Made by a program: the position numbers and the translations under genes. This document shows, piece after piece, positions 1-64,000 of a stretch of DNA of 64,000 nucleotides. The stretch covers positions 1,178,001-1,242,000 of the forward strand of contig NZ_LS483411.1 of the NCBI RefSeq assembly GCF_900475755.1, given 5' to 3'. How positions within the stretch are numbered: the stretch's first letter is position 1; each line of letters begins with the position of its first letter. This stretch comes from Haemophilus influenzae. GTDB lineage: Bacteria > Pseudomonadota > Gammaproteobacteria > Enterobacterales > Pasteurellaceae. The notes under the pieces are model-generated. The model did no database searches. It was given only the letters and a program-made list of their open reading frames with translations, and had not been told where the DNA came from.

Positions 1-1
1 T

Positions 2-2458
2 TTAGATGGGCATAGCTTCCAGTTTTCTTCTATTAAATTTAATGGCGAGCCATTTTCTGATTATCAACAAGATGGCGAGAGTTTAACGATCGATTTAAAA
101 GGCAAAAGTGCGGATGAATTTGAGCTTGAAATTGTGACTTTCCTTGTGCCAGCTGAAAATACGTCATTACAGGGACTATATCAGTCTGGCGAGGGTATTT
201 GTACGCAATGTGAGGCGGAAGGTTTTCGTCAAATTACTTATATGCTTGATCGTCCTGATGTGCTGGCGCGTTATACAACCAAAATTACGGCGGACAAAAG
301 CAAATATCCATTCTTACTTTCAAATGGTAATCGAATTGCAAGTGGCGAATTAGAAGATGGTCGCCATTGGGTGGAATGGAATGATCCTTTCCCAAAACCA
401 AGCTATTTATTTGCTTTAGTGGCGGGAGATTTTGATTTATTACAAGATAAATTTGTAACTAAAAGTGGACGAGAAGTTGCATTAGAACTTTATGTGGATC
501 GCGGCAATCTTAACCGTGTAACTTGGGCAATGGAAAGTCTGAAAAAAGCGATGAAATGGGATGAAGATCGCTTTAATTTAGAATACGACTTAGATATTTA
601 TATGATCGTTGCCGTCGATTTCTTCAATATGGGTGCAATGGAAAATAAAGGATTAAATATCTTTAACTCTAAATTTGTGTTGGCAAATCCACAAACGGCA
701 ACAGATGAAGATTATCTTGCCATTGAAAGTGTGATTGCACACGAATATTTCCATAACTGGACAGGTAATCGTGTGACCTGCCGAGATTGGTTCCAATTAA
801 GTTTAAAAGAGGGTTTAACGGTTTTCCGTGATCAAGAATTTTCTTCAGATACAGGTTCTCGTGCGGTGAATCGCATTAATAATGTGAAATTTTTACGCAC
901 CGTGCAATTTGCCGAAGATGCAAGCCCAATGTCGCACCCAATTCGCCCTGAAAAAGTGATTGAAATGAATAACTTTTACACGGTGACAGTATATGAAAAA
1001 GGGGCAGAAGTGATTCGTATGTTGCACACTTTATTAGGGGAGCAAGGCTTCCAAAAAGGGATGCAACTTTATATTGCTGAAAATGATGGCAAAGCGGCAA
1101 CCTGTGAAGATTTTGTTTCTGCGATGGAACGGGCAAATAACCTCGATTTAAATCAATTCCGCCGTTGGTATAGCCAATCGGGTACACCAGAATTATTGAT
1201 TAGTGATGCTTATGACGAAAAAACGCATACTTATCGTTTAACGGTTTCACAATCCACACCGCCAACCGCAGATCAAATGGAAAAAGTGAATTTACATATT
1301 CCATTAAAAGTGGCACTTTATGATGCGAACGGTACGAAACAAATGTTACAACATAATGGCGAATTGTTGAGTAATGTATTAAATGTTACTGAAAAAGACC
1401 AAGTCTTCGAGTTTAACGGCATTTATGGTCGCCCCGTTCCTGCATTGCTATGTGATTTCTCCGCACCGGTAAAACTTGATTATGATTATAAAACGGAACA
1501 GTTATTAGGCTTGCTGAAATTTGCAGATAATCAATTTATCCGTTGGGATGCGGCTCAAATGTTATTTGCGCAAGAATTACGTCGTAATGTTGTGCGTTTC
1601 CAACAAGGCGAGGCTTTAGAAATTTCGCCTGAAATTTTGACCGCACTTTCTTATGTTCTGAATAATTACGAGAAAGACATTGAATTGGCAACCTTAATTC
1701 TCACACTGCCGAAGGAAATGGAGTTTGCAGAAAGTTTTAAAACAATTGATCCTGAGGGCATTTCAGCCGCAAGAGAATTTATGCAAGCGCAAATTGCAGA
1801 ATCTTTAAAAGATGATTTCTTGCGTGTTTATACCCATATTCGCCTTGATGATTATCAAGTTACGCAACAAGACATCACCTTACGTGTAATGCGTAATCTT
1901 TGTTTAACTTATTTGGCTTACACCAATTTGGGCAATAACCTAGTGCAAAAACACTACAATAATGCGAATAATATGACAGATACATTGGCGGCATTAAGTG
2001 TTGCAACTAAAGCGGCATTACCTTGCAGAGATGCGTTATTAGCTGATTTTGAACAAAAATGGCAGCACGATGGATTAGTAATGGATAAATGGTTTGCATT
2101 ACAAGCCACTCGCCCAGATGAAAATGTGTTGGAAATTATTCAGTTATTAATGGATCACCCAAGTTTTAACTTTAATAATCCAAACCGTTTACGTGCATTA
2201 GTAGGTAGCTTTGCAAATCACAATTTAAAAGCATTTCACAACGTAAGCGGTTCTGGCTACCGTTTCTTAACGGATGTGTTAATCCGTTTAAATGAAAGTA
2301 ATCCACAAGTGGCTGCGCGTTTAATCGAGCCATTAATTCGTTTTTCTCGCTTTGATACCCAACGCCAAACGCTGATGAAACGTGCTTTAGAACGCCTAAG
2401 CATCGTAGAAAATCTGTCAAAAGATTTATTTGAAAAGATTGAGAAAGCGTTGCAGTAA
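2..2458 (+). CDS. pepN: Aminopeptidase N, 5' end outside window
   Basis: M1-family zinc aminopeptidase of the cytosol that trims N-terminal residues from peptides. The reading frame is open from the first bases of the window, so the true start lies upstream; about 818 codons are present, against roughly 870 residues for the enterobacterial family. The substrate-binding GAMEN motif is at about 631-645 and the zinc site HEYFH at 740-754, with the second-glutamate region downstream (LKEGLTVF). The C-terminal helical domain is complete to the stop. It is followed by a hairpin terminator and faces ribE. Identification is firm; only the N-terminal part is unseen. Confidence 0.95.
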
Positions 2459-2471
2459 CACTTGATGATGT

Positions 2472-2496
2472 GAGAATAGGCTTTATGCCTATTCTC
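2472..2496. terminator. Hairpin between pepN and ribE
   Basis: A perfect 10-bp stem (GAGAATAGGC / GCCTATTCTC) with a TTTAT loop lies between the convergent ends of pepN and ribE. It lacks a long T-tract on either side, so it may be a bidirectional, weak terminator. Confidence 0.6.
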
Positions 2497-2525
2497 TATT
2501 CAATTACCGAATATTTTTAAATGAA

Positions 2526-3140
2526 CTAAAAATTTTTTGACTGCAAATAATTTTCCACCGTATCTACAATAGCTTGCGTTTGAGGATCGATTTCAATATT
2601 CACAATATCGCCTACTTTACGCTGCCCCATTAGGGTTCGTTGCAAAGTTTCAGGAATTAAATTCACACAGAATTGTGTGCCTTTTACTTCCCCAATAGTG
2701 AGGCTAATGCCATCTACCGCAACAAATCCTTTCGTTAAAATGTATTTCATTACATCTGCGTTTGGTAGCTCGAACCAAATTTTTCGGTTATTTTCACTAG
2801 CGATAATATCTGAAATTTTTGCGGTGCAATAAATATGACCAGATAATAAATGTCCGCCAATTTCCGTTCCCATTTGCATAGCACGTTCGATATTCACATA
2901 ATCACCCACTTTTACTGTGCCGAGATTTGTAATTTTTAAAGTTTCTTGCATCAGATCAAAGCTAACCAGATCGCCATTGATTTCAGTTACAGTTAAACAT
3001 ACGCCGTTATTTGCTACTGATGCGCCAATTTCCAGATCTTTACGCATTTCAGGTGGTAATTTTACTACTTGTGTTCTAAAATTAGCCTTTTCTTTAATGG
3101 AGTGGATAGGGGCGGTGCCTTGGACAATTCCAGTAAACAT
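2526..3140 (-). CDS. ribE: Riboflavin synthase alpha chain
   Basis: Makes riboflavin from two molecules of 6,7-dimethyl-8-ribityllumazine by dismutation; cytosolic homotrimer. The protein has the typical 204 residues and two tandem lumazine-binding barrels. It starts with the family hallmark MFTGIV, and the second repeat begins near residue 97 ([10 protein letters not shown]). The motifs GVCLTV and DGISLTI mark equivalent sites in the two repeats. It stands alone, convergent with pepN and divergent from the MATE pump with only about 40 bp between starts. No FMN riboswitch is visible upstream, as the gap is too short to hold one. Confidence 0.95.
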
Positions 3141-3183
3141 AATTTTTTCCTTTTCTAAAAATTTTTAGCAGTATATCAAATTT

Positions 3184-4578
3184 ATGAATTTTCGTCTTTT
3201 ATCTCAATACCACACTGATATTAAAAAGTTGATTAAAATTTCCTTGCCTATTTTATTAGCGCAAATTGCACAAAACTCAATGGGATTAGCGGATACCATT
3301 ATGGCGGGGCGAGTGAGTTCCACTGATATGGCAGCCATTTCTATTGGTGCTTCAATTTGGATGCCATTGATGCTTTTTGGGCAAGGTTTATTGTTGGCAT
3401 TGCCGCCTACAATTTCTTATTTGAATGGTTCAGGCCAACGCCATCGCATTGCACATCAAGTTCGCCAAGGCATTTGGCTTGTGTTAGGCGTGAGTATTCC
3501 TTTAGGTTTGCTGATTTATTTCTGTGAAATTCCGCTGCAATATATGCAAATGGAAAGCAAAATGTCAGATTTAGCACGCGATTATTTACACGCGATGTTG
3601 TGGGGATTGCCAGCTTATTTGATGCTGATTAATTTTCGTTGTTTAAATGATGGGATTGAGAAAACCAAGCCTGCGATGGTCATTACCTTTTTAGGTTTAT
3701 TGATTAATATTCCGCTTAATTACATTTTTATTTATGGAAAATTTGGTATTCCTGCTTTTGGTGCGGTGGGCTGTGGTATTGCGACAGCTATTGTGAACTG
3801 GGCAATGTGCTTAATGATGATTTTCTATTCCTACACGAATACTCAAGAACGTTCACTAAAAGTATTTAGTCAATTAATTGAAATGCCAAATCCGAAAACA
3901 CTTAAAAAATTACTGCGTTTAGGATTACCCATTGCCATTGCAATTTGTTGCGAAGTGGCGTTATATGCACTTACGTCCTTAATGCTTTCTCCGCTGGGTG
4001 CAACTATTGTGGCAAGCCATCAAATCACATTGAATGCCAGTTCTTTTATTTTTATGTTCCCTATGTCGATTGGTATGGCAACGACGATTTTAGTTGGACA
4101 AGCATTGGGTGCAGGTTCTCCACAAAATGCGAAGAAAATTGGCTATGCCGCATTATTATTAGGGCTAACTGTGACAATTATTACTGCATTAATTACGATT
4201 TTCTTCCGTTATGAAATTGCCTCTATTTTCGTAACAGATGAAATTGTCATCGCCATGGCAGCAAATCTATTATTATTTGCCGCACTTTATCAATTTTCAG
4301 ATACCATTCAAATGGTGGTTGGTGGCATTTTACGTGGTTATAAAGATACCAAAATGATTTTATATATTACTCTTTTCTCTTATTGGGTAATTGGTATGCC
4401 ACTTGGTTATACGCTAGGTCGTACAGATTGGCTTGTGCCACACATTGATGCGAAAGGTTTCTGGATTGCCTTTGTGGTCTCGCTCACTTTTGCGGCGATC
4501 TTACTTTCTTTGAGAATGAAAAAAATGCAAGCTATGAACGACAACGCTATTTTACAACGTTTAGAAAAACTTAAATAA
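3184..4578 (+). CDS. norM: MATE-family multidrug efflux protein (HmrM/NorM type)
   Basis: Inner-membrane exporter that uses a sodium or proton gradient to expel cationic drugs and dyes. The 464 residues contain the 12 hydrophobic segments of the MATE fold arranged as two halves, with typical family motifs ([10 protein letters not shown] near residue 34, [13 protein letters not shown] near 300). The H. influenzae member of this family is known as HmrM. It is followed after 8 bp by sfsA, so the two are probably co-transcribed. The start is an ATG right after an AT-rich leader without a strong Shine-Dalgarno sequence. Confidence 0.9.
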
Positions 4579-4586
4579 GGAACTTT

Positions 4587-5303
4587 ATGCAACTTCCAGC
4601 TTTACAATCGGCAAAATTAATTCGTCGTTACAAACGCTTTCTTGCGGATATTGAATTGCCAACTGGTGATGTTATGACAATTCATTGTGCCAATACAGGT
4701 GCGATGACTGGGTGCGGAGAGAAAGGCGACACAATTTGGTATTCACATTCCGATAGTCAAACTCGTAAATATCCCCATTCTTGGGAGCTTACTCAACTCG
4801 CAAATGGACAACTTTGCTGTATCAATACCCATCGTTCTAATCAGCTTGTCTTTGAAGCATTGCAAAATAAGCAAATCAAAGAATTGGCAATGTATGATGA
4901 AATTTACCCTGAAGTGAAATACGGCGAAGAAAATAGCCGAATTGATTTCTTACTAAAAGGCGAAGGCTTGCTTGATTGTTATGTAGAAGTAAAATCAATC
5001 ACGCTTGTAAAAGGCAATTTAGGTATGTTCCCCGATGCGGTTACTACAAGGGGGCAAAAACATGTTCGAGAATTATTGGCAATGAAAAAACAAGGTCATC
5101 GAGCAGTGGTACTATTTGCTGGGTTACATAATGGTTTTGATCGCTTCAAAATCGCAGAATATATTGATCCTGAATATGATCGCTTATTAAAAGAAGCAAT
5201 GGAACAAGGTGTTGAAGCCTATGCTTATGCGGGACAATTTGAAATTTCTAATGAAATTCCTACCGCACTTTCTTTGACAGAATCGGTGCCTTATATAAAA
5301 TAA
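4587..5303 (+). CDS. sfsA: SfsA family DNA-binding/nuclease-like protein
   Basis: Homolog of E. coli SfsA (sugar fermentation stimulation protein), linked there to maltose gene expression, with nonspecific DNA binding. The 238-residue protein has an N-terminal OB-like region and a C-terminal restriction-endonuclease-like fold. The acidic/lysine set IDFLLKGEG...[10 protein letters not shown] resembles a PD-(D/E)XK active site. It begins 8 bp after the MATE gene with AAGGAAC as ribosome binding site. The physiological role in Haemophilus is not established; family assignment is secure. Confidence 0.88.
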
Positions 5304-5310
5304 TATTTTT

Positions 5311-5325
5311 TGAGAATTATTTTCA
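5311..5325 (+). promoter_or_regulatory. Upstream Fur box
   Basis: TGAGAATTATTTTCA matches the 7-1-7 Fur consensus TGATAATnATTATCA at all but two positions. It lies just upstream of the -35 element of the candidate small RNA promoter. Confidence 0.6.
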
Positions 5326-5333
5326 TTTAACTA

Positions 5334-5362
5334 TTGACAAGGCTATTGATAACAATTATCAT
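5334..5362 (+). promoter_or_regulatory. Sigma-70 promoter overlapped by Fur box
   Basis: A consensus -35 (TTGACA, 5334-5339) and a good -10 (TATCAT, 5357-5362) are separated by 17 bp. The palindrome TGATAACAATTATCA at 5347-5361 covers the spacer and -10 and differs from the 7-1-7 Fur consensus at one defined position. Iron-loaded Fur bound here would block RNA polymerase, so the transcript should be induced by iron starvation (inference). Confidence 0.7.
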
Positions 5363-5368
5363 CTAATC

Positions 5369-5438
5369 ATTCCAACAACAATATTAGATAATCACTCCAA
5401 CATTCTCGCCTATTTCCCCACAAATAGGCGTTTTTTTT
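5369..5438 (+). ncRNA. Candidate Fur-repressed small RNA, possibly HrrF
   Basis: Predicted transcript of about 70 nt between sfsA and tyrS with its own promoter and terminator and no credible reading frame. It ends in a perfect 9-bp stem (CGCCTATTT / AAATAGGCG, loop CCCCAC) followed by eight T residues. The unpaired 5' part carries a near-exact direct repeat, AATCAYTCCAACA, at 5365-5377 and 5390-5402, which could be a duplicated seed. A Fur-regulated sRNA named HrrF has been described in nontypeable H. influenzae; I cannot confirm from memory that this is its locus. The role would be RyhB-like down-regulation of iron-using proteins (inference). Confidence 0.65.
5407..5438 (+). terminator. Rho-independent terminator of the candidate sRNA
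   Basis: Stem CGCCTATTT / AAATAGGCG with a six-base loop and T8 tail; a strong intrinsic terminator located about 60 bp before the tyrS start codon. Confidence 0.85.
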
Positions 5439-5500
5439 ATTCACAAATTGCTAAGAATCCCTATAATAAAACTTTTCAAAACATAATTTAGGAAATAATA

Positions 5501-6688
5501 ATGACTGACATTAATACCGTTCTCGCGGAACTAAAGCGTGGTACTGATGAAATCCTTTCAGAAGCGGATTTAATCGAAAAACTGAAAGAAAATCGCCCAT
5601 TAAAAGTAAAATTAGGCGCAGATCCAACCGCACCAGATATTCATTTAGGACATACTGTTGTATTAAACAAATTACGTCAATTTCAACAACTCGGTCATGA
5701 AGTCTATTTCTTAATTGGCGATTTTACTGGAATGGTGGGCGATCCATCAGGTAAAAATGCGACTCGTCCTCCACTTAGCCGTGAAGATGTATTGCGCAAT
5801 GCTGAAACCTATAAAGAGCAAATTTATAAAATTCTCGATCCACAAAAAACCAAAATCGTCTTCAACTCTGAATGGTTAAGCAAACTTGGTACGGAAGGTA
5901 TGATTCGTCTTGCAAGCAACTACACGGTTGCGCGTATGCTTGAACGTGATGACTTCAAAAAACGCTTTGGCAATAACCAACCTATTGCCATCCATGAATT
6001 TATTTACCCATTATTACAAGGTTACGATTCCGTTGCATTAGATGCAGATGTGGAACTAGGCGGTACAGACCAAAAATTCAACTTACTTGTTGGTCGTGAA
6101 TTACAAAAATCAGCAGGCAAAAAACCACAGGTTGCGATTACACTCCCATTACTCGTTGGCTTAGACGGCGAGAAAAAAATGTCCAAATCACTTGGTAACT
6201 ATATCGGCGTAACGGAAGCACCAAGCGATATGTTCGGTAAAGTGATGTCGATTTCTGATGAACTCATGTGGAATTGGTATAACCTTCTTTCATTTCGTCC
6301 ATTAAGCGAAATTGCACAATTAAAATCGGAAGTAGAAAACGGCAAAAATCCTCGTGATGTAAAAATCTTACTAGCAAAAGAATTAATTGCACGTTTCCAC
6401 AATGAAGAGGCAGCAAACGCTGCAGAACAGGAATTCATTAATCGTTTCCAAAAAGGCGCAATGCCTGATGAAATGCCTGAATTTACGTTTTCTGGCGAAA
6501 TTGGTTTAGCCACTTTATTAAAAGAAGCGGGACTTGTTCCGTCTACTTCAGAAGCAATTCGTTCTGCTCAACAAGGCGGCGTGAAAATCAACGGCGAAAA
6601 AGTAGATAACGTGAAAGACAATGCACCAAAAGGAACAAATGTTTACCAAGTGGGTAAACGAAAATTTGCACGTGTGACTGTGGAATAA
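5501..6688 (+). CDS. tyrS: Tyrosyl-tRNA synthetase (TyrRZ type)
   Basis: Charges tRNA-Tyr with tyrosine in the cytosol. The 395-residue protein is a class I synthetase of the shorter, TyrZ-like group. The HIGH-like motif is HLGH (about residue 48, APDIHLGH) and the KMSKS loop is intact (KKMSKS near residue 226). A C-terminal S4 RNA-binding domain begins near residue 335 ([19 protein letters not shown]). The start is supported by TTAGGAAATAAT before the ATG. It is preceded by the candidate small RNA terminator and followed by a USS-pair terminator, so it is probably monocistronic. Confidence 0.95.
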
Positions 6689-6700
6689 AATAGATAAAAA

Positions 6701-6737
6701 AATACCGCACTTTGGCAATAAAAGTGCGGTATTTTTT
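6701..6737. terminator. Bidirectional terminator built from an inverted USS pair
   Basis: AATACCGCACTTT and AAAGTGCGGTATT form a 13-bp stem with A/T tracts on both sides, between the convergent tyrS and prs genes. The arms contain the Haemophilus uptake signal core in both orientations. Confidence 0.85.
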
Positions 6738-6751
6738 ATTGAAATTTTAAT

Positions 6752-7699
6752 TTAGTTAAACATCGCAGAAATAGATTCTTCGTTGCTAATGCGACGAATG
6801 GCTTCTGCCAGCATGGAAGAAAGTGTTAATACACGAACTTTACCGATAGCTTTCATTTCTTCTGATAGAGGAATAGTATCGGTAACAACAACTTCATCAA
6901 TGGCATCGCTAGCTAAGTTTTTGGCTGCTGCACCAGAGAAAACGGCGTGAGTTGCATAAGCAAAAACGCGTTTTGCACCACGTTCTTTTAATGCTTCAGC
7001 CGCTTTACAAAGTGTACCGCCAGTATCAATCATATCATCCACCAAAATACAATCACGGTCTGCAACATCACCGATAATATGCATTACTTGTGCTACGTTT
7101 GCACGAGGGCGACGTTTGTCAATAATAGCCATATCCGTATCGTTTAATAATTTAGCGACAGCGCGAGCACGTACAACACCGCCAATATCTGGGGAAACTA
7201 CGATTGGGTTTTCAAGATCAGATTTTTTCAAAATATCGTGAATTAAAACTGGAGAACCAAATACGTTGTCCACTGGAACATCAAAGAAACCTTGGATTTG
7301 TTCTGCGTGTAGGTCGCAGGTTAATACGCGGTCAATACCAACAGTTGAAAGTAAATCTGCCACAACTTTAGCGGTAATTGGCACACGAGCAGAACGAACA
7401 CGACGATCTTGGCGAGCATAGCCGAAATAAGGAATCACGGCAGTAATACGACCAGCAGATGCACGACGTAACGCATCAACCATCACAATCAATTCCATCA
7501 AGTTATCATTAGTCGGCGCACAAGTTGATTGGATGATAAATACATCCGCACCACGCACATTTTCATTGATTTGAACTTGGATTTCACCATCGCTGAAACG
7601 TGCGACCGTCGCATCGCTTAGTGAAATATATAAACGTTCAGAAATACGTTTTGCAAGTTCAGGTGTTGCATTACCCGCGAAGAGTTTAATGTCAGGCAT
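6752..7699 (-). CDS. prs: Ribose-phosphate pyrophosphokinase
   Basis: Makes PRPP from ribose 5-phosphate and ATP, feeding purine, pyrimidine, histidine, tryptophan and NAD synthesis. It has the typical 315 residues. The N-terminus ([16 protein letters not shown]) is classical. The flexible ATP loop ([21 protein letters not shown]) and the divalent-metal/PRPP signature ([17 protein letters not shown]) lie near residues 94-145, and the PRPP-binding loop [10 protein letters not shown] near 220. It is the last gene of a lolB-ispE-prs group, a conserved order in gamma-proteobacteria, and starts one base after the ispE stop. Confidence 0.96.
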
Positions 7700-7700
7700 T

Positions 7701-8654
7701 TTATAAAACCTCAGGTTTAGATTGTCGATGAATATGAATTGATGATAGCTGCTTCAACATTGCGTGCAAGGGAGAAACATTGAGTCCTTTCGCAACAAAG
7801 CCAAAAAATGCTTCTGGTTTTTGTCTCAATACCGCTTGCGCTTCTGCTTCATTATCAAATTCAGCAAAAACACAAGCTCCCGTTCCTGTTAGTCTTGCTG
7901 GCGCATATTGTAGCAACCAGTTTAACGCTTTTTCAACGTTTGAATAATGATTTACCACAACTTTTTCGCAATCGTTTTTATAAGATTCACTCAAAAGTTG
8001 TTCAAGGGATTTTTTCGGTGTATTACGTGGTAAATTTGGATCTTGAAAGATGGCAGCCGTCGATATCGAATCATCGGGTTTTAATACAACAAACCATTTT
8101 TCGGCAGGTTCACAATAAGTGATTTTTTCCCCAACGCCTTCAGCAAAAGCAGCCTGTCCGTGTACAAATATTGGCACATCCGCGCCTAGAGTTAATCCTA
8201 ATTTTGCCAGTTCATCAATGGATAAATTGGCTTGCCATAAATAATTTAACGCGACCAATGCGGTTGCTGCATTGGATGAACCGCCACCAACACCTCCTCC
8301 CATTGGAAGAATTTTATCTAAATGAATATTTGCACCCAATTGAATATTAGCTTTTTCTTGTAAAAGTTTTGCAGCTCGATAAATCAAATTATCTTCCGTT
8401 TTTAGATTTGGAATTTCTGGGGTTAAAACAATTTGATTATCTTCTTCACGGATACTAATTTCCAACCAATCGCCGAAATCTAAAAATTGGAAAAGCGTTT
8501 GTAATTCATGATAGCCGTTCGGCAATTTTCCGTTGATATAAAGAAATAAATTCAGCTTGGCTGGGCTAGGGAAGCGCAATGACTTCCCATTTGATTGTTT
8601 TGTATTTTGACAAAGTGCGGTAGAAAATTGATGTGATTTCATTAATGTATTCAT
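7701..8654 (-). CDS. ispE: 4-diphosphocytidyl-2-C-methyl-D-erythritol kinase
   Basis: ATP-dependent kinase of the non-mevalonate (MEP) isoprenoid pathway. GHMP-kinase fold: substrate-binding [14 protein letters not shown] near the N-terminus and the glycine-rich phosphate loop [18 protein letters not shown] near residue 103. The ATG at 8654 overlaps the lolB stop as TAATG, which suggests translational coupling. A second ATG 12 bases downstream (MKSHQF) is the start I recall for the Rd protein and is equally possible. The member is somewhat longer (over 310 residues) than the E. coli enzyme (283) because of an N-terminal extension. Confidence 0.93.
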
Positions 8655-9283
8655 TAGTAAATCCACTCATCCACGCGAATTTTTAGAGTTTGTTTCGTGC
8701 TGTCATTTTTTAGCAGAATGTTTTCAGGCATCGAATTATTTGAGTGATAAGTGAGATAATCTGCTGTCCATTGAGAACCATCCACATGATAAGTAAATGC
8801 GCCAAGTAAATGGTTAGTACCGACTTGATAATCTGCATTTATTGCTGGTTCGCCTTTCAGCCAATAAGCTAAATGTTCTAATGGCACATCCATTCCAATA
8901 ATCTCTTGTAATAAGAGTTTGGCATTGTCTGCAGATTGTTGATTGCCGTTGTTATCGGAAATTGTCATCCCACTTTGGTGCATTTGAATCCAAAGGGTAG
9001 ATTTACTGATTAAAGAATAGAGTTTAAGCGTATAAGATTTTGGATTTTGGTATTGCCATTCAAAGCGGCTAGAAAAACGTTCTGTAGGACTGATATAACC
9101 AATTTGTCCTTTAGCTTGATAGGATTGAATTTTTTGAATCTGTTGTAAATGCTGTTGCCATATCGCATCTGTTTTATCAATATATTGCACATTTGTAGGT
9201 CGATCCATATCTAATGTACAAGCGGTTAGAATAGCAGTGGCAAAAAGTGCGGTAAGAAATTTAAACGTTTTCATATTATTCAT
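8654..9283 (-). CDS. lolB: Outer-membrane lipoprotein receptor LolB
   Basis: Receives lipoproteins from the periplasmic carrier LolA and inserts them into the inner leaflet of the outer membrane. The 209-residue precursor has a lipoprotein signal ending LTAC, with the modified cysteine near residue 22. The following residues TLD lack an inner-membrane retention Asp at +2, consistent with outer-membrane placement. The mature region has the half-barrel pattern of LolA/LolB. Two starts (MNNMKTF or MKTF) are 9 bases apart. It is first in the lolB-ispE-prs group; lolA is elsewhere in this window. Confidence 0.92.
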
Positions 9284-9345
9284 TAAATCAATAAGCTCGC
9301 ATATTTTAAGGATTTAGTTTAATTGAGTAAAGTTACTTTTATTTG

Positions 9346-10596
9346 TTAATTTTTTGGGTAATTTTCTTTTGTTTGTTTAACCGCTAAGATTCTTCGTTTC
9401 GTCAATTCATTTCTGATTTCTTGTTTCTCAAATCCATCTGCAATAACTTGCTGTACATCTACTTCATTTGCCGCTTGTAATAATTGATTAATGTAATCTA
9501 TTTGTGGATAGTCTTTATTTTCAAAACCTGTTCTACCTCGAGTATCAGCTAGACAGACTTGTAGAAATTCTTGAAAGCGTTGTGGTTTTCTCCACACATC
9601 AAAACGATTAAACAGCGTTATGACGGTTTCAGCTCGAAGCTCAAAGGCTTTGTGAATATGCGTGTGAAATTCACAAGTCAGTTCTGCAAGTTCTTGAAAA
9701 TAACTTGGAACCTTCAAGCGTTTGCACAAGGTTCTAGTTGGTTTTATGCCAGCTTGCTCGTGTCCGTAATGATGGGGCAGAATATTTTGAGGCGTAAGAG
9801 CTTTGCCTAGATCGTGACAAATGGCGGCAAAACGAACCGCACTTTTGTTTAGATTATGGTTATTTTCAGTTAAATGAACTGTTTGTTTTAATACCAACAT
9901 GGTATGAATAAAACTGTCCACTTCGGGATGATGTTTTACAGGATTTGGCACCCCATAAAGAGCATCGATTTCAGGAAATAAAACGCTTAATGCGCCTGTT
10001 TTATGTAAGGTTTCAAAATAAATTTCAGGATTTTTTTCGTTTAAGGCTTTTTCTGTTTCTAGCCAAACTCGTTCCGCCGTGAGATGTTGTAATTCTCCCG
10101 ATTGGGCAAGTTCTGCCATTAGGGATAGCGTTTCTGATGCGATTTTAAAACCGAGAGAATGATAACGGGCTGCAAAGCGTGCCACGCGTAATACTCGTAA
10201 AGGATCTTCTGAAAAAGCGGGAGAAATATGGCGTAAAATTCGATTTTCTAAATCTTGTTTTCCGTCATAAGGATCGATAATTTCACCGTCTTCGCTTTGA
10301 GCCATGGCGTTAATAGTGAGATCGCGTCGAATTAAATCTTGTTCTAATGTGATTGTTGGGGAGAAATCACAAATAAAGCCAGTGTAACCTGCGCTAGATT
10401 TACGTTCTGTTCGGGCAAGCGCATATTCTTCTTTTGTTTTAGGATTGAGAAAAACTGGAAAATCTTTGCCTACTTGTTGATAACCGAGAGAGAGTAGCGT
10501 AGAGGGGTCTGCGCCTACCAAAATCCAATCACGATCTTTTACTGGTAAACCCAATAATTGATCGCGAACAGCCCCACCAACTAAATAAATTTTCAT
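9346..10596 (-). CDS. cca: CCA-adding enzyme (tRNA nucleotidyltransferase) with HD domain
   Basis: Adds or repairs the 3' CCA end of tRNAs. The class II nucleotidyltransferase head shows [10 protein letters not shown] at residues 7-16 and the catalytic DRD (KDRDW) near residue 21. The [10 protein letters not shown] motif is near residue 110. An HD phosphohydrolase domain follows ([11 protein letters not shown] near residue 255), as in the E. coli enzyme with phosphatase and 2',3'-cyclic phosphodiesterase activity. The 416 residues match the multifunctional form. It begins 6 bp after the upstream SH3-domain gene stop, so both are likely one transcript. Confidence 0.95.
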
Positions 10597-10602
10597 TTGT
10601 GA

Positions 10603-11214
10603 TTATGCCCAGCCATCACGACGGCGGCGTTTTGGTAAAACATAAGGAATAAGCAAGCCGAAGAGTAAGCCTACGCCCAATACTGAACCGCCATAAATAA
10701 ACCATTGGATCGCAATTTCTCGTTTACCCACATCAAGTATCGCTTCTAAATCACGATTTTTATTTTTGGTCATTTCAAGTTCACGTTTCAATTGTGAATT
10801 TTGTTCTAAAAGATCCGCACTTTGTTGTTCCGCTTGTTTAGTTCGACGTTGCATTTCGACGGTACGTTGTTGCCAATCCCCGTCTAAACGACTAAGTTTT
10901 AAGGTTAATTCTTGGACTTGAGCTTTTAATTTTGGATTTTCTTCTTTACTACTTGGTGTACTGCTTAAGTCTGAATTTAAAATCCAAGCTTCACGATTTT
11001 TATTGTCACGAATGAGTGTGTATTTGCCTTGGCGATCTAATACATTCACGGCTTCGCCCGCTTGAATTGAACCTGCAATTTTAAATTGCTCCCCAGCACC
11101 GCGACGTAAAAACGTGCTTAGATTTTCAGTAACATATTGGGTTTCAGCATAAGCAACATTTATTGATGTGCTTAAAAGTAAAGATGAGATTAAGGCTTTA
11201 TAGATCTTTTTCAT
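10603..11214 (-). CDS. SH3-domain, coiled-coil, membrane-anchored protein (YgiM-like)
   Basis: Envelope protein of unknown exact function. The order is signal peptide (residues 1-23, ending AYA), a bacterial SH3 domain (about 26-85, with YVTENLSTFLRRGAGEQ), a coiled coil (about 95-165, rich in Q, E, K, L) and one transmembrane helix near 170-192. A short basic tail (KRRRRDG) follows. This architecture matches the TIGR04211/YgiM family; the E. coli gene also neighbours cca. SH3 domains of this kind usually bind peptidoglycan (family knowledge), so a wall-linked role is inferred. It is upstream of cca on the same strand. Confidence 0.85.
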   Translation of the reverse strand: MKKIYKALISSLLLSTSINVAYAETQYVTENLSTFLRRGAGEQFKIAGSIQAGEAVNVLDRQGKYTLIRDNKNREAWILNSDLSSTPSSKEENPKLKAQVQELTLKLSRLDGDWQQRTVEMQRRTKQAEQQSADLLEQNSQLKRELEMTKNKNRDLEAILDVGKREIAIQWFIYGGSVLGVGLLFGLLIPYVLPKRRRRDGWA

Positions 11215-11237
11215 TTTTTCCCCTTAAACATCACAAC

Positions 11238-11268
11238 AAAAGTGCGGTTAAAATTAACCGCACTTTTT
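11238..11268. terminator. Inverted USS pair terminator after pitA
   Basis: AAAAGTGCGGTTAA and TTAACCGCACTTTT face each other with almost no spacer, between the pitA stop and the downstream SH3-domain gene start. It probably ends pitA transcription. Confidence 0.7.
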
Positions 11269-11279
11269 ATTGAGATCAA

Positions 11280-12542
11280 TTAATTAAAGATAGTTCTTAG
11301 CACATAGAAAATAATGATGGCGAAAAATGCACCAGCTGGTAATGTGACGATCCAAGAGCTAATGATATTTCGGATAACCGTTAAATTCAGTGCTGCGATA
11401 CCACGAGCAAAACCGATACCTAAAATAGCTCCAACAAGTGTTTGTGTTGTTGAGATCGGCAAGCCTGTACCTGATGCCACTACAACAGTCATCGCAGTAG
11501 CAAATTGAGCGGCAAAGCCACGGCTTGGCGTTAAATCAGTAATCCCAGATCCAACAGTCGCCATTACTTTTTGCCCCATAGTGATTAATCCTACTGCAAT
11601 ACCTAATGCACCTAAGGGTAAAATCCACCATGCAAGAGTGCTATTAGAGGCAATTTTTCCGCCTTCATTTACAATAGAGACTACTGCAGAAAGAGGGCCA
11701 ATTGCATTGGCTACGTCATTAGAACCGTGCGCAAATGCCATCGCACAAGCGGTTAATAACATTAATATACTGAAGACTTTTTCTACTGCACCAAAGGTGC
11801 CTTTACTTGCAGATTGAGTAAATGTTTTACTTTTGAAATAGAAATGGAAGAACAACATTCCGATAAGACTGATGACAAGTGAAATAATTAAAGTTTCACT
11901 ATTTGAAAGATTTAAGCCTATGTGTTTTAAGCCTTTTTTCATCGTTACGATACAAAGTACAAACATGGTTATCCCCATATAATAAGGGCCATATTTTTGT
12001 GCATTTTTTAATGGCTGTTCAGTATCAAAAATAAGTTTTTGCGTACTTGCAAAGATTGCATAAGCCAAAATACCCGAGATGACAGGCGTGATAAACCAGC
12101 TACCAACGATGCTGCCAATATTTGACCAATCTACAGAACTAGGGCCAATCGTAATACAGGCAAATCCAATAATTGCACCAATAATAGTGTGTGTACCAGA
12201 AACTGGCCAACCCATTTTGGTTGCAATAAATAACCAAGCACCTGATGCAAATAAGGTTGAAAGCATACCTAAGGCTAAAATATCGGGTGTATCAACAAAT
12301 TGCATTGGGTCGATTACGCCACTTTTTATGGTTTGTGTTACTTCGCCACCAGCTAAATATGCACCTGCAGATTCAAAAATTAACGCAATAATAATTGCTT
12401 GTTTGGCTGTTACAGTACCAGATCCTACGGATGTACCCATTGAGTTTGAGACATCATTTGCTCCAATTCCGAACGCCATAAAAAAGCCAAAGGCTGCTGT
12501 GATCCACACCAACCAAGAACCATATTGACTAATAATTTCCAT
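11280..12542 (-). CDS. pitA: PiT-family inorganic phosphate transporter
   Basis: Low-affinity inner-membrane phosphate (metal-phosphate) symporter. The 420 residues show the two inverted PiT/PNP repeats, each with its signature: GANDVSNSMGTSVGSGTVT near residue 27 and HGSNDVANAIGPL near residue 271. About ten hydrophobic segments are visible. The DUF47 gene immediately upstream, 24 bp away on the same strand, is the usual partner of PiT transporters. Ends at a USS-pair hairpin. Shorter than E. coli PitA (about 499) because of a shorter central loop. Confidence 0.92.
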   Translation of the reverse strand: MEIISQYGSWLVWITAAFGFFMAFGIGANDVSNSMGTSVGSGTVTAKQAIIIALIFESAGAYLAGGEVTQTIKSGVIDPMQFVDTPDILALGMLSTLFASGAWLFIATKMGWPVSGTHTIIGAIIGFACITIGPSSVDWSNIGSIVGSWFITPVISGILAYAIFASTQKLIFDTEQPLKNAQKYGPYYMGITMFVLCIVTMKKGLKHIGLNLSNSETLIISLVISLIGMLFFHFYFKSKTFTQSASKGTFGAVEKVFSILMLLTACAMAFAHGSNDVANAIGPLSAVVSIVNEGGKIASNSTLAWWILPLGALGIAVGLITMGQKVMATVGSGITDLTPSRGFAAQFATAMTVVVASGTGLPISTTQTLVGAILGIGFARGIAALNLTVIRNIISSWIVTLPAGAFFAIIIFYVLRTIFN

Positions 12543-12566
12543 AGTTAATTTCCTATGTTTTGTTGA

Positions 12567-13247
12567 TTATGAACGCGCCAGCATTAATTCAATGCGCGAA
12601 CCGACACGTTGTGCTTGGTCAGCCAAAACGCCAACCCATTCAATAATTTTATATAAGAACATTACATCAATTGGATTATAACGGCTTTCGATGGTGTAAA
12701 GCATTTTACGCAATTTGATCTGCATTTGGTCTGTATCATCTTCAATTGAATCAAGTTCTTGAATCATATCATTGACTAATTTGAGTTCACGACCTTTAAA
12801 ACCCGTTTCTAATAGCTTATCCATTTCTTCGATTACTCGGTGGGCTTGATGAATTGCATCTAAACTACGTTTTACGTAATGTAAGAATTCTTCCTGCATT
12901 TCTTCAGGAATACCAAATTGACGACCAATCATACGGCCTGCAATATCTTTGGCATAATTGGCAAGTTTATCTTGTTGCGTGACTAATTCTAAAAGATCAG
13001 TACGATCGATAGGTAAGAATAAACCACGTGGCAATTTCAACCGAATTTCGCGTTTTAAACTATCTGCCTCACGTTCGCATTGAGAAATTTCTAAGCGTTT
13101 TTCTTCCGCTTGTTCCCAATTCTTTGAGAAAGTCGTTTGAAAAAAAGGAATCAAAAGATCGCTACATTCGGTCACTTTTTCAGAGTGTTTTTGTAACGGC
13201 TTGAGAGGCGAATGGGCAAATAATCCGAGAATATTATTCATTGCCAT
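12567..13247 (-). CDS. DUF47 / PhoU-like partner of the phosphate transporter
   Basis: Cytosolic all-helical protein of 226 residues in the DUF47 (TIGR00153, YkaA-like) family, related to PhoU. It is rich in long charged helices (for example ERLEISQCEREADSLKREIR around residue 48) and lacks a signal peptide or membrane segment. Genes of this family almost always sit next to a PiT transporter, as here, and are thought to regulate it. The exact action is unknown. The start MAMNNILG has two in-frame ATGs 6 bases apart. Confidence 0.87.
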   Translation of the reverse strand: MAMNNILGLFAHSPLKPLQKHSEKVTECSDLLIPFFQTTFSKNWEQAEEKRLEISQCEREADSLKREIRLKLPRGLFLPIDRTDLLELVTQQDKLANYAKDIAGRMIGRQFGIPEEMQEEFLHYVKRSLDAIHQAHRVIEEMDKLLETGFKGRELKLVNDMIQELDSIEDDTDQMQIKLRKMLYTIESRYNPIDVMFLYKIIEWVGVLADQAQRVGSRIELMLARS

Positions 13248-13363
13248 AAGTGATTTACTCCAAATTAAGGGGTTAAAAATTCGTGCGCATATTACCTGAT
13301 TTTTGTTGATAGTTAAAATTTTTCAAAAAAATTTGTAAGAAACAAGGTTTATCTTCGACTAAC

Positions 13364-13407
13364 TAAGTAACTGGGTAATATTTCCTAGTGTGGTAAGATA
13401 AGTAACT
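13364..13407 (+). promoter_or_regulatory. Direct repeat TAAGTAACT upstream of the copper-peptide operon
   Basis: The nonamer TAAGTAACT occurs at 13364-13372 and again at 13399-13407, 35 bp apart, in the divergent spacer before the DoxX gene. The GTAAC core resembles -35 elements of some ECF sigma factors, and MNIO/bufferin operons in other bacteria are under ECF control (family knowledge). Its function here is an inference. A hairpin (TTCGCTTT / AAAGCGAG region, about 13417-13437) follows just before the ribosome binding site. Confidence 0.35.
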
Positions 13408-13454
13408 CAATACACTTTTCGCTTTAAAAGCGAGAAAATTTGAAAGGTAAAAAA

Positions 13455-13910
13455 ATGAAGGATTGTAAGATGCAAGGTATCGGCAGTGGCGTAAGTTTAT
13501 TGATTTTACGCTTTTTTCTCGCGTGGGAGTTTTTTGAATCAGGATTAGAAAAATGGAATGGACAAAATTGGTTCGCTGAAATACAAGATCGTTTTCCTTT
13601 TCCATTTAATCTTATTCCTGCCGATATTAATTGGCACGTTGCAATGGGATCAGAATTAATTTTCCCATTCTTGCTGATATTTGGGGTGCTAACACGTTTT
13701 AGTGCATTAAGTTTAACGATTTTAATCTCTGTCGCGTGGTATAGCATTCACGCCGATTCAGGTTATAACGTATGTGATAATGGTTATAAATTACCATTAA
13801 TTTATGTGGTGACTTTATTAATCTTAATTACACAGGGAGCGGGGAAACTCTCTTTAGACACGCTTATTAAGAAGGTTTATCCAACTAAAAGCTGGTTGAA
13901 ATTTCTCTAA
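13455..13910 (+). CDS. DoxX-family membrane protein of the copper-peptide operon
   Basis: Inner-membrane protein of about 151 residues with four hydrophobic helices. It shows the DoxX/DoxD pattern: GVSLLILRFFLAWEFFESGLEKWNG at the N-terminus and WHVAMGSELIFPFLLIFGVLTR in the middle. DoxX proteins are common companions of DUF692/MNIO peptide operons, where a respiratory or redox role for cysteine chemistry has been suggested (family knowledge). Start chosen at the ATG after GAAAGG (13442-13447). It is the first of four co-directional genes, 38 bp before the precursor peptide. Corresponds to the hvfABC-associated fourth gene in H. influenzae. Confidence 0.85.
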   Translation: MKDCKMQGIGSGVSLLILRFFLAWEFFESGLEKWNGQNWFAEIQDRFPFPFNLIPADINWHVAMGSELIFPFLLIFGVLTRFSALSLTILISVAWYSIHADSGYNVCDNGYKLPLIYVVTLLILITQGAGKLSLDTLIKKVYPTKSWLKFL

Positions 13911-13948
13911 TTATTTATTCAAAACTCAAACTTTAGGAGATTATTCAA

Positions 13949-14236
13949 ATGAAAAAATTAGCAACCTTAACAGCATTAGCAGGTGCATTAACGATGGCAG
14001 TAGCGACAGCAGCACAGGCTGAATCAAAGTCAAGCAATACTGATAATACAGCAACACCTTGTGTGGGCGATAAATGTGTCAAAACGAAAGCTGCAGAAGG
14101 TAAATGTGGTGAAGGCAAATGCGGTGCAGACAAAGCTAAATCTGCTGAAGGTAAATGTGGCGAGGGTAAATGTGGTGCGAGCAAACCGAAAGCTGCTGAA
14201 GGCAAATGTGGCGAAGGTAAATGCGGTTCTAAATAA
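13949..14236 (+). CDS. hvfA: Cys-repeat RiPP precursor (HvfA/bufferin-like copper-binding peptide)
   Basis: Small exported peptide of 95 residues. A Sec signal peptide (MKKLATL... ending AQA, cleavage after residue 24) precedes a low-complexity mature part. This contains three copies of EGKCGEGKCG at residues 50-59, 67-76 and 84-93, a strict 17-residue period, plus an earlier cysteine pair (38 and 43). Homologs are substrates of the multi-iron MNIO enzyme encoded next door, which converts cysteines to oxazolone/thioamide copper ligands (recent literature on the H. influenzae Hvf system and on bufferins). It has a strong Shine-Dalgarno sequence (TAGGAG) and a hairpin terminator directly after it, which should make it the most abundant product of the operon. 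Confidence 0.9.
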   Translation: MKKLATLTALAGALTMAVATAAQAESKSSNTDNTATPCVGDKCVKTKAAEGKCGEGKCGADKAKSAEGKCGEGKCGASKPKAAEGKCGEGKCGSK

Positions 14237-14249
14237 GAATAATAATTAT

Positions 14250-14277
14250 GCTGGCGTAACAATTTATGCCAGCTTTT
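14250..14277 (+). terminator. Internal attenuator hairpin between peptide and MNIO genes
   Basis: GCTGGCGTAA pairs with TTTATGCCAGC around a four-base loop (ten pairs including one G-T) and is followed by TTTT. It sits 13 bp after the precursor stop and ends 19 bp before the MNIO start. It probably acts as a partial terminator that lowers enzyme transcription relative to the peptide. Confidence 0.6.
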
Positions 14278-14295
14278 ATTAAAAAGGAGTTAATT

Positions 14296-15219
14296 ATGAA
14301 ATTACAAGGCGCTGGACTAGGTTATCGTCGGAATTTAGCTGAGGATTTTTTACAACTTCCCTCAAATAACGCTATTCAATTTATTGAAGTCGCACCAGAA
14401 AATTGGAGTAAAATGGGTGGAATGGCACGTTATCAATTTGATCAAGCAGCAGAAAGATTTCCATTAGCAGTACACGGTCTTTCACTTTCTTTAGGTGGGC
14501 AAGCACCACTTGATCGCGAATTACTCCGTAATACGAAAGCATTAATTAATCAATATAATTCGTCTTTCTTTTCTGAACATTTAAGTTATTGTGAATGTGA
14601 AGGGCATTTATATGATTTATTACCTATGCCATTTACAGAAGAAGCAGTAAAACACGTTGCACAACGAATACGTGATGTGCAAGATTTCTTAGGATTACAA
14701 ATTTCATTAGAAAATACTTCTTATTATTTGCATTCTCCTACTAGCACAATGAATGAAGTGGAATTTTTAAATGCTATCGCACAAGAGGCTGATTGTGGCA
14801 TTCATTTAGATGTGAATAATATTTATGTTAATGGTGTTAATCACGGATTACTTGATCCTTATATCTTTTTAGATCAAGTTGATGTTAAACGTGTTAATTA
14901 CATTCATATTGCAGGGCACGATGAAGAACATTCTGCTGCACAAGTTGTAGAGAATTCAGCAAATGAATCATTTAATAAAGTAAAAGGAGCATATCGCCAT
15001 TTACCTGAATTATTAATTGATACACACGGTGAAGCTGTAAAAGGCACTGTATGGGATTTACTCGAATATGCCTATCAACGATTACCTACGATTCCCCCAA
15101 CATTATTGGAACGTGATTTCAACTTCCCACCATTTGCAGAACTTTACGCCGAAGTTGAGCATATTGCACAATTACAGCAAAAATACGCTCACACAGAGGT
15201 AATGTCTTATGCAGCCTAA
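14296..15219 (+). CDS. hvfB: DUF692 multinuclear non-heme iron oxidase (MNIO) modifying the Cys peptide
   Basis: Cytosolic iron enzyme of 307 residues, homologous to MbnB of methanobactin biosynthesis. It oxidises cysteines of the precursor to copper-binding heterocycles. The TIM-barrel metal ligands expected for the family are visible: H60 (VHGLSLSLG), H95 (SEHLSYC), E139 (ISLENTSYY), H170 and D172 (GIHLDVNN), H204 and H208 (HIAGHDE), D242, H244 and E246 (IDTHGEA). The start after AAAAAGGAG is preferred over an upstream in-frame ATG that lies in the terminator hairpin. It overlaps the next gene, so it is translated together with its partner. Confidence 0.9.
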
Positions 15220-15925
15220 GTCATCATTGAAAGAAACTCAGCAAGCATTGGCAAATGCTATTCGGTTAGGTAATGCAGATCCTTTAAATGGTTATGCTGC
15301 AAGCCGTTTAGCGGTATATACACGTTTAGTTCGTAATAATGCTTTTGGTTTTATTGATCGTTGTTTTGTTGAAGCACCATTGCATATTGAGCCAGAGTAT
15401 TGGAAAAATGCTAAAGAAAATTTTGTGCAAAATGGTAATCCGCATTCTCCTTATTTCCAAGATATTGCAGGAGAATTTCTCTTGTTTTGTCAAGAAAAAG
15501 AGATATTTGATGCAAATATATTGGCATTGATGGATTTTGAAAATACACAATTACTTGCAGAAGTTTCTTTAGCCAAAGTGCCTGAAAAATTTGAGTGGGA
15601 TAGACATAGCGTAATGCAATTATCTGGTGCAGCTTATTTAAAAAGTTATGAAGTTGATTTTTTATCAAGTGACTTTAAACAATTTGATGATACGCCAATT
15701 CAAGTTATTATATGGCGTGATAGTGATTTTAGGATTCAGCAACAAATCCTTTCAGAGTTAGATTACTGGTTGTTAAGTTATCTACAAGAACAACCAAATT
15801 CATTAGAAAATGTTTTGTCTGCACTTAATACAATGGTTGAAGACAGTACTTCAATAATCCCATTATTAGAGCAAGTATGGATGAAATGGGTTACATCTGA
15901 AGTAATTTACCCCGAACAAAGATAA
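15209..15925 (+). CDS. hvfC: DUF2063 partner protein of the MNIO enzyme (HvfC/MbnC-like)
   Basis: Partner subunit of 238 residues that binds the MNIO enzyme and the precursor leader (known for MbnC-type and DUF2063 partners). The N-terminal DUF2063 DNA-binding-like domain is clear ([25 protein letters not shown], about residues 29-53; [11 protein letters not shown] near residue 78), followed by a more divergent C-terminal domain. Its start overlaps the MNIO stop by 11 bases, so the two are translationally coupled. It is the last gene of the operon and is followed by a strong terminator. Confidence 0.87.
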
Positions 15926-15945
15926 AATTTTTGAAAATGCTGAGT

Positions 15946-15980
15946 AAGATGAAAATATTCATATTTTCATCTTATTTTTT
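15946..15980 (+). terminator. Terminator of the copper-peptide operon
   Basis: Perfect 13-bp stem AAGATGAAAATAT / ATATTTTCATCTT with a 2-base apex (functionally a shorter stem with larger loop), followed by ATTTTTTATT. Confidence 0.85.
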
Positions 15981-15981
15981 A

Positions 15982-16018
15982 TTGACATTTCGCAATTATT
16001 GCTAATTTAGATTAGCAA
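15982..16018 (+). promoter_or_regulatory. Promoter-like TTGACA with an overlapping palindrome
   Basis: TTGACA at 15982-15987 is followed by an 8-bp inverted repeat, TTGCTAAT-TTAG-ATTAGCAA (15999-16018), where a -10 element would be expected. It could be an operator for a repressor of the CYTH gene, about 230 bp downstream. The rest of the 319-bp gap (15926-16244) is very AT-rich, and I see no reading frame in it. Whether it is transcribed is unknown. Confidence 0.35.
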
Positions 16019-16244
16019 ATATTCACATTTTAGTTTGGCTTTGTTATTTAAAATTATCAATTTTATCCGATGAAATTTGTTGTATGTTTTTCGGATTATT
16101 TTGTATTTTTAGTCGCAATATTTTAATCACAATAAATAAAAATTCATTTATAGCTGTTTAATATGTAAAGTAAAACACCACAAAAATCTTGATTTATTTC
16201 TATTGTATTGTATATTCAAACAGTTAATTTGAGTAAGGAATATT

Positions 16245-17291
16245 ATGCTACAAGAAATTGAATTAAAATTGGCGATTTCGCCACAAATAGGTATTGAATT
16301 GCCACAATATCTCGCAAAATTTACGATTTTAGAACATCAAAATTTATTTTTGGGCAACACCTATTATGATTATCCCGATTATTTTCTTGCTAAACAAAAA
16401 ATGGGATTACGTATTCGTCAAGAAGATCAGGAACTTACATTAACGCTTAAAACTAACGGTAAAGTTGTTGGTGGATTGCATAGTCGCTCAGAATATAATT
16501 TATCATTAACCGAAAAAGAAACGCCAACTAATGCTCAATTAAGAGAGCTTTATCCTTTTGAACAATTACCTCGTTCTACACTACAACCTATTTTCTTCAC
16601 AGATTTTAACCGCACTTTTTGGTTAGTTGAATTTCAACAATCCAAAATTGAAGTGGCGTTCGATCAAGGCAAAATTATTGCAGGCGAATCTGAGCAACCT
16701 ATTTGTGAAATTGAGTTTGAATTGAAATCTGGTAATGTGCAGGATCTTTTTGATTTTGTAGAAACCTTGCCTTTCGAAAGAGATATTTATTTTAGTAGTG
16801 CAAGTAAAGCAAAGCGTGGTTATTTGTTAGGTTCAAAACAATTTTTGACGGATTGGTTAAATAAATGGCGTGATTTCTTAAAAGAAGAACGAGAAGAAAG
16901 TGCGGTAGATTTTTGTGTAAAATTTAATTCCGTATTGAAAATGGAACAGAAACTTTTGGAAGAAACCTTATCCTTTTCTCCCGCACTTTTTAGTCAAGAT
17001 TTTATGAAAACAGTGGAGCGAGTTGGGGCATTTTTTAATCTTTATCATTATTATGATGAAAATGGAAAAATCCTAGAAACAGTGGCAATAGAGAAACAAA
17101 AAGAAACGCTATTACCAGATCTGTTAGAAAGCAATCAGAAAATCTTTGCTGAAATTCGTGACTTGATTCGTTTTCATAGTGAAACGAAAGACAATGAAAA
17201 AACTATTGAAAAATTGACCGCACTTTTGAAAAGTAGAGTTTATTTTGAGCGAATGATCAAATTAATGGAATTATCTTATGACCTAGGGTAG
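16245..17291 (+). CDS. CYTH-domain triphosphatase with degenerate or short CHAD region
   Basis: Member of the triphosphate tunnel metalloenzyme family, related to E. coli YgiF (inorganic triphosphatase). The N-terminal tunnel motif EIELKL (residues 4-9) is intact, and further basic and acidic tunnel strands follow (GLRIRQEDQELTLTLKT near residue 63, EIEFELKSGNV near 160). The C-terminal half (about 200-348) is helical and CHAD-like but shorter than in YgiF (433 residues). The last three codons and the stop lie inside the structured tandem repeat that follows, suggesting the repeat set the present C-terminus. The start follows TAAGGAATATT. Confidence 0.82.
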   Translation: MLQEIELKLAISPQIGIELPQYLAKFTILEHQNLFLGNTYYDYPDYFLAKQKMGLRIRQEDQELTLTLKTNGKVVGGLHSRSEYNLSLTEKETPTNAQLRELYPFEQLPRSTLQPIFFTDFNRTFWLVEFQQSKIEVAFDQGKIIAGESEQPICEIEFELKSGNVQDLFDFVETLPFERDIYFSSASKAKRGYLLGSKQFLTDWLNKWRDFLKEEREESAVDFCVKFNSVLKMEQKLLEETLSFSPALFSQDFMKTVERVGAFFNLYHYYDENGKILETVAIEKQKETLLPDLLESNQKIFAEIRDLIRFHSETKDNEKTIEKLTALLKSRVYFERMIKLMELSYDLG

Positions 17292-17505
17292 GTATACCTA
17301 GGCTAATCTCAGTGCTACTCCGTTGGAGTAGTTAGATGTTCCCCAAAGGGGGCTAGTATAACCATAATTAACTGAGGGGATTTAATGTAACCTAGGGTAG
17401 GTATACCCTAGGCTAGTCTCAGTGCTACCCCGTTGGGGTAGTTTGATGTTTCCCAAAAGGGAACCACTATAAACATAAATTAACTGTGGGTATACTTACC
17501 CACGG
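17282..17505 (+). repeat. Tandem pair of ~110-bp structured repeats
   Basis: Two copies (17282-17390 and 17391-17505) of an element with three hairpins. They are a CCTAGG-ended stem, CTACTCC-GTT-GGAGTAG (second copy CTACCCC-GTT-GGGGTAG), and CCCC-AAA-GGGG (second copy TTCCC-AAAA-GGGAA). Substitutions between copies are paired and keep the stems. A partial third start forms GTGGGTA...TACCCAC at the end. It lies between the CYTH gene and radA and includes the CYTH stop codon. Confidence 0.75.
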
Positions 17506-17522
17506 CAAATACGGAGAATGAA

Positions 17523-18899
17523 ATGGCTAAAGCCCCGAAAACAGCTTATGTATGTAACGATTGTGGTGCAGAGTTTTCTCGTTGGCAAGGGCAATGTTCG
17601 GCTTGTAAAGCGTGGAATACCATTACGGAAGTGCGGTTAATTTCCACGGCAAAATCAAAAAATGATCGTTTTAGTGGCTATGCGGGGGAAACTCAGGCAA
17701 AAATTCAAACCCTTTCTGAAATTAGTTTGCAAGAAACACCACGTTTTTCCAGTGGCTTTAATGAACTAGATCGGGTATTGGGCGGCGGGATCGTACCGGG
17801 CAGTGCGATTTTAATTGGTGGGCATCCTGGTGCAGGGAAAAGTACCTTGTTATTACAAGTTATGTGTGGTTTGGCGAAAAATATGACCGCACTTTATGTG
17901 ACGGGAGAGGAATCGTTACAACAGGTTGCGATGCGTGCTAGTCGATTGGGATTGCCAAACGATCAATTAAAAATGTTGTCAGAAACCTCTGTGGAACAGA
18001 TTTGTAATTTGGCGGATCAATTAAAACCGCAAATTATCGTGGTGGATTCCATCCAAGTAATGCATTTGGCAGATATTCAATCATCGCCAGGCAGTGTAGC
18101 TCAAGTGCGTGAATGTGCTTCTTTCCTCACTCGTTATGCGAAAACCCGCCAAGTTGCCATTATTATGGTGGGGCATGTAACGAAAGACGGAACCCTTGCA
18201 GGGCCGAAAGTGTTAGAGCATGCGATTGACTGTTCATTACTATTAGAAGGCGAAGCCGATTCTCGCTATCGTACTTTACGCAGTCATAAAAACCGTTTTG
18301 GTGCGGTGAATGAATTAGGTGTATTTGGTATGACTGAACAAGGTTTGCGAGAAGTGAAAAATCCATCGGCGATCTTTTTAAGTCGTGGGGATGAGATTAC
18401 ATCGGGCAGTTCCGTGATGGTGCTTTGGGAAGGCACCCGCCCTCTTTTAGTTGAAATTCAAGCTTTAGTAGATCATTCAATGTTGGCGAATCCTCGCCGT
18501 GTTGCGGTGGGATTAGAGCAAAATCGTTTGTCGTTGTTATTGGCGGTTTTACATAGACACGGAGGTTTGCAAATGGCGGATCAAGATGTCTTTGTAAATG
18601 TCGTTGGTGGTGTAAAAGTTAGTGAAACAAGTGCGGATTTAGCCTTATTGCTTGCGTTAATTTCTAGTTTCCGTAATCGCCCTTTGCCGCAAGATTTAGT
18701 GATTTTTGGCGAAGTTGGATTAGCGGGAGAAATTCGTCCTGTGCCAAGTGGACAGGAACGTATTAGCGAGGCTGCAAAACACGGTTTTAAACGTGCTATT
18801 GTTCCTTTTGGTAATAAGCCGAAAAGTGCGGTCGAAAATATGCAGGTTTTTACTGTAAAAAAACTCACGGATGCGCTCGCTGTGTTAGATAATTTATAA
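17523..18899 (+). CDS. radA: DNA repair protein RadA
   Basis: RecA-like ATPase that promotes branch migration of recombination intermediates. It also matters in natural transformation, a core trait of this organism. The 458 residues contain a C4 zinc finger (C11, C14, C25, C28), a Walker A motif (GGHPGAGKST near residue 98), the RadA-specific KNRFG motif near residue 258, and a Lon-like C-terminal domain (from about 290, DQDVFVNVVGGVKV). Its ribosome binding site (ACGGAGAATGAA) follows the structured tandem repeat. Confidence 0.96.
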   Translation: MAKAPKTAYVCNDCGAEFSRWQGQCSACKAWNTITEVRLISTAKSKNDRFSGYAGETQAKIQTLSEISLQETPRFSSGFNELDRVLGGGIVPGSAILIGGHPGAGKSTLLLQVMCGLAKNMTALYVTGEESLQQVAMRASRLGLPNDQLKMLSETSVEQICNLADQLKPQIIVVDSIQVMHLADIQSSPGSVAQVRECASFLTRYAKTRQVAIIMVGHVTKDGTLAGPKVLEHAIDCSLLLEGEADSRYRTLRSHKNRFGAVNELGVFGMTEQGLREVKNPSAIFLSRGDEITSGSSVMVLWEGTRPLLVEIQALVDHSMLANPRRVAVGLEQNRLSLLLAVLHRHGGLQMADQDVFVNVVGGVKVSETSADLALLLALISSFRNRPLPQDLVIFGEVGLAGEIRPVPSGQERISEAAKHGFKRAIVPFGNKPKSAVENMQVFTVKKLTDALAVLDNL

Positions 18900-18916
18900 A
18901 AAAATCATTGCCTACT

Positions 18917-18976
18917 GAAAATGAAAATGAAAATGAAAATGAAAATGAAAATGAAAATGAAAATGAAAATGAAAGT
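18917..18976 (+). repeat. Hexanucleotide tract (GAAAAT)9 plus one variant unit
   Basis: Nine perfect GAAAAT units (18917-18970) and a GAAAGT unit lie between radA and lrp. The tract ends about ten bases before a -10-like TAGAAT (18986-18991), so a -35 region at normal spacing would fall within the repeat. Such tracts are prone to slippage in Haemophilus and can change promoter strength. Confidence 0.85.
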
Positions 18977-19026
18977 GAAATTCTGTAGAATAGTTGTTCC
19001 TTTTTATGTGTAAAGAAATAAAGAAA

Positions 19027-19506
19027 ATGGAAAAAAAACGAAATAAAGCATTGGATGCGATAGATATAAAAATTCTGAATGAATTACAACGCAATGGTAA
19101 AATTTCCAATATCGATTTGTCGAGAAAAGTGGGGCTTTCGCCAACGCCTTGTTTAGAACGCGTTAAACGTTTGGAAAAACAAGGTGTGATTATGGGGTAT
19201 CGCGCGCTGTTAAATCCAGAATTATTGGATGCGCCATTGCTAGTAATTGTTGAAATTACATTAGTACGGGGTAAGCCCGATGTGTTTGAAGAATTTAATG
19301 CGGCGATTCAAGAGTTAGATGAAATTCAAGAATGCCATTTGGTATCGGGCGATTTTGATTATTTATTAAAAACTCGTGTGGCAGATATGGCTGAATACCG
19401 AAAATTGCTGGGGACGACATTATTGCGTTTACCAGGTGTAAATGACACTCGCACTTATGTTGTGATGGAAGAAGTAAAACAAACTAATTTCCTTGTATTG
19501 AAATGA
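19027..19506 (+). CDS. lrp: Leucine-responsive regulatory protein
   Basis: Global transcription regulator of amino-acid metabolism that binds DNA as octamers and responds to leucine. The product of about 159 residues follows E. coli Lrp closely: AsnC-type helix-turn-helix ([25 protein letters not shown]) and RAM effector domain ([17 protein letters not shown]). The start [13 protein letters not shown] aligns with the family; an in-frame ATG 33 bases upstream would add an unusual MFLFMCKEIKK. It ends one base before the ftsK start region, so the pair may be co-transcribed. The upstream GAAAAT tract may make expression variable (inference). Confidence 0.94.
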
Positions 19507-19507
19507 T

Positions 19508-22267
19508 ATGATTAAACAAATTACAGAACGATTTACGCCAAGACAGTATTTAGCTGAATTTTTGCTAGGATTGACCGCACTTTTTGGACTTTATTTGATT
19601 GTTGCTTGGTCAAGTTATACGCCTCTTGATAATTCTTGGGCTACAGCCAGCGCGTATGGAAACACAATTAATAAAGTGGGGACATTTGGAGCGTGGATAA
19701 TCGATCTTTTTTTTGTTTTTTTTGGCTATGTCGCCCATATTATTCCTTTCACCGCTTTTCTCGTGCCTATTTATTTATTGAAAACAAAAGCAGTTAAACA
19801 TCTTTCCTGCACTCGAATTATTCTGCGTAGTTTCGGATTTATTATGCTGATTATTGGGCTTTGTGTAGTGAGTATGTTGCTTTTATCAAGTAATACTTTT
19901 TATTTGAGTGGCGGCGTATTGGGTGGATCGCTTGTTGTAAATTGGTTTTATCCTGTATTAGGTAAATTCGGTTCAATTTTAATTGGTTTTGTGTTTGCTT
20001 TAATTGGCTTTATTTTTTGTTCTGGCGCATCATTAATTCGATTAATTGTTGCATTTTATTATTGGCTAACAATGAAGAATGAGCAATCAGAAAATGCTGA
20101 ACAAGAAAAATCAACAGAAGAATTAGAGCAAATCGTGATTGTAAAATCAGATCGTTCAGAAACAGAAAATCTAGATCAAAATCCTCTCAATGTAGAACAA
20201 AACAGTGAAATAGAAACAGTAAAGCCATCATTAGAAGCAGAAAATATTTCAATTGACGCATCTTCATCACATTTAATTAATATTAGCGGGTTAAATCCAG
20301 AGGTTTCTATAAAATCAGAATATGAACTCGCTAACGAAGATAGTGAAAAACCGCAATTTTCTTTTGGGTTTGATTCTGAAAGCTTGCCTAGTGTGAATTT
20401 ATCGAGTGATTCAGATGAACAAAGAGTAAGTAAAAATGATTTTGTAGCAGTTTGGAATAAGCCTGTAAAAACAGTTGTTCAAGAAGATCTAGCAATTAAT
20501 CAAAGTGCGGATGATTTTACGCAAGTTTCTTTGCTGACAAATGATGAAATGCCAACAGTTTCATTAAAATCAACGTCTGATACTGAAATGGCAGATAATC
20601 ATTTTGCTGCTCAAGTTGATGAAAAGGTAGATTTAGAAAAAGATGAAGTGAAATTTAGCGTATCTTTACAGAATAATGTGGGCGCAATTGAATTAGACAA
20701 AAATCAAGAGCCTAATTATAAAGGTTACAGTGGTAGTTTGATTCATCCTGCATTTCAACAGCAAACAACAAAACGTGAAAAACCGAGTACGCCATTACCT
20801 AGTTTGAACTTGCTTTCAAAACATCCGCCAAGTGAACAACGTATTACACCAGATGAAATAATGGAAACCTCACAGCGTATTGAACAACAATTACGCAATT
20901 TTAATGTAAAAGCCAGCGTAAAAGATGTGCTTGTTGGCCCTGTTGTTACGCGTTATGAATTAGAATTACAGCCCGGTGTGAAAGCATCAAAAGTTACGAG
21001 CATCGATACCGATTTAGCAAGAGCATTGATGTTTCGTTCTATTCGCGTGGCAGAGGTTATTCCGGGTAAACCTTATATTGGTATTGAAACCCCAAATCTT
21101 CATCGTCAAATGGTGCCATTACGTGATGTGTTAGATAGCAATGAATTCTGTGATAGCAAGGCAACTTTACCTATTGCTTTAGGGAAAGATATTAGTGGAA
21201 AACCAGTCATTGTTGATTTAGCGAAAATGCCACATTTATTAGTGGCAGGTTCCACGGGATCAGGTAAGTCTGTTGGTGTGAATACGATGATTTTAAGTTT
21301 ACTTTATCGTGTTCAGCCAGAAGATGTGAAATTCATCATGATCGATCCTAAAGTTGTCGAACTTTCTGTTTATAATGATATTCCGCATTTACTGACACCA
21401 GTTGTAACGGATATGAAAAAAGCCGCTAATGCGTTGCGTTGGTGCGTAGATGAAATGGAACGTCGTTATCAGTTGCTTTCAGCTCTACGAGTACGCAATA
21501 TTGAAGGTTTTAACGAAAAAATTGATGAATATGACGCAATGGGAATGCCAGTGCCGAATCCAATTTGGCGACAGGGCGATACAATGGATGCAATGCCCCC
21601 CGCATTGAAAAAATTGAGTTATATTGTGGTTATTGTCGATGAGTTTGCTGATTTAATGATGGTGGCGGGTAAGCAAATCGAAGAACTCATTGCACGGTTG
21701 GCACAAAAAGCCCGAGCCATTGGTATCCATTTAATTTTAGCCACACAACGCCCCTCTGTGGATGTGATTACTGGTTTAATTAAAGCAAATATTCCAAGTC
21801 GCATTGCTTTTACCGTTGCAAGTAAAATTGATTCACGCACTATCCTTGATCAAGGTGGCGCAGAGGCTCTTTTGGGGCGTGGAGATATGCTTTATTCTGG
21901 ACAAGGTTCATCTGATTTAATTCGCGTACACGGAGCCTATATGAGTGATGATGAAGTTATCAATATTGCGGATGATTGGCGAGCGCGCGGTAAGCCTGAT
22001 TATATCGATGGCATTTTAGAAAGCGAAGACGATGAAGATAATGCAGAAAAAGGAATATCAAGTGGTGGAGAATTAGATCCACTTTTTGATGAAGTAATGG
22101 ATTTTGTTATTAATACTGGTACAACTTCAGTATCTTCTATTCAACGTAAATTCAGCGTAGGTTTTAACCGAGCCGCTCGCATTATGGACCAAATGGAAGA
22201 ACAAGGGATTGTCAGCCCAATGCAAAATGGTAAGCGTGAAATTTTATCACATCGTCCAGAATACTAA
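19508..22267 (+). CDS. ftsK: DNA translocase FtsK
   Basis: Septal membrane protein that couples cell division to chromosome segregation and XerCD dimer resolution. Four to five N-terminal transmembrane helices (about residues 20-190) precede a variable Q/E/S-rich linker of about 270 residues. The RecA-like motor follows, with Walker A GSTGSGKS near residue 581 and Walker [13 protein letters not shown] near residue 705. The C-terminal gamma winged helix (about 855-919, [20 protein letters not shown]) recognises KOPS. The 919-residue length is shorter than E. coli (1329) because of a short linker. lolA follows 17 bp downstream, as in E. coli. Confidence 0.96.
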
Positions 22268-22284
22268 TTTAAAAGGAAAGTAAA

Positions 22285-22902
22285 ATGAAAAAAACAACTC
22301 TAAAATTTACCGCACTTGCATTGCTTGGTCTGAGTAATTTTGCATTGGCTGATGCGGCAAGTGAATTGCAAATGCGTTTGGCTAAAGTCGATGTTTTAAG
22401 CGCAGAATTTGTGCAAACAGTGACTTCTAGAAGTGGCAAAAATGTTCAACAAGGAAGTGGCAAACTTCAAATTAAACGCCCAAATTTATTCCGCATGGAG
22501 ACTAAAACCCCTCAAGAAACCCAGATTATTTCTGATGGTAAAACCTTATGGTTCTACGATCCATTTGTGCAACAAGTAACAGCACAATGGGTGAAAGATG
22601 CAGTGAATAATACGCCCTTTGTTTTACTTACCAGCAATGATAATAGCCATTGGCATCAATATACGGTAACACAACAAGCGGATACCTTTGTGTTAAAACC
22701 AACCTTATCAACAAGCAACATCAAGCAATTTGATATTCGTGTTGATGTTAATGGAATATTGCGAAATTTCAGTACGACAGAGAAAGATGGTCAAACCAAT
22801 CTTTATGTTTTACGTAATATTACTAATCAAGCCTTGTCTGATAGCTTGTTCCAATTCAAGCCAGAAAAAGGCGTTGAAGTGGATGATCAACGTAAAAAAT
22901 AA
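22285..22902 (+). CDS. lolA: Periplasmic lipoprotein carrier LolA
   Basis: Shuttles lipoproteins released by LolCDE across the periplasm to LolB. The 205-residue precursor has a Sec signal (MKKTTLKFT... ending ALA, about 22 residues) without a lipobox cysteine. The mature LolA half-barrel includes the conserved [11 protein letters not shown] near residue 67 and [12 protein letters not shown] near 92. It follows ftsK with AAAAGGAAAG as ribosome binding site. An intercistronic hairpin separates it from rarA. Confidence 0.95.
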
Positions 22903-22920
22903 CAAATGATCATTTTAAAT

Positions 22921-22942
22921 AAGGGCGTAGAAATACGCCCTT
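22921..22942 (+). terminator. Intercistronic hairpin with GAAA tetraloop
   Basis: AAGGGCGTA-GAAA-TACGCCCTT forms a 9-bp stem with a stable tetraloop between lolA and rarA. There is no T-run after it, so it is more likely an RNA-stability or processing element, or a weak terminator. Confidence 0.5.
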
Positions 22943-22962
22943 CAATCTTGTGAGAAATAAAC

Positions 22963-24303
22963 ATGTCGAACTTCAATTTTGATTTTGCCGAAAATGATTT
23001 TCGTCCACTGGCGGCAAGAATGCGTCCAACGAGTCTAGAACAGTATTTTGGGCAAAGCCATTTAATTGGCGAGGGCAAACCACTGCGAAAAGCGATTCAA
23101 GCTGGACATATTCATTCTATGATTTTCTGGGGGCCACCAGGTACGGGGAAAACAACACTCGCAGAAATTATTGCTCAGCGTATTAATGCGGAAGTTGAAC
23201 GAATTTCTGCGGTAACGAGTGGTATCAAAGAAATTCGTGAAGCCATTGATCGTGCAAAACAAAATCGTCTTGCGGATCGTAAAACTATCTTATTTGTGGA
23301 TGAAGTGCATCGTTTTAATAAAAGCCAGCAAGATGCATTTTTACCGCATATTGAAGACGGAACTGTTATTTTCATTGGGGCGACAACAGAAAATCCCTCT
23401 TTTGAGCTAAATAATGCGTTGCTTTCTCGTGCCCGAGTGTATGTGCTGAAATCACTTACAACGGCTGAAATTGAACAAGTTTTGCAGCAAGCTGTAGAAG
23501 ATCCTGAACGAGGATTGGGTAAAGAGCGGTTAATTTTAGAAGAGAATTTACTGCAAGTACTTGCCGAATATGTTAATGGGGATGCTCGATTAGCCTTGAA
23601 TTGCCTCGAATTAATGGTGGATATGGCGGATGAAACGGAAAATGGAAAGAAAATTGACCGCACTTTATTAAAAGAAGTCCTGGGCGAACGTCAAGCGAGA
23701 TTTGATAAACAAGGCGATCGTTTCTATGATTTAATTTCTGCGCTACATAAATCTGTCCGAGGTTCTGCTCCAGATGCTGCGTTGTATTGGTATGCAAGAA
23801 TTTTAACGGCAGGTGGCGATCCTCTATATGTCGCGCGCCGATTACTTGCCATTGCTTCAGAAGATGTGGGAAATGCAGATCCTCGCGCTATGCAAGTCGC
23901 ATTGGCTGCATGGGACTGCTTTACTAGAGTGGGGGCTTATGAAGGGGAGCGTGCCATTGCCCAAGCCATCATTTATCTTGCGGTTGCTCCAAAAAGCAAT
24001 GCAATTTATACGGCGTTTAACACTGCGAAACAGCAGGCTAAAGATTTGCCCGATTATGATGTTCCCCCACATTTACGCAATGCGCCGACTAATTTAATGA
24101 AAGAGCTTGGCTATGGTGCTGAATATCGTTATGCCCACGATGAACCTAACGCTTATGCAGCTGGTGAAAATTATTTCCCGCCTGAATTAAAAGACACTCA
24201 ATATTATTTTCCGATGAATAGAGGTATGGAAATTCAGATTAAGGAAAAACTAGAACGTTTACATGAGCAAGATAAAAGTGCGGTAAAAAAACGGTATAAA
24301 TAA
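22963..24303 (+). CDS. rarA: Replication-associated recombination ATPase RarA
   Basis: AAA+ ATPase of the RarA/MgsA/WRNIP1 family that acts at stalled replication forks. The 446 residues contain Walker A (GPPGTGKTT near residue 52), Walker B ([16 protein letters not shown] near 108), sensor [11 protein letters not shown] near 133, and the C-terminal tetramerisation domain ([27 protein letters not shown]). It lies downstream of ftsK-lolA, the conserved gamma-proteobacterial order. It converges on aroA, with a USS-pair terminator between them. Confidence 0.95.
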
Positions 24304-24337
24304 TCTCAACTTGGGATTTGTTTTTAAGAATGGAATG

Positions 24338-24386
24338 AAAGTGCGGTCAATTTTGAAAACTTTTTTGAAATTGACCGCACTTTTTT
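24338..24386. terminator. Bidirectional USS-pair terminator between rarA and aroA
   Basis: AAAGTGCGGTCAATTT and AAATTGACCGCACTTT pair around a T/A-rich loop and are followed by T6; opposite USS orientations between convergent genes. Confidence 0.8.
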
Positions 24387-24389
24387 AAT

Positions 24390-25688
24390 TTAACCTCTTA
24401 AGCAGATTTTCTCAAATTCACTAAAGAATGTTGGGAAGGTTTTGGCAGTACATTTAGGATCTAAAATTGTCACTGGTGTGTTTGATAGTGCGATTAGAGA
24501 AAAACACATTGCCATACGGTGATCGTTATAAGTTTCAATATTGGCATGTTTAAATTGATTGAGTGCAAGCGGTTGAATACGAATAAAATCTTCGCCTTCT
24601 TCGACTTCTGCACCGACTTTACGTAGTTCAGTTGCCATAGCCGTTAAACGATCTGTTTCTTTCACACGCCAGTTATAAATATTGCGAATGACGGTTTCGC
24701 CGTTGGCAAAAAGTGCGGTGGTTGCAATCGTCATTGCGGCATCTGGAATGTGGTTCATATCCATATCAATGCCATTTAATTCAGCGTGTTCGGCTTGGAT
24801 AAAATCCTCTCCCCAAGTGATTTTTGCCCCCATTTTCTCTAATACATCAGCAAATAAACGATCGCCCTGAATTGAGTTTTTGCCAATGCCTGTTACTTTC
24901 ACTTTTCCTTTAATTGCTCCAGCTGCGAGAAAGTAAGAGGCTGATGAGGCATCCCCTTCTACCAAATATTTATTAGGCGAAATATAGGATTGATTGCCCT
25001 TAACTTGAAATTTTTGGTAGTGATGATTTTCAACCTTAACACCAAAATCTCGCATCATTGCAAGGGTAATGTCAATATAGGGTTTAGAGACTAGTTCACC
25101 GATAATTTCTATTTCTGTGTCATTTTCTGCAAGTGGCGCAGACATTAAAAGTGCGGTCAAAAATTGAGATGAAATTGAACCATCAATTTTGACTTTTCCA
25201 CCTTTTATCCCTTTGTTGCGAATTGCGAGCGGAGGATAACCTTCATTTTCTAAGTAGCGAATATTAGCCCCCGCTTGGCGTAAAGCATCGACTAAATGAA
25301 GAATAGGCCGTTCTTTCATACGAGGCTCGCCAGTTAAGATGATTTTGCTTTCGGTTTCTCCTTTTAAGCAAAGTGCAGCGGTTAATGGGCGCATTGCCGT
25401 CCCCGCATTGCCAAGAAAGAGTGAAAGATTATTCTGCATATTGAATGCTCCGCCTAATCCTTCTACTTCACAAATAGTTTTATCATCAGACAGTTGATAG
25501 CGTACGCCTAATGCTTTGAGGGCGTTAAGCATATGTCGAATATCATCGCTATCTAATAAATTGGTTACTTTTGTTGTGCCTTTAGCTAAGGCGGCTAAAA
25601 GTAATGCGCGATTCGATAAACTTTTAGAACCTGGTAAATTAATTGTTCCTTCAACCGCACTTATTGGTGCAAGAGTAATTTTTTCCAT
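24390..25688 (-). CDS. aroA: 5-enolpyruvylshikimate-3-phosphate synthase
   Basis: Sixth step of the shikimate pathway; condenses shikimate-3-phosphate with PEP. It is a class I enzyme of 432 residues: [18 protein letters not shown] near residue 20, the PEP-site [17 protein letters not shown] near 90, GEPRMKERP near 120, and [12 protein letters not shown] near 382. The start overlaps the purU stop by one base (TAATG), indicating translational coupling in a purU-aroA transcript. Confidence 0.97.
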
Positions 25689-26524
25689 TACAACACCACC
25701 GTTTTATTTTTATAAACAAAAATTCTATCGTGTAAAGCGAGATCAAGGGCGCGACTTAACACGGTTTTTTCCACATCACGACCAGCACGCATCATCGCTT
25801 CTGCATTATAAGTATGATCCACATTAATCACATTTTGCATAATGATTGGGCCTTGATCTAATTCGTTATTAATAAAATGTGCCGTTGCACCAATAATTTT
25901 TACACCGCGTTCATAGGCTTGTTGATAAGGCTTGGCACCAATAAAAGCAGGCAAGAATGAATGATGGATATTAATCACTCGATTTGGATAACGCGCGACA
26001 AATTCAGGGTTTAGCACACGCATATATTTAGCGAGAACAATATAATCTGGCGTATATTCATCAATTTTTTCTGCCAGTAATTTGTCGTGTTCTACACGGG
26101 TTAAGTTTTCGTGGCTAACTAAATGAAATGGAATATTAAAACGTTCAACAAGTTCACGTAAATTATAGTGATTGCCGATTACGGCTGCAATTTCTACATC
26201 AAGCGCACCATAATAATTTTTCATTAAAATATCGCCGAGGCAGTGAGCTTCTTTGGTGACTAAAATTACAATTCGCTTACGTTGGGTGCGAATTAATCGA
26301 CAATTCGTTTCTTCGGGTAAGCTATATTTTAGATCTTCTAATAAAGTAGCTTCGTTAAAAATACCTTCCAATTCTGTGCGCATAAAGAAATGTTTGGTTT
26401 CAAAATCTACAAATTCATTATTATGAAGAATATTTAGTTGATGTTTGTAACAAATATTAGTTATTTTTGCGATTAAGCCTTTATCATCAGGGCAATCAGT
26501 GAGTAATATTTTTTTTTCGATCAT
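25688..26524 (-). CDS. purU: Formyltetrahydrofolate deformylase
   Basis: Hydrolyses 10-formyl-THF to formate and THF, balancing one-carbon pools and supplying formate to PurT. The 278 residues have an N-terminal ACT domain (about 5-85, [19 protein letters not shown]) and a formyltransferase-fold catalytic domain. The catalytic asparagine, histidine and aspartate set appears as [21 protein letters not shown] near residue 220 and ELDQGPI near 248. It overlaps aroA by one base. Confidence 0.94.
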
Positions 26525-26545
26525 AATGTTGTGTGCTATGTTTAG

Positions 26546-26578
26546 ATAAAAAAATAGAACCCATAAAAATGAGTTCTA
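26546..26578 (-). terminator. Terminator after hns
   Basis: On the minus strand TAGAACTCAT pairs with ATGGGTTCTA around a T-rich loop and is followed by seven T residues, between hns and purU. Confidence 0.7.
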
Positions 26579-26594
26579 GTTTCAAATAGAAAAA

Positions 26595-26999
26595 TTAAAT
26601 TTCGAAATCAGATAATGATTTACCTTTGTTCAATGCATTTTGAATTGGACGTGGTGTGCGACCTTGACCCGTCCAAGTTTTATGCTCGCCATTTTCATCA
26701 ATAAAGGCATATTTTGCAGGGCGTGGAGCACGTTTTGCTCGAGTGGATACAGTTGTTGTGCCAAAAATTTCGCGTAATTCTTCAGGCGTAATACCTTCTT
26801 TTTCCATTAATTCTTTATATTTAACTAAACGTTCTTTACGTTCAGTTTCTGCTTTAATTAATTCTGCTTCATTAGTGCGTTTTTCTTCGATAGCTGTTTG
26901 TAATTTTTCTAGGGCATTTTCTGCTTGTTCTAACGTTAATTCACGTACAGCTGCGCGTAAACTACGAAGATTTGTTAAACCTCTTACTAATTCGTTCAT
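26595..26999 (-). CDS. hns: Nucleoid-associated protein H-NS
   Basis: Silencer of AT-rich genes that bridges DNA. It has 134 residues when started at the ATG following TTGAGGTTTATT; an ATG 12 bases upstream is less likely. The N-terminal helical oligomerisation domain (about 1-65, NELVRGLTNLRSLRAAVRE) and a linker precede the C-terminal DNA-binding domain. The core of that domain is YAFIDENGEHKTWTGQGRTPRPI, matching the QGR minor-groove motif. Monocistronic, with its own terminator. Confidence 0.94.
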   Translation of the reverse strand: MNELVRGLTNLRSLRAAVRELTLEQAENALEKLQTAIEEKRTNEAELIKAETERKERLVKYKELMEKEGITPEELREIFGTTTVSTRAKRAPRPAKYAFIDENGEHKTWTGQGRTPRPIQNALNKGKSLSDFEI

Positions 27000-27011
27000 A
27001 ATAAACCTCAA

Positions 27012-27176
27012 TAAATAACATTAAATGTGGGGAAATTTATTTAATAATAGAGAAAATAAAATTTATTGTAAATATCTATTATTAAATAAATGGTCGGAAC
27101 AGATATATATTTATATTTTTTTGTGTTTATTTTCTTTATATTTTTATTCGAGTTTATAAATTTTTTACAAAATCTG
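27012..27176. other. AT-rich spacer between hns and the riboswitch promoter
   Basis: Very AT-rich divergent spacer that must contain the hns promoter. I see no convincing reading frame, repeat or operator in it. With the riboswitch that follows, it forms the 438-bp gap between hns and the transporter gene. Confidence 0.6.
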
Positions 27177-27205
27177 TTGGCATTTTGTTTGTTTTACGGT
27201 AATCT
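27177..27205 (+). promoter_or_regulatory. Promoter of the riboswitch transcript
   Basis: TTGGCA (27177-27182), 17 bp, then TAATCT (27200-27205); places the start of transcription about 10 bases before the lysine aptamer. Confidence 0.55.
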
Positions 27206-27218
27206 CTCGAATTACTGC

Positions 27219-27387
27219 AAAAGTAGAGGTGCAATTATTATAAGTATTTTTTCAGAGTGGATAACGAAGAAGAAAAAAGAAAGGAATAGTTGCCGAAATC
27301 AAATAAAAGTCATTTTGTTTGGTTGGTGGCGTACTCGAAAGGGGCGGCACTGTCATAGTTTTTCTGATTAACTATGGAGCGCTACGG
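27219..27387 (+). promoter_or_regulatory. Lysine riboswitch (L box) upstream of lysW
   Basis: The conserved L-box blocks appear in order and spacing: AGAGGTGC near 27225, GAAAGGA near 27280, GCCGAAATCAAATAAAA near 27292, GGTGGCGTACTCGAAAGGGG near 27326, GGCACTGTCATAG near 27346 and GGAGCGCTACGG at the 3' end. These match the B. subtilis lysC leader block for block. No T-rich intrinsic terminator follows. CCTGT at 27408-27412 could pair with ATAGG at 27436-27440, the ribosome binding site, so translational control is possible (inference). Confidence 0.88.
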
Positions 27388-27449
27388 TTGTTCTGGTCTT
27401 ATTCTGTCCTGTGCTTTCCGTTCTCTCCATTAATTATAGGTATTATTTA

Positions 27450-28970
27450 ATGGAACTTATTGATTTTTCATCATCTGTTTGGTCAATCGTCCCTGCCTTG
27501 TTGGCGATAATTTTGGCGATAGCAACTCGCCGTGTTTTGGTTTCCCTTAGTGCGGGGATTATTATTGGATCATTAATGTTAAGCGATTGGCAAATCGGCA
27601 GTACATTTAATTATTTGGTAAAAAATGTGGTTTCTTTGGTTTATGCTGATGGTGAAATCAATTCAAATATGAATATTGTTTTGTTCTTATTATTGCTTGG
27701 TGTTTTAACCGCACTTTTAACCGTATCAGGCAGTAATCGTGCCTTTGCTGAATGGGCGCAAAGCCGTATTAAAGGTCGTCGCGGTGCTAAATTATTAGCG
27801 GCATCATTGGTTTTTGTTACTTTTATTGATGATTATTTCCATAGTCTCGCTGTAGGTGCAATTGCTCGTCCTGTGACAGATCGTTTTAAAGTTTCTCGTG
27901 CGAAACTTGCTTATATTTTAGATTCAACGGCAGCACCGATGTGTGTAATGATGCCTGTTTCAAGTTGGGGCGCATATATTATTACCTTAGTAGGCGGTTT
28001 ATTAGCGACTTATTCCATTACTGAATATACGCCAATTGGTGCATTCGTGGCGATGAGTTCAATGAACTTCTATGCAATTTTTTCCATTATTATGGTGTTT
28101 TTTGTGGCATACTTTTCTTTTGATATTGCTTCAATGGTGCGTCACGAAAAATTAGCTTTGGAAAATGCTGAAGATCAGTTGGAAGAAGAAACGGGTGCAA
28201 AAGGTCACGTGCGTAATCTTATATTACCTATTTTAGTTTTAATTATTGCTACAGTTTCAATGATGATTTACACGGGAGCTGAGGCATTGGCTGCGGATGG
28301 CAAAGTGTTTAGTGTTTTAGGTGCATTTGAAAACACAGTAGTAGGAACATCTTTGGTTGTAGGCGGATTCTGTTCAATTATTATTTCTACTTTATTAATT
28401 ATCCTTGATCGTCAAGTGAGTGTTCCTGAATATGCACGTTCTTGGATTGTGGGAATTAAATCAATGTCAGGCGCAATCGCAATTTTATTCTTTGCTTGGA
28501 CAATTAATAAAATCGTAGGCGATATGCAAACAGGTAAATATCTATCTTCTCTTGTGTCTGGTAATATTCCAATGCAATTTTTGCCTGTTATACTTTTTGT
28601 TCTTGGTGCAGCGATGGCGTTCTCAACAGGTACTAGCTGGGGGACATTTGGCATTATGTTACCAATTGCCGCAGCAATGGCAGCGAATGCGGCACCAGAA
28701 TTATTGCTTCCTTGTTTATCTGCAGTAATGGCTGGGGCTGTATGTGGTGATCATTGCTCGCCAGTGTCGGATACAACAATTTTGTCTTCAACGGGAGCAA
28801 AATGTAATCATATTGATCACGTTACTACTCAGCTTCCTTATGCTGCCACAGTTGCAACAGCGACTTCTATTGGTTATATTGTGGTAGGGTTTACTTATTC
28901 AGGTTTAGCTGGTTTTGCAGCAACGGCAGTTTCATTGATTGTCATTGTATTTGCAGTTAAAAAACGCTAA
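27450..28970 (+). CDS. lysW: NhaC-family transporter, predicted lysine transporter LysW
   Basis: Inner-membrane protein of about 506 residues with 11-12 hydrophobic segments in the NhaC ion-transporter superfamily. Visible family signatures include GSNRAFAEWAQSRIKGRRGAKLLAASLVFVTFIDDYFHSL near residue 95 and SVMAGAVCGDHCSPVSDTTILSS near 425. Annotated generically as a Na+/H+ antiporter, but the lysine riboswitch directly upstream argues for lysine uptake, as proposed for LysW-type members by comparative genomics. The start MELIDFSSS follows ATAGG by nine bases; an upstream in-frame start would run back into the leader. A terminator hairpin follows. Confidence 0.85.
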   Translation: MELIDFSSSVWSIVPALLAIILAIATRRVLVSLSAGIIIGSLMLSDWQIGSTFNYLVKNVVSLVYADGEINSNMNIVLFLLLLGVLTALLTVSGSNRAFAEWAQSRIKGRRGAKLLAASLVFVTFIDDYFHSLAVGAIARPVTDRFKVSRAKLAYILDSTAAPMCVMMPVSSWGAYIITLVGGLLATYSITEYTPIGAFVAMSSMNFYAIFSIIMVFFVAYFSFDIASMVRHEKLALENAEDQLEEETGAKGHVRNLILPILVLIIATVSMMIYTGAEALAADGKVFSVLGAFENTVVGTSLVVGGFCSIIISTLLIILDRQVSVPEYARSWIVGIKSMSGAIAILFFAWTINKIVGDMQTGKYLSSLVSGNIPMQFLPVILFVLGAAMAFSTGTSWGTFGIMLPIAAAMAANAAPELLLPCLSAVMAGAVCGDHCSPVSDTTILSSTGAKCNHIDHVTTQLPYAATVATATSIGYIVVGFTYSGLAGFAATAVSLIVIVFAVKKR

Positions 28971-29023
28971 AAGTGTGATCCAATTCAAAAATTTGAATAA
29001 AAAATAATATTTTTACTATTTTA

Positions 29024-29050
29024 TAAAATGCGGCATTTTGTCGCATTTTT
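29024..29050 (+). terminator. Terminator of lysW
   Basis: AAATGCG and CGCATTT pair around GCATTTTGT and are followed by a T7 tract; ends the riboswitch-controlled transcript. Confidence 0.75.
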
Positions 29051-29236
29051 TTATTTTTATTGATGGAAGATTTTATAAAAAACTAAATTTTCATTTATCT
29101 TTGGTTTTTTATATTTTTTTTAATTGATTTTTTATTGTTTTAGTGGCTAGACAAATTTTTTTTACTTTGTATGATGTGAAACATTGACATAACCTGTTCG
29201 TATTTTTAAAAGTGCGGTAAATTTAAGGAGTAAAAG

Positions 29237-30958
29237 ATGAAGAAGTTATCTGGCGCAGAGATGGTGGTTCAATCTTTACGCGATGAAGGCGTAGAGTACG
29301 TATTTGGTTATCCTGGTGGGGCGGTATTAGATATTTATGATGCAATTCATACGCTAGGTGGCATTGAACATATTTTAGTTCGTCACGAACAAGCTGCGGT
29401 GCATATGGCGGATGGTTATGCACGTTCAACAGGTAAAGTTGGATGTGTGTTAGTGACTTCAGGACCAGGAGCAACAAATGCAATCACTGGAATTTTAACG
29501 GCTTACACCGATTCTGTGCCTATGGTTATTATTTCGGGTCAGGTTATGAGTAATTTAATTGGCAGTGATGCTTTCCAAGAATGCGATATGCTAGGTATTT
29601 CTCGTCCCGTTGTGAAGCATAGCTTTATTGTAAAAAAGGCGGAAGATATTCCATCTACTTTGAAAAAAGCCTTTTATATTGCGTCTACAGGTCGCCCTGG
29701 CCCTGTTGTTGTGGATATTCCAAAAGACACTGTAAATCCTAATTTTAAATATCCTTATGAATACCCAGAATCTGTCGAGTTACGCTCTTATAATCCCACA
29801 GTCAATGGGCATAAAGGTCAAATTAAAAAAGCGTTAAAAGCACTTTTAGTGGCGAAGAAACCGATACTTTTCGTCGGTGGTGGCGCAATCACTGCTGAAT
29901 GTAGTGAGCAGTTAATTCAGTTTGCACAACGCTTAAATTTGCCAGTGACTTCATCGTTAATGGGATTAGGGGCTTATCCAAGTACAGATAAACAATTCTT
30001 AGGTATGTTGGGTATGCACGGTACTTTAGAAGCTAATACGGCAATGCACGAAAGTGATCTTATTTTGGGGATTGGCGTTCGTTTTGATGATCGAACAACA
30101 AATAATTTAGAAAAATATTGCCCAAATGCAAAAGTGATTCATATTGATATTGATCCAACCTCGATTTCTAAAAATGTGCCAGCCGCGATTCCAATTGTCG
30201 GAAATGCGAAAAATGTATTGGAAGAATTTTTGAGTTTATTGAATGAAGAAGGCTTGAGATCGCAAACAGATCTTGAAAGTTGGTGGCAAGAAATCAACCA
30301 ATGGAAAGCAAAAAAATGTTTGGAATTTGACCGCACTTCTGGTGTGATTAAACCACAACAAGTAATAGAAGCCGTATATCGCCTCACGAAAGGACAAGCC
30401 TATGTCGCTTCTGATGTAGGTCAGCACCAAATGTTTGCTGCGTTACATTATCCATTTGATGAACCTCGTCATTGGATTAATTCTGGCGGTGCTGGCACAA
30501 TGGGTTTTGGTTTTCCTGCGGCACTAGGTGTGAAATTAGCTCATCCTGAAGGAACTGTTGTTTGTGTTACTGGTGATGGCAGTATTCAAATGAATATTCA
30601 AGAGCTTTCTACCGCAACCCAATATGGCATTCCAGTTGTTATTATTTGTTTGAATAATCATTTCTTGGGAATGGTAAAACAATGGCAAGACTTGATTTAT
30701 TCTGGTCGTCATTCACAAACCTATATGAATTCCTTGCCTGATTTTGTGAAATTGGCTGAATCTTACGGTCACGTAGGAATAAAAATTGCTACCCCCGATG
30801 AACTTGAAAGCAAATTGCAAGAAGCATTCAGTATTAAAAATAAATTAGTCTTTGTAGATATTAATGTAGATGAATCTGAACACGTTTATCCAATGCAAAT
30901 TCGTGGTGGCGCAATGAATGAAATGATTTTAAGTAAACCTCAAGAGGAGACAAACTAA
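29237..30958 (+). CDS. ilvI: Acetolactate synthase III large subunit
   Basis: Thiamine-diphosphate and FAD dependent catalytic subunit that forms acetolactate or acetohydroxybutyrate, the first common step to valine, leucine and isoleucine. The 573 residues show the catalytic glutamate in [16 protein letters not shown] near residue 48, [11 protein letters not shown] near 77, and the ThDP signature [29 protein letters not shown] near 446. It overlaps ilvH by one base (TAATG). The leader (28971-29236) contains a TTGACA and a USS but no leader peptide with branched-chain codon runs, so attenuation is not evident. Confidence 0.96.
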
Positions 30959-31449
30959 TGCGTAGAATTTTATCTGTTTTACTCGAAAATGAATCGGGAG
31001 CATTATCGCGTGTTGTTGGTTTATTCTCTCAACGTGCCTTTAATATTGAAAGTTTGACGGTGGCGCCAACGGATGATCCAACGCTTTCTCGAATGACTAT
31101 TGAAGCAGTGGGCGATACTCAAGCATTGGAGCAAATCGAAAAACAACTCCATAAATTAGTGGATGTGTTTAAAGTGGTTAATTTAAGTGAACAGGAACAT
31201 ATAGAACGAGAAATTGTTTTAGCGAAAGTAAGAGCAGTGGGGTCATCTCGCGATGAAATTAAACGATTAGCGGATATTTTCCGCGGTCAAATTGTAGATG
31301 TCACGCCAAAGTCTTACACAATTCAATTAAGCGGTACAAATGATAAAGTTGATGCGTTTATTTCTGCATTGAAAGAAGAAACTACATTGTTAGAAATTGT
31401 TCGTTCTGGCTTGATTAGTGTATCTCGTGGAGAAAAGAATATTCTCTAA
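30958..31449 (+). CDS. ilvH: Acetolactate synthase III regulatory subunit
   Basis: Small subunit conferring valine feedback inhibition on IlvI. It has 163 residues with the N-terminal ACT domain [38 protein letters not shown] and a C-terminal ACT-like domain from about residue 80. Starts in a TAATG overlap with ilvI, so stoichiometric translation is expected. A degenerate USS-pair hairpin follows at about 31460-31498. Confidence 0.96.
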
Positions 31450-31459
31450 GTTAAAGCAG

Positions 31460-31499
31460 AAAGTGCGGAAATATTTTTATAGAATTTTACCGCACTTTA
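31460..31499 (+). terminator. Imperfect USS-pair terminator after ilvH
   Basis: AAAGTGCGGAAATATTTTTATAG-type left arm and ACCGCACTTTATT right arm form a stem interrupted by one base (GCGGA instead of GCGGT). Confidence 0.55.
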
Positions 31500-31535
31500 T
31501 TAAAAATATATTTGTTTTTAGTTTTTTTATAAAAA

Positions 31536-31557
31536 AATCGTGACCAAGTTCACAAAT
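31536..31557 (+). promoter_or_regulatory. CRP-like site of the orphan RNA
   Basis: AATCGTGACCAAGTTCACAAAT holds GTGA-N6-TCAC, the CRP half-site pair with standard spacing. Its centre (31546.5) is 60-61 bases upstream of the predicted transcription start, the classical class I activation position. Confidence 0.6.
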
Positions 31558-31571
31558 CTAAAAATATGTAT

Positions 31572-31600
31572 TTGCATAACTGATCGGATTTCTTTATTCT
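31572..31600 (+). promoter_or_regulatory. Promoter of the orphan RNA
   Basis: TTGCAT (31572-31577) and TATTCT (31595-31600) with a 17-bp spacer; imperfect elements, as expected for an activator-dependent promoter. Confidence 0.55.
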
Positions 31601-31606
31601 GAACCC

Positions 31607-31683
31607 ACTAAAAACAAGTGCTATCTTAAATAGCCGACATCTATTTTGCTTTCCGAGTAGTGCCCCAATGGGGCACTTTTTTT
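31607..31683 (+). ncRNA. Candidate CRP-dependent small RNA
   Basis: A transcript of about 77 nt predicted between ilvH and argS, with its own promoter, a CRP-like site, no ORF with a ribosome binding site, and a strong terminator (AGTGCCCC-AAT-GGGGCACT plus T7). It is isolated on both sides by the terminators of ilvH and argS, so it is neither leader nor tail of a gene. The 5' part (ACCCACTAAAAACAAG) is unstructured and could serve as a seed. I do not recognise the family. Confidence 0.55.
31659..31683 (+). terminator. Terminator of the orphan RNA
   Basis: Eight-bp GC-rich stem AGTGCCCC / GGGGCACT with a three-base loop and seven T residues. Confidence 0.85.
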
Positions 31684-31702
31684 ATGCTTATTTACAGAAT
31701 AA

Positions 31703-31734
31703 AAAATCCCTTTCGTAAGAAAGGGATTTAATTA
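31703..31734 (-). terminator. Terminator of argS
   Basis: On the minus strand AAATCCCTTTC pairs with GAAAGGGATTT around TTAC and is followed by a T-run; it lies just after the argS stop. Confidence 0.85.
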
Positions 31735-31740
31735 TCGAAA

Positions 31741-33474
31741 TTACATTTTTTCTACGGTTTTAATACCGAGTAACGCTAAACCTTGTTTCAAGGTTTTTTC
31801 CGTTAATAATGCTAATTTCAAACGACTTAATTTTACGGCCTCATCTTCAGCATTTAAAATTGGGCAATGTTCATAGAATGATGAGAATATGCCAGCAAGT
31901 TCGTATAAATAAGCACAAAGCACGTGTGGTGTGCCTTCTTTTCCGACAGTTTGCACGGCTTCTTCAAATTGTAGAAGTTTGATTGCAAGCGTTCTTTCTT
32001 TATCATCTTTAATAGTTAAAGGTGCAGCCAAAAGTGCGGTTGAATTTATCTCTGTTTTATTAAAGATCGAACGAATACGGGTGTAAGCATATTGCATATA
32101 AGGCGCAGTGTTGCCTTCGAAACTTAACATATTATCCCAATCAAAAACATAATCCGTGGTGCGGTTTTTGGATAGATCTGCATATTTTACCGATCCAATA
32201 CCAATAGCCTCAATCACAGCTTGTTTTTCATCATTAGATAAATTGGTATTTTTTTCATTAATTAATACAGTAGCGCGTTCGATGGCTTCATCTAATAGAT
32301 CGGCTAATTTTACCGTGCCACCAGTACGAGTTTTAAATGGCTTACCATCTTTACCAAGCATCATCCCAAAGTTTTTATGCTCTAACGAGAAACTGTCTGG
32401 TACATAACCTGCTTTACGAGTAATTAACCAAGCTTGTTGCATATGTTGGCTTTGGCGAGTATCTGAAAAAACAAGTGCGCGATTAGCTTTTAATGTTTCA
32501 TAACGATATTTTGCGGCAGCAATATCGGTTGTAGTGTAAAGGAAACCGCCGTCTTTTTTCTGAACGATCACGCCCATTGGGTCGCCATCTTTATTTTTAA
32601 ATTCATCTAAATAAACAACCAATGCACCATCATTTTCTACAGCTAAACCTTGTTTTTTAAGATCTTCTACAATGCTTGGTAACATAGGATTATAAAGACT
32701 TTCGCCCATTACATCTTTTTCGGTTAAAGTGACGTTTAAGCGATCATAGTTGTGCTGATTTTGTTGCATAGTAATATCGACTAAACGTTTCCACATCGCT
32801 CGACAATATTCATCTCCACTTTGTAATTTCACGACGTAATTACGCGCTTTTTCTGCGAATACTTCATCTTCATCGTAATGTTTTTTGGCTTCGCGATAAA
32901 AGGCTTCAAGATCTTGCAATTCCATTTCACTGGCGTGTTCGTTTTGCATTTTTTCAAGATAAGCAATAAGCATTCCGAACTGAGTTCCCCAGTCGCCTAC
33001 GTGGTTAGCGCGGATGACATTGTGACCTAAAAACTCAAGGGTTCTGGCTACAGCATCGCCGATTATCGTAGAGCGTAAATGACCTACGTGCATTTCTTTT
33101 GCTACGTTTGGAGAGGAATAATCAATCACAACTGTTTGTTTATTGGTAGCTTGAATACCTAAATTTTTGTGGGAAAGTGCAGCTGAAATTTCAGTTGTTA
33201 GCCAAGTTGGATTTAAGAAAATATTGATAAAACCTGGGCCTGCGATTTCTAATTTTTCTGCAATATCAGATAGTTGAAGATTATCTAAAACTTTTTGAGC
33301 AAATTCTCGTGGATTTAAACCTAATTTTTTTGCTGCAGCCATAATACCGTTGGCTTGATAATCGCCAAATTGTGGTTTGCCTGATTGACGAACAAGCGCA
33401 TCACAAGATTGATCAGCGCCTGCAATAACCATTGCTTGTTTAATTTTATCGGATAGAATAGATTGAATATTCAC
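31741..33474 (-). CDS. argS: Arginyl-tRNA synthetase
   Basis: Class I synthetase that charges tRNA-Arg. Starting at a GTG preceded by AGGA at eight bases gives 577 residues, the E. coli length, and the N-terminus [15 protein letters not shown] matching MNIQALLSEKVRQAM. An upstream ATG ([10 protein letters not shown]) would add six residues but lacks a ribosome binding site. HIGH-type motif: [20 protein letters not shown] near residue 120. The KMSKS lysine region is degenerate, as usual for ArgRS ([17 protein letters not shown]). The DALR anticodon-binding domain forms the C-terminus. Confidence 0.95.
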
Positions 33475-33553
33475 GTTTTTTCCTATGTTCAAATTGAATA
33501 ATAAAAATAATCGGTTATGATACCGTTCTTTGTATATTTCTCAAAGGGACAAA

Positions 33554-34123
33554 ATGACAAATTTACAGGAAAATTTGACCGCACTTTCAGCAGATTTAGC
33601 AACATTTGAAAGAAAAATTCAGCATTTAGCCAAAGAAATGACAATAGATCTGTCTCACTATGAAATCGATCATCTTGCATTACGGGTAAATAGTGAGCAA
33701 ACTGCTAAAAATTGGCTGATACTTTTATTAAAGTGCGGTAGAATTTTATCTGATAATATTGTTAATGGTCGTAAGATTTATCTTATTGAATTAGAAAAAC
33801 CAGTTAAATTTGCCAATCAATTTGTGGATATTATTGAACTTCCACTTCCTAAAAATAAAAAATATCCAATTGAAGGTTGGGAACATATTGAGATTGTAGT
33901 GCCATTTTTACCGAATGAATCGATAAATGAATGGATTGACCGTGTCAATATGTATTTTTTATGGGACAAATTAACTCACTTAACCATTAAAGTGAGCGAT
34001 CCTAAGGTGGATGGGGAAAGATTACCAAATCCATCTATTGCAGTAAGTTTTACGGATAAAACAGTAAATCATACTTGCATTAAGGTTCATCCTTATTCTA
34101 TTAAAAAAATACTTGAGGTTTAG
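33554..34123 (+). CDS. YecM-like protein (VOC-type fold)
   Basis: Cytosolic protein of about 189 residues in the YecM family, which has a vicinal-oxygen-chelate-like fold of unknown reaction; possible metal ligands are in LSHYEIDHLALRV and EGWEHIEIVVPF. In E. coli yecM also neighbours argS, and here it is divergent from argS, so the link is conserved. Start taken at the ATG after AAAGGGAC; a longer in-frame start gives no family residues. A USS lies inside the coding frame (near 33579). Confidence 0.85.
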   Translation: MTNLQENLTALSADLATFERKIQHLAKEMTIDLSHYEIDHLALRVNSEQTAKNWLILLLKCGRILSDNIVNGRKIYLIELEKPVKFANQFVDIIELPLPKNKKYPIEGWEHIEIVVPFLPNESINEWIDRVNMYFLWDKLTHLTIKVSDPKVDGERLPNPSIAVSFTDKTVNHTCIKVHPYSIKKILEV

Positions 34124-34128
34124 TAATA

Positions 34129-34426
34129 ATGAATAAATTATCACTTGCATTCGTTGTTTTAGCAACAGTAGGCTTGAGTGCTTGTTCTTCTTTTCAAAAA
34201 GATGAAAATGCTTTATAAAGGTCAAATCGTTTTTAGCCAAATGGAAGGCGAAAATCTTAAATTAACTATTCGTAAAAATGATTGTTCTGGTAACCAGCAG
34301 AAAGGAGAGGAAGTTATTATTGTGCATAAGTATGATTCAACTCTTGCTATTGGGGCTTGTGTGACGGTGTCTAATAATAGCCAAGTAAAGAATATTTCAT
34401 CATTTTCGCCAAGAAATCCATTTTAA
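34129..34426 (+). pseudogene. Small lipoprotein gene split by a one-base frameshift
   Basis: The first frame (34129-34218) encodes a lipoprotein signal, MNKLSLAFVVLATVGLSAC, then SSFQK and a premature stop. The next frame continues from about 34202 to 34426 with a coherent C-terminal part (MLYKGQIVFSQMEGENLKL, then a Cys/Lys-containing beta-rich stretch and FSPRNPF). Removing one A from the AAAAA run at 34196-34200 would fuse both into a lipoprotein of about 98 residues. It could be strain-specific decay, a sequencing error in a homopolymer, or slippage-controlled expression. The family is not recognised. It sits between the yecM-like gene and the SlyB/Pcp lipoprotein. Confidence 0.7.
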
Positions 34427-34448
34427 TTCTTAAATTAAGGGTATAGAT

Positions 34449-34913
34449 ATGAAAAAGAAAACACTAGCATTAGCTATCTTAACTATTTTTAGTGTGGCTG
34501 GATGTACGAATACAGATATTTTTAGTGGCGATGTGTATAGTGCATCTCAAGCAAAGGAAGCTCGTTCAATTACTTATGGTACGATTGTTTCTGTGCGTCC
34601 TGTTAAGATCCAAGCTGATAATCAAGGCGTAATTGGTACGCTTGGTGGCGGTGCGTTAGGTGGTATTGCGGGTAGTGCAATTGGCGGTGGTCGTGGTCAA
34701 GTTATCGCAGCAGTAGTTGGTGCGATTGGTGGTGCAGTAGCTGGAAGCAAAATCGAAGAGAAAGTAAGTCAAGTAAACGGTGCTGAACTTGTAATTAAAA
34801 AAGATGATGGTCAAGAGATCGTTGTTGTTCAAAAGGCTGACAGCAGTTTTGTAGCTGGTCGCCGAGTTCGTATTGTTGGTGGCGGCTCGAACTTAAATGT
34901 TTCTGTGCTATAA
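34449..34913 (+). CDS. pcp: SlyB/Pcp-family outer-membrane lipoprotein
   Basis: Lipoprotein of 154 residues homologous to E. coli SlyB and to the H. influenzae Pcp lipoprotein. The signal peptide ends SVAGC (cysteine at residue 19). A Gly-rich glycine-zipper segment (GGGALGGIAGSAIGGGRGQVIAAVVGAIGGAVAGS, about residues 65-100) probably inserts in the membrane. The following C-terminal domain (ELVIKKDDGQEIVVVQ) is typical. SlyB forms rings that guard outer-membrane proteins under envelope stress (E. coli knowledge). The start follows TTAAGGGTATAG. A hairpin terminator is downstream. Confidence 0.9.
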   Translation: MKKKTLALAILTIFSVAGCTNTDIFSGDVYSASQAKEARSITYGTIVSVRPVKIQADNQGVIGTLGGGALGGIAGSAIGGGRGQVIAAVVGAIGGAVAGSKIEEKVSQVNGAELVIKKDDGQEIVVVQKADSSFVAGRRVRIVGGGSNLNVSVL

Positions 34914-34942
34914 CTAATAGCATTAAAGTCTAATATGATTAA

Positions 34943-34976
34943 TCAGTGCCTTAACTTAGTAAGGCACTGATTTTTT
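34943..34976 (+). terminator. Terminator of the SlyB/Pcp gene
   Basis: CAGTGCCTTA and TAAGGCACTG pair around a short loop (ACTTAG region) and are followed by ATTTTTTAT. Confidence 0.8.
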
Positions 34977-35027
34977 ATAATTAAACTCATTTAAAATATA
35001 TATTTATCGTTTATCTAAGATAAATTT

Positions 35028-35056
35028 AAAGGACTAAATTAGAATTTAGTCCTTAG
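35028..35056 (-). terminator. Terminator after pgi
   Basis: AAGGACTAAATT and AATTTAGTCCTT form a long stem just after the pgi stop; the T-run is weak, so it may work in both directions. Confidence 0.6.
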
Positions 35057-35086
35057 ATAAACTTGGAATTATTCAAATCTAAATAA

Positions 35087-37914
<2,828 letters not shown>

Positions 37915-37923
37915 TATTTTTCC

Positions 37924-39330
37924 TTAATAATCATCTCGATATTCACGTTGTTCAGCGAGATTGTCGAAGCGTGAAAATTGTCCATTAAATTTTAACCGCA
38001 CTCGACCAATTGGACCGTTACGCTGCTTACCAATAATAATTTCTGCAACCCCTTTATCTTCCGAGTTATCGTTATAGACTTCATCACGGTAAATAAACAT
38101 AATCAAGTCAGCATCTTGTTCGATAGAGCCTGATTCACGTAAATCTGAGTTTACAGGGCGTTTGTCTGCACGTTGTTCTAAAGTACGATTTAACTGAGAA
38201 AGGGCGACCACTGGCACTTGTAATTCTTTGGCGAGTGCTTTGAGGGAGCGAGAAATTTCTGCGATTTCTAGTGTTCGGTTATCTGAAAATGCGGGTGCGC
38301 GCATTAATTGTAAGTAATCCACCATAATCATACTTAATCCACCATTTTCACGATAAACTCGGCGTGCGCGCGAACGAACGTCGGTAGGGGTTAAACCTGA
38401 AGAATCATCGATAAAAAGATTATTTTTTTGTTTGAACATTCCCACTACGCTGGCAATTTTGTTCCATTCAATTTCATCTAAATTTTGACCTGTGCGGATT
38501 TTGGTTTGATCAACGCGAGCAAGGGAAGCGATCATACGCATCATAATTTGTTCTGCGGGCATTTCTAAACTAAATACTAAAACAGGTTTTTCACTTGCCA
38601 TTGCAGCATTTTCGCAAAGGTTCATGGCGAAAGTGGTTTTACCCATTGACGGACGTGCCGCAACGATAATTAAGTCAGAAGGCTGTAAACCTGCCGTTTT
38701 TTTATCAAGATCAGTAAAGCCAGTTGTAACACCAGTCACACCCGAATGATTTTCAAGCTTGCTTAAAATATCGATTTTTTCAATAGTACTTTCCAATACA
38801 TTGATCACATTCTGCGGGCCTTCGCTAGAAGTTGTCCGTTTTTCTGCAATCGCAAATACTTCACGCTCAGCTTCATCAAGAATTAACTTAATGTCTTGCC
38901 CTTTGGGAGAATAACTATTTTCAGCAATACGATTTCCTACCGAAATAAGTTCTCGTAATATGGCTTTCTCTCTCACAATATCCGCATAAGCCAAAATATT
39001 AATTGCGTTCGGGGTATTATTGGAAAGCTCTGCAAGATAGGCAAACCCCCCCACTTCATCGCTTACACCACGGCTTCTTAAGGCTTGATCTAGCGTAATT
39101 AAATCAATAGGCGATTGATTACGCATTAGATGTTCCATTTCTGTAAAAATCAGACGGTGTTGAAAAGTATAAAAATCGTCAGCAATAACACGTTCAGCAA
39201 TGCTATCCCAATGTTGATTACTCAGCAGAATGCCACCCAATACAGCTTGTTCAGCTTCAATTGAGTGCGGGGGAATACTTACTTGTGCCGTTTTTTTGTC
39301 AGAAGATTTGATTTGAGGTTGTGATGCCAT
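37924..39330 (-). CDS. dnaB: Replicative DNA helicase DnaB
   Basis: Hexameric 5'-3' helicase of the replication fork. It has 468 residues from the MASQPQ start, aligned with the family; a longer frame from 39372 adds a non-conserved MRYYRRHSS leader. The N-terminal primase-interaction domain (IEAEQAVLGGILLSNQHWDSI) precedes a RecA-type motor with Walker A ARPSMGKTTFAMNL near residue 225, IMVDYLQLM near 330 and LRESGSIEQDADLIMFIYRDE near 410. No intein. Confidence 0.96.
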   Translation of the reverse strand: MASQPQIKSSDKKTAQVSIPPHSIEAEQAVLGGILLSNQHWDSIAERVIADDFYTFQHRLIFTEMEHLMRNQSPIDLITLDQALRSRGVSDEVGGFAYLAELSNNTPNAINILAYADIVREKAILRELISVGNRIAENSYSPKGQDIKLILDEAEREVFAIAEKRTTSSEGPQNVINVLESTIEKIDILSKLENHSGVTGVTTGFTDLDKKTAGLQPSDLIIVAARPSMGKTTFAMNLCENAAMASEKPVLVFSLEMPAEQIMMRMIASLARVDQTKIRTGQNLDEIEWNKIASVVGMFKQKNNLFIDDSSGLTPTDVRSRARRVYRENGGLSMIMVDYLQLMRAPAFSDNRTLEIAEISRSLKALAKELQVPVVALSQLNRTLEQRADKRPVNSDLRESGSIEQDADLIMFIYRDEVYNDNSEDKGVAEIIIGKQRNGPIGRVRLKFNGQFSRFDNLAEQREYRDDY

Positions 39331-39468
39331 AGGACTTATTTCGATACTAGAATGTCGCCTATAATACCGCAAATATCTATTGGGTTTAAGTGAAAAGTGC
39401 GGTAAAAAAAGGAAATAAAAAACGGTGGAAAATCCACCGCTCTTTATTTAAAGTATTCAGATTATTGA

Positions 39469-40905
39469 TTATTCAACAATTAATGTGCGACAAACGTTAG
39501 TTTCTGTCGCACCTTGTCCACCCTGCGTTAGAAGCACTAAATCGCCTACAGATAAATAACCTTTTTCTTTTAATGATTGTAGTGCAGCTTTTGCACCAGC
39601 TTCAGTACGGCTATCTTCACCATAGAAAACAGGGGTTACACCGCGGTATAATGCACAAAGATTTAAGGTTTCTTGATGACGAGATAATGCAAAGATTGGT
39701 AAACCAGAACTAATACGAGACATTAATAAAGGTGTACGGCCTGAGCTTGTTAATGTAACGATAGCAGCAACACCTTTCATATGGTTTGCTGCATACATTG
39801 CAGACATAGCAACAGATTCTTCAATGGCTTCAAATTCTTTATCCATACGGTGACGAGAAACATTAATGCTTGGCATTTTTTCTGCCCCTAAACATACGCC
39901 CGCCATTGCCACTACTGTTTCAGAAGGATACTGACCTGCTGCTGTTTCAGCAGAAAGCATAACCGCATCAGTACCATCTAATACTGCGTTTGCAACGTCC
40001 ATCACTTCAGCACGAGTTGGCATTGGGTTGCTAATCATTGATTCCATCATTTGAGTTGCTGTAATTACTGCACGATTTAATTGACGTGAACGACGGATTA
40101 ATTTTTTCTGCACGCCAACTAATTCAGGATCGCCAATTTCCACACCTAAATCACCACGAGCAACCATAATTACATCAGATGCTAAAATAATATCGTCCAT
40201 TGCCTCATCATTAGCAACAGTTTCTGCACGTTCAACTTTAGCAACGATTTTTGCATTTAAACCAGCTTGTTGAGCAAGTTCACGCGCATAATTTAGGTCA
40301 GCACTTGAACGAGGGAAAGAAACAGCTAAGAAATCAACGCCAATGCGTGCAGCGGTAATAATGTCTGCTTTATCTTTTTCTGTTAATGCATCTGCAGATA
40401 AACCGCCACCTAATTTGTTGATACCTTTATTATTTGATAATGGACCGCCAACAGTGACTTCGGTGAAAACTTTTGCACCATCAGTTGATAATACTTTTAA
40501 TTGAACACGACCATCATCTAATAAAAGAATATCGCCTGGTACAACATCTTGTGGAAGCGTTTTATAGTCTAAACCAACAGATTCTTGTGTACCTTCGCCT
40601 TTTGGCAATTCCGCATCAAGAATGAATTTATCGCCAACTCTTAAGAAAATTTTACCGTCTTTAAAGGTAGAAACACGAATTTTAGGACCTTGTAAATCAC
40701 CTAAGATTGCCACGGTTTTACCTAATTTTTTCGCGATAGAACGTACACGTTCTGCTCGTTCGATATGATCTTCAGGTGTACCGTGAGAGAAGTTCATACG
40801 AACTACGTTTGCGCCCGCTGCGATAATTTTTTCAAGATTGTTATCACGGTCAGTTGATGGGCCCATAGTACATACAATCTTCGTTCTTCTTAGTCTTCTA
40901 GACAT
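39469..40905 (-). CDS. pykA: Pyruvate kinase (PykA type)
   Basis: Final step of glycolysis, PEP plus ADP to pyruvate plus ATP. Its 478 residues match the type II (PykA) length. The substrate-binding region [29 protein letters not shown], the active-site lysine block [37 protein letters not shown] near residue 220, and [37 protein letters not shown] are all intact. Monocistronic, divergent from tRNA-Val. Confidence 0.96.
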
Positions 40906-41086
40906 TATTTACTCCGTCAATAATTACAAAATTTTAAAGGTATTATTTTATTTCGCTACATCTTAGCCAGATAAAAAATCGGTGCAGATTATACGCTTAA
41001 AAATTTGGGAAATCAAAAACAGCCCTGTTAGTTAAGGCAAGACGGTTTACTTTTTTGCCAGTTATATCGAGTTTTAAGAAAAATAC

Positions 41087-41114
41087 TTGTTTTCAGATTA
41101 AAAATATCTATAAT
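41087..41114 (+). promoter_or_regulatory. Promoter of tRNA-Val
   Basis: TTGTTT (41087-41092), 16 bp, TATAAT (41109-41114), about 20 bases before the tRNA. The rest of the 228-bp pykA-tRNA spacer shows no other element. Confidence 0.7.
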
Positions 41115-41133
41115 TCCAAACACTTTATACAGT

Positions 41134-41210
41134 GCGACTATAGCTCAGTTGGTTAGAGCACCACCTTGACATGGTGGGGGTCACTGGTTCGAGTCCAGCT
41201 AGTCGCACCA
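41134..41210 (+). tRNA. tRNA-Val (anticodon GAC)
   Basis: A 77-nt cloverleaf with acceptor GCGACTA / TAGTCGC, D-arm AGCTCAGTTGGTTAGAGC, anticodon stem CCACC / GGTGG with loop TTGACAT (anticodon GAC), T-arm CTGGTTCGAGTCCAG region, and encoded CCA. It lies between pykA and the restriction operon. Confidence 0.96.
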
Positions 41211-41276
41211 AATTTATTCTTCTTTATTCCCCAATCTTCAGAGAAAAATATAATAAAAACAATATCTTATATAATT

Positions 41277-44200
41277 TCACATGCTTAAATCCCCCGCAAT
41301 CTCTTCCGCTTGTTTAATCACATAAGTTACCGCTTCTTCCTGTTTATTGGGTGGATATTTATATTTTTGTAAGGCACGTCGAACGAGTAATCGAATTCTT
41401 GCCCGCACTGCTTCTTTGTGTTGCCAATCAATACTGACTGAGCAGCGTAAAATATCGGTAATCTCTTTAGCGAGTTTAGAAAGCACTTCATCGTTCATCA
41501 ATTCTTTGGCACTCTCGTTTTGAGAAAGGGCATCGTAAAACGCTAATTCTGCCGTGCTTAAACCGAGTTTTTCGCCCCGCGATAAGCGTTCGGAGAAATC
41601 CCGCCCCATCTGCACAAGTGCATCAAGAATTTCCACCACGCTCAAATTGTGATTGTGATATTGCGTGAGGGCTTCTTGCAAACGTTGCTCAAAATCTTTT
41701 TGTTCGGTCAGATTTCTGCTGGCTTTGGCTTTAATTTCCTGCTTTAAATAACGCTCCATCGCTAACACCCACAGGCTTTTGGTCTCGCTGTTTTTGATCG
41801 CTTGCAAAAATTCGTCGGAAAGCAAATTAATCTGCGTTTGTTCTTTGCCCAACAAATCAAATAAATCAATGGTACCTTCAGATACAATACTTTGATTGAT
41901 TAAGGCTTTAAGCTGAATTAAGCGTTCAGTTATCCCTTTTCCATTTTGTTCACGTTTGGCAAGCACAGCACGTACAGCATCATAAAAAGCCACTTCTTGA
42001 CTATATGGTTCGATTTCAGGTAATGCCCCGCATAAAGCGTAACCTTTTTTCAAGCTTCCTGCCGTTTTCAAAAAGGCTTTTTTACGTGGCTCAATATCGT
42101 CCGCATTGTGCCAATGTTGATCGTATGCTTTGCCTTCGTTTGGTAATTGATCCAGCGTAGCAATATGGTTTGCTGCTGTCGCTATAGCTTTTAGCAACAA
42201 TGCAGGTTCTTGTTCAGAAATTACCATCTGAACATCAAATGCTTCGCCTTCAATTGGTGTCGCAAACAAAGTTCGGATAAATTCAAGCTGTTCTTTCATT
42301 TTAAAGAACACGTTTTGCACATCTTCCGCTAATTGACCTTTGCCAGTAGAGTTGGTGTATTGCTGTGTGGCTGCTCGTAATTCTTCTGCTAAACCAACAT
42401 AATCCACGATAAGTCCACCGTTTTCGCGACTTTTGTTAGCGAATACACGGTTTACTCGTGCGATGGCTTGCATTAGGTTATGTCCCTTCATTGGCTTATC
42501 AAGATACATAGTGTTACAGCACGGTGCATCAAAGCCTGTCAGCCACATATCACGCACAATTACTACTTTCAGCGGATCGGTAGGATCTTTAAAACGGCGT
42601 TCTAACGTTTGCTTTTCCAGCTTACTGTAAATATGTTTTTGCATTTCAGGCGTATCGCTTGCTGAACCCGTCATCACAATTTTAATTGCCCCCTCATTGA
42701 TATTATCCGAATGCCATTCAGGGTGCAGAGCGATGATCTGATTATACAAATCCACGCAAATTTGACGGCTGGAAACAACAATCATCGCCTTGCCGTCTTG
42801 TTGCTGATTGCGTTTTGCAAAATGTTGCACAAAATCGACCGCTAAATCGTGCAATCGTGCTTCTGAGCCGAGTAATTTTTCTCGCAAGCGTAATTTCGGG
42901 TTTTCTTCGCCTTCCAGTAGCTCATCAATTTCTGCAAATAATTCATCGTGATTAGCATTCTCCGCTAGCTTGATTTGGCGAGCTTCGTAAATAATCGGCA
43001 CGGTTGCACCATCTTCCACCGCATCTTGCAAATCGTAAATAGATACATACTGACCGAAAACATCTTGTGTATCGCGATCTTCAAGGCTAATTGGCGTACC
43101 CGTAAAACCAATAAACGAAGCATTAGGCAGTGCATCACGCAAATGGCGAGCATAACCTGCTTGGAATTTGCCGTTATGTAGTTTTTGGGTAAAACCGTAT
43201 TGACTACGGTGTGCCTCATCGCTGATCACAATAATATTGCTGCGGTCATTTAAGACAGGGAAGCGGCTTTCTTCCTCATTCAAGGCGAATTTTTGAATGG
43301 TAGTAAAAAACACGCCTCCCACTTCATTTTGTGCGAGCAGTTGGCGTAGTTGTTCTCGGTCTTCTACTTGTTGCGGTGTTTGTTTGATTAACTCTTTGCC
43401 TGAAGAAAAGGTTTGGAAAAGCTGACCGTCCAAATCATTGCGATCGGTGACGACTAAAATCGTCGGGTTTTTCAATTCAGGTTGGGAGAGCAATTTGCCT
43501 GCATAAAACAGCATTGAAATGGATTTGCCCGAACCCTGCGTATGCCACATCACGCCAATGCGTTTATCGCCTTGCTCGCTTGTGGCAAAAATCGTGGATT
43601 CTACCGCTTCATTCACACCGTAATACTGATGATACGCTGCGATTTTCTTGATTAACGCTCCATTAGAACCGAGTTCAAACAGCACAAAATAACGTACATA
43701 ATCCAGCAGTTTTTGCGGTGTCATCAAGCCGTTTAACAGATTTTGCAATTCATCGCCAAAATCCAACCGCTTACTTTTTGCCTTTTCGTCCACGACTTTC
43801 CAAGGTGTAAAGCGTTGGAAATCTGCCGACAGCGAGCCCAAACGGGCGGCAATGCCGTCTGAAATAATTAGGGTTTGGTTGTAAACAAACAGCTCGGCAA
43901 TTTCATCTTTATAGGTTTCAAACTGATTAAACGCCTGCAACAAATCCGCCGATTCACGCAACGGATTTTTGAGCTCAAATACCACTAAGGGAAGACCATT
44001 TACAAAGCCGATAATATCAGGAATCCGCTTGCCCCCTTTACGGCTTCGGATTTCCAATTGATTGACGGCGACAAAACGGTTGTTTTCCCAATGCTCGAAA
44101 TCTACCAAACGCGCCATCTCAATTTTCTGTTCGCCGTTTTGCGTATATTCCACTCGTACACCATCACGCAACAGTTTATAAAACGCCTGATTACGCACCA

Positions 44201-44441
44201 CTAAGTTGCCAATATCGCTTTTTGTCGCCGATTTGACCACAGAATCCACCGCGCTTTCAGGCAGCTGCGGATTAAGTTTACGCACCGCCTCACGCAGTTG
44301 CTCAATAAAAACTACGCCGCTCAAATCGCCACGGGCAAACTCGCCTTCATGAACAAGCAAGTCTTTACCATAGCGATATTCCCAACCGAGGGATTGCAGA
44401 CGTTGAAGGGTGAGTTGTTCGATGTCGTTTTCGTTGAGCAT
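41277..44441 (-). CDS. hsdR: Type I restriction enzyme R subunit HsdR
   Basis: Motor-nuclease subunit that translocates DNA and cleaves unmodified DNA in complex with HsdM2S. About 1054 residues from the ATG preceded by GGAGAA; an upstream ATG pair inside the SIR2 gene is less likely. The PD-ELK nuclease motif is visible (D142 in RIPDIIGFV, E156 and K158 in VVFELKNP). SF2 helicase motifs follow: Walker A WHTQGSGKS at about 299-307, DEAHRSQYG near 410, FTGTPIS, and QAIARVNR. Intact, so restriction would be functional if HsdM and HsdS are made. Last gene of the four-gene operon. Confidence 0.93.
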   Translation of the reverse strand: MLNENDIEQLTLQRLQSLGWEYRYGKDLLVHEGEFARGDLSGVVFIEQLREAVRKLNPQLPESAVDSVVKSATKSDIGNLVVRNQAFYKLLRDGVRVEYTQNGEQKIEMARLVDFEHWENNRFVAVNQLEIRSRKGGKRIPDIIGFVNGLPLVVFELKNPLRESADLLQAFNQFETYKDEIAELFVYNQTLIISDGIAARLGSLSADFQRFTPWKVVDEKAKSKRLDFGDELQNLLNGLMTPQKLLDYVRYFVLFELGSNGALIKKIAAYHQYYGVNEAVESTIFATSEQGDKRIGVMWHTQGSGKSISMLFYAGKLLSQPELKNPTILVVTDRNDLDGQLFQTFSSGKELIKQTPQQVEDREQLRQLLAQNEVGGVFFTTIQKFALNEEESRFPVLNDRSNIIVISDEAHRSQYGFTQKLHNGKFQAGYARHLRDALPNASFIGFTGTPISLEDRDTQDVFGQYVSIYDLQDAVEDGATVPIIYEARQIKLAENANHDELFAEIDELLEGEENPKLRLREKLLGSEARLHDLAVDFVQHFAKRNQQQDGKAMIVVSSRQICVDLYNQIIALHPEWHSDNINEGAIKIVMTGSASDTPEMQKHIYSKLEKQTLERRFKDPTDPLKVVIVRDMWLTGFDAPCCNTMYLDKPMKGHNLMQAIARVNRVFANKSRENGGLIVDYVGLAEELRAATQQYTNSTGKGQLAEDVQNVFFKMKEQLEFIRTLFATPIEGEAFDVQMVISEQEPALLLKAIATAANHIATLDQLPNEGKAYDQHWHNADDIEPRKKAFLKTAGSLKKGYALCGALPEIEPYSQEVAFYDAVRAVLAKREQNGKGITERLIQLKALINQSIVSEGTIDLFDLLGKEQTQINLLSDEFLQAIKNSETKSLWVLAMERYLKQEIKAKASRNLTEQKDFEQRLQEALTQYHNHNLSVVEILDALVQMGRDFSERLSRGEKLGLSTAELAFYDALSQNESAKELMNDEVLSKLAKEITDILRCSVSIDWQHKEAVRARIRLLVRRALQKYKYPPNKQEEAVTYVIKQAEEIAGDLSM

Positions 44442-44442
44442 T

Positions 44443-45480
44443 TTATTGTTCTCCATCATTTAATAATTCCAGCAAGGCTTCAATGCTTTCATCATGATCG
44501 CCATCATACCAAATTGGAAAAATATTGGATTTTTGAAGTGCTTTTCTGCGAGCTGTTCGTTCTTCCTCGGATAAATTTTCACAAGATAAAAAAGCATAGT
44601 GTTTAGGTAGATTATCTTTGCCGCGTTCTTCGACAATTTCTGCCATACATTGCAATGTTCGATCTTTATCTAGACTACAACCTAAAAATAGCAAAGATTG
44701 AGAAAATAATGATTCCATTACACAGGTTTTGAGAATATTGTGTTCAGAATAATGTCTTTTATAATCATCTTGGGTGAGTACTCTTTTGTTTTTACTTATA
44801 AATGTTCCGTGTAACTTTAAAAGAATTCGATAGCCTTCTCCAAATAATTTTTTAAACTCTTCAGCATCAATACCAAATACTTCTTGATCAAAATGAATAT
44901 CTTGATTTGCATATATTTTTTTAATCAAATCATCGTAATTTGTTGTAATTATGGTTTCTTTAAAAAATTCAGGTAGCCTACATATAATTCCTTGTAGTTC
45001 TCCAAGATTTGGAGATTTACCAAATTGATTTTCTAAATGTTCTTGTAGATGACCTTCATCTACATCAAATAATAATTGTGCAGCTTCTTCGTATTCTCCT
45101 TTATGAATATGTTCTTCAAAAATAGGGAAATCTGCTCCTGATTCTTTTTGTACTTCATAAAGAAAACCTTTCCATGATGGAAATCCTGAAGGCATAGAAA
45201 GTCCAGCTCCAATAAATGGGGTTAGTTTATTTCTTCTAAAGATTTCTTTTAGCTTATGGAATCGTTGTTTATTATCTGCAATTTCTAAAATCTGATTAGC
45301 AGTGTCAATTGCTTGTTGTTTACGTTGGTTTTTCCAGTCTTGAAAGGCTAACTCATAAGTTTCAGGTTCTAGCTTAGATAAAATTTGGTCTCGAAGAAAA
45401 ACACTTCCTCTGATAACTATTTCTTCTCCTTCTGAATTTAATTCTTCAATGAAAAGGCGTTCTAAATAATTGTTATTCAT
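44443..45480 (-). CDS. SIR2-domain protein embedded in the restriction operon
   Basis: Predicted NAD+-binding/NADase defence protein of about 345 residues. An N-terminal helical segment (about 1-85) precedes a SIR2 Rossmann core with FIGAGLS (89-95), IITTNYDD (catalytic-type N181) and LKLHG (catalytic-type H224). LFLGCSLDKDR follows near 265-274. These are the residues required in ThsA- and DSR-type antiphage SIR2 enzymes (family knowledge). The ATG at 45480 follows GGGGAG and overlaps the hsdS end by 8 bases; its stop lies 1 base before the hsdR start. No counterpart is recalled in Rd at this place. A protein-deacetylase role is unlikely because the zinc-binding cysteine set is absent. Confidence 0.85.
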   Translation of the reverse strand: MNNNYLERLFIEELNSEGEEIVIRGSVFLRDQILSKLEPETYELAFQDWKNQRKQQAIDTANQILEIADNKQRFHKLKEIFRRNKLTPFIGAGLSMPSGFPSWKGFLYEVQKESGADFPIFEEHIHKGEYEEAAQLLFDVDEGHLQEHLENQFGKSPNLGELQGIICRLPEFFKETIITTNYDDLIKKIYANQDIHFDQEVFGIDAEEFKKLFGEGYRILLKLHGTFISKNKRVLTQDDYKRHYSEHNILKTCVMESLFSQSLLFLGCSLDKDRTLQCMAEIVEERGKDNLPKHYAFLSCENLSEEERTARRKALQKSNIFPIWYDGDHDESIEALLELLNDGEQ

Positions 45481-46867
45481 AATTCTCCCCATCTAATAAT
45501 CTAGGTAGCAATAGATCTCTAGAATTAGATAAGATCTCGTTCTGGTAGCTATTAAATATAGATTTATCTAGAATTTTCTTTAATAACTTTTCAAAAGCTA
45601 AATGTACATCATTATTCGCTAGCAATAGTGGATATTTTAAAATATCTCTAGTGCTAATATTGGGTTGAGCAGATCCTTGTGCAGTAAAGTCAACAAAGTT
45701 TTTGAATTCTTCTTGAATTACATTCATATATATAAAGCTATAAAATGTTTCAGATTCATTTATTCGTTTAGCCAGAAATTTAGCTACACGTTGATTCAAC
45801 ATAGCCTTTTTATTTGCTGGCATTCTTCCTACTTTTCCAACATAAGCACCTGTTAGTCCAATGACAATGTCTCCACCATTCAAAACAAAATTAGAACGTA
45901 AAGATAGGTTATCTTCTGAAACGAAACCATTTCCTTCTACTGTGAGAATTTTTGATTGTATAGAGCCAATTTTTATTACAGGAATTCCTGTATCAGTCCA
46001 TTCTGAGCTTTTGAATGCATAACCGTTTTGCATTTCACAAATTTCTGAAAGTGTTGTTTGTTTCCACCCCTTCGGCACTTCAACCCCATCAACTTCCACC
46101 ATCTCACACGGAAACGCTTTGGCGGTTTCGGCTAGTTCGGCGTAGCGTTCAGGCTGTGTTTGTGAAAGTGCGGTCAGTTCTTCGGGTGTTTTTCCGCTGA
46201 TTGCCTGCATAGCGGCAAGTTCTGCTTGTTCAAGACTCATGCCGTCTGAAAGGGCTTGGACTTTGGCACGCACGGGATCGAAATCAACAAACCAACTTTT
46301 AAACAGGGATTGGGCGATTTGTTCCAAGGTTTGATTGATTTGGGTGTTGAGTTCAATTTTTTTATCTAAATCAGATAAAATTCTAGCAATTTCTTTTTGT
46401 TCAGAAAGTGGCGGTAAGTTAAATTGATATTTCAATAAATCGCCAATTTTCATATTTAATTGAACAGATGTACCACCTGATATTCCATCAATATAACCAC
46501 TAAAATGTTTTGATTTGAAAACATAATAAATAAATTGAGGATCAACTTTTTCTATTTTTAAACGTATTCTTGCTAATCCATTATTAAAAACAGCAGGTAA
46601 TTCTTTTTTTACTAGATAACAAATACCTGTCGAGCAAGTTCTTGCCATAATAATATCATTAGGAATCAGCTGAAATTTTTTAAAGTCAGAATCTTTAACT
46701 TCAGTATATCCCCATTTGTCAAATGGCTTATTTTGAGAAATATCTTGTATTCTCAAACAGCGTAAATTTGTTTCATGTTCAACAATCGGTGCTCTACGAA
46801 TAGCATCTAATCCTGTATTAATACTTTCCGTTATATCTTCTAATGTTACTGTTTGCCAATCACTCAT
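45473..46867 (-). CDS. hsdS: Type I restriction specificity subunit HsdS
   Basis: DNA-recognition subunit of 464 residues with two target recognition domains. TRD1 is about 1-150; the central conserved helix is PLSEQKEIARILSDLDKKIELNTQINQTLEQIAQSLFKSWFVDFDPVRAK, about 152-202. TRD2 is about 265-415 and is followed by a short distal helix. The interdomain segment LSLEQAELAAMQAISGKTPEELTALSQTQPERYAELAE is typical of this subgroup. The gene is intact. Its start overlaps the hsdM stop by 8 bases, preceded by GGAGG. TRD2 and the C-terminus are more AT-rich than the centre, suggesting domain exchange. Confidence 0.92.
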   Translation of the reverse strand: MSDWQTVTLEDITESINTGLDAIRRAPIVEHETNLRCLRIQDISQNKPFDKWGYTEVKDSDFKKFQLIPNDIIMARTCSTGICYLVKKELPAVFNNGLARIRLKIEKVDPQFIYYVFKSKHFSGYIDGISGGTSVQLNMKIGDLLKYQFNLPPLSEQKEIARILSDLDKKIELNTQINQTLEQIAQSLFKSWFVDFDPVRAKVQALSDGMSLEQAELAAMQAISGKTPEELTALSQTQPERYAELAETAKAFPCEMVEVDGVEVPKGWKQTTLSEICEMQNGYAFKSSEWTDTGIPVIKIGSIQSKILTVEGNGFVSEDNLSLRSNFVLNGGDIVIGLTGAYVGKVGRMPANKKAMLNQRVAKFLAKRINESETFYSFIYMNVIQEEFKNFVDFTAQGSAQPNISTRDILKYPLLLANNDVHLAFEKLLKKILDKSIFNSYQNEILSNSRDLLLPRLLDGENYE

Positions 46868-48561
46868 ACCCCAATCCTCCTAAATTCTTCTTAATTTCCG
46901 CTTCTAATTCCGCACTTTTCGCAAATTGCTCCTTCAAAAGAGCGGTCAGATTTTGCATTTTTTCTGCAAATGGTACGCCGTCGTCTTCTTGTTCTGCGGT
47001 GCCGACGTAGCGTCCCGGTGTGAGGACGAAGTCGTTGTCTTTAATTTCTTCTAACGTAGTGGATTTGCAGAAAGCGGCTTGGTCTTCATAGCCGTCTGAT
47101 TTTTGCCAAGCGTGGAGGGTATTGGCGATTTTGGCGATGTCGTCAGCGGTAAAATCGCGCAATACGCGGTCTTTCATATAGCCGATTTGGCGGGCATCGA
47201 TAAACAATACTTCGCCTTTACGCTTTTTGTTGCGGTTTAGAAACCAAATGCAGGCGGGGATTTGGGTGTTGGTGAAGAGCTGACCAGGCAGGGCAACCAT
47301 ACATTCCACTAAGTCGGCATTGATGATGGCTTTGCGGATTTCGCCTTCGTTGTTGGTTTGGCTGCTCATGGAGCCGTTGGCAAGCAATAATGCCATTTTG
47401 CCGTTGGGCGAGAGGTGGTAAATCATGTGTTGCAGCCAAGCGAAGTTGGCATTGCCTTTGGGTGGCGTGCCGTATGCCCAACGTGGGTCGTCGGCAAGGG
47501 ATTCGCTCCACCAATCGCTGATATTGAATGGCGGGTTTGCCATAATGAAATCCATCTTTTTGTCGATATGTTGCGGCTGCGTAAAGCTGTCGGCGTTGTG
47601 TTTGCCGAAGTCGTAATCAATGCCGCGAATCGCCATATTCATCGCCGCAAGTTTCCATGTGGTGGGGTTGAATTCTTGCCCGTAGATGGAAACGTTATTG
47701 ATGTTGCCTTGATGGGCGGAGATAAAGCGTTCGGTTTGCACGAAAAAGCCGCCGCTGCCCATGGCTGGATCATACACTCGGCCGGAGTATGGTTCGAGCA
47801 TTTCGACAATCAGGGAAACAATGGATTTCGGCGTGAAATATTGGCCGCCGCGCTTGCCTTCGGCTTGGGCAAAGCGACCAAGGAAGTATTCGTAAACGTG
47901 GCCAAGAATGTCTTTTGCACCTAAATGCACGGGCTCGCCGTTGTAAGTCGGACGGGTAAAATTAGTATCGGAGAAGAGGATAATCAGCCCGCGCAGGGTG
48001 TCTTCGTTTACCGCATAGCCACTGATGCGTTGGAGTACGCCTTTGAGTTTTTCGTTATCTTTTTCAATAGCATCAAAGGCATCATCAATGAGCTTTGCCA
48101 CACCAGAAAACTTCCCACGCTCCTTTCCTATATTCCAAGGCAATTCTGCCCCAGTATTGAGAATAGAAACTTCTTGTAAGGCTTGCCAACGTGCAGAAGC
48201 TGGCACCCAAAATACGTTATCCGCGGTGTAATAATCACGGTTTTCTAGTTCAGCGGTTAAGGCTTCTTGATATTCTTCTTCAGTATCAAAAAAAGTGCGG
48301 TCAAGATAGAGTGGGTTTTCAGGTGTGGAGAGTTCCGCCTGAATTTTTTCCTGTTGATGGGTGAAATTATCAGAAATGTATTTTAAAAAGATAAGACCAA
48401 GAACGATATGTTTATAATTGGCGGCATCAAGTTGTTGACGGAGTTTATCCGCAGATGACCAAAGTTTTTCGTCTAATTCATTTAAAAATGCTTGTTGTAA
48501 TGCATGATTTTCATCGACAATCTTGGTCGTCTCGTCTCGTCTCGTCTCGTCTCGCTTGCAT
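46860..48561 (-). CDS. hsdM: Type I methyltransferase HsdM, phase-variable and OFF as sequenced
   Basis: N6-adenine methyltransferase subunit. The coding body contains the SAM motif DPAMGSGGFF and catalytic MANPPFNISDW. The only well-placed start, an ATG at 48561 with AGAGGG eight bases upstream, enters a (CTCGT)4 tract in a frame that stops after 16 codons. The HsdM frame upstream of 48206 is otherwise open and encodes a normal N-terminus (NYKHIVLGLIFLKYISDNF). One extra 5-bp unit would join the ATG to it and give 568 residues. An internal GTG at 48206 could yield only a truncated protein lacking the N-terminal helical domain. First gene of the operon. Confidence 0.88.
48531..48554. repeat. 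Pentanucleotide phase-variation tract in hsdM
   Basis: Four perfect CTCGT units (48531-48550) and a partial CTCG unit; a degenerate unit (GTCGT) adjoins at 48526-48530. On the coding strand these read as GACGA/ACGAG repeats and encode DETRR in the ON frame. Copy numbers congruent to five (mod 3) put the start in frame. Confidence 0.9.
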
Positions 48562-48725
48562 AAATTATGCCCTCTGTAAAGTGATTTTTATCGGAAGTTT
48601 GAATATTCAAACAAATTATCAGGTGTCATTTTATCGAAAAACAGTATCAGGTTGAAAGGGATTTTTGCGTGCTAAATCCAATGATTTCCAGTAGAATGGG
48701 GCGATTTTATAAATAAGGAATAACT

Positions 48726-49112
48726 ATGGCAAGAGAATTTAAACGTAGCGATCGCGTCGCTCAAGAAATACAAAAAGAAATAGCAGTCATTTTACAACGC
48801 GAAGTGAAAGATCCCCGTATTGGGATGGTGACGGTTTCTGATGTGGAAGTGTCGAGTGATTTATCTTACGCAAAAATCTTCGTGACTTTTTTATTCGATC
48901 ACGATGAAACGGCAATTGAGCAAGGTATGAAAGGCTTAGAAAAAGCATCGCCTTATATTCGTTCGCTGCTAGGCAAAGCGATGCGTTTACGTATCGTGCC
49001 AGAGATTCGTTTTATTTACGATCAATCCTTAGTGGAAGGGATGCGTATGTCAAATCTTGTGACAAATGTTGTGCGTGAAGATGAGAAAAAACATGTTGAG
49101 GAAAGCAATTAA
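48726..49112 (+). CDS. rbfA: 30S ribosome-binding factor A
   Basis: Cold-shock-linked factor for 16S rRNA 5' end maturation. The 128 residues form the KH-like fold typical of RbfA, with [53 protein letters not shown] over the N-terminal half. Start after AAATAAGGAATAACT. It overlaps truB by one base, as in the usual infB-rbfA-truB group, but infB is not adjacent here; the divergent restriction operon lies upstream instead. Confidence 0.95.
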
Positions 49113-50032
49113 TGTCTAGACCTCGTAAACGCTGGCGTGATGTTGATGGAGTGTTTTTGTTGGATAAACCACAAGGCATGTCATCAAATGACATTATGCA
49201 AAAGGTAAAGCGTTTATTTCAAGCGAACAAAGCTGGGCATACTGGCGCGCTCGATCCGTTGGCAACGGGGATGTTGCCGATTTGCTTGGGCGAAGCAACT
49301 AAGTTTTCACAATTTTTGCTTGATGCAGATAAGCGTTATCTTGTTACGGCAAAATTAGGCGAGCGTACCGATACTTCCGATGCGGAAGGGCAAGTGGTGG
49401 AAACGCGTGAAGTTCATGTTGAAACTCAGCAAATTTTGACCGCACTTGAACAATTTCGTGGCGATATTTTACAAGTGCCGACGATGTTTTCTGCACTAAA
49501 ACATAACGGCAAGCCGCTTTATGAATACGCGCGCCAAGGTATTACGGTTGAGCGTGAGGCGCGTCCAATTACGATTTTTGAACTCAATTTTATTGACTAT
49601 AATGCGCCTTATTTAACTTTAGAAGTGCATTGTTCAAAAGGCACTTATATTCGCACCTTAGTAGATGATTTGGGTGAAGTGCTAGGTTGTGGCGCACATG
49701 TGACAATGTTACGCCGTACAGCCGTAGCGGATTACCCCGTAGCAGAAATGATGCCAATCGATGAGTTACAATTGCTTGCTGAAAGTTTTCCGTTAAGTGA
49801 ATTGGATCATCTATTACTGCCAACTGATACCGCTGTAAGTAAATTGCCCACTTTGCATTTGGATACAGAGCAGAGTAAAGCCATTGGTTTTGGTCAGCGA
49901 GTGAAATTTGCTAACGAACAGCAATTAAGCGGTCAAGTGCGGTTATTTTCAGCGGAGAATTTATTCTTAGGTGTAGCCTTAATTGATGGAAATATAATTC
50001 GCCCACAACGGTTAATCACACAATCCGCATAA
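49112..50032 (+). CDS. truB: tRNA pseudouridine-55 synthase
   Basis: Makes pseudouridine 55 in the T-arm of tRNAs. It has 306 residues with the catalytic aspartate in [25 protein letters not shown] near residue 48, [11 protein letters not shown] near 133, and [30 protein letters not shown] near 174. Starts in a TAATG overlap with rbfA. Confidence 0.96.
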
Positions 50033-50069
50033 CTTAATTGCCTTTCTTATAAAATTCTAGTAATCTCCC

Positions 50070-50087
50070 TGTAATTAATTTTTTACA
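50070..50087 (+). promoter_or_regulatory. TyrR-like box, upstream copy
   Basis: TGTAATTAATTTTTTACA matches the strong TyrR box TGTAAA-N6-TTTACA with one mismatch; about 34 bases before the tyrA start codon. Confidence 0.65.
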
Positions 50088-50092
50088 ATATA

Positions 50093-50110
50093 TGTAAGAT
50101 AAACATTACA
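50093..50110 (+). promoter_or_regulatory. TyrR-like box, downstream copy
   Basis: TGTAAGATAAACATTACA keeps TGTAA-N8-TTACA and lies 23 bp, about two helical turns, from the first box, a spacing typical of paired strong/weak TyrR boxes. Confidence 0.6.
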
Positions 50111-50120
50111 GGTGAGTTTT

Positions 50121-51245
50121 ATGGAAGCCCTTAAGGATTTACGTTCTGAAATTGATTCGCTTGATCGCGAACTTATCCAACTTTTTGCTAAACGTCTTGA
50201 GTTGGTTTCTCAAGTCGGTAAAGTTAAACATCAACACGGATTACCTATTTATGCGCCAGAGCGTGAAATAGCAATGCTCCAAGCGCGTCGTTTAGAGGCT
50301 GAAAAAGCAGGCATTTCAGCAGATCTGATTGAAGATGTCCTACGCCGTTTTATGCGCGAATCTTATGCCAATGAAAACCAATTTGGCTTTAAAACCATCA
50401 ATCCTGATATTCACAAAATTGTTATTGTGGGCGGTTATGGTAAATTAGGTGGCTTATTTGCCCGCTATTTACGTGCATCTGGCTATCCAATTTCTATTTT
50501 AGATCGTGAAGATTGGACGGTAGCTGAAAGTATTTTAACGAATGCTGATGTCGTGATCGTTTCCGTCCCCATTAATCTCACCTTAGAAACAATTGAACGC
50601 TTAAAACCTTATTTAACGGAAAACATGCTACTTGCAGATTTAACCTCTGTTAAGCGTGAACCGCTAGCGAAAATGCTTGAAATCCATACTGGTGCTGTTT
50701 TAGGTTTACATCCAATGTTTGGGCCAGATATTGCAAGTATGGCAAAACAAGTAGTTGTGCGTTGTGATGGACGTTTCCCTGAACGTTACGAATGGTTACT
50801 TGAGCAAATTCAAATTTGGGGTGCAAAAATTTATCAAACCAATGCCACAGAACACGATCACAATATGACTTATATACAAGCCTTGCGCCATTTTTCGACT
50901 TTTGCGAATGGTTTACACCTTTCCAAACAGCCCGTTAATCTTGCTAATTTATTGGCGCTTTCTTCTCCTATTTATCGCTTAGAACTTGCGATGATCGGTC
51001 GCTTATTTGCGCAAGATGCAGAGCTTTACGCAGATATTATTATGGATAAGCCAGAAAATTTAGCGGTAATTGAAACGCTAAAACAAACTTACGACGAAGC
51101 CTTAACTTTCTTTGAAAAGAATGATCGTCAAGGTTTTATTGATGCTTTCCACAAGGTGCGTGACTGGTTTGGCGATTATTCCGAACAATTTTTAAAAGAA
51201 AGCCGTCAGTTATTGCAGCAGGCAAATGATTTGAAACAAGGGTAG
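50121..51245 (+). CDS. tyrA: Chorismate mutase / prephenate dehydrogenase (T-protein)
   Basis: Bifunctional tyrosine-pathway enzyme. An AroQ chorismate mutase domain (about residues 1-90, [30 protein letters not shown]) is fused to an NAD-dependent prephenate dehydrogenase with the Rossmann loop [23 protein letters not shown] near 97 and LHPMFGPD near 195. I favour the ATG after AGGTGAG; a GTG three codons upstream (MSFMEAL) is the alternative start. Two TyrR boxes in the leader indicate tyrosine-dependent repression. Confidence 0.94.
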
Positions 51246-51247
51246 GG

Positions 51248-51278
51248 AAAGTGCGGTGAAATTTCACCGCAGTTTTTT
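51248..51278. terminator. USS-containing hairpin between tyrA and queF
   Basis: TGCGGTGAAA / TTTCACCGCA stem with T6 after it; one arm is a full USS core (AAGTGCGGT), the other is degenerate (CGCAGTTTT). Confidence 0.75.
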
Positions 51279-52116
51279 ACTGTCTCGCCAATCTTAAATT
51301 TTCAGGTAAATTCTCAAAATTAGAGCGGAATGGATTAATGTCTAATCCGCCACGACGGGTATAGCGTGCGTAAACGGTGAGTTTTTCTGGTTTTGCGTAG
51401 TGCATTAAATCGCAAAAAATACGTTCGACACATTGTTCGTGGAATTCATTGTGTTGGCGGAACGATACAACGTAACGCAATAATTTTTCGTGATCGATTT
51501 TTTTACCAACATAGTGAATATGCAAGGTGCCCCAGTCAGGCTGATTGGTGATGAGGCAGTTAGATTTCAATAAATGGCTGACTAATTTTTCTTCGACAAT
51601 TTCATCTGATATGCAATCTTTCAGCCAATTAGCGTTAAATTCGTAGCTGGTAATTTCAATATCTTGTTCATCAATGCAATCGCCTTGTAAATGATCAATT
51701 TTTTGAGAATCATAAACTGCCATTGGATTTAACCGCACTTTTACATCGCCTTGCGCACATTCGCTTAAATCACGTTGCATAGTTTGTTGAACGGCGTTGA
51801 AGTCGGCAAATTTGCTTTGGTTAAAGCTATTTAAATAAAGTTTAAAACTTTTTGATTCAATCAAATTTTGGCTTTGATAATCCAGATAAATATCTGCGAT
51901 AGCCACTTGCGGTAAGCCTTTTTCGTTGAGCCACGAGATTTCATAAGCCGTCCAAATATCGGCGCCGATAGTAAATGGTTGGTTTTGAGTAATGCTCAAT
52001 CCATCACGATTTAACGCACGTGGCACAGGCTGTAATAAAGTGCGGTCATATTGAGAGGCGTATTCCGTTTTTTGACCGAGTTTTAAGGATTTTAAGCTGT
52101 TGTCTTGATAATTCAT
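51277..52116 (-). CDS. queF: NADPH-dependent 7-cyano-7-deazaguanine reductase
   Basis: Reduces preQ0 to preQ1 for queuosine in tRNA. From the ATG after GGAGAAAAG it has 279 residues, the length of the two-domain proteobacterial QueF; a longer frame adds 14 non-family residues. The substrate/catalytic block with cysteine is near residues 176-200 ([23 protein letters not shown]). [16 protein letters not shown] provides the NADPH site. It is the last gene of a five-gene minus-strand cluster. Confidence 0.93.
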
Positions 52117-52170
52117 CTTTTCTCCGATTAGGTGTTCGACTTTTGCAAATTTCGACACTTTATAAATTAA

Positions 52171-52956
52171 TTACAAAAAATTCCACGATAAATTCGAAAC
52201 TAATCGACAGGTATCGCATTTAAAATGAAAGGTATCAAAAATCGCATTTTTTAACGCCCAATTTGCACCACAAGAAGGGCAGCAACGGGATTTTTCAGAT
52301 TCTAAAGATTGCCCACCTACACGATATAAATAATAGTAAGTCGGTATGCCAGTTTCTTTTTCTATTTCTTGGGCTAAATAGCGCCCATGTTTTGAAAGTG
52401 TGCTTTGGTGCTCCGAAATTTCTGCCAAAGATTGTTGTTCTAATACCGCACCATTCATTTGTAGTTGATCGCAGGCTTGCCAATTTTCTTGCCATTTAAT
52501 CAGATCTTGGCTTAAGTGCGGTTGATTTTTTAGTTGTTTATATAAAGGGATGGGTGCGAAATTTTCTCCACTATGAATCGGCGAGCAACTTTGTAAATGA
52601 GTTGTGTAAAGCACTTGCCAAGCTGGCGATGTATTTTCAGCCGTTTGATCTGAATTGAAATCATCGCCCACAAGTTGAAAACCATCAAAAATTACACCGC
52701 ACTTTTCGGCTTCTTGTAATGCACGATTCACTTCTGTGTTATTATTTTGCGGGAAAAGACTATCTTGCTCAGGGCAAATGACACGCATAGCAAAACCTTG
52801 TGCGCCATCTTCTTCCGCTAAATATAAAGGAATTTCACGTCCGATAATTTGCCCGTTATACCGCCATTGATCGATCACTGCATTGAGTAAACGACTTTGT
52901 GATTCAATATTATTTTCGAGCGCAGTCAGGCGAAAATAAGTTTCGATTAAATACAT
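52171..52956 (-). CDS. DUF2310 zinc-ribbon protein
   Basis: Protein of 261 residues in the DUF2310 family, described as a possible nucleic-acid-binding zinc-ribbon protein. The C-terminal ribbon has CPSCG...CDTC spacing (residues about 232-254), which should hold one zinc. The N-terminal part has no recognised domain or signal. Its start overlaps the csdE stop by 10 bases, so it is co-translated with the cysteine desulfurase pair. Function unknown; the context suggests sulfur transfer to RNA or tRNA modification (inference). Confidence 0.8.
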   Translation of the reverse strand: MYLIETYFRLTALENNIESQSRLLNAVIDQWRYNGQIIGREIPLYLAEEDGAQGFAMRVICPEQDSLFPQNNNTEVNRALQEAEKCGVIFDGFQLVGDDFNSDQTAENTSPAWQVLYTTHLQSCSPIHSGENFAPIPLYKQLKNQPHLSQDLIKWQENWQACDQLQMNGAVLEQQSLAEISEHQSTLSKHGRYLAQEIEKETGIPTYYYLYRVGGQSLESEKSRCCPSCGANWALKNAIFDTFHFKCDTCRLVSNLSWNFL

Positions 52957-53327
52957 AAATTTTTTAATTGCTGTCCGATTTGGTTTAAGCCGTTTAAACG
53001 CATTTCACTTAAACGTTGTGAAATGCCGAGTTCGCTAAAAAAGGCAATAATATCAAATGTATTCAATTCATCCGCTGTTTTACCATTGATTTTATTGAAT
53101 AAAATCCAAAGCAAGCCATTCATAATTCTGGCTTCGCTAAATCCGCTGAATTGAAAAGTGCGGTCATTTTTAGGCATAATTTGAAACCACATTTGTGCTT
53201 CGCAGCCAGTAATAGGTTGCATTTGAGCGAGTTCATTATCGCTTGGGCGAGATAAATTTTTGCCTGCTTGAATAATCAGGCGATAGCGATCTTCCCAATT
53301 TTTAGCTTGTTTTAATTGTTCTATCAT
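52947..53327 (-). CDS. csdE: SufE-family sulfur acceptor (CsdE type)
   Basis: Accepts sulfane sulfur from the CsdA cysteine desulfurase. The 126 residues contain the acceptor cysteine in MQPITGCEAQMWFQ near residue 45 and the SufE core (ARIMNGLLWILFNKINGKTADEL). The ATG overlaps the csdA stop by 4 bases, so the pair is translationally coupled. Confidence 0.9.
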   Translation of the reverse strand: MIEQLKQAKNWEDRYRLIIQAGKNLSRPSDNELAQMQPITGCEAQMWFQIMPKNDRTFQFSGFSEARIMNGLLWILFNKINGKTADELNTFDIIAFFSELGISQRLSEMRLNGLNQIGQQLKNLCI

Positions 53328-54523
53328 TGTAATAAATCCAGTGCTTTATCTAAGGCGGTAAAGAATGCCTCCACATCTTCCTGCGTATTATAAGGCGCAA
53401 AAGAAAGACGCAATGTGGTGCGTTCGCCTAAGCGTGCTAAATAAGGTTGGGCACAATGTTCGCCCACACGAAGCGCAATATTTTGTTCGCTCAAAAGTGT
53501 AGAAAGATCGGAACAGTCAATGCCGTCAAATATAAAGCAAACAACGGTGCTTGGTTGAGGGGAATCGAATAATCGGCAATTCTCGTAAGATTTTAACCGC
53601 ACTTTGACGGATTCAGCCAAAGATATAGCGTGCTGTTCTGCTGCGGTAAAATCCCATTTTTGTAGCCAATCCAGCACCGCATTAAAGCCAATAACCCCAG
53701 CAATATTGGGTGTGCCAGCTTCTAAACGATAAGGCAATTCGGCAAAAGTAATACGCTCATTTGATACCCGATCAACCATTTTTCCACCGAAAAAGAGCGG
53801 TTGAAGTTGAGAAAGTGCGGTCAATTTTCCTGTTAAAACGCCAAGTCCATTTGGGCCATAAATTTTATGGGCAGAAAATGCGAGAAAGTCTGCATCTAAA
53901 TCTTGTAAATCAATTTTGATATAACTAATCGCTTGTGCAGCATCTACTAAAACCAATGCATGACTATGTTTTCTAACCAGTTGAATCAGGCGTTTAATCG
54001 GCTGTTCTGTGCCCGTGACATTTGAAACAAAATTCAGCGCAACCAGTTTTGTTTTTTCAGAAAGAGCTGAAATCAGCGCATTTTCATCAATTAGCCAATT
54101 ATCTAAAATCGGTAAAACTCGAATTTTTGCACCGCACTTTTTCGCCGTTTCATGCCAAGTGACAAAATTAGCGTGATGATCTGCTTGGCTAATCAGAATT
54201 TCATCTTCTGCATTTAATTGCGGCAGCAATCCATTTGCCACTAAGTTTATTGCGTGAGTTGTACCCGAAGTCCAAATAACAGTGCGTTTATCTTCTGCAT
54301 GAACCCATTCTTTAACCTGTGTGCGAGCCTGTTCATATTGCACAGTTTGGGCAGCATCATATTGGCTGCGATGCACCGAACCTGCAGACGCATAAAATTC
54401 AGCGGTGCGATCAATTAACACTTGAGGTTTTAATGCGGTGGCGGCGTTATCTAAATAAATAACCGCATCTTCACGTTGGAAATAGGGAAATTCTTGACGG
54501 AACGTTTGATAATCAAAAGCCAT
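53324..54523 (-). CDS. csdA: Cysteine desulfurase CsdA
   Basis: PLP enzyme of the SufS/CsdA group. From MAFDYQTFRQEFPYF it has 399 residues, like E. coli CsdA; the longer frame upstream overlaps the nuclease gene and is not conserved. The PLP lysine is in DFLAFSAHKIYGPNGLGVL near residue 223, the catalytic cysteine in RVGEHCAQPYLARLG near residue 356. It overlaps the upstream nuclease gene by 11 bases. Confidence 0.93.
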   Translation of the reverse strand: MAFDYQTFRQEFPYFQREDAVIYLDNAATALKPQVLIDRTAEFYASAGSVHRSQYDAAQTVQYEQARTQVKEWVHAEDKRTVIWTSGTTHAINLVANGLLPQLNAEDEILISQADHHANFVTWHETAKKCGAKIRVLPILDNWLIDENALISALSEKTKLVALNFVSNVTGTEQPIKRLIQLVRKHSHALVLVDAAQAISYIKIDLQDLDADFLAFSAHKIYGPNGLGVLTGKLTALSQLQPLFFGGKMVDRVSNERITFAELPYRLEAGTPNIAGVIGFNAVLDWLQKWDFTAAEQHAISLAESVKVRLKSYENCRLFDSPQPSTVVCFIFDGIDCSDLSTLLSEQNIALRVGEHCAQPYLARLGERTTLRLSFAPYNTQEDVEAFFTALDKALDLLQ

Positions 54524-55007
54524 ATTGATTTTTCTCTTGTCTGCGCCATTGACTTGGTTCAATCGGATTATTGTCTGCCCAAAGACCAATTCCTTTGGCT
54601 TGTGCATTTTCTTGTGCTTGAAGATAAATCGGATCATGGGAATATTGCTTATAAGCCCATGCCATACCCTGTTTAACCATTTCTAAATTAATATTTTTAT
54701 CTTGATAATAAACAATCGCCAAGGTTCGTTGATAGCGATCTTTTCCTTTTAGTGAAAGACGTACGTTTTTTTGATAAACCAGATCAGACAAGGTTTTTTT
54801 CGATTTTTGCCCAAAGGCTTGAGATTTTTCTGGCGCATCAATTTCGGCTAAACGAACTTTAATGGATTTATTGCCTTTAGTGAGGCAAGTGAGCGTATCG
54901 CCATCACTAATTTTAACCACACGACACGTATTTTTTTCGCGAGAACAAGCAGAAAGTACGGTAAAAATAAGTAATAAACTCGCCAATAGTATTTTTCGAT
55001 TTATCAT
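54513..55007 (-). CDS. Thermonuclease-family (SNase-like) lipoprotein
   Basis: Predicted exported nuclease of 164 residues. The signal peptide ends VLSAC with the lipobox cysteine near residue 21, so it is probably an outer-membrane or periplasm-facing lipoprotein. The SNase fold shows KISDGDTLTC (Asp ligands), RLAEIDAPEKSQAFGQKSK (catalytic Arg and Asp), KDRYQRTLAIVYY and GMAWAY. Full length for the family. First gene of the csdA-csdE-DUF2310-queF cluster. A role in degrading external DNA is inferred. Confidence 0.88.
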   Translation of the reverse strand: MINRKILLASLLLIFTVLSACSREKNTCRVVKISDGDTLTCLTKGNKSIKVRLAEIDAPEKSQAFGQKSKKTLSDLVYQKNVRLSLKGKDRYQRTLAIVYYQDKNINLEMVKQGMAWAYKQYSHDPIYLQAQENAQAKGIGLWADNNPIEPSQWRRQEKNQYGF

Positions 55008-55121
55008 TTTGCAAAGTTTTTGATCTAAGTCTGGTTATTTTACCGAAAAAATGGCTCAAGTTAGCAAAAAAAGCGTAAAATAATTTTGAAATATTATGAA
55101 AATAGTTGAAAAAGGTTGTAT

Positions 55122-55544
55122 ATGATTCAAAAATTATTTTTATTAGTTCGTTCCTTGGTCATTTTATCCATTATGTTATATCTCGGAAATCTTATTGCTT
55201 ATTACATTCCAGCTGGCGTTCCGGGAAGCATTTGGGGATTATTGCTACTCTTTTTAGGTTTAACAACACGAGTAATTCATTTAAATTGGATTTATTTAGG
55301 TGCAAGTTTGCTAATTCGTTTTATGGCGGTGCTTTTTGTGCCAGTGAGTGTGGGAATTATCAAATATTCTGATTTATTGAGAGAGCAAGTTAATATTTTG
55401 CTTGTTCCTAATATTGTGAGTACTTGTGTCACGTTACTTGTTATAGGATTTTTCGGTCATTATTTGTATCAGGCGCAATCTTTTACACATAAACGCAAAA
55501 AAGTAATGAAACGTAGAGAAAATCAAGTAAAACAAGCGAATTAG
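55122..55544 (+). CDS. LrgA/CidA holin-like protein
   Basis: Inner-membrane protein of about 140 residues with four transmembrane segments and the CidA/LrgA motif [21 protein letters not shown] near residue 26. Partner of the LrgB-like protein encoded 17 bp downstream. In Gram-positive bacteria LrgAB/CidAB adjust cell lysis and carry by-products such as pyruvate across the membrane; in Haemophilus the role is untested. ATG chosen after AAAAAGG. Confidence 0.88.
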
Positions 55545-55561
55545 TATGTTAGGAAAGTTAT

Positions 55562-56257
55562 ATGCAGCAGTACATTATTTATTTTTATACATTTTTGACT
55601 ATTTTTGGATTTTGGCTAGCACTACAAATTAGTAAACGTTGGAAGTCAATGATTTTTAATACTTTTGTTTTAACAGTATTAATTTTGGCGGCGATTTTAG
55701 TGATAGGTAAGATTCCTTACGATGATTATATGGCAGGAAATGCGCCTATTAATAATTTACTTGGCTTGAGTATCGTCGCTCTTGCATTGCCTCTTTATGA
55801 ACAACTTCGTCAAATTGCCAAACAATGGAAAATTATTCTTTCAACGGTGGTTATAGCTTCTTTTTTAGCGATGTTAAGTGGTGGACTTTTAGCATTTCTT
55901 TTAGGTGCAACGCCCGAAATGATCGCAACAGTTTTACCTAAATCCATCACAACGCCTATTGCGATGGAAGTTTCTCGTCATTTAGGCGGCATTCCAGCCG
56001 TAACTGCAGTTGGTGTTGTGGTTGCTGGTTTGCAAGGATCGATATTTGGTTATCTTGTATTAAAAAAATTAGGTATTAAACATCAAGAAGCCATTGGGCT
56101 TTCTGTTGGTTCGGTTTCTCACGCACTTGGTACAGTAAGCTGTATGGAAACTAATCCAACTGCAGGCAGTTACAGTTCGATTTCTCTCGTGCTTTGTGGA
56201 ATTATTAGTTCTATTCTCGCCCCATTTGTATTTAAGCTGATTTATTTCTTTGTTTAA
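55562..56257 (+). CDS. LrgB/CidB-family membrane protein
   Basis: Inner-membrane protein of 231 residues with about seven hydrophobic segments and the LrgB signature block (LGATPEMIATVLPKSITTPIAMEVSRHLGGIPAVTA near residue 117; GSVSHALGT near 186). Forms a two-gene unit with the LrgA-like gene. Followed by a USS-pair terminator. Confidence 0.9.
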   Translation: MQQYIIYFYTFLTIFGFWLALQISKRWKSMIFNTFVLTVLILAAILVIGKIPYDDYMAGNAPINNLLGLSIVALALPLYEQLRQIAKQWKIILSTVVIASFLAMLSGGLLAFLLGATPEMIATVLPKSITTPIAMEVSRHLGGIPAVTAVGVVVAGLQGSIFGYLVLKKLGIKHQEAIGLSVGSVSHALGTVSCMETNPTAGSYSSISLVLCGIISSILAPFVFKLIYFFV

Positions 56258-56272
56258 ATATCAATAAAAATT

Positions 56273-56351
56273 CAACCGCACTTTATTCATTCTAGATTTT
56301 GTTTGTTCTAGATAAAGTGCGGTTGTTTTTTACGCTGAATGATTAGATAAT
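56273..56351. terminator. USS-pair terminator between lrgB-like gene and dgt
   Basis: CAACCGCACTTTAT and ATAAAGTGCGGTTG pair across an inner TCTAGA / TCTAGA-type segment and end in T6, all ahead of the dgt start. Confidence 0.8.
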
Positions 56352-56379
56352 GCAGAAAAACTAAATAAAACAAAGCGAT

Positions 56380-57735
56380 ATGAAATTACTTACGGTTAAT
56401 TCTTCTTGGACAGAACGTTTTCTACCCGATCCTCCACGCGAAAAAGATAATCGTCCACCATTTCGTCGCGATCGTGGGCGAATTTTACATTCTGCCGCCT
56501 TTCGTTGCTTACAAGCGAAAACCCAAATACACGCAATTGGCGAAAATGATTTTTATCGCACTCGCTTAACCCATTCTTTGGAAGTGGCTCAGATTGGCAG
56601 TAGTCTAGTTGCTCAGTTGAAATTTGTAGAAACCTTTGAAAGCCTTTCGCAAACATTAAATATTGATAAAAACGAGTTGCAAAAACAATTAAAACCTTTA
56701 TTGCCGAGTAACGATCTTATTGAGAGTTTGTGTTTTGCTCATGATATTGGGCATCCGCCTTTTGGGCATGGTGGCGAAACGGCATTAAATTATATGATGG
56801 CAGAGCAGGGCGGTTTTGAAGGCAATGCGCAAACCTTTAGAATTTTAACGAAACTTGAGCCTTATACTGAAAATGCAGGGATGAATCTAACGCGTAGAAC
56901 ACTATTGGGTGTCGTGAAATATCCTGCGTTGTTAGATGTGGCTTCGCCTCAATATGCAGAACTTAATTTTTCTCGCAATATTGATCCTCGTTTTGTGCGT
57001 ATTCACGATTGGATTCCAGGAAAAGGCATTTTCCGTGATGATTTAAAAATGTTTAATTGGTTGCTGGAAAATCTTTCTGAAAATGACCGCACTTTATTCT
57101 GTCAATTTAAAAAAGTGCGGGAAAATCCAGCTGAATCTTTACATACTCGGTTTAAATCGCTGGATTGCAGCATTATGGAATTAGCAGATGATATTGCCTA
57201 TGGCGTACATGATTTAGAAGATGCCATTGTGACTGGCGTGGTAAATCCTCATCAATGGCAAGCGGCACATTCCGCATTGAAACAAATTCCTTCAGCTTGG
57301 TTGCAAGAAAATATTGATTCAATTAGCCAACGACTTTTCTCTGATAAACATTTTGAACGAAAACAAGCCATTGGTGCATTGGTGAACTTTTTTATTACTA
57401 ATGTGCGGTGGAAATTAACGGCAAATTTTGATGAACCTTTGTTACGTTATAACGCAGAGTTGTCACCTGAAGTGATTATTGCACTTGGTGTATTTAAAAA
57501 ATTTGTTTGGGATTATGTTATTCGCAATGTGGATACTCAACGAATCGAATATAAAGGGCAGAGAATGCTGACAGAAATGTTCCAAATTTTTGAATCTGAC
57601 CCAGAGCGTTTATTACCAAGAAATACTGCAAATCGTTGGCGTAATGCACCAGAAGAAGGGAAAAAACGGATTATTTGCGATTATATTGCAGGTATGTCAG
57701 ATGCGCACGCCTTGCGGGTATATCAGCAACTTTGA
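56380..57735 (+). CDS. dgt: dGTP triphosphohydrolase-like HD protein
   Basis: HD-domain nucleotidase of 451 residues in the dGTPase family (Dgt or its type 2 relatives), hydrolysing dGTP to deoxyguanosine and triphosphate. Metal ligands: H and D in [12 protein letters not shown] near residue 67 and [23 protein letters not shown] near residue 125, and D in [16 protein letters not shown] near 270. Substrate preference cannot be read from sequence alone. The start has no strong Shine-Dalgarno, only AACAAAGCGAT. Confidence 0.88.
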
Positions 57736-57813
57736 CATTGAATTGATGGGATTTTTTATGCAAACTGTATAGAATAGTGCGGTTAATTTTCACTGAATTT
57801 TTATGGGGCAGTT

Positions 57814-59757
57814 GTGGCATTAATTAGTTTAACCAATGGATACCTTTCTTTTAGCGATGCACCTTTATTAGATCACGCAGAACTACATATTGAACCGAAT
57901 GAACGCGTTTGTTTAGTTGGGCGTAACGGCGCAGGTAAATCAACTTTATTGAAAATCATCGCAGGCGATGTGCTCATGGATGATGGCAAAATCCAATACG
58001 AAAAAGATCTTGTGGTTTCTCGTTTAGAACAAGACCCACCGCGTAATGCGCAAGGCAACATTTTTGATTATGTCGCGGAAGGCGTAGGGCATTTAACGGA
58101 TTTATTGAAAGAATATCATCATATTTCTGTTCAATTGGAAGAAAATTATAGTGATCAAATTTTAAGTCAATTAGAGCAAGTTCAGGCTAAATTAGAACAC
58201 GCTGATGGCTGGCGATTTGAAAATAAAATCAATGAAGTATTGTTAAAACTAGGTTTAAATCCAAACACAAAATTATCCGCACTTTCGGGCGGTTGGTTAC
58301 GCAAAGCGGCACTAGCACGCGCATTGGTGTGCGATCCTGATGTGTTATTACTTGATGAACCAACCAACCACTTGGATGTGGAAGCTATTGAATGGCTGGA
58401 GAATTTCTTACTGGATTTCCAAGGTAGCATTGTATTTATTTCCCATGACCGTTCTTTTATTCGCAAAATGGCAACACGCATTGTGGATTTAGATCGCGGT
58501 CAATTGCGGTCTTATCCAGGAAATTACGATTTATATTTAACCACAAAAGAAGAAAATCTACGCGTTGAAGCCTTGCAGAATGAATTATTTGATAAACGTC
58601 TAGCACAGGAAGAAGTGTGGATTCGCCAAGGTATCAAGGCTCGCCGTACAAGAAATGAAGGGCGAGTGCGAGCATTAAAAGCGATGCGTGAGGAACGCCG
58701 CCAACGCCGTGAGGTAATGGGAACAGCCAAATTACAGTTAGACACCTCAAGTCGTTCAGGCAAAATTGTCTTTGAAATGGAAAATGTGAGCTATGAAATC
58801 GCAGGAAAAACCTTATTAAAAGATTTTTCAACAACGATTTTACGTGGAGACAAAATTGCGCTTGTTGGGGCAAATGGCTGTGGGAAAACCACGTTCATTA
58901 AATTATTGCTGGGGGAAATTCAGCCAACATCAGGAAAAATTCGTTGTGGCACCAAATTAGACATTGCTTATTTTGACCAATATCGTGCTGATTTAGATCC
59001 CGAAAAAACCGTGATGGATAATGTAGCGGATGGCAAACAAGATATTGAAGTCAATGGTGTAAAACGCCATGTGCTAGGGTATTTGCAAGATTTCTTGTTC
59101 TCGCCAAAACGTGCAATGACGCCAGTTAAAGCCTTATCTGGGGGAGAGAGAAATCGTTTATTGCTCGCCAAATTACTGCTTAAACCAAATAATTTATTGA
59201 TTCTTGACGAACCGACCAATGATCTCGATGTAGAAACATTGGAGCTTTTAGAAGAAATTTTGACTGATTATCAAGGCACATTGTTAATTGTGAGCCACGA
59301 CCGTCAATTTATCGATAATACTGCGACAGAATGTTATTTATTCGAAGGTGAAGGGCGTTTGAATAAGTATGTGGGAGGATTCTTTGATGCGAAACAGCAA
59401 CAAGCCAATTTCTGGGCAAGTAAAGCAACAGAAGAACAAGTTAAAGCGAAGAAAACTGAACAGCTAAAAGAAGAAAGTTCGGTAAAAAATGACCGCACTT
59501 CTAAGCCGAAATCAGTGAAACTTTCTTATAAAGAACAACGTGAGCTAGAACAACTTCCACAACTATTGGAAGAATTAGAAACCAAAATCACCATACTGCA
59601 AGCTGAAATAGCCGATCCAGCATTTTTCCAACAATCTCACGATATTACCGATGCTAAATTAAAAGCATTATCGGATGCTGAAGCTGAATTAGAAAAGGCA
59701 TTTTTACGCTGGGAAGAATTGGAAGAAAAGAAAAATTTGGCTGACGGTAAAGCTTAA
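57814..59757 (+). CDS. uup: ABC-F ATPase Uup
   Basis: Soluble ABC-F protein without membrane domains, linked in E. coli to transposon excision and ribosome or DNA branched-structure transactions. Its 647 residues contain two ABC modules: Walker A GRNGAGKST near 37 and GANGCGKTT near 352; LSGGWLRKAALARAL and LSGGERNRLLLAKLL signatures; DEPTNHLDVEAIEWLE and DEPTNDLDVETLELLE Walker B regions. The interdomain linker is followed by a Uup-type C-terminal coiled coil (about 560-640). GTG start after GGGGCAGTT. A terminator hairpin follows. Confidence 0.92.
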   Translation: MALISLTNGYLSFSDAPLLDHAELHIEPNERVCLVGRNGAGKSTLLKIIAGDVLMDDGKIQYEKDLVVSRLEQDPPRNAQGNIFDYVAEGVGHLTDLLKEYHHISVQLEENYSDQILSQLEQVQAKLEHADGWRFENKINEVLLKLGLNPNTKLSALSGGWLRKAALARALVCDPDVLLLDEPTNHLDVEAIEWLENFLLDFQGSIVFISHDRSFIRKMATRIVDLDRGQLRSYPGNYDLYLTTKEENLRVEALQNELFDKRLAQEEVWIRQGIKARRTRNEGRVRALKAMREERRQRREVMGTAKLQLDTSSRSGKIVFEMENVSYEIAGKTLLKDFSTTILRGDKIALVGANGCGKTTFIKLLLGEIQPTSGKIRCGTKLDIAYFDQYRADLDPEKTVMDNVADGKQDIEVNGVKRHVLGYLQDFLFSPKRAMTPVKALSGGERNRLLLAKLLLKPNNLLILDEPTNDLDVETLELLEEILTDYQGTLLIVSHDRQFIDNTATECYLFEGEGRLNKYVGGFFDAKQQQANFWASKATEEQVKAKKTEQLKEESSVKNDRTSKPKSVKLSYKEQRELEQLPQLLEELETKITILQAEIADPAFFQQSHDITDAKLKALSDAEAELEKAFLRWEELEEKKNLADGKA

Positions 59758-59762
59758 AAAAT

Positions 59763-59786
59763 AACGCCCGAAAGGGCGTTTTTATT
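59763..59786 (+). terminator. Terminator of uup
   Basis: ACGCCC-GAAA-GGGCGT with a stable tetraloop and TTTTTATTT after it. Confidence 0.85.
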
Positions 59787-59837
59787 TAGAGGAAATATTG
59801 CACAGAATCAGATTTTAATTCTTTGCTAATTGACCAA

Positions 59838-60920
59838 TTATTTTGCTGCTTTTAATTCTTGATAATATTGTTCATAGAATTGGATTGCATCGCCAACGTC
59901 ATCTTGCCAGTGACTATTTTTTAATATATCAGCTGACGGATAAATCGCTGGATCTTCAGTGATTTCTTTTGGTAATGCTTTTTTCGCTTCAATATTTGAG
60001 GTTGGGTAACCGATAGCTAAGGTTAATTTTTCAGCTGTTTTTTTCCCTAACATGTAGTTAATCAGCTTGTGTGCGCCTTCAGAATTTTTAGCTGTTGCAG
60101 GAATTGCAAGAGTATCAACCCAAAGTACAGGACCCTCTTTTGGGAATACCATATTTAGAGGTGCTTTTTCTTTTTTAGCAATACGTACCGAACCATTCCA
60201 TAATTGACCCACTTCCACTTCGCCTGAGATGAACGAGTTAGCTGGGTTATCGGAATTGAAAGAAAGTACATTTGGACGTAATTTCAATAATTCTTCATAG
60301 GCTTGTTTGATAATTGCTGGATCTTGAGTATTTGGATCTTGACCAATTTTCAATAAAGCAATGTTGAATACTTCACGTGCATCGTCTAATAACTGAACTT
60401 TGTTTGCAAATTCTGGTTTCCATAAGTCTGCCCAAGAAGTGAATTGTTCGCCTTTGTAAGTGTTGGTATTGAATGCGATACCCGGCGCACCTAAAAGTTG
60501 CGGAAGAGAGTATTTGTTACCTTTATCATAAGGTTTATTGAGCCAATCAGGATCTAATTCTTTAAGAACAGGTAATTTGCTGTGATCAAGTTCTTTTAAC
60601 ATTCCTTCGCGTGCCATTTTAGAAACGAAGTAGTTAGAAGGTGCGATAACATCATAGCCACCAGACTCGCCTTGAGTTTTGAGTTTTGCGTACATTGTTT
60701 CGTTTGATTCTAGGCTTGAAACGATAACTTTGATGCCAGTTTCTTTAGTAAACTCATCTAAAAGACCATCTGGTACATATTCAGTCCAAGTGTAGAGATA
60801 CACAGTGTCATTAGCAGCAGCCGTAGCTTTTGCAGTTTCTTGCTTAGCATCTTTATCGTTGCAAGCGGTTAAAGTTGCAGCTACGAAGCTGGCAGTAATT
60901 AAACCTGCAAATTTTTTCAT
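59838..60920 (-). CDS. potD: Spermidine/putrescine-binding protein PotD, as a lipoprotein
   Basis: Periplasmic substrate-binding component of the polyamine ABC transporter. It has 360 residues from the ATG after AACAGGAGAACAAAC; a longer frame runs back into the terminator hairpin. The signal peptide ends TLTAC, a lipobox (cysteine near residue 20), so this PotD should be membrane-anchored, unlike the soluble E. coli protein. The mature part has YTWTEYVPDGLLDEFTKETG and LPQLLGAPGIAFNT typical of PotD/PotF. It is separated from potC by a terminator hairpin. Confidence 0.92.
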   Translation of the reverse strand: MKKFAGLITASFVAATLTACNDKDAKQETAKATAAANDTVYLYTWTEYVPDGLLDEFTKETGIKVIVSSLESNETMYAKLKTQGESGGYDVIAPSNYFVSKMAREGMLKELDHSKLPVLKELDPDWLNKPYDKGNKYSLPQLLGAPGIAFNTNTYKGEQFTSWADLWKPEFANKVQLLDDAREVFNIALLKIGQDPNTQDPAIIKQAYEELLKLRPNVLSFNSDNPANSFISGEVEVGQLWNGSVRIAKKEKAPLNMVFPKEGPVLWVDTLAIPATAKNSEGAHKLINYMLGKKTAEKLTLAIGYPTSNIEAKKALPKEITEDPAIYPSADILKNSHWQDDVGDAIQFYEQYYQELKAAK

Positions 60921-60977
60921 TTTTGTTTGTTCTCCTGTTAAAGAGTCGTAAAAAACCACCTGCCGAATGACAGGCAT

Positions 60978-61008
60978 AAAAAAACGCCTTGATTGTGCGT
61001 CAAGGCGT
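60978..61008 (-). terminator. Hairpin terminator between potC and potD
   Basis: On the coding (minus) strand ACGCCTTGA pairs with TCAAGGCGT around a seven-base loop and is followed by seven T residues, between potC and the potD ribosome binding site. Confidence 0.8.
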
Positions 61009-61049
61009 ATTCTATTTTAAATTCAAAGGTTTGTGAAACCTTTTGTTAA

Positions 61050-61820
61050 TTAATGGTTATTTTTTCGTGTAATTAGCTGGCTTAAAACGACAAGAGCTAA
61101 TGAAAGCACGATCATAATCGTTGCTAAAGCATTAACTTCAGGTGTTACACCGGTTTTCACTAGAGAGAATATTCTCAATGGTAAGATTTCATAACTTACA
61201 CCACTGACAAATGATGAAACCACAACATCATCTAATGAAATAGTGAAACTTAATAACCAGCCTGATACAACTGCAGGTAATGCTAAAGGAAGGATAATTT
61301 TACGTAAAATGGTCACTTCACTTGCACCTAAGTCTTTCGCTGCTTCTAACATTCTAGCATCAAAGCCATTTAAGCGAGAGAAGATGGTTACGGTCACATA
61401 GGGTAAACAGAAGGTCACATGGGCTAGTAATAAAGACCAGAAACCTAATGAAATACCGACAATCATAAATAACGCAAGTAAAGATACTGCCATTACAATA
61501 TCTGGAGACATCATAACGATAAATAGCATACCGCTTACTGCTTGTTTACCGCGGAATTTATAGCGGTAAAGTGCGATTGCAGTTAATCCACCTACAATAG
61601 TAGCTAGTGTAGCCGCAAAAAATGCAATAGTTACCGAATGAATCGCAGCTTGTATTAAGGTGTCGTTATTAAATAAACGCTCGTACCAATTCCAACTAAA
61701 GCCTTTCCAGCTTAAACCATAACGATCTGAATTGAAGGAATTGGTTACCAAGATAATAATTGGGATATACAAATAAGCGTATACCACAAACATAAATGCA
61801 TTACGTAGTAAACGACTCAT
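61050..61820 (-). CDS. potC: Polyamine transporter permease PotC
   Basis: Inner-membrane permease of 256 residues with six hydrophobic segments and the EAA loop for ATPase contact (MLEAAKDLGASEVTILRKIILPLALP near residue 150). Starts in a TAATG overlap with potB. Part of potABCD. Confidence 0.93.
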   Translation of the reverse strand: MSRLLRNAFMFVVYAYLYIPIIILVTNSFNSDRYGLSWKGFSWNWYERLFNNDTLIQAAIHSVTIAFFAATLATIVGGLTAIALYRYKFRGKQAVSGMLFIVMMSPDIVMAVSLLALFMIVGISLGFWSLLLAHVTFCLPYVTVTIFSRLNGFDARMLEAAKDLGASEVTILRKIILPLALPAVVSGWLLSFTISLDDVVVSSFVSGVSYEILPLRIFSLVKTGVTPEVNALATIMIVLSLALVVLSQLITRKNNH

Positions 61821-62680
61821 TATTCTAACTCCACTTTCTTATTCAATAGTTTGTTTGCTCGGTAGTACACGAAAATCAACAATGCCATTAGAACAGTTAA
61901 ACCAATACTGATTGCAGAACCAAATGGCCAGTTACGAGAAATTAAGAATTCGCTCTTAATTACGTTCCCCACTAGTAATACTTTTGCTCCACCAAGTAGG
62001 TCTGCTACATAGAACATTCCCATTGCTGGCAATAATACCAATAAACAACCTGCAATAATGCCTGGCATAGTTAATGGTAAAATCACTCGGAAGAAACGTT
62101 GGAATGCATTTGCACCTAAATCTCTTGCAGCCTCTAATAAGCGACCGTCTAATTTTTCAATGGCAGAGTAGAGTGGCAAAATCATAAATGGCAATAGCAA
62201 ATAAACTAATCCAATGATTACCGCAATTTCAGTATTCAAAATGCGAACGGGTTCACTCAAAATTCCCATGTCTATCAACATGGTGTTAAGCACACCTTTC
62301 ACACCGAGAAACACTTTCATTCCATAAATACGAACCAATGAGTTTGTCCAGAATGGTAAAACCACAAGGAACAATAAGAGCGGTCGATATTTAGGATGAA
62401 TTTTGCTCATCATAAAAGCAAATGGATAACCTATTAGTAAGCAAATAATGGTGGCGATGCCCGACATAGACAATGAATTCCACACAACTTGTGCATAAAG
62501 TGGATTAAACAAGTTTGTATAGTTTTCAACAGTAATTGGGAACGCATAAAAGTTGCTACCGTCTCGAGTCAGAAAACTGACGGCGAATACCAACAAGTTT
62601 GGAATCAACACAAAGAAAATGAGCCAACTGAAGATAATCGCAACAGTAATTTTCTGGAATTTATTATTGATTATCTTCAT
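61820..62680 (-). CDS. potB: Polyamine transporter permease PotB
   Basis: Inner-membrane permease of 286 residues with six hydrophobic segments; EAA loop [26 protein letters not shown] near residue 180. The ATG giving [11 protein letters not shown] overlaps the potA end by 17 bases; a longer frame (MRAGRLFST) is unlikely. Pairs with PotC as heterodimeric channel. Confidence 0.93.
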
Positions 62681-63782
62681 CGTTGAGAACAACCTCCCAG
62701 CCCTCATGCCATGTAATGCCTACGCGCTGACCTACGCTATGATCCATATATGGATCGTCTTCATTAAAGAATTCACTTACAAGGACACGCATTCCGTTGT
62801 GATCAAACTCTACCGTTGATTCTAATGTCATTCCTTTATAAGTGCGGTCAATAATATGACCGATAATCGCTTTAGAATGTTCATTTTCATCTAATTCTTC
62901 AATCACAATATCTTCAGGGCGAAGGAGTACTTGAAGTTTTTGCTCTTTCTCAACAGGCATGTCTGTGTAAATATCACAAACTCGACCTTCAACATTCGCC
63001 AGTACAACTTGTTCTGATTTACGTTCAATCACAGTGGCTTCAAATACGTTAATTTCGCCAATGAAACGAGCAACGAATAAGTTCGCTGGATCTTCATAGA
63101 TTTCACGTGGAGAACCATCTTGTGCGATTTTACCTTTACGCAATAATACGATACGATCAGACATTGTAATCGCTTCTTCTTGATCGTGGGTGACGAAAAT
63201 AAAGGTAATGCCAAGCTGACGTTGTAACATTTTGAGTTCTTGTTGCATTTGTTTACGCAATTTGTAATCTAATGCAGATAAAGACTCATCAAGTAGCAAC
63301 ACTTTTGGTTTATTTACTACGGCACGAGCGATGGCAATACGTTGTTGTTGTCCGCCAGAAAGTTGAGTTGGCTTACGATCAGCCATTTCTTCTAACTGTA
63401 CCATACGCAAGGCTTCTAAAACACGCGGTTTAATTTCGTCGTTTGGTACTTTTTGCATACGCAAACCGAAAGCTACGTTCTCAAAAATTGTCATATGTGG
63501 AAAGAGTGCATAGCTTTGGAATACCGTATTAATATGACGTTTTTCCGCTGGCACATTGGTAATATCTTCGCCATCTAAAATAATGCTACCTGAATCCAAT
63601 TCTTCTAAGCCTGCAAGTAAGCGTAAAACTGTGGTCTTACCACAGCCTGAGGGGCCAAGAATAGTGACAAATTCACCGTTATTAATTGTAAGATTGAAAT
63701 CGTTAATAATAGTGTTAGAACCATAGGATTTTTTGATTGAACGAAGCTCAATAATAGGCTTGTTTTGAAGCTGATTTTCCAC
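62664..63782 (-). CDS. potA: Polyamine transporter ATPase PotA
   Basis: ABC ATPase that energises PotBC. Taking the GTG before [15 protein letters not shown] gives 372 residues, the length I recall for the Rd protein; a longer frame upstream adds 21 non-conserved residues. Walker [10 protein letters not shown] near residue 43, signature [14 protein letters not shown] near 138, Walker [13 protein letters not shown], and a C-terminal TOBE regulatory domain from about 290. First gene of the operon; the promoter should lie in 63783-64000, where a USS at 63965 is the only other element I see. Confidence 0.93.
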
Positions 63783-64000
63783 TAGCTTTGGTTTTCTCCC
63801 TAATTTCACCAATGATTTGGTACTGAGTAGAAATAAAACCTGCAAGACTGCAGGGGCGACATATAAAAATAGACGCTTATGATATAGCGAATTGTTAATA
63901 ATGAAAAGGGCTTAATGCCTTAGAAAGTAAAAAAACTGCCATTCATAAAAATAACGAGAAATTTAACCGCACTTTCGATGTATTTTACTTCGTTAATTTT

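Follow-up and report, generated by a model that had tools for sequence, protein, structure and literature searches.

The window analysed here, the whole 64,000-nucleotide stretch of Haemophilus influenzae DNA, carries on its minus strand four genes in the order hsdM-hsdS-SIR2-hsdR. HsdM, HsdS and HsdR are all present with their domains, making this a type I restriction-modification (R-M) system, and in this sequence the start of hsdM lies out of frame. The features are:

41134..41210, plus strand: tRNA-Val, downstream of hsdR, in the flank outside the system
41277..44441, minus strand: hsdR, with HSDR_N, SWI2_SNF2 and T1RH-like_C domains (Pfam)
44443..45480, minus strand: SIR2 gene, 345 aa, with its ATG at 45480 and its stop ending at 44443
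45473..46867, minus strand: hsdS, 464 aa, with two Methylase_S stretches (Pfam), overlapping the SIR2 start by 8 bases
46860..48526, minus strand: hsdM frame 3' of the repeat tract, with an N6_Mtase domain (Pfam)
48527..48551, minus strand: GACGA tract, (GACGA)5, just past the hsdM start

The gene order, the abutting or overlapping junctions and the coordinates reported in the initial annotation all agree with the ORFs, the Pfam matches and the sequence itself. hsdM shares 8 bases with hsdS, as hsdS does with SIR2, and a single base separates the SIR2 stop from the likely ATG of hsdR at 44441. The mechanically called ORFs are longer, starting at 45492 for SIR2, upstream of its ATG, and at 44459 for hsdR. 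The SIR2 gene has its own ribosome site, GGGGAG. GC content is 49 % in hsdM, 34 % in hsdS, 31 % in SIR2 and 43 % in hsdR, against 38 % for the window. A promoter and terminator scan of the locus found promoter-like sites at chance number and no minus-strand terminator. The same hsd locus is present in Haemophilus aegyptius (L002), beside rbfA.

The SIR2 protein consists of an N-terminal extension (residues 1 to about 66) and a SIR2 core of the NADase type (about 67 to 345), and it matches the Pfam family SIR2_2 above the cut-off (E value 5.6e-27). Residues G91, G93, S95, T180, N181, D183, H224, G225, G267, S269 and D273 are identical in all 17 aligned full-length members of the family. These include the Asn and His (N181, H224) that are catalytic in defence SIR2 NADases, and none of the 17 has the CxxC zinc cysteine pairs of deacetylases. 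The initial annotation was thus correct in describing intact SIR2 core motifs and no zinc cysteine cluster. The gene is under purifying selection, with a dN/dS of 0.18 between L002 and L029.

The nearest structures to an AlphaFold2 model of the protein (pLDDT 86.4, pTM 0.85) are those of the NADases ThsA, KomC and DSR2 (Foldseek, VIA-align). The matches listed for the protein are either bacterial defence SIR2 proteins (ThsA, DSR2, KomC, Avs5, SPARSA, SIR2-HerA) or FAM118B. With the Pfam and PADLOC matches, this supports the antiphage-type SIR2 effector first proposed. No fold was identified for the extension of about 66 residues, which has no similarity to the C-terminal domain of HsdR (hhalign probability 0.1), and no separate sensor domain is recognisable in the protein. 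A Pfam scan gave SIR2_2 alone; the ABC NTPase and HEPN anticodon nuclease domains of PrrC are absent.

A search against defence-system HMMs, suggested in the initial annotation, gave a match to SIR2_2 above the cut-off and ThsA as the best PADLOC match, with Dsr1 and Dsr2 far under the cut-off. ThsA of Thoeris, also the best structural match, shares the SIR2 core, but it is about 480 aa long with a C-terminal SLOG domain, whereas the protein here has 345 aa and no SLOG. The ThsA HMM match covers only 12-236 of 478, the structural match stops at ThsA residue 282, and the N-terminal extension falls outside the ThsA alignment. In Thoeris the ThsB TIR gene lies beside ThsA, while SIR2 here adjoins hsdS and hsdR, with no TIR in the adjacent genes scanned. 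DSR1 and DSR2, of about 1200 aa with a C-terminal phage sensor, were rejected on scores of 19.2 bits (Dsr1) and 29.7 bits (Dsr2) against an NCBIfam cut-off of 1400 bits. PADLOC PDC-S25 was also rejected, as only residues 176-293 and 176-272 match, at 44 and 40 bits, to models of 517 and 528 aa. The alignment with KomC of Kongming begins only at about residue 67-74 of the protein, and the partner of KomC is KomB, whereas the neighbours here are Hsd proteins.

Relatives of the SIR2 protein and their places

Family members were defined as matches reaching into the N-terminal extension, or as matches cut by a contig end or by decay that were clear by score. They were sought in GTDB contigs (L002, L003), the genomes of relatives, plasmids, samples of a class and of a phylum, IMG/VR (by alignment) and a further class. 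Three of the 91 records from the plasmid search are members, the only ones to cover 80 % of the query.

All 20 placed family members have hsd genes beside them, in two type I gene orders. Twelve full-length members are of the hsdM-hsdS-SIR2-hsdR kind (the window, L002, L029, L028, L003, L025, L127, L026, L027, L075, L124 and L125). Within this group, the L025 operon lies on a plasmid of Ketogulonicigenium vulgare. A 266-aa ORF separates hsdS from SIR2 in L026, a 319-aa Abi_2-like ORF (by eye) separates SIR2 from hsdR in L125, hsdM was not found in L124, and in L003 a break follows the first part of hsdR. The order hsdR-hsdM-hsdS-SIR2 is found for five full-length members (L031, L074, L076, L126 and L128), a group in which some hsdS and hsdR calls rest on weak similarity and size; the HsdR of L031 carries an EcoEI_R_C domain. 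Two members are cut by contig ends: in L077 SIR2 sits after hsdS, and in L192, where the extension is off the contig, it precedes an HsdR-like ORF (by eye). In L032 SIR2 is an 88-residue remnant, with hsdS and hsdR still open. Close pairs (L025/L127, L126/L128 and L002/L029) leave about 17 separate lineages of the 20. A 35-residue match just past hsdR in G075, possibly a further remnant, was left out of the 20.

The control was a set of 20 SIR2 matches that are weaker and lack the extension (L034-L037, L078-L093). Two of them (L080 and L081) have hsd genes near them, a count in which contig ends are close to some of the matches and the references would miss type I families that differ strongly. 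Homologues scattered at random relative to hsd genes, named in the initial annotation as contrary to its proposal, are not what is found, with 20 of 20 relatives at hsd genes against 2 of 20 weaker matches. The placement of SIR2 with hsd genes is more than chance, because the same place is kept by relatives as far apart as Haemophilus and an Acidobacteriota contig.

In the Acidobacteriota contig (L003:9009-10456) the broken hsdR runs into a stretch resembling the end of hsdS, followed by a RhuM-like ORF (by eye). ThsA-like SIR2 and TIR-like ORFs (TIR by eye) were seen at two further type I operons: in one they separate hsdS from hsdR (L081:5460-8058), and in the other they are downstream of hsdR (L080:8127-10083). 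Five IMG/VR contigs (L124-L128) carry the SIR2 family with hsd genes. ORFs resembling recombinases or integrases (by eye) are found close to SIR2 in L125, L126 and L128, so the SIR2-bearing hsd operon may travel on mobile elements.

The hsdS-hsdR junction in the Pasteurellaceae

HsdR of the window's kind is present in 70 of 140 Pasteurellaceae genomes. The upstream stretch was taken for 60 of the 70, leaving out G000, G004, G008, G084, G074 and G075, together with G048, G914, G916 and G921, which are partial or start at a contig end. Of these stretches, 59 gave the hsdR start and 54 also hsdS. The distance from hsdS to hsdR is at least 790 bases in all 54 loci (median 1491.5, maximum 4161), and that from hsdM to hsdS has a median of -8, exceeding 300 in 2 of 49. 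A forward ORF of at least 100 aa fills the slot in 52 of the 54 loci, and the 109 slot ORFs form 52 clusters (L129-L188).

Domains were scanned in 76 of the 109 ORFs, a set that excludes transposase-like ORFs, most of those in reverse and some of the short ones. FRG was found in 11, Fic in 6, ThsB-type TIR in 3 and AbiU2 in 3, with one case each of KwaB, Abi_2, HerA-like and SIR2_2. When 20 slot ORFs were scanned one by one, 6 had no Pfam match at E 0.01. The slot of L167 holds a SIR2 gene with a HerA gene, and that of L168 an OLD-like gene with a UvrD gene, as in Gabija. Gabija, Kiwa and SIR2-HerA are self-contained systems. With such cargos in the same slot, position alone does not make a guard, and the initial annotation's reading of SIR2 as a guard of the restriction system is weakened. 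Two FRG cargos (L182:291-1550 and L180:3805-5034) end in the C-terminal domain of HsdR (T1RH-like_C; hhalign probability 95.6), which suggests that some cargos may dock on the methylase complex as HsdR does.

A transposase-like ORF (96-184 aa, of the REP-associated kind by eye) occurs in 13 slots (L132, L133, L141, L143, L147, L150-L152, L154, L156, L161, L173 and L175), in reverse in 12 of them, and another, at L032:6596-7090, adjoins the broken SIR2 of L032. It is a possible agent of cargo exchange.

The window was compared with two Haemophilus relatives in 200-base blocks. Identity is 91-100 % over most of hsdM, about 46-57 % in the hsdS recognition domains and 56-68 % in SIR2 up to its last codons. 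In hsdR it is 82-94 % over most of the 5' half, with one block at 70 %, and 64-77 % over the 3' third. In L139, a close Haemophilus, a different cargo of 218 aa occupies the same chromosomal place, between flanks that are 92-94 % identical to the window. The hsdS-hsdR junction in the Pasteurellaceae is a general cassette site with cargo exchange.

It is quite possible that SIR2 is an independent abortive-infection module in a permissive slot, where the extension would sense a phage product and NAD+ would be depleted without Hsd contact, the operon providing promoter and mobility only. The many unrelated cargos, including Gabija-like, KwaB, SIR2-HerA and TIR genes, are consistent with this, as are the low identity of SIR2 beside that of hsdM and most of the hsdR 5' half, the different cargo of L139 and the SIR2 ribosome site. 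TgvAB, another effector inside an hsd cluster, alone still protects, though 10-100-fold less against several phages (PMC11411939). Against such independence, the family, unlike Fic with 3 of 13 places in the slot, is never away from hsd genes in its 20 placed members, and it also occurs in R-M-S-SIR2 operons, where no M-S-X-R slot exists.

Cargo linkage was compared in the same 140 genomes, relative to the positions of HsdR of the window's kind. All 5 places of the SIR2 family fall within the slot, with three weaker SIR2 matches elsewhere. Fic cargo is in the slot at 3 of 13 places, for a query that at E 1e-30 recovers 3 of the 6 Fic genes seen in the slots. For FRG cargo the slot accounts for 4 of 7 genes, or 5 of 8 places, both counts (Fic and FRG) treating places near other hsd kinds as outside and ignoring shared ancestry. 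SIR2 differs from Fic in its slot linkage (p 0.0065; p 0.015 without the remnant); there is no significant difference from FRG (p 0.16, 5/5 against 4/7 genes).

Phase variation of hsdM and the proposed mechanism

In the window, (GACGA)5 follows the hsdM ATG of 48561, and the first in-frame ATG, GTG or TTG of the HsdM frame is a GTG at 48206. As judged from its sequence, HsdM is phase-OFF in the window assembly, because the frame from ATG 48561 stops at codon 17. L144, at the same chromosomal place, has no in-frame start ahead of the tract. In L002 the ATG is out of frame and the hsdM ORF starts at an internal GTG (one of two frame scans did not find its frame). The ATG is also out of frame in L139 and L145, but with an in-frame TTG upstream, and in L029 it is in frame. 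hsdM is thus OFF in two of the three SIR2-bearing Haemophilus loci (the window and, as far as the frame scans show, L002), and SIR2 is open there. According to a published survey, a GACGA tract in hsdM HI1287 phase-varies; a change from four to three units was measured, and then lysis with phage HP1c1 (PMC2651432).

With hsdM OFF and SIR2 open, a SIR2 enzyme merely checked by HsdM would poison the cell unless polarity silenced it too. Simple release from HsdM inhibition, which would need such co-silencing in two of the three loci, is thereby weakened as a form of guarding, and activation through the Hsd complex is preferred. Either the Hsd complex would be needed to activate SIR2, or SIR2 would be silenced along with hsdM; both are favoured over restraint by HsdM.

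Short SIR2 effectors of known systems act with a partner, KomC with KomB and SIR2 with HerA or Argonaute. As no sensor domain is recognisable here, a partner probably triggers SIR2, and HsdM, HsdS and HsdR, the only partners conserved with it, are the proposed triggers. SIR2 and the type I system are probably the two steps of one defence. The more specific reading is believed and doubted in about equal measure: that SIR2 is an NADase, structurally of the group of ThsA, KomC and DSR, and forms the second line of the type I operon, triggered by its partners through the Hsd complex. A phage that engages, blocks or overloads this complex would switch on the SIR2 core, the N-terminal extension being the likely docking part. 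The active core would consume NAD+ and stop the infected cell before phage release.

It is unlikely that SIR2, though able to act alone, is kept silent by an intact Hsd complex until phage antirestriction proteins release it. That operon logic would be the one described for PrrC in PMC2610378 and PMC3506569, the latter a 2012 hypothesis naming Sir2 enzymes linked to type I R-M, but it meets the self-poisoning problem in loci with hsdM out of frame, unless polarity silences SIR2. That SIR2 is instead a protein deacylase or an ADP-ribosyl enzyme modifying Hsd subunits or DNA is very improbable: the SIR2 fold holds several chemistries, and ADP-ribosylating or nuclease roles were considered in 2012 (PMC3506569), but the matches listed for the protein and the lack of a CxxC zinc motif in all 17 members argue against it.

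Several points count against partner-triggering through the Hsd complex. Other slot cargos resemble stand-alone systems, and co-location may be hitchhiking. TgvAB, by analogy, protects from within a type I cluster without HsdR restriction (PMC11411939). FRG, with 4 of 7 genes in the slot, is not significantly different from SIR2. Docking by the extension, given its hhalign probability of 0.1 to the HsdR C-terminal domain, is without sequence support. L032 keeps hsdS and hsdR open with SIR2 reduced to its remnant, and SIR2 is not next to hsdS in L026, nor to hsdR in L125.

Effector genes within R-M loci have been described before. According to PMC3506569 (2012), toxin-like domains, Sir2 among them, occur in many R-M systems of types I and III, Sir2 enzymes have a link to type I R-M, and the toxins may be inhibited by immunity components. 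HEPN clades in R-M loci have been listed (PMC3710099), and PrrC and PARIS have been reviewed as guardians (PMC12707154). DarTG2 of the RptR island, another effector, lies between hsdS and hsdR as SIR2 does here, at a site called a potential recombination hotspot (PMC12255303), and RloF is cited at a like position in the hsd cluster (PMC11411939). PrrC and RloC had been named in the initial annotation as occupants of this slot. In PMC2610378, PrrC orthologues, some of them in H. influenzae strains, are invariably linked to type Ic R-M, whereas RloC is rarely linked to type I R-M. PrrC in EcoprrI is likewise an effector within a type I operon and a second line once restriction is blocked, the role proposed here by analogy for SIR2. 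However, PrrC is an ABC-HEPN nuclease with an NTPase, whereas here there is a SIR2 fold, no NTPase domain and a phase-variable hsdM.

The general link of Sir2 to type I systems and the guard idea were already in print in 2012, but the text of PMC3506569 that was consulted does not specify a family, where the gene lies or an N-terminal extension. Among the matches listed from titles, abstract starts and passages (with preprints and most subscription papers outside that body of text), none concerns this SIR2 family, or SIR2 between hsdS and hsdR in Haemophilus. The general idea is therefore published, and what may be new is the enzyme family with its N-terminal extension and strict attachment to hsd genes.

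A bolder version is possible but rather doubtful. The SIR2 family would be a dedicated fourth subunit of type I enzymes, docked by its extension, with NAD+ depletion triggered by an engaged or blocked complex. It would serve as an abortive-infection sensor switched by hsdM phase variation, and the hsdS-hsdR junction would be a standing socket for interchangeable effectors, some docking like HsdR.

If partner-triggering is right, this is a compact system for testing the 2012 idea of immune enzymes that carry and control their own suicide effectors. The effector would be a single protein of 345 residues, a likely NADase in which no sensor is recognisable, and the Hsd proteins its only conserved partners. 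The out-of-frame hsdM sharpens the question of what keeps an effector-bearing, methylase-less cell alive. The cargo slot of the Pasteurellaceae also brings a set of candidate effectors together at a single site.
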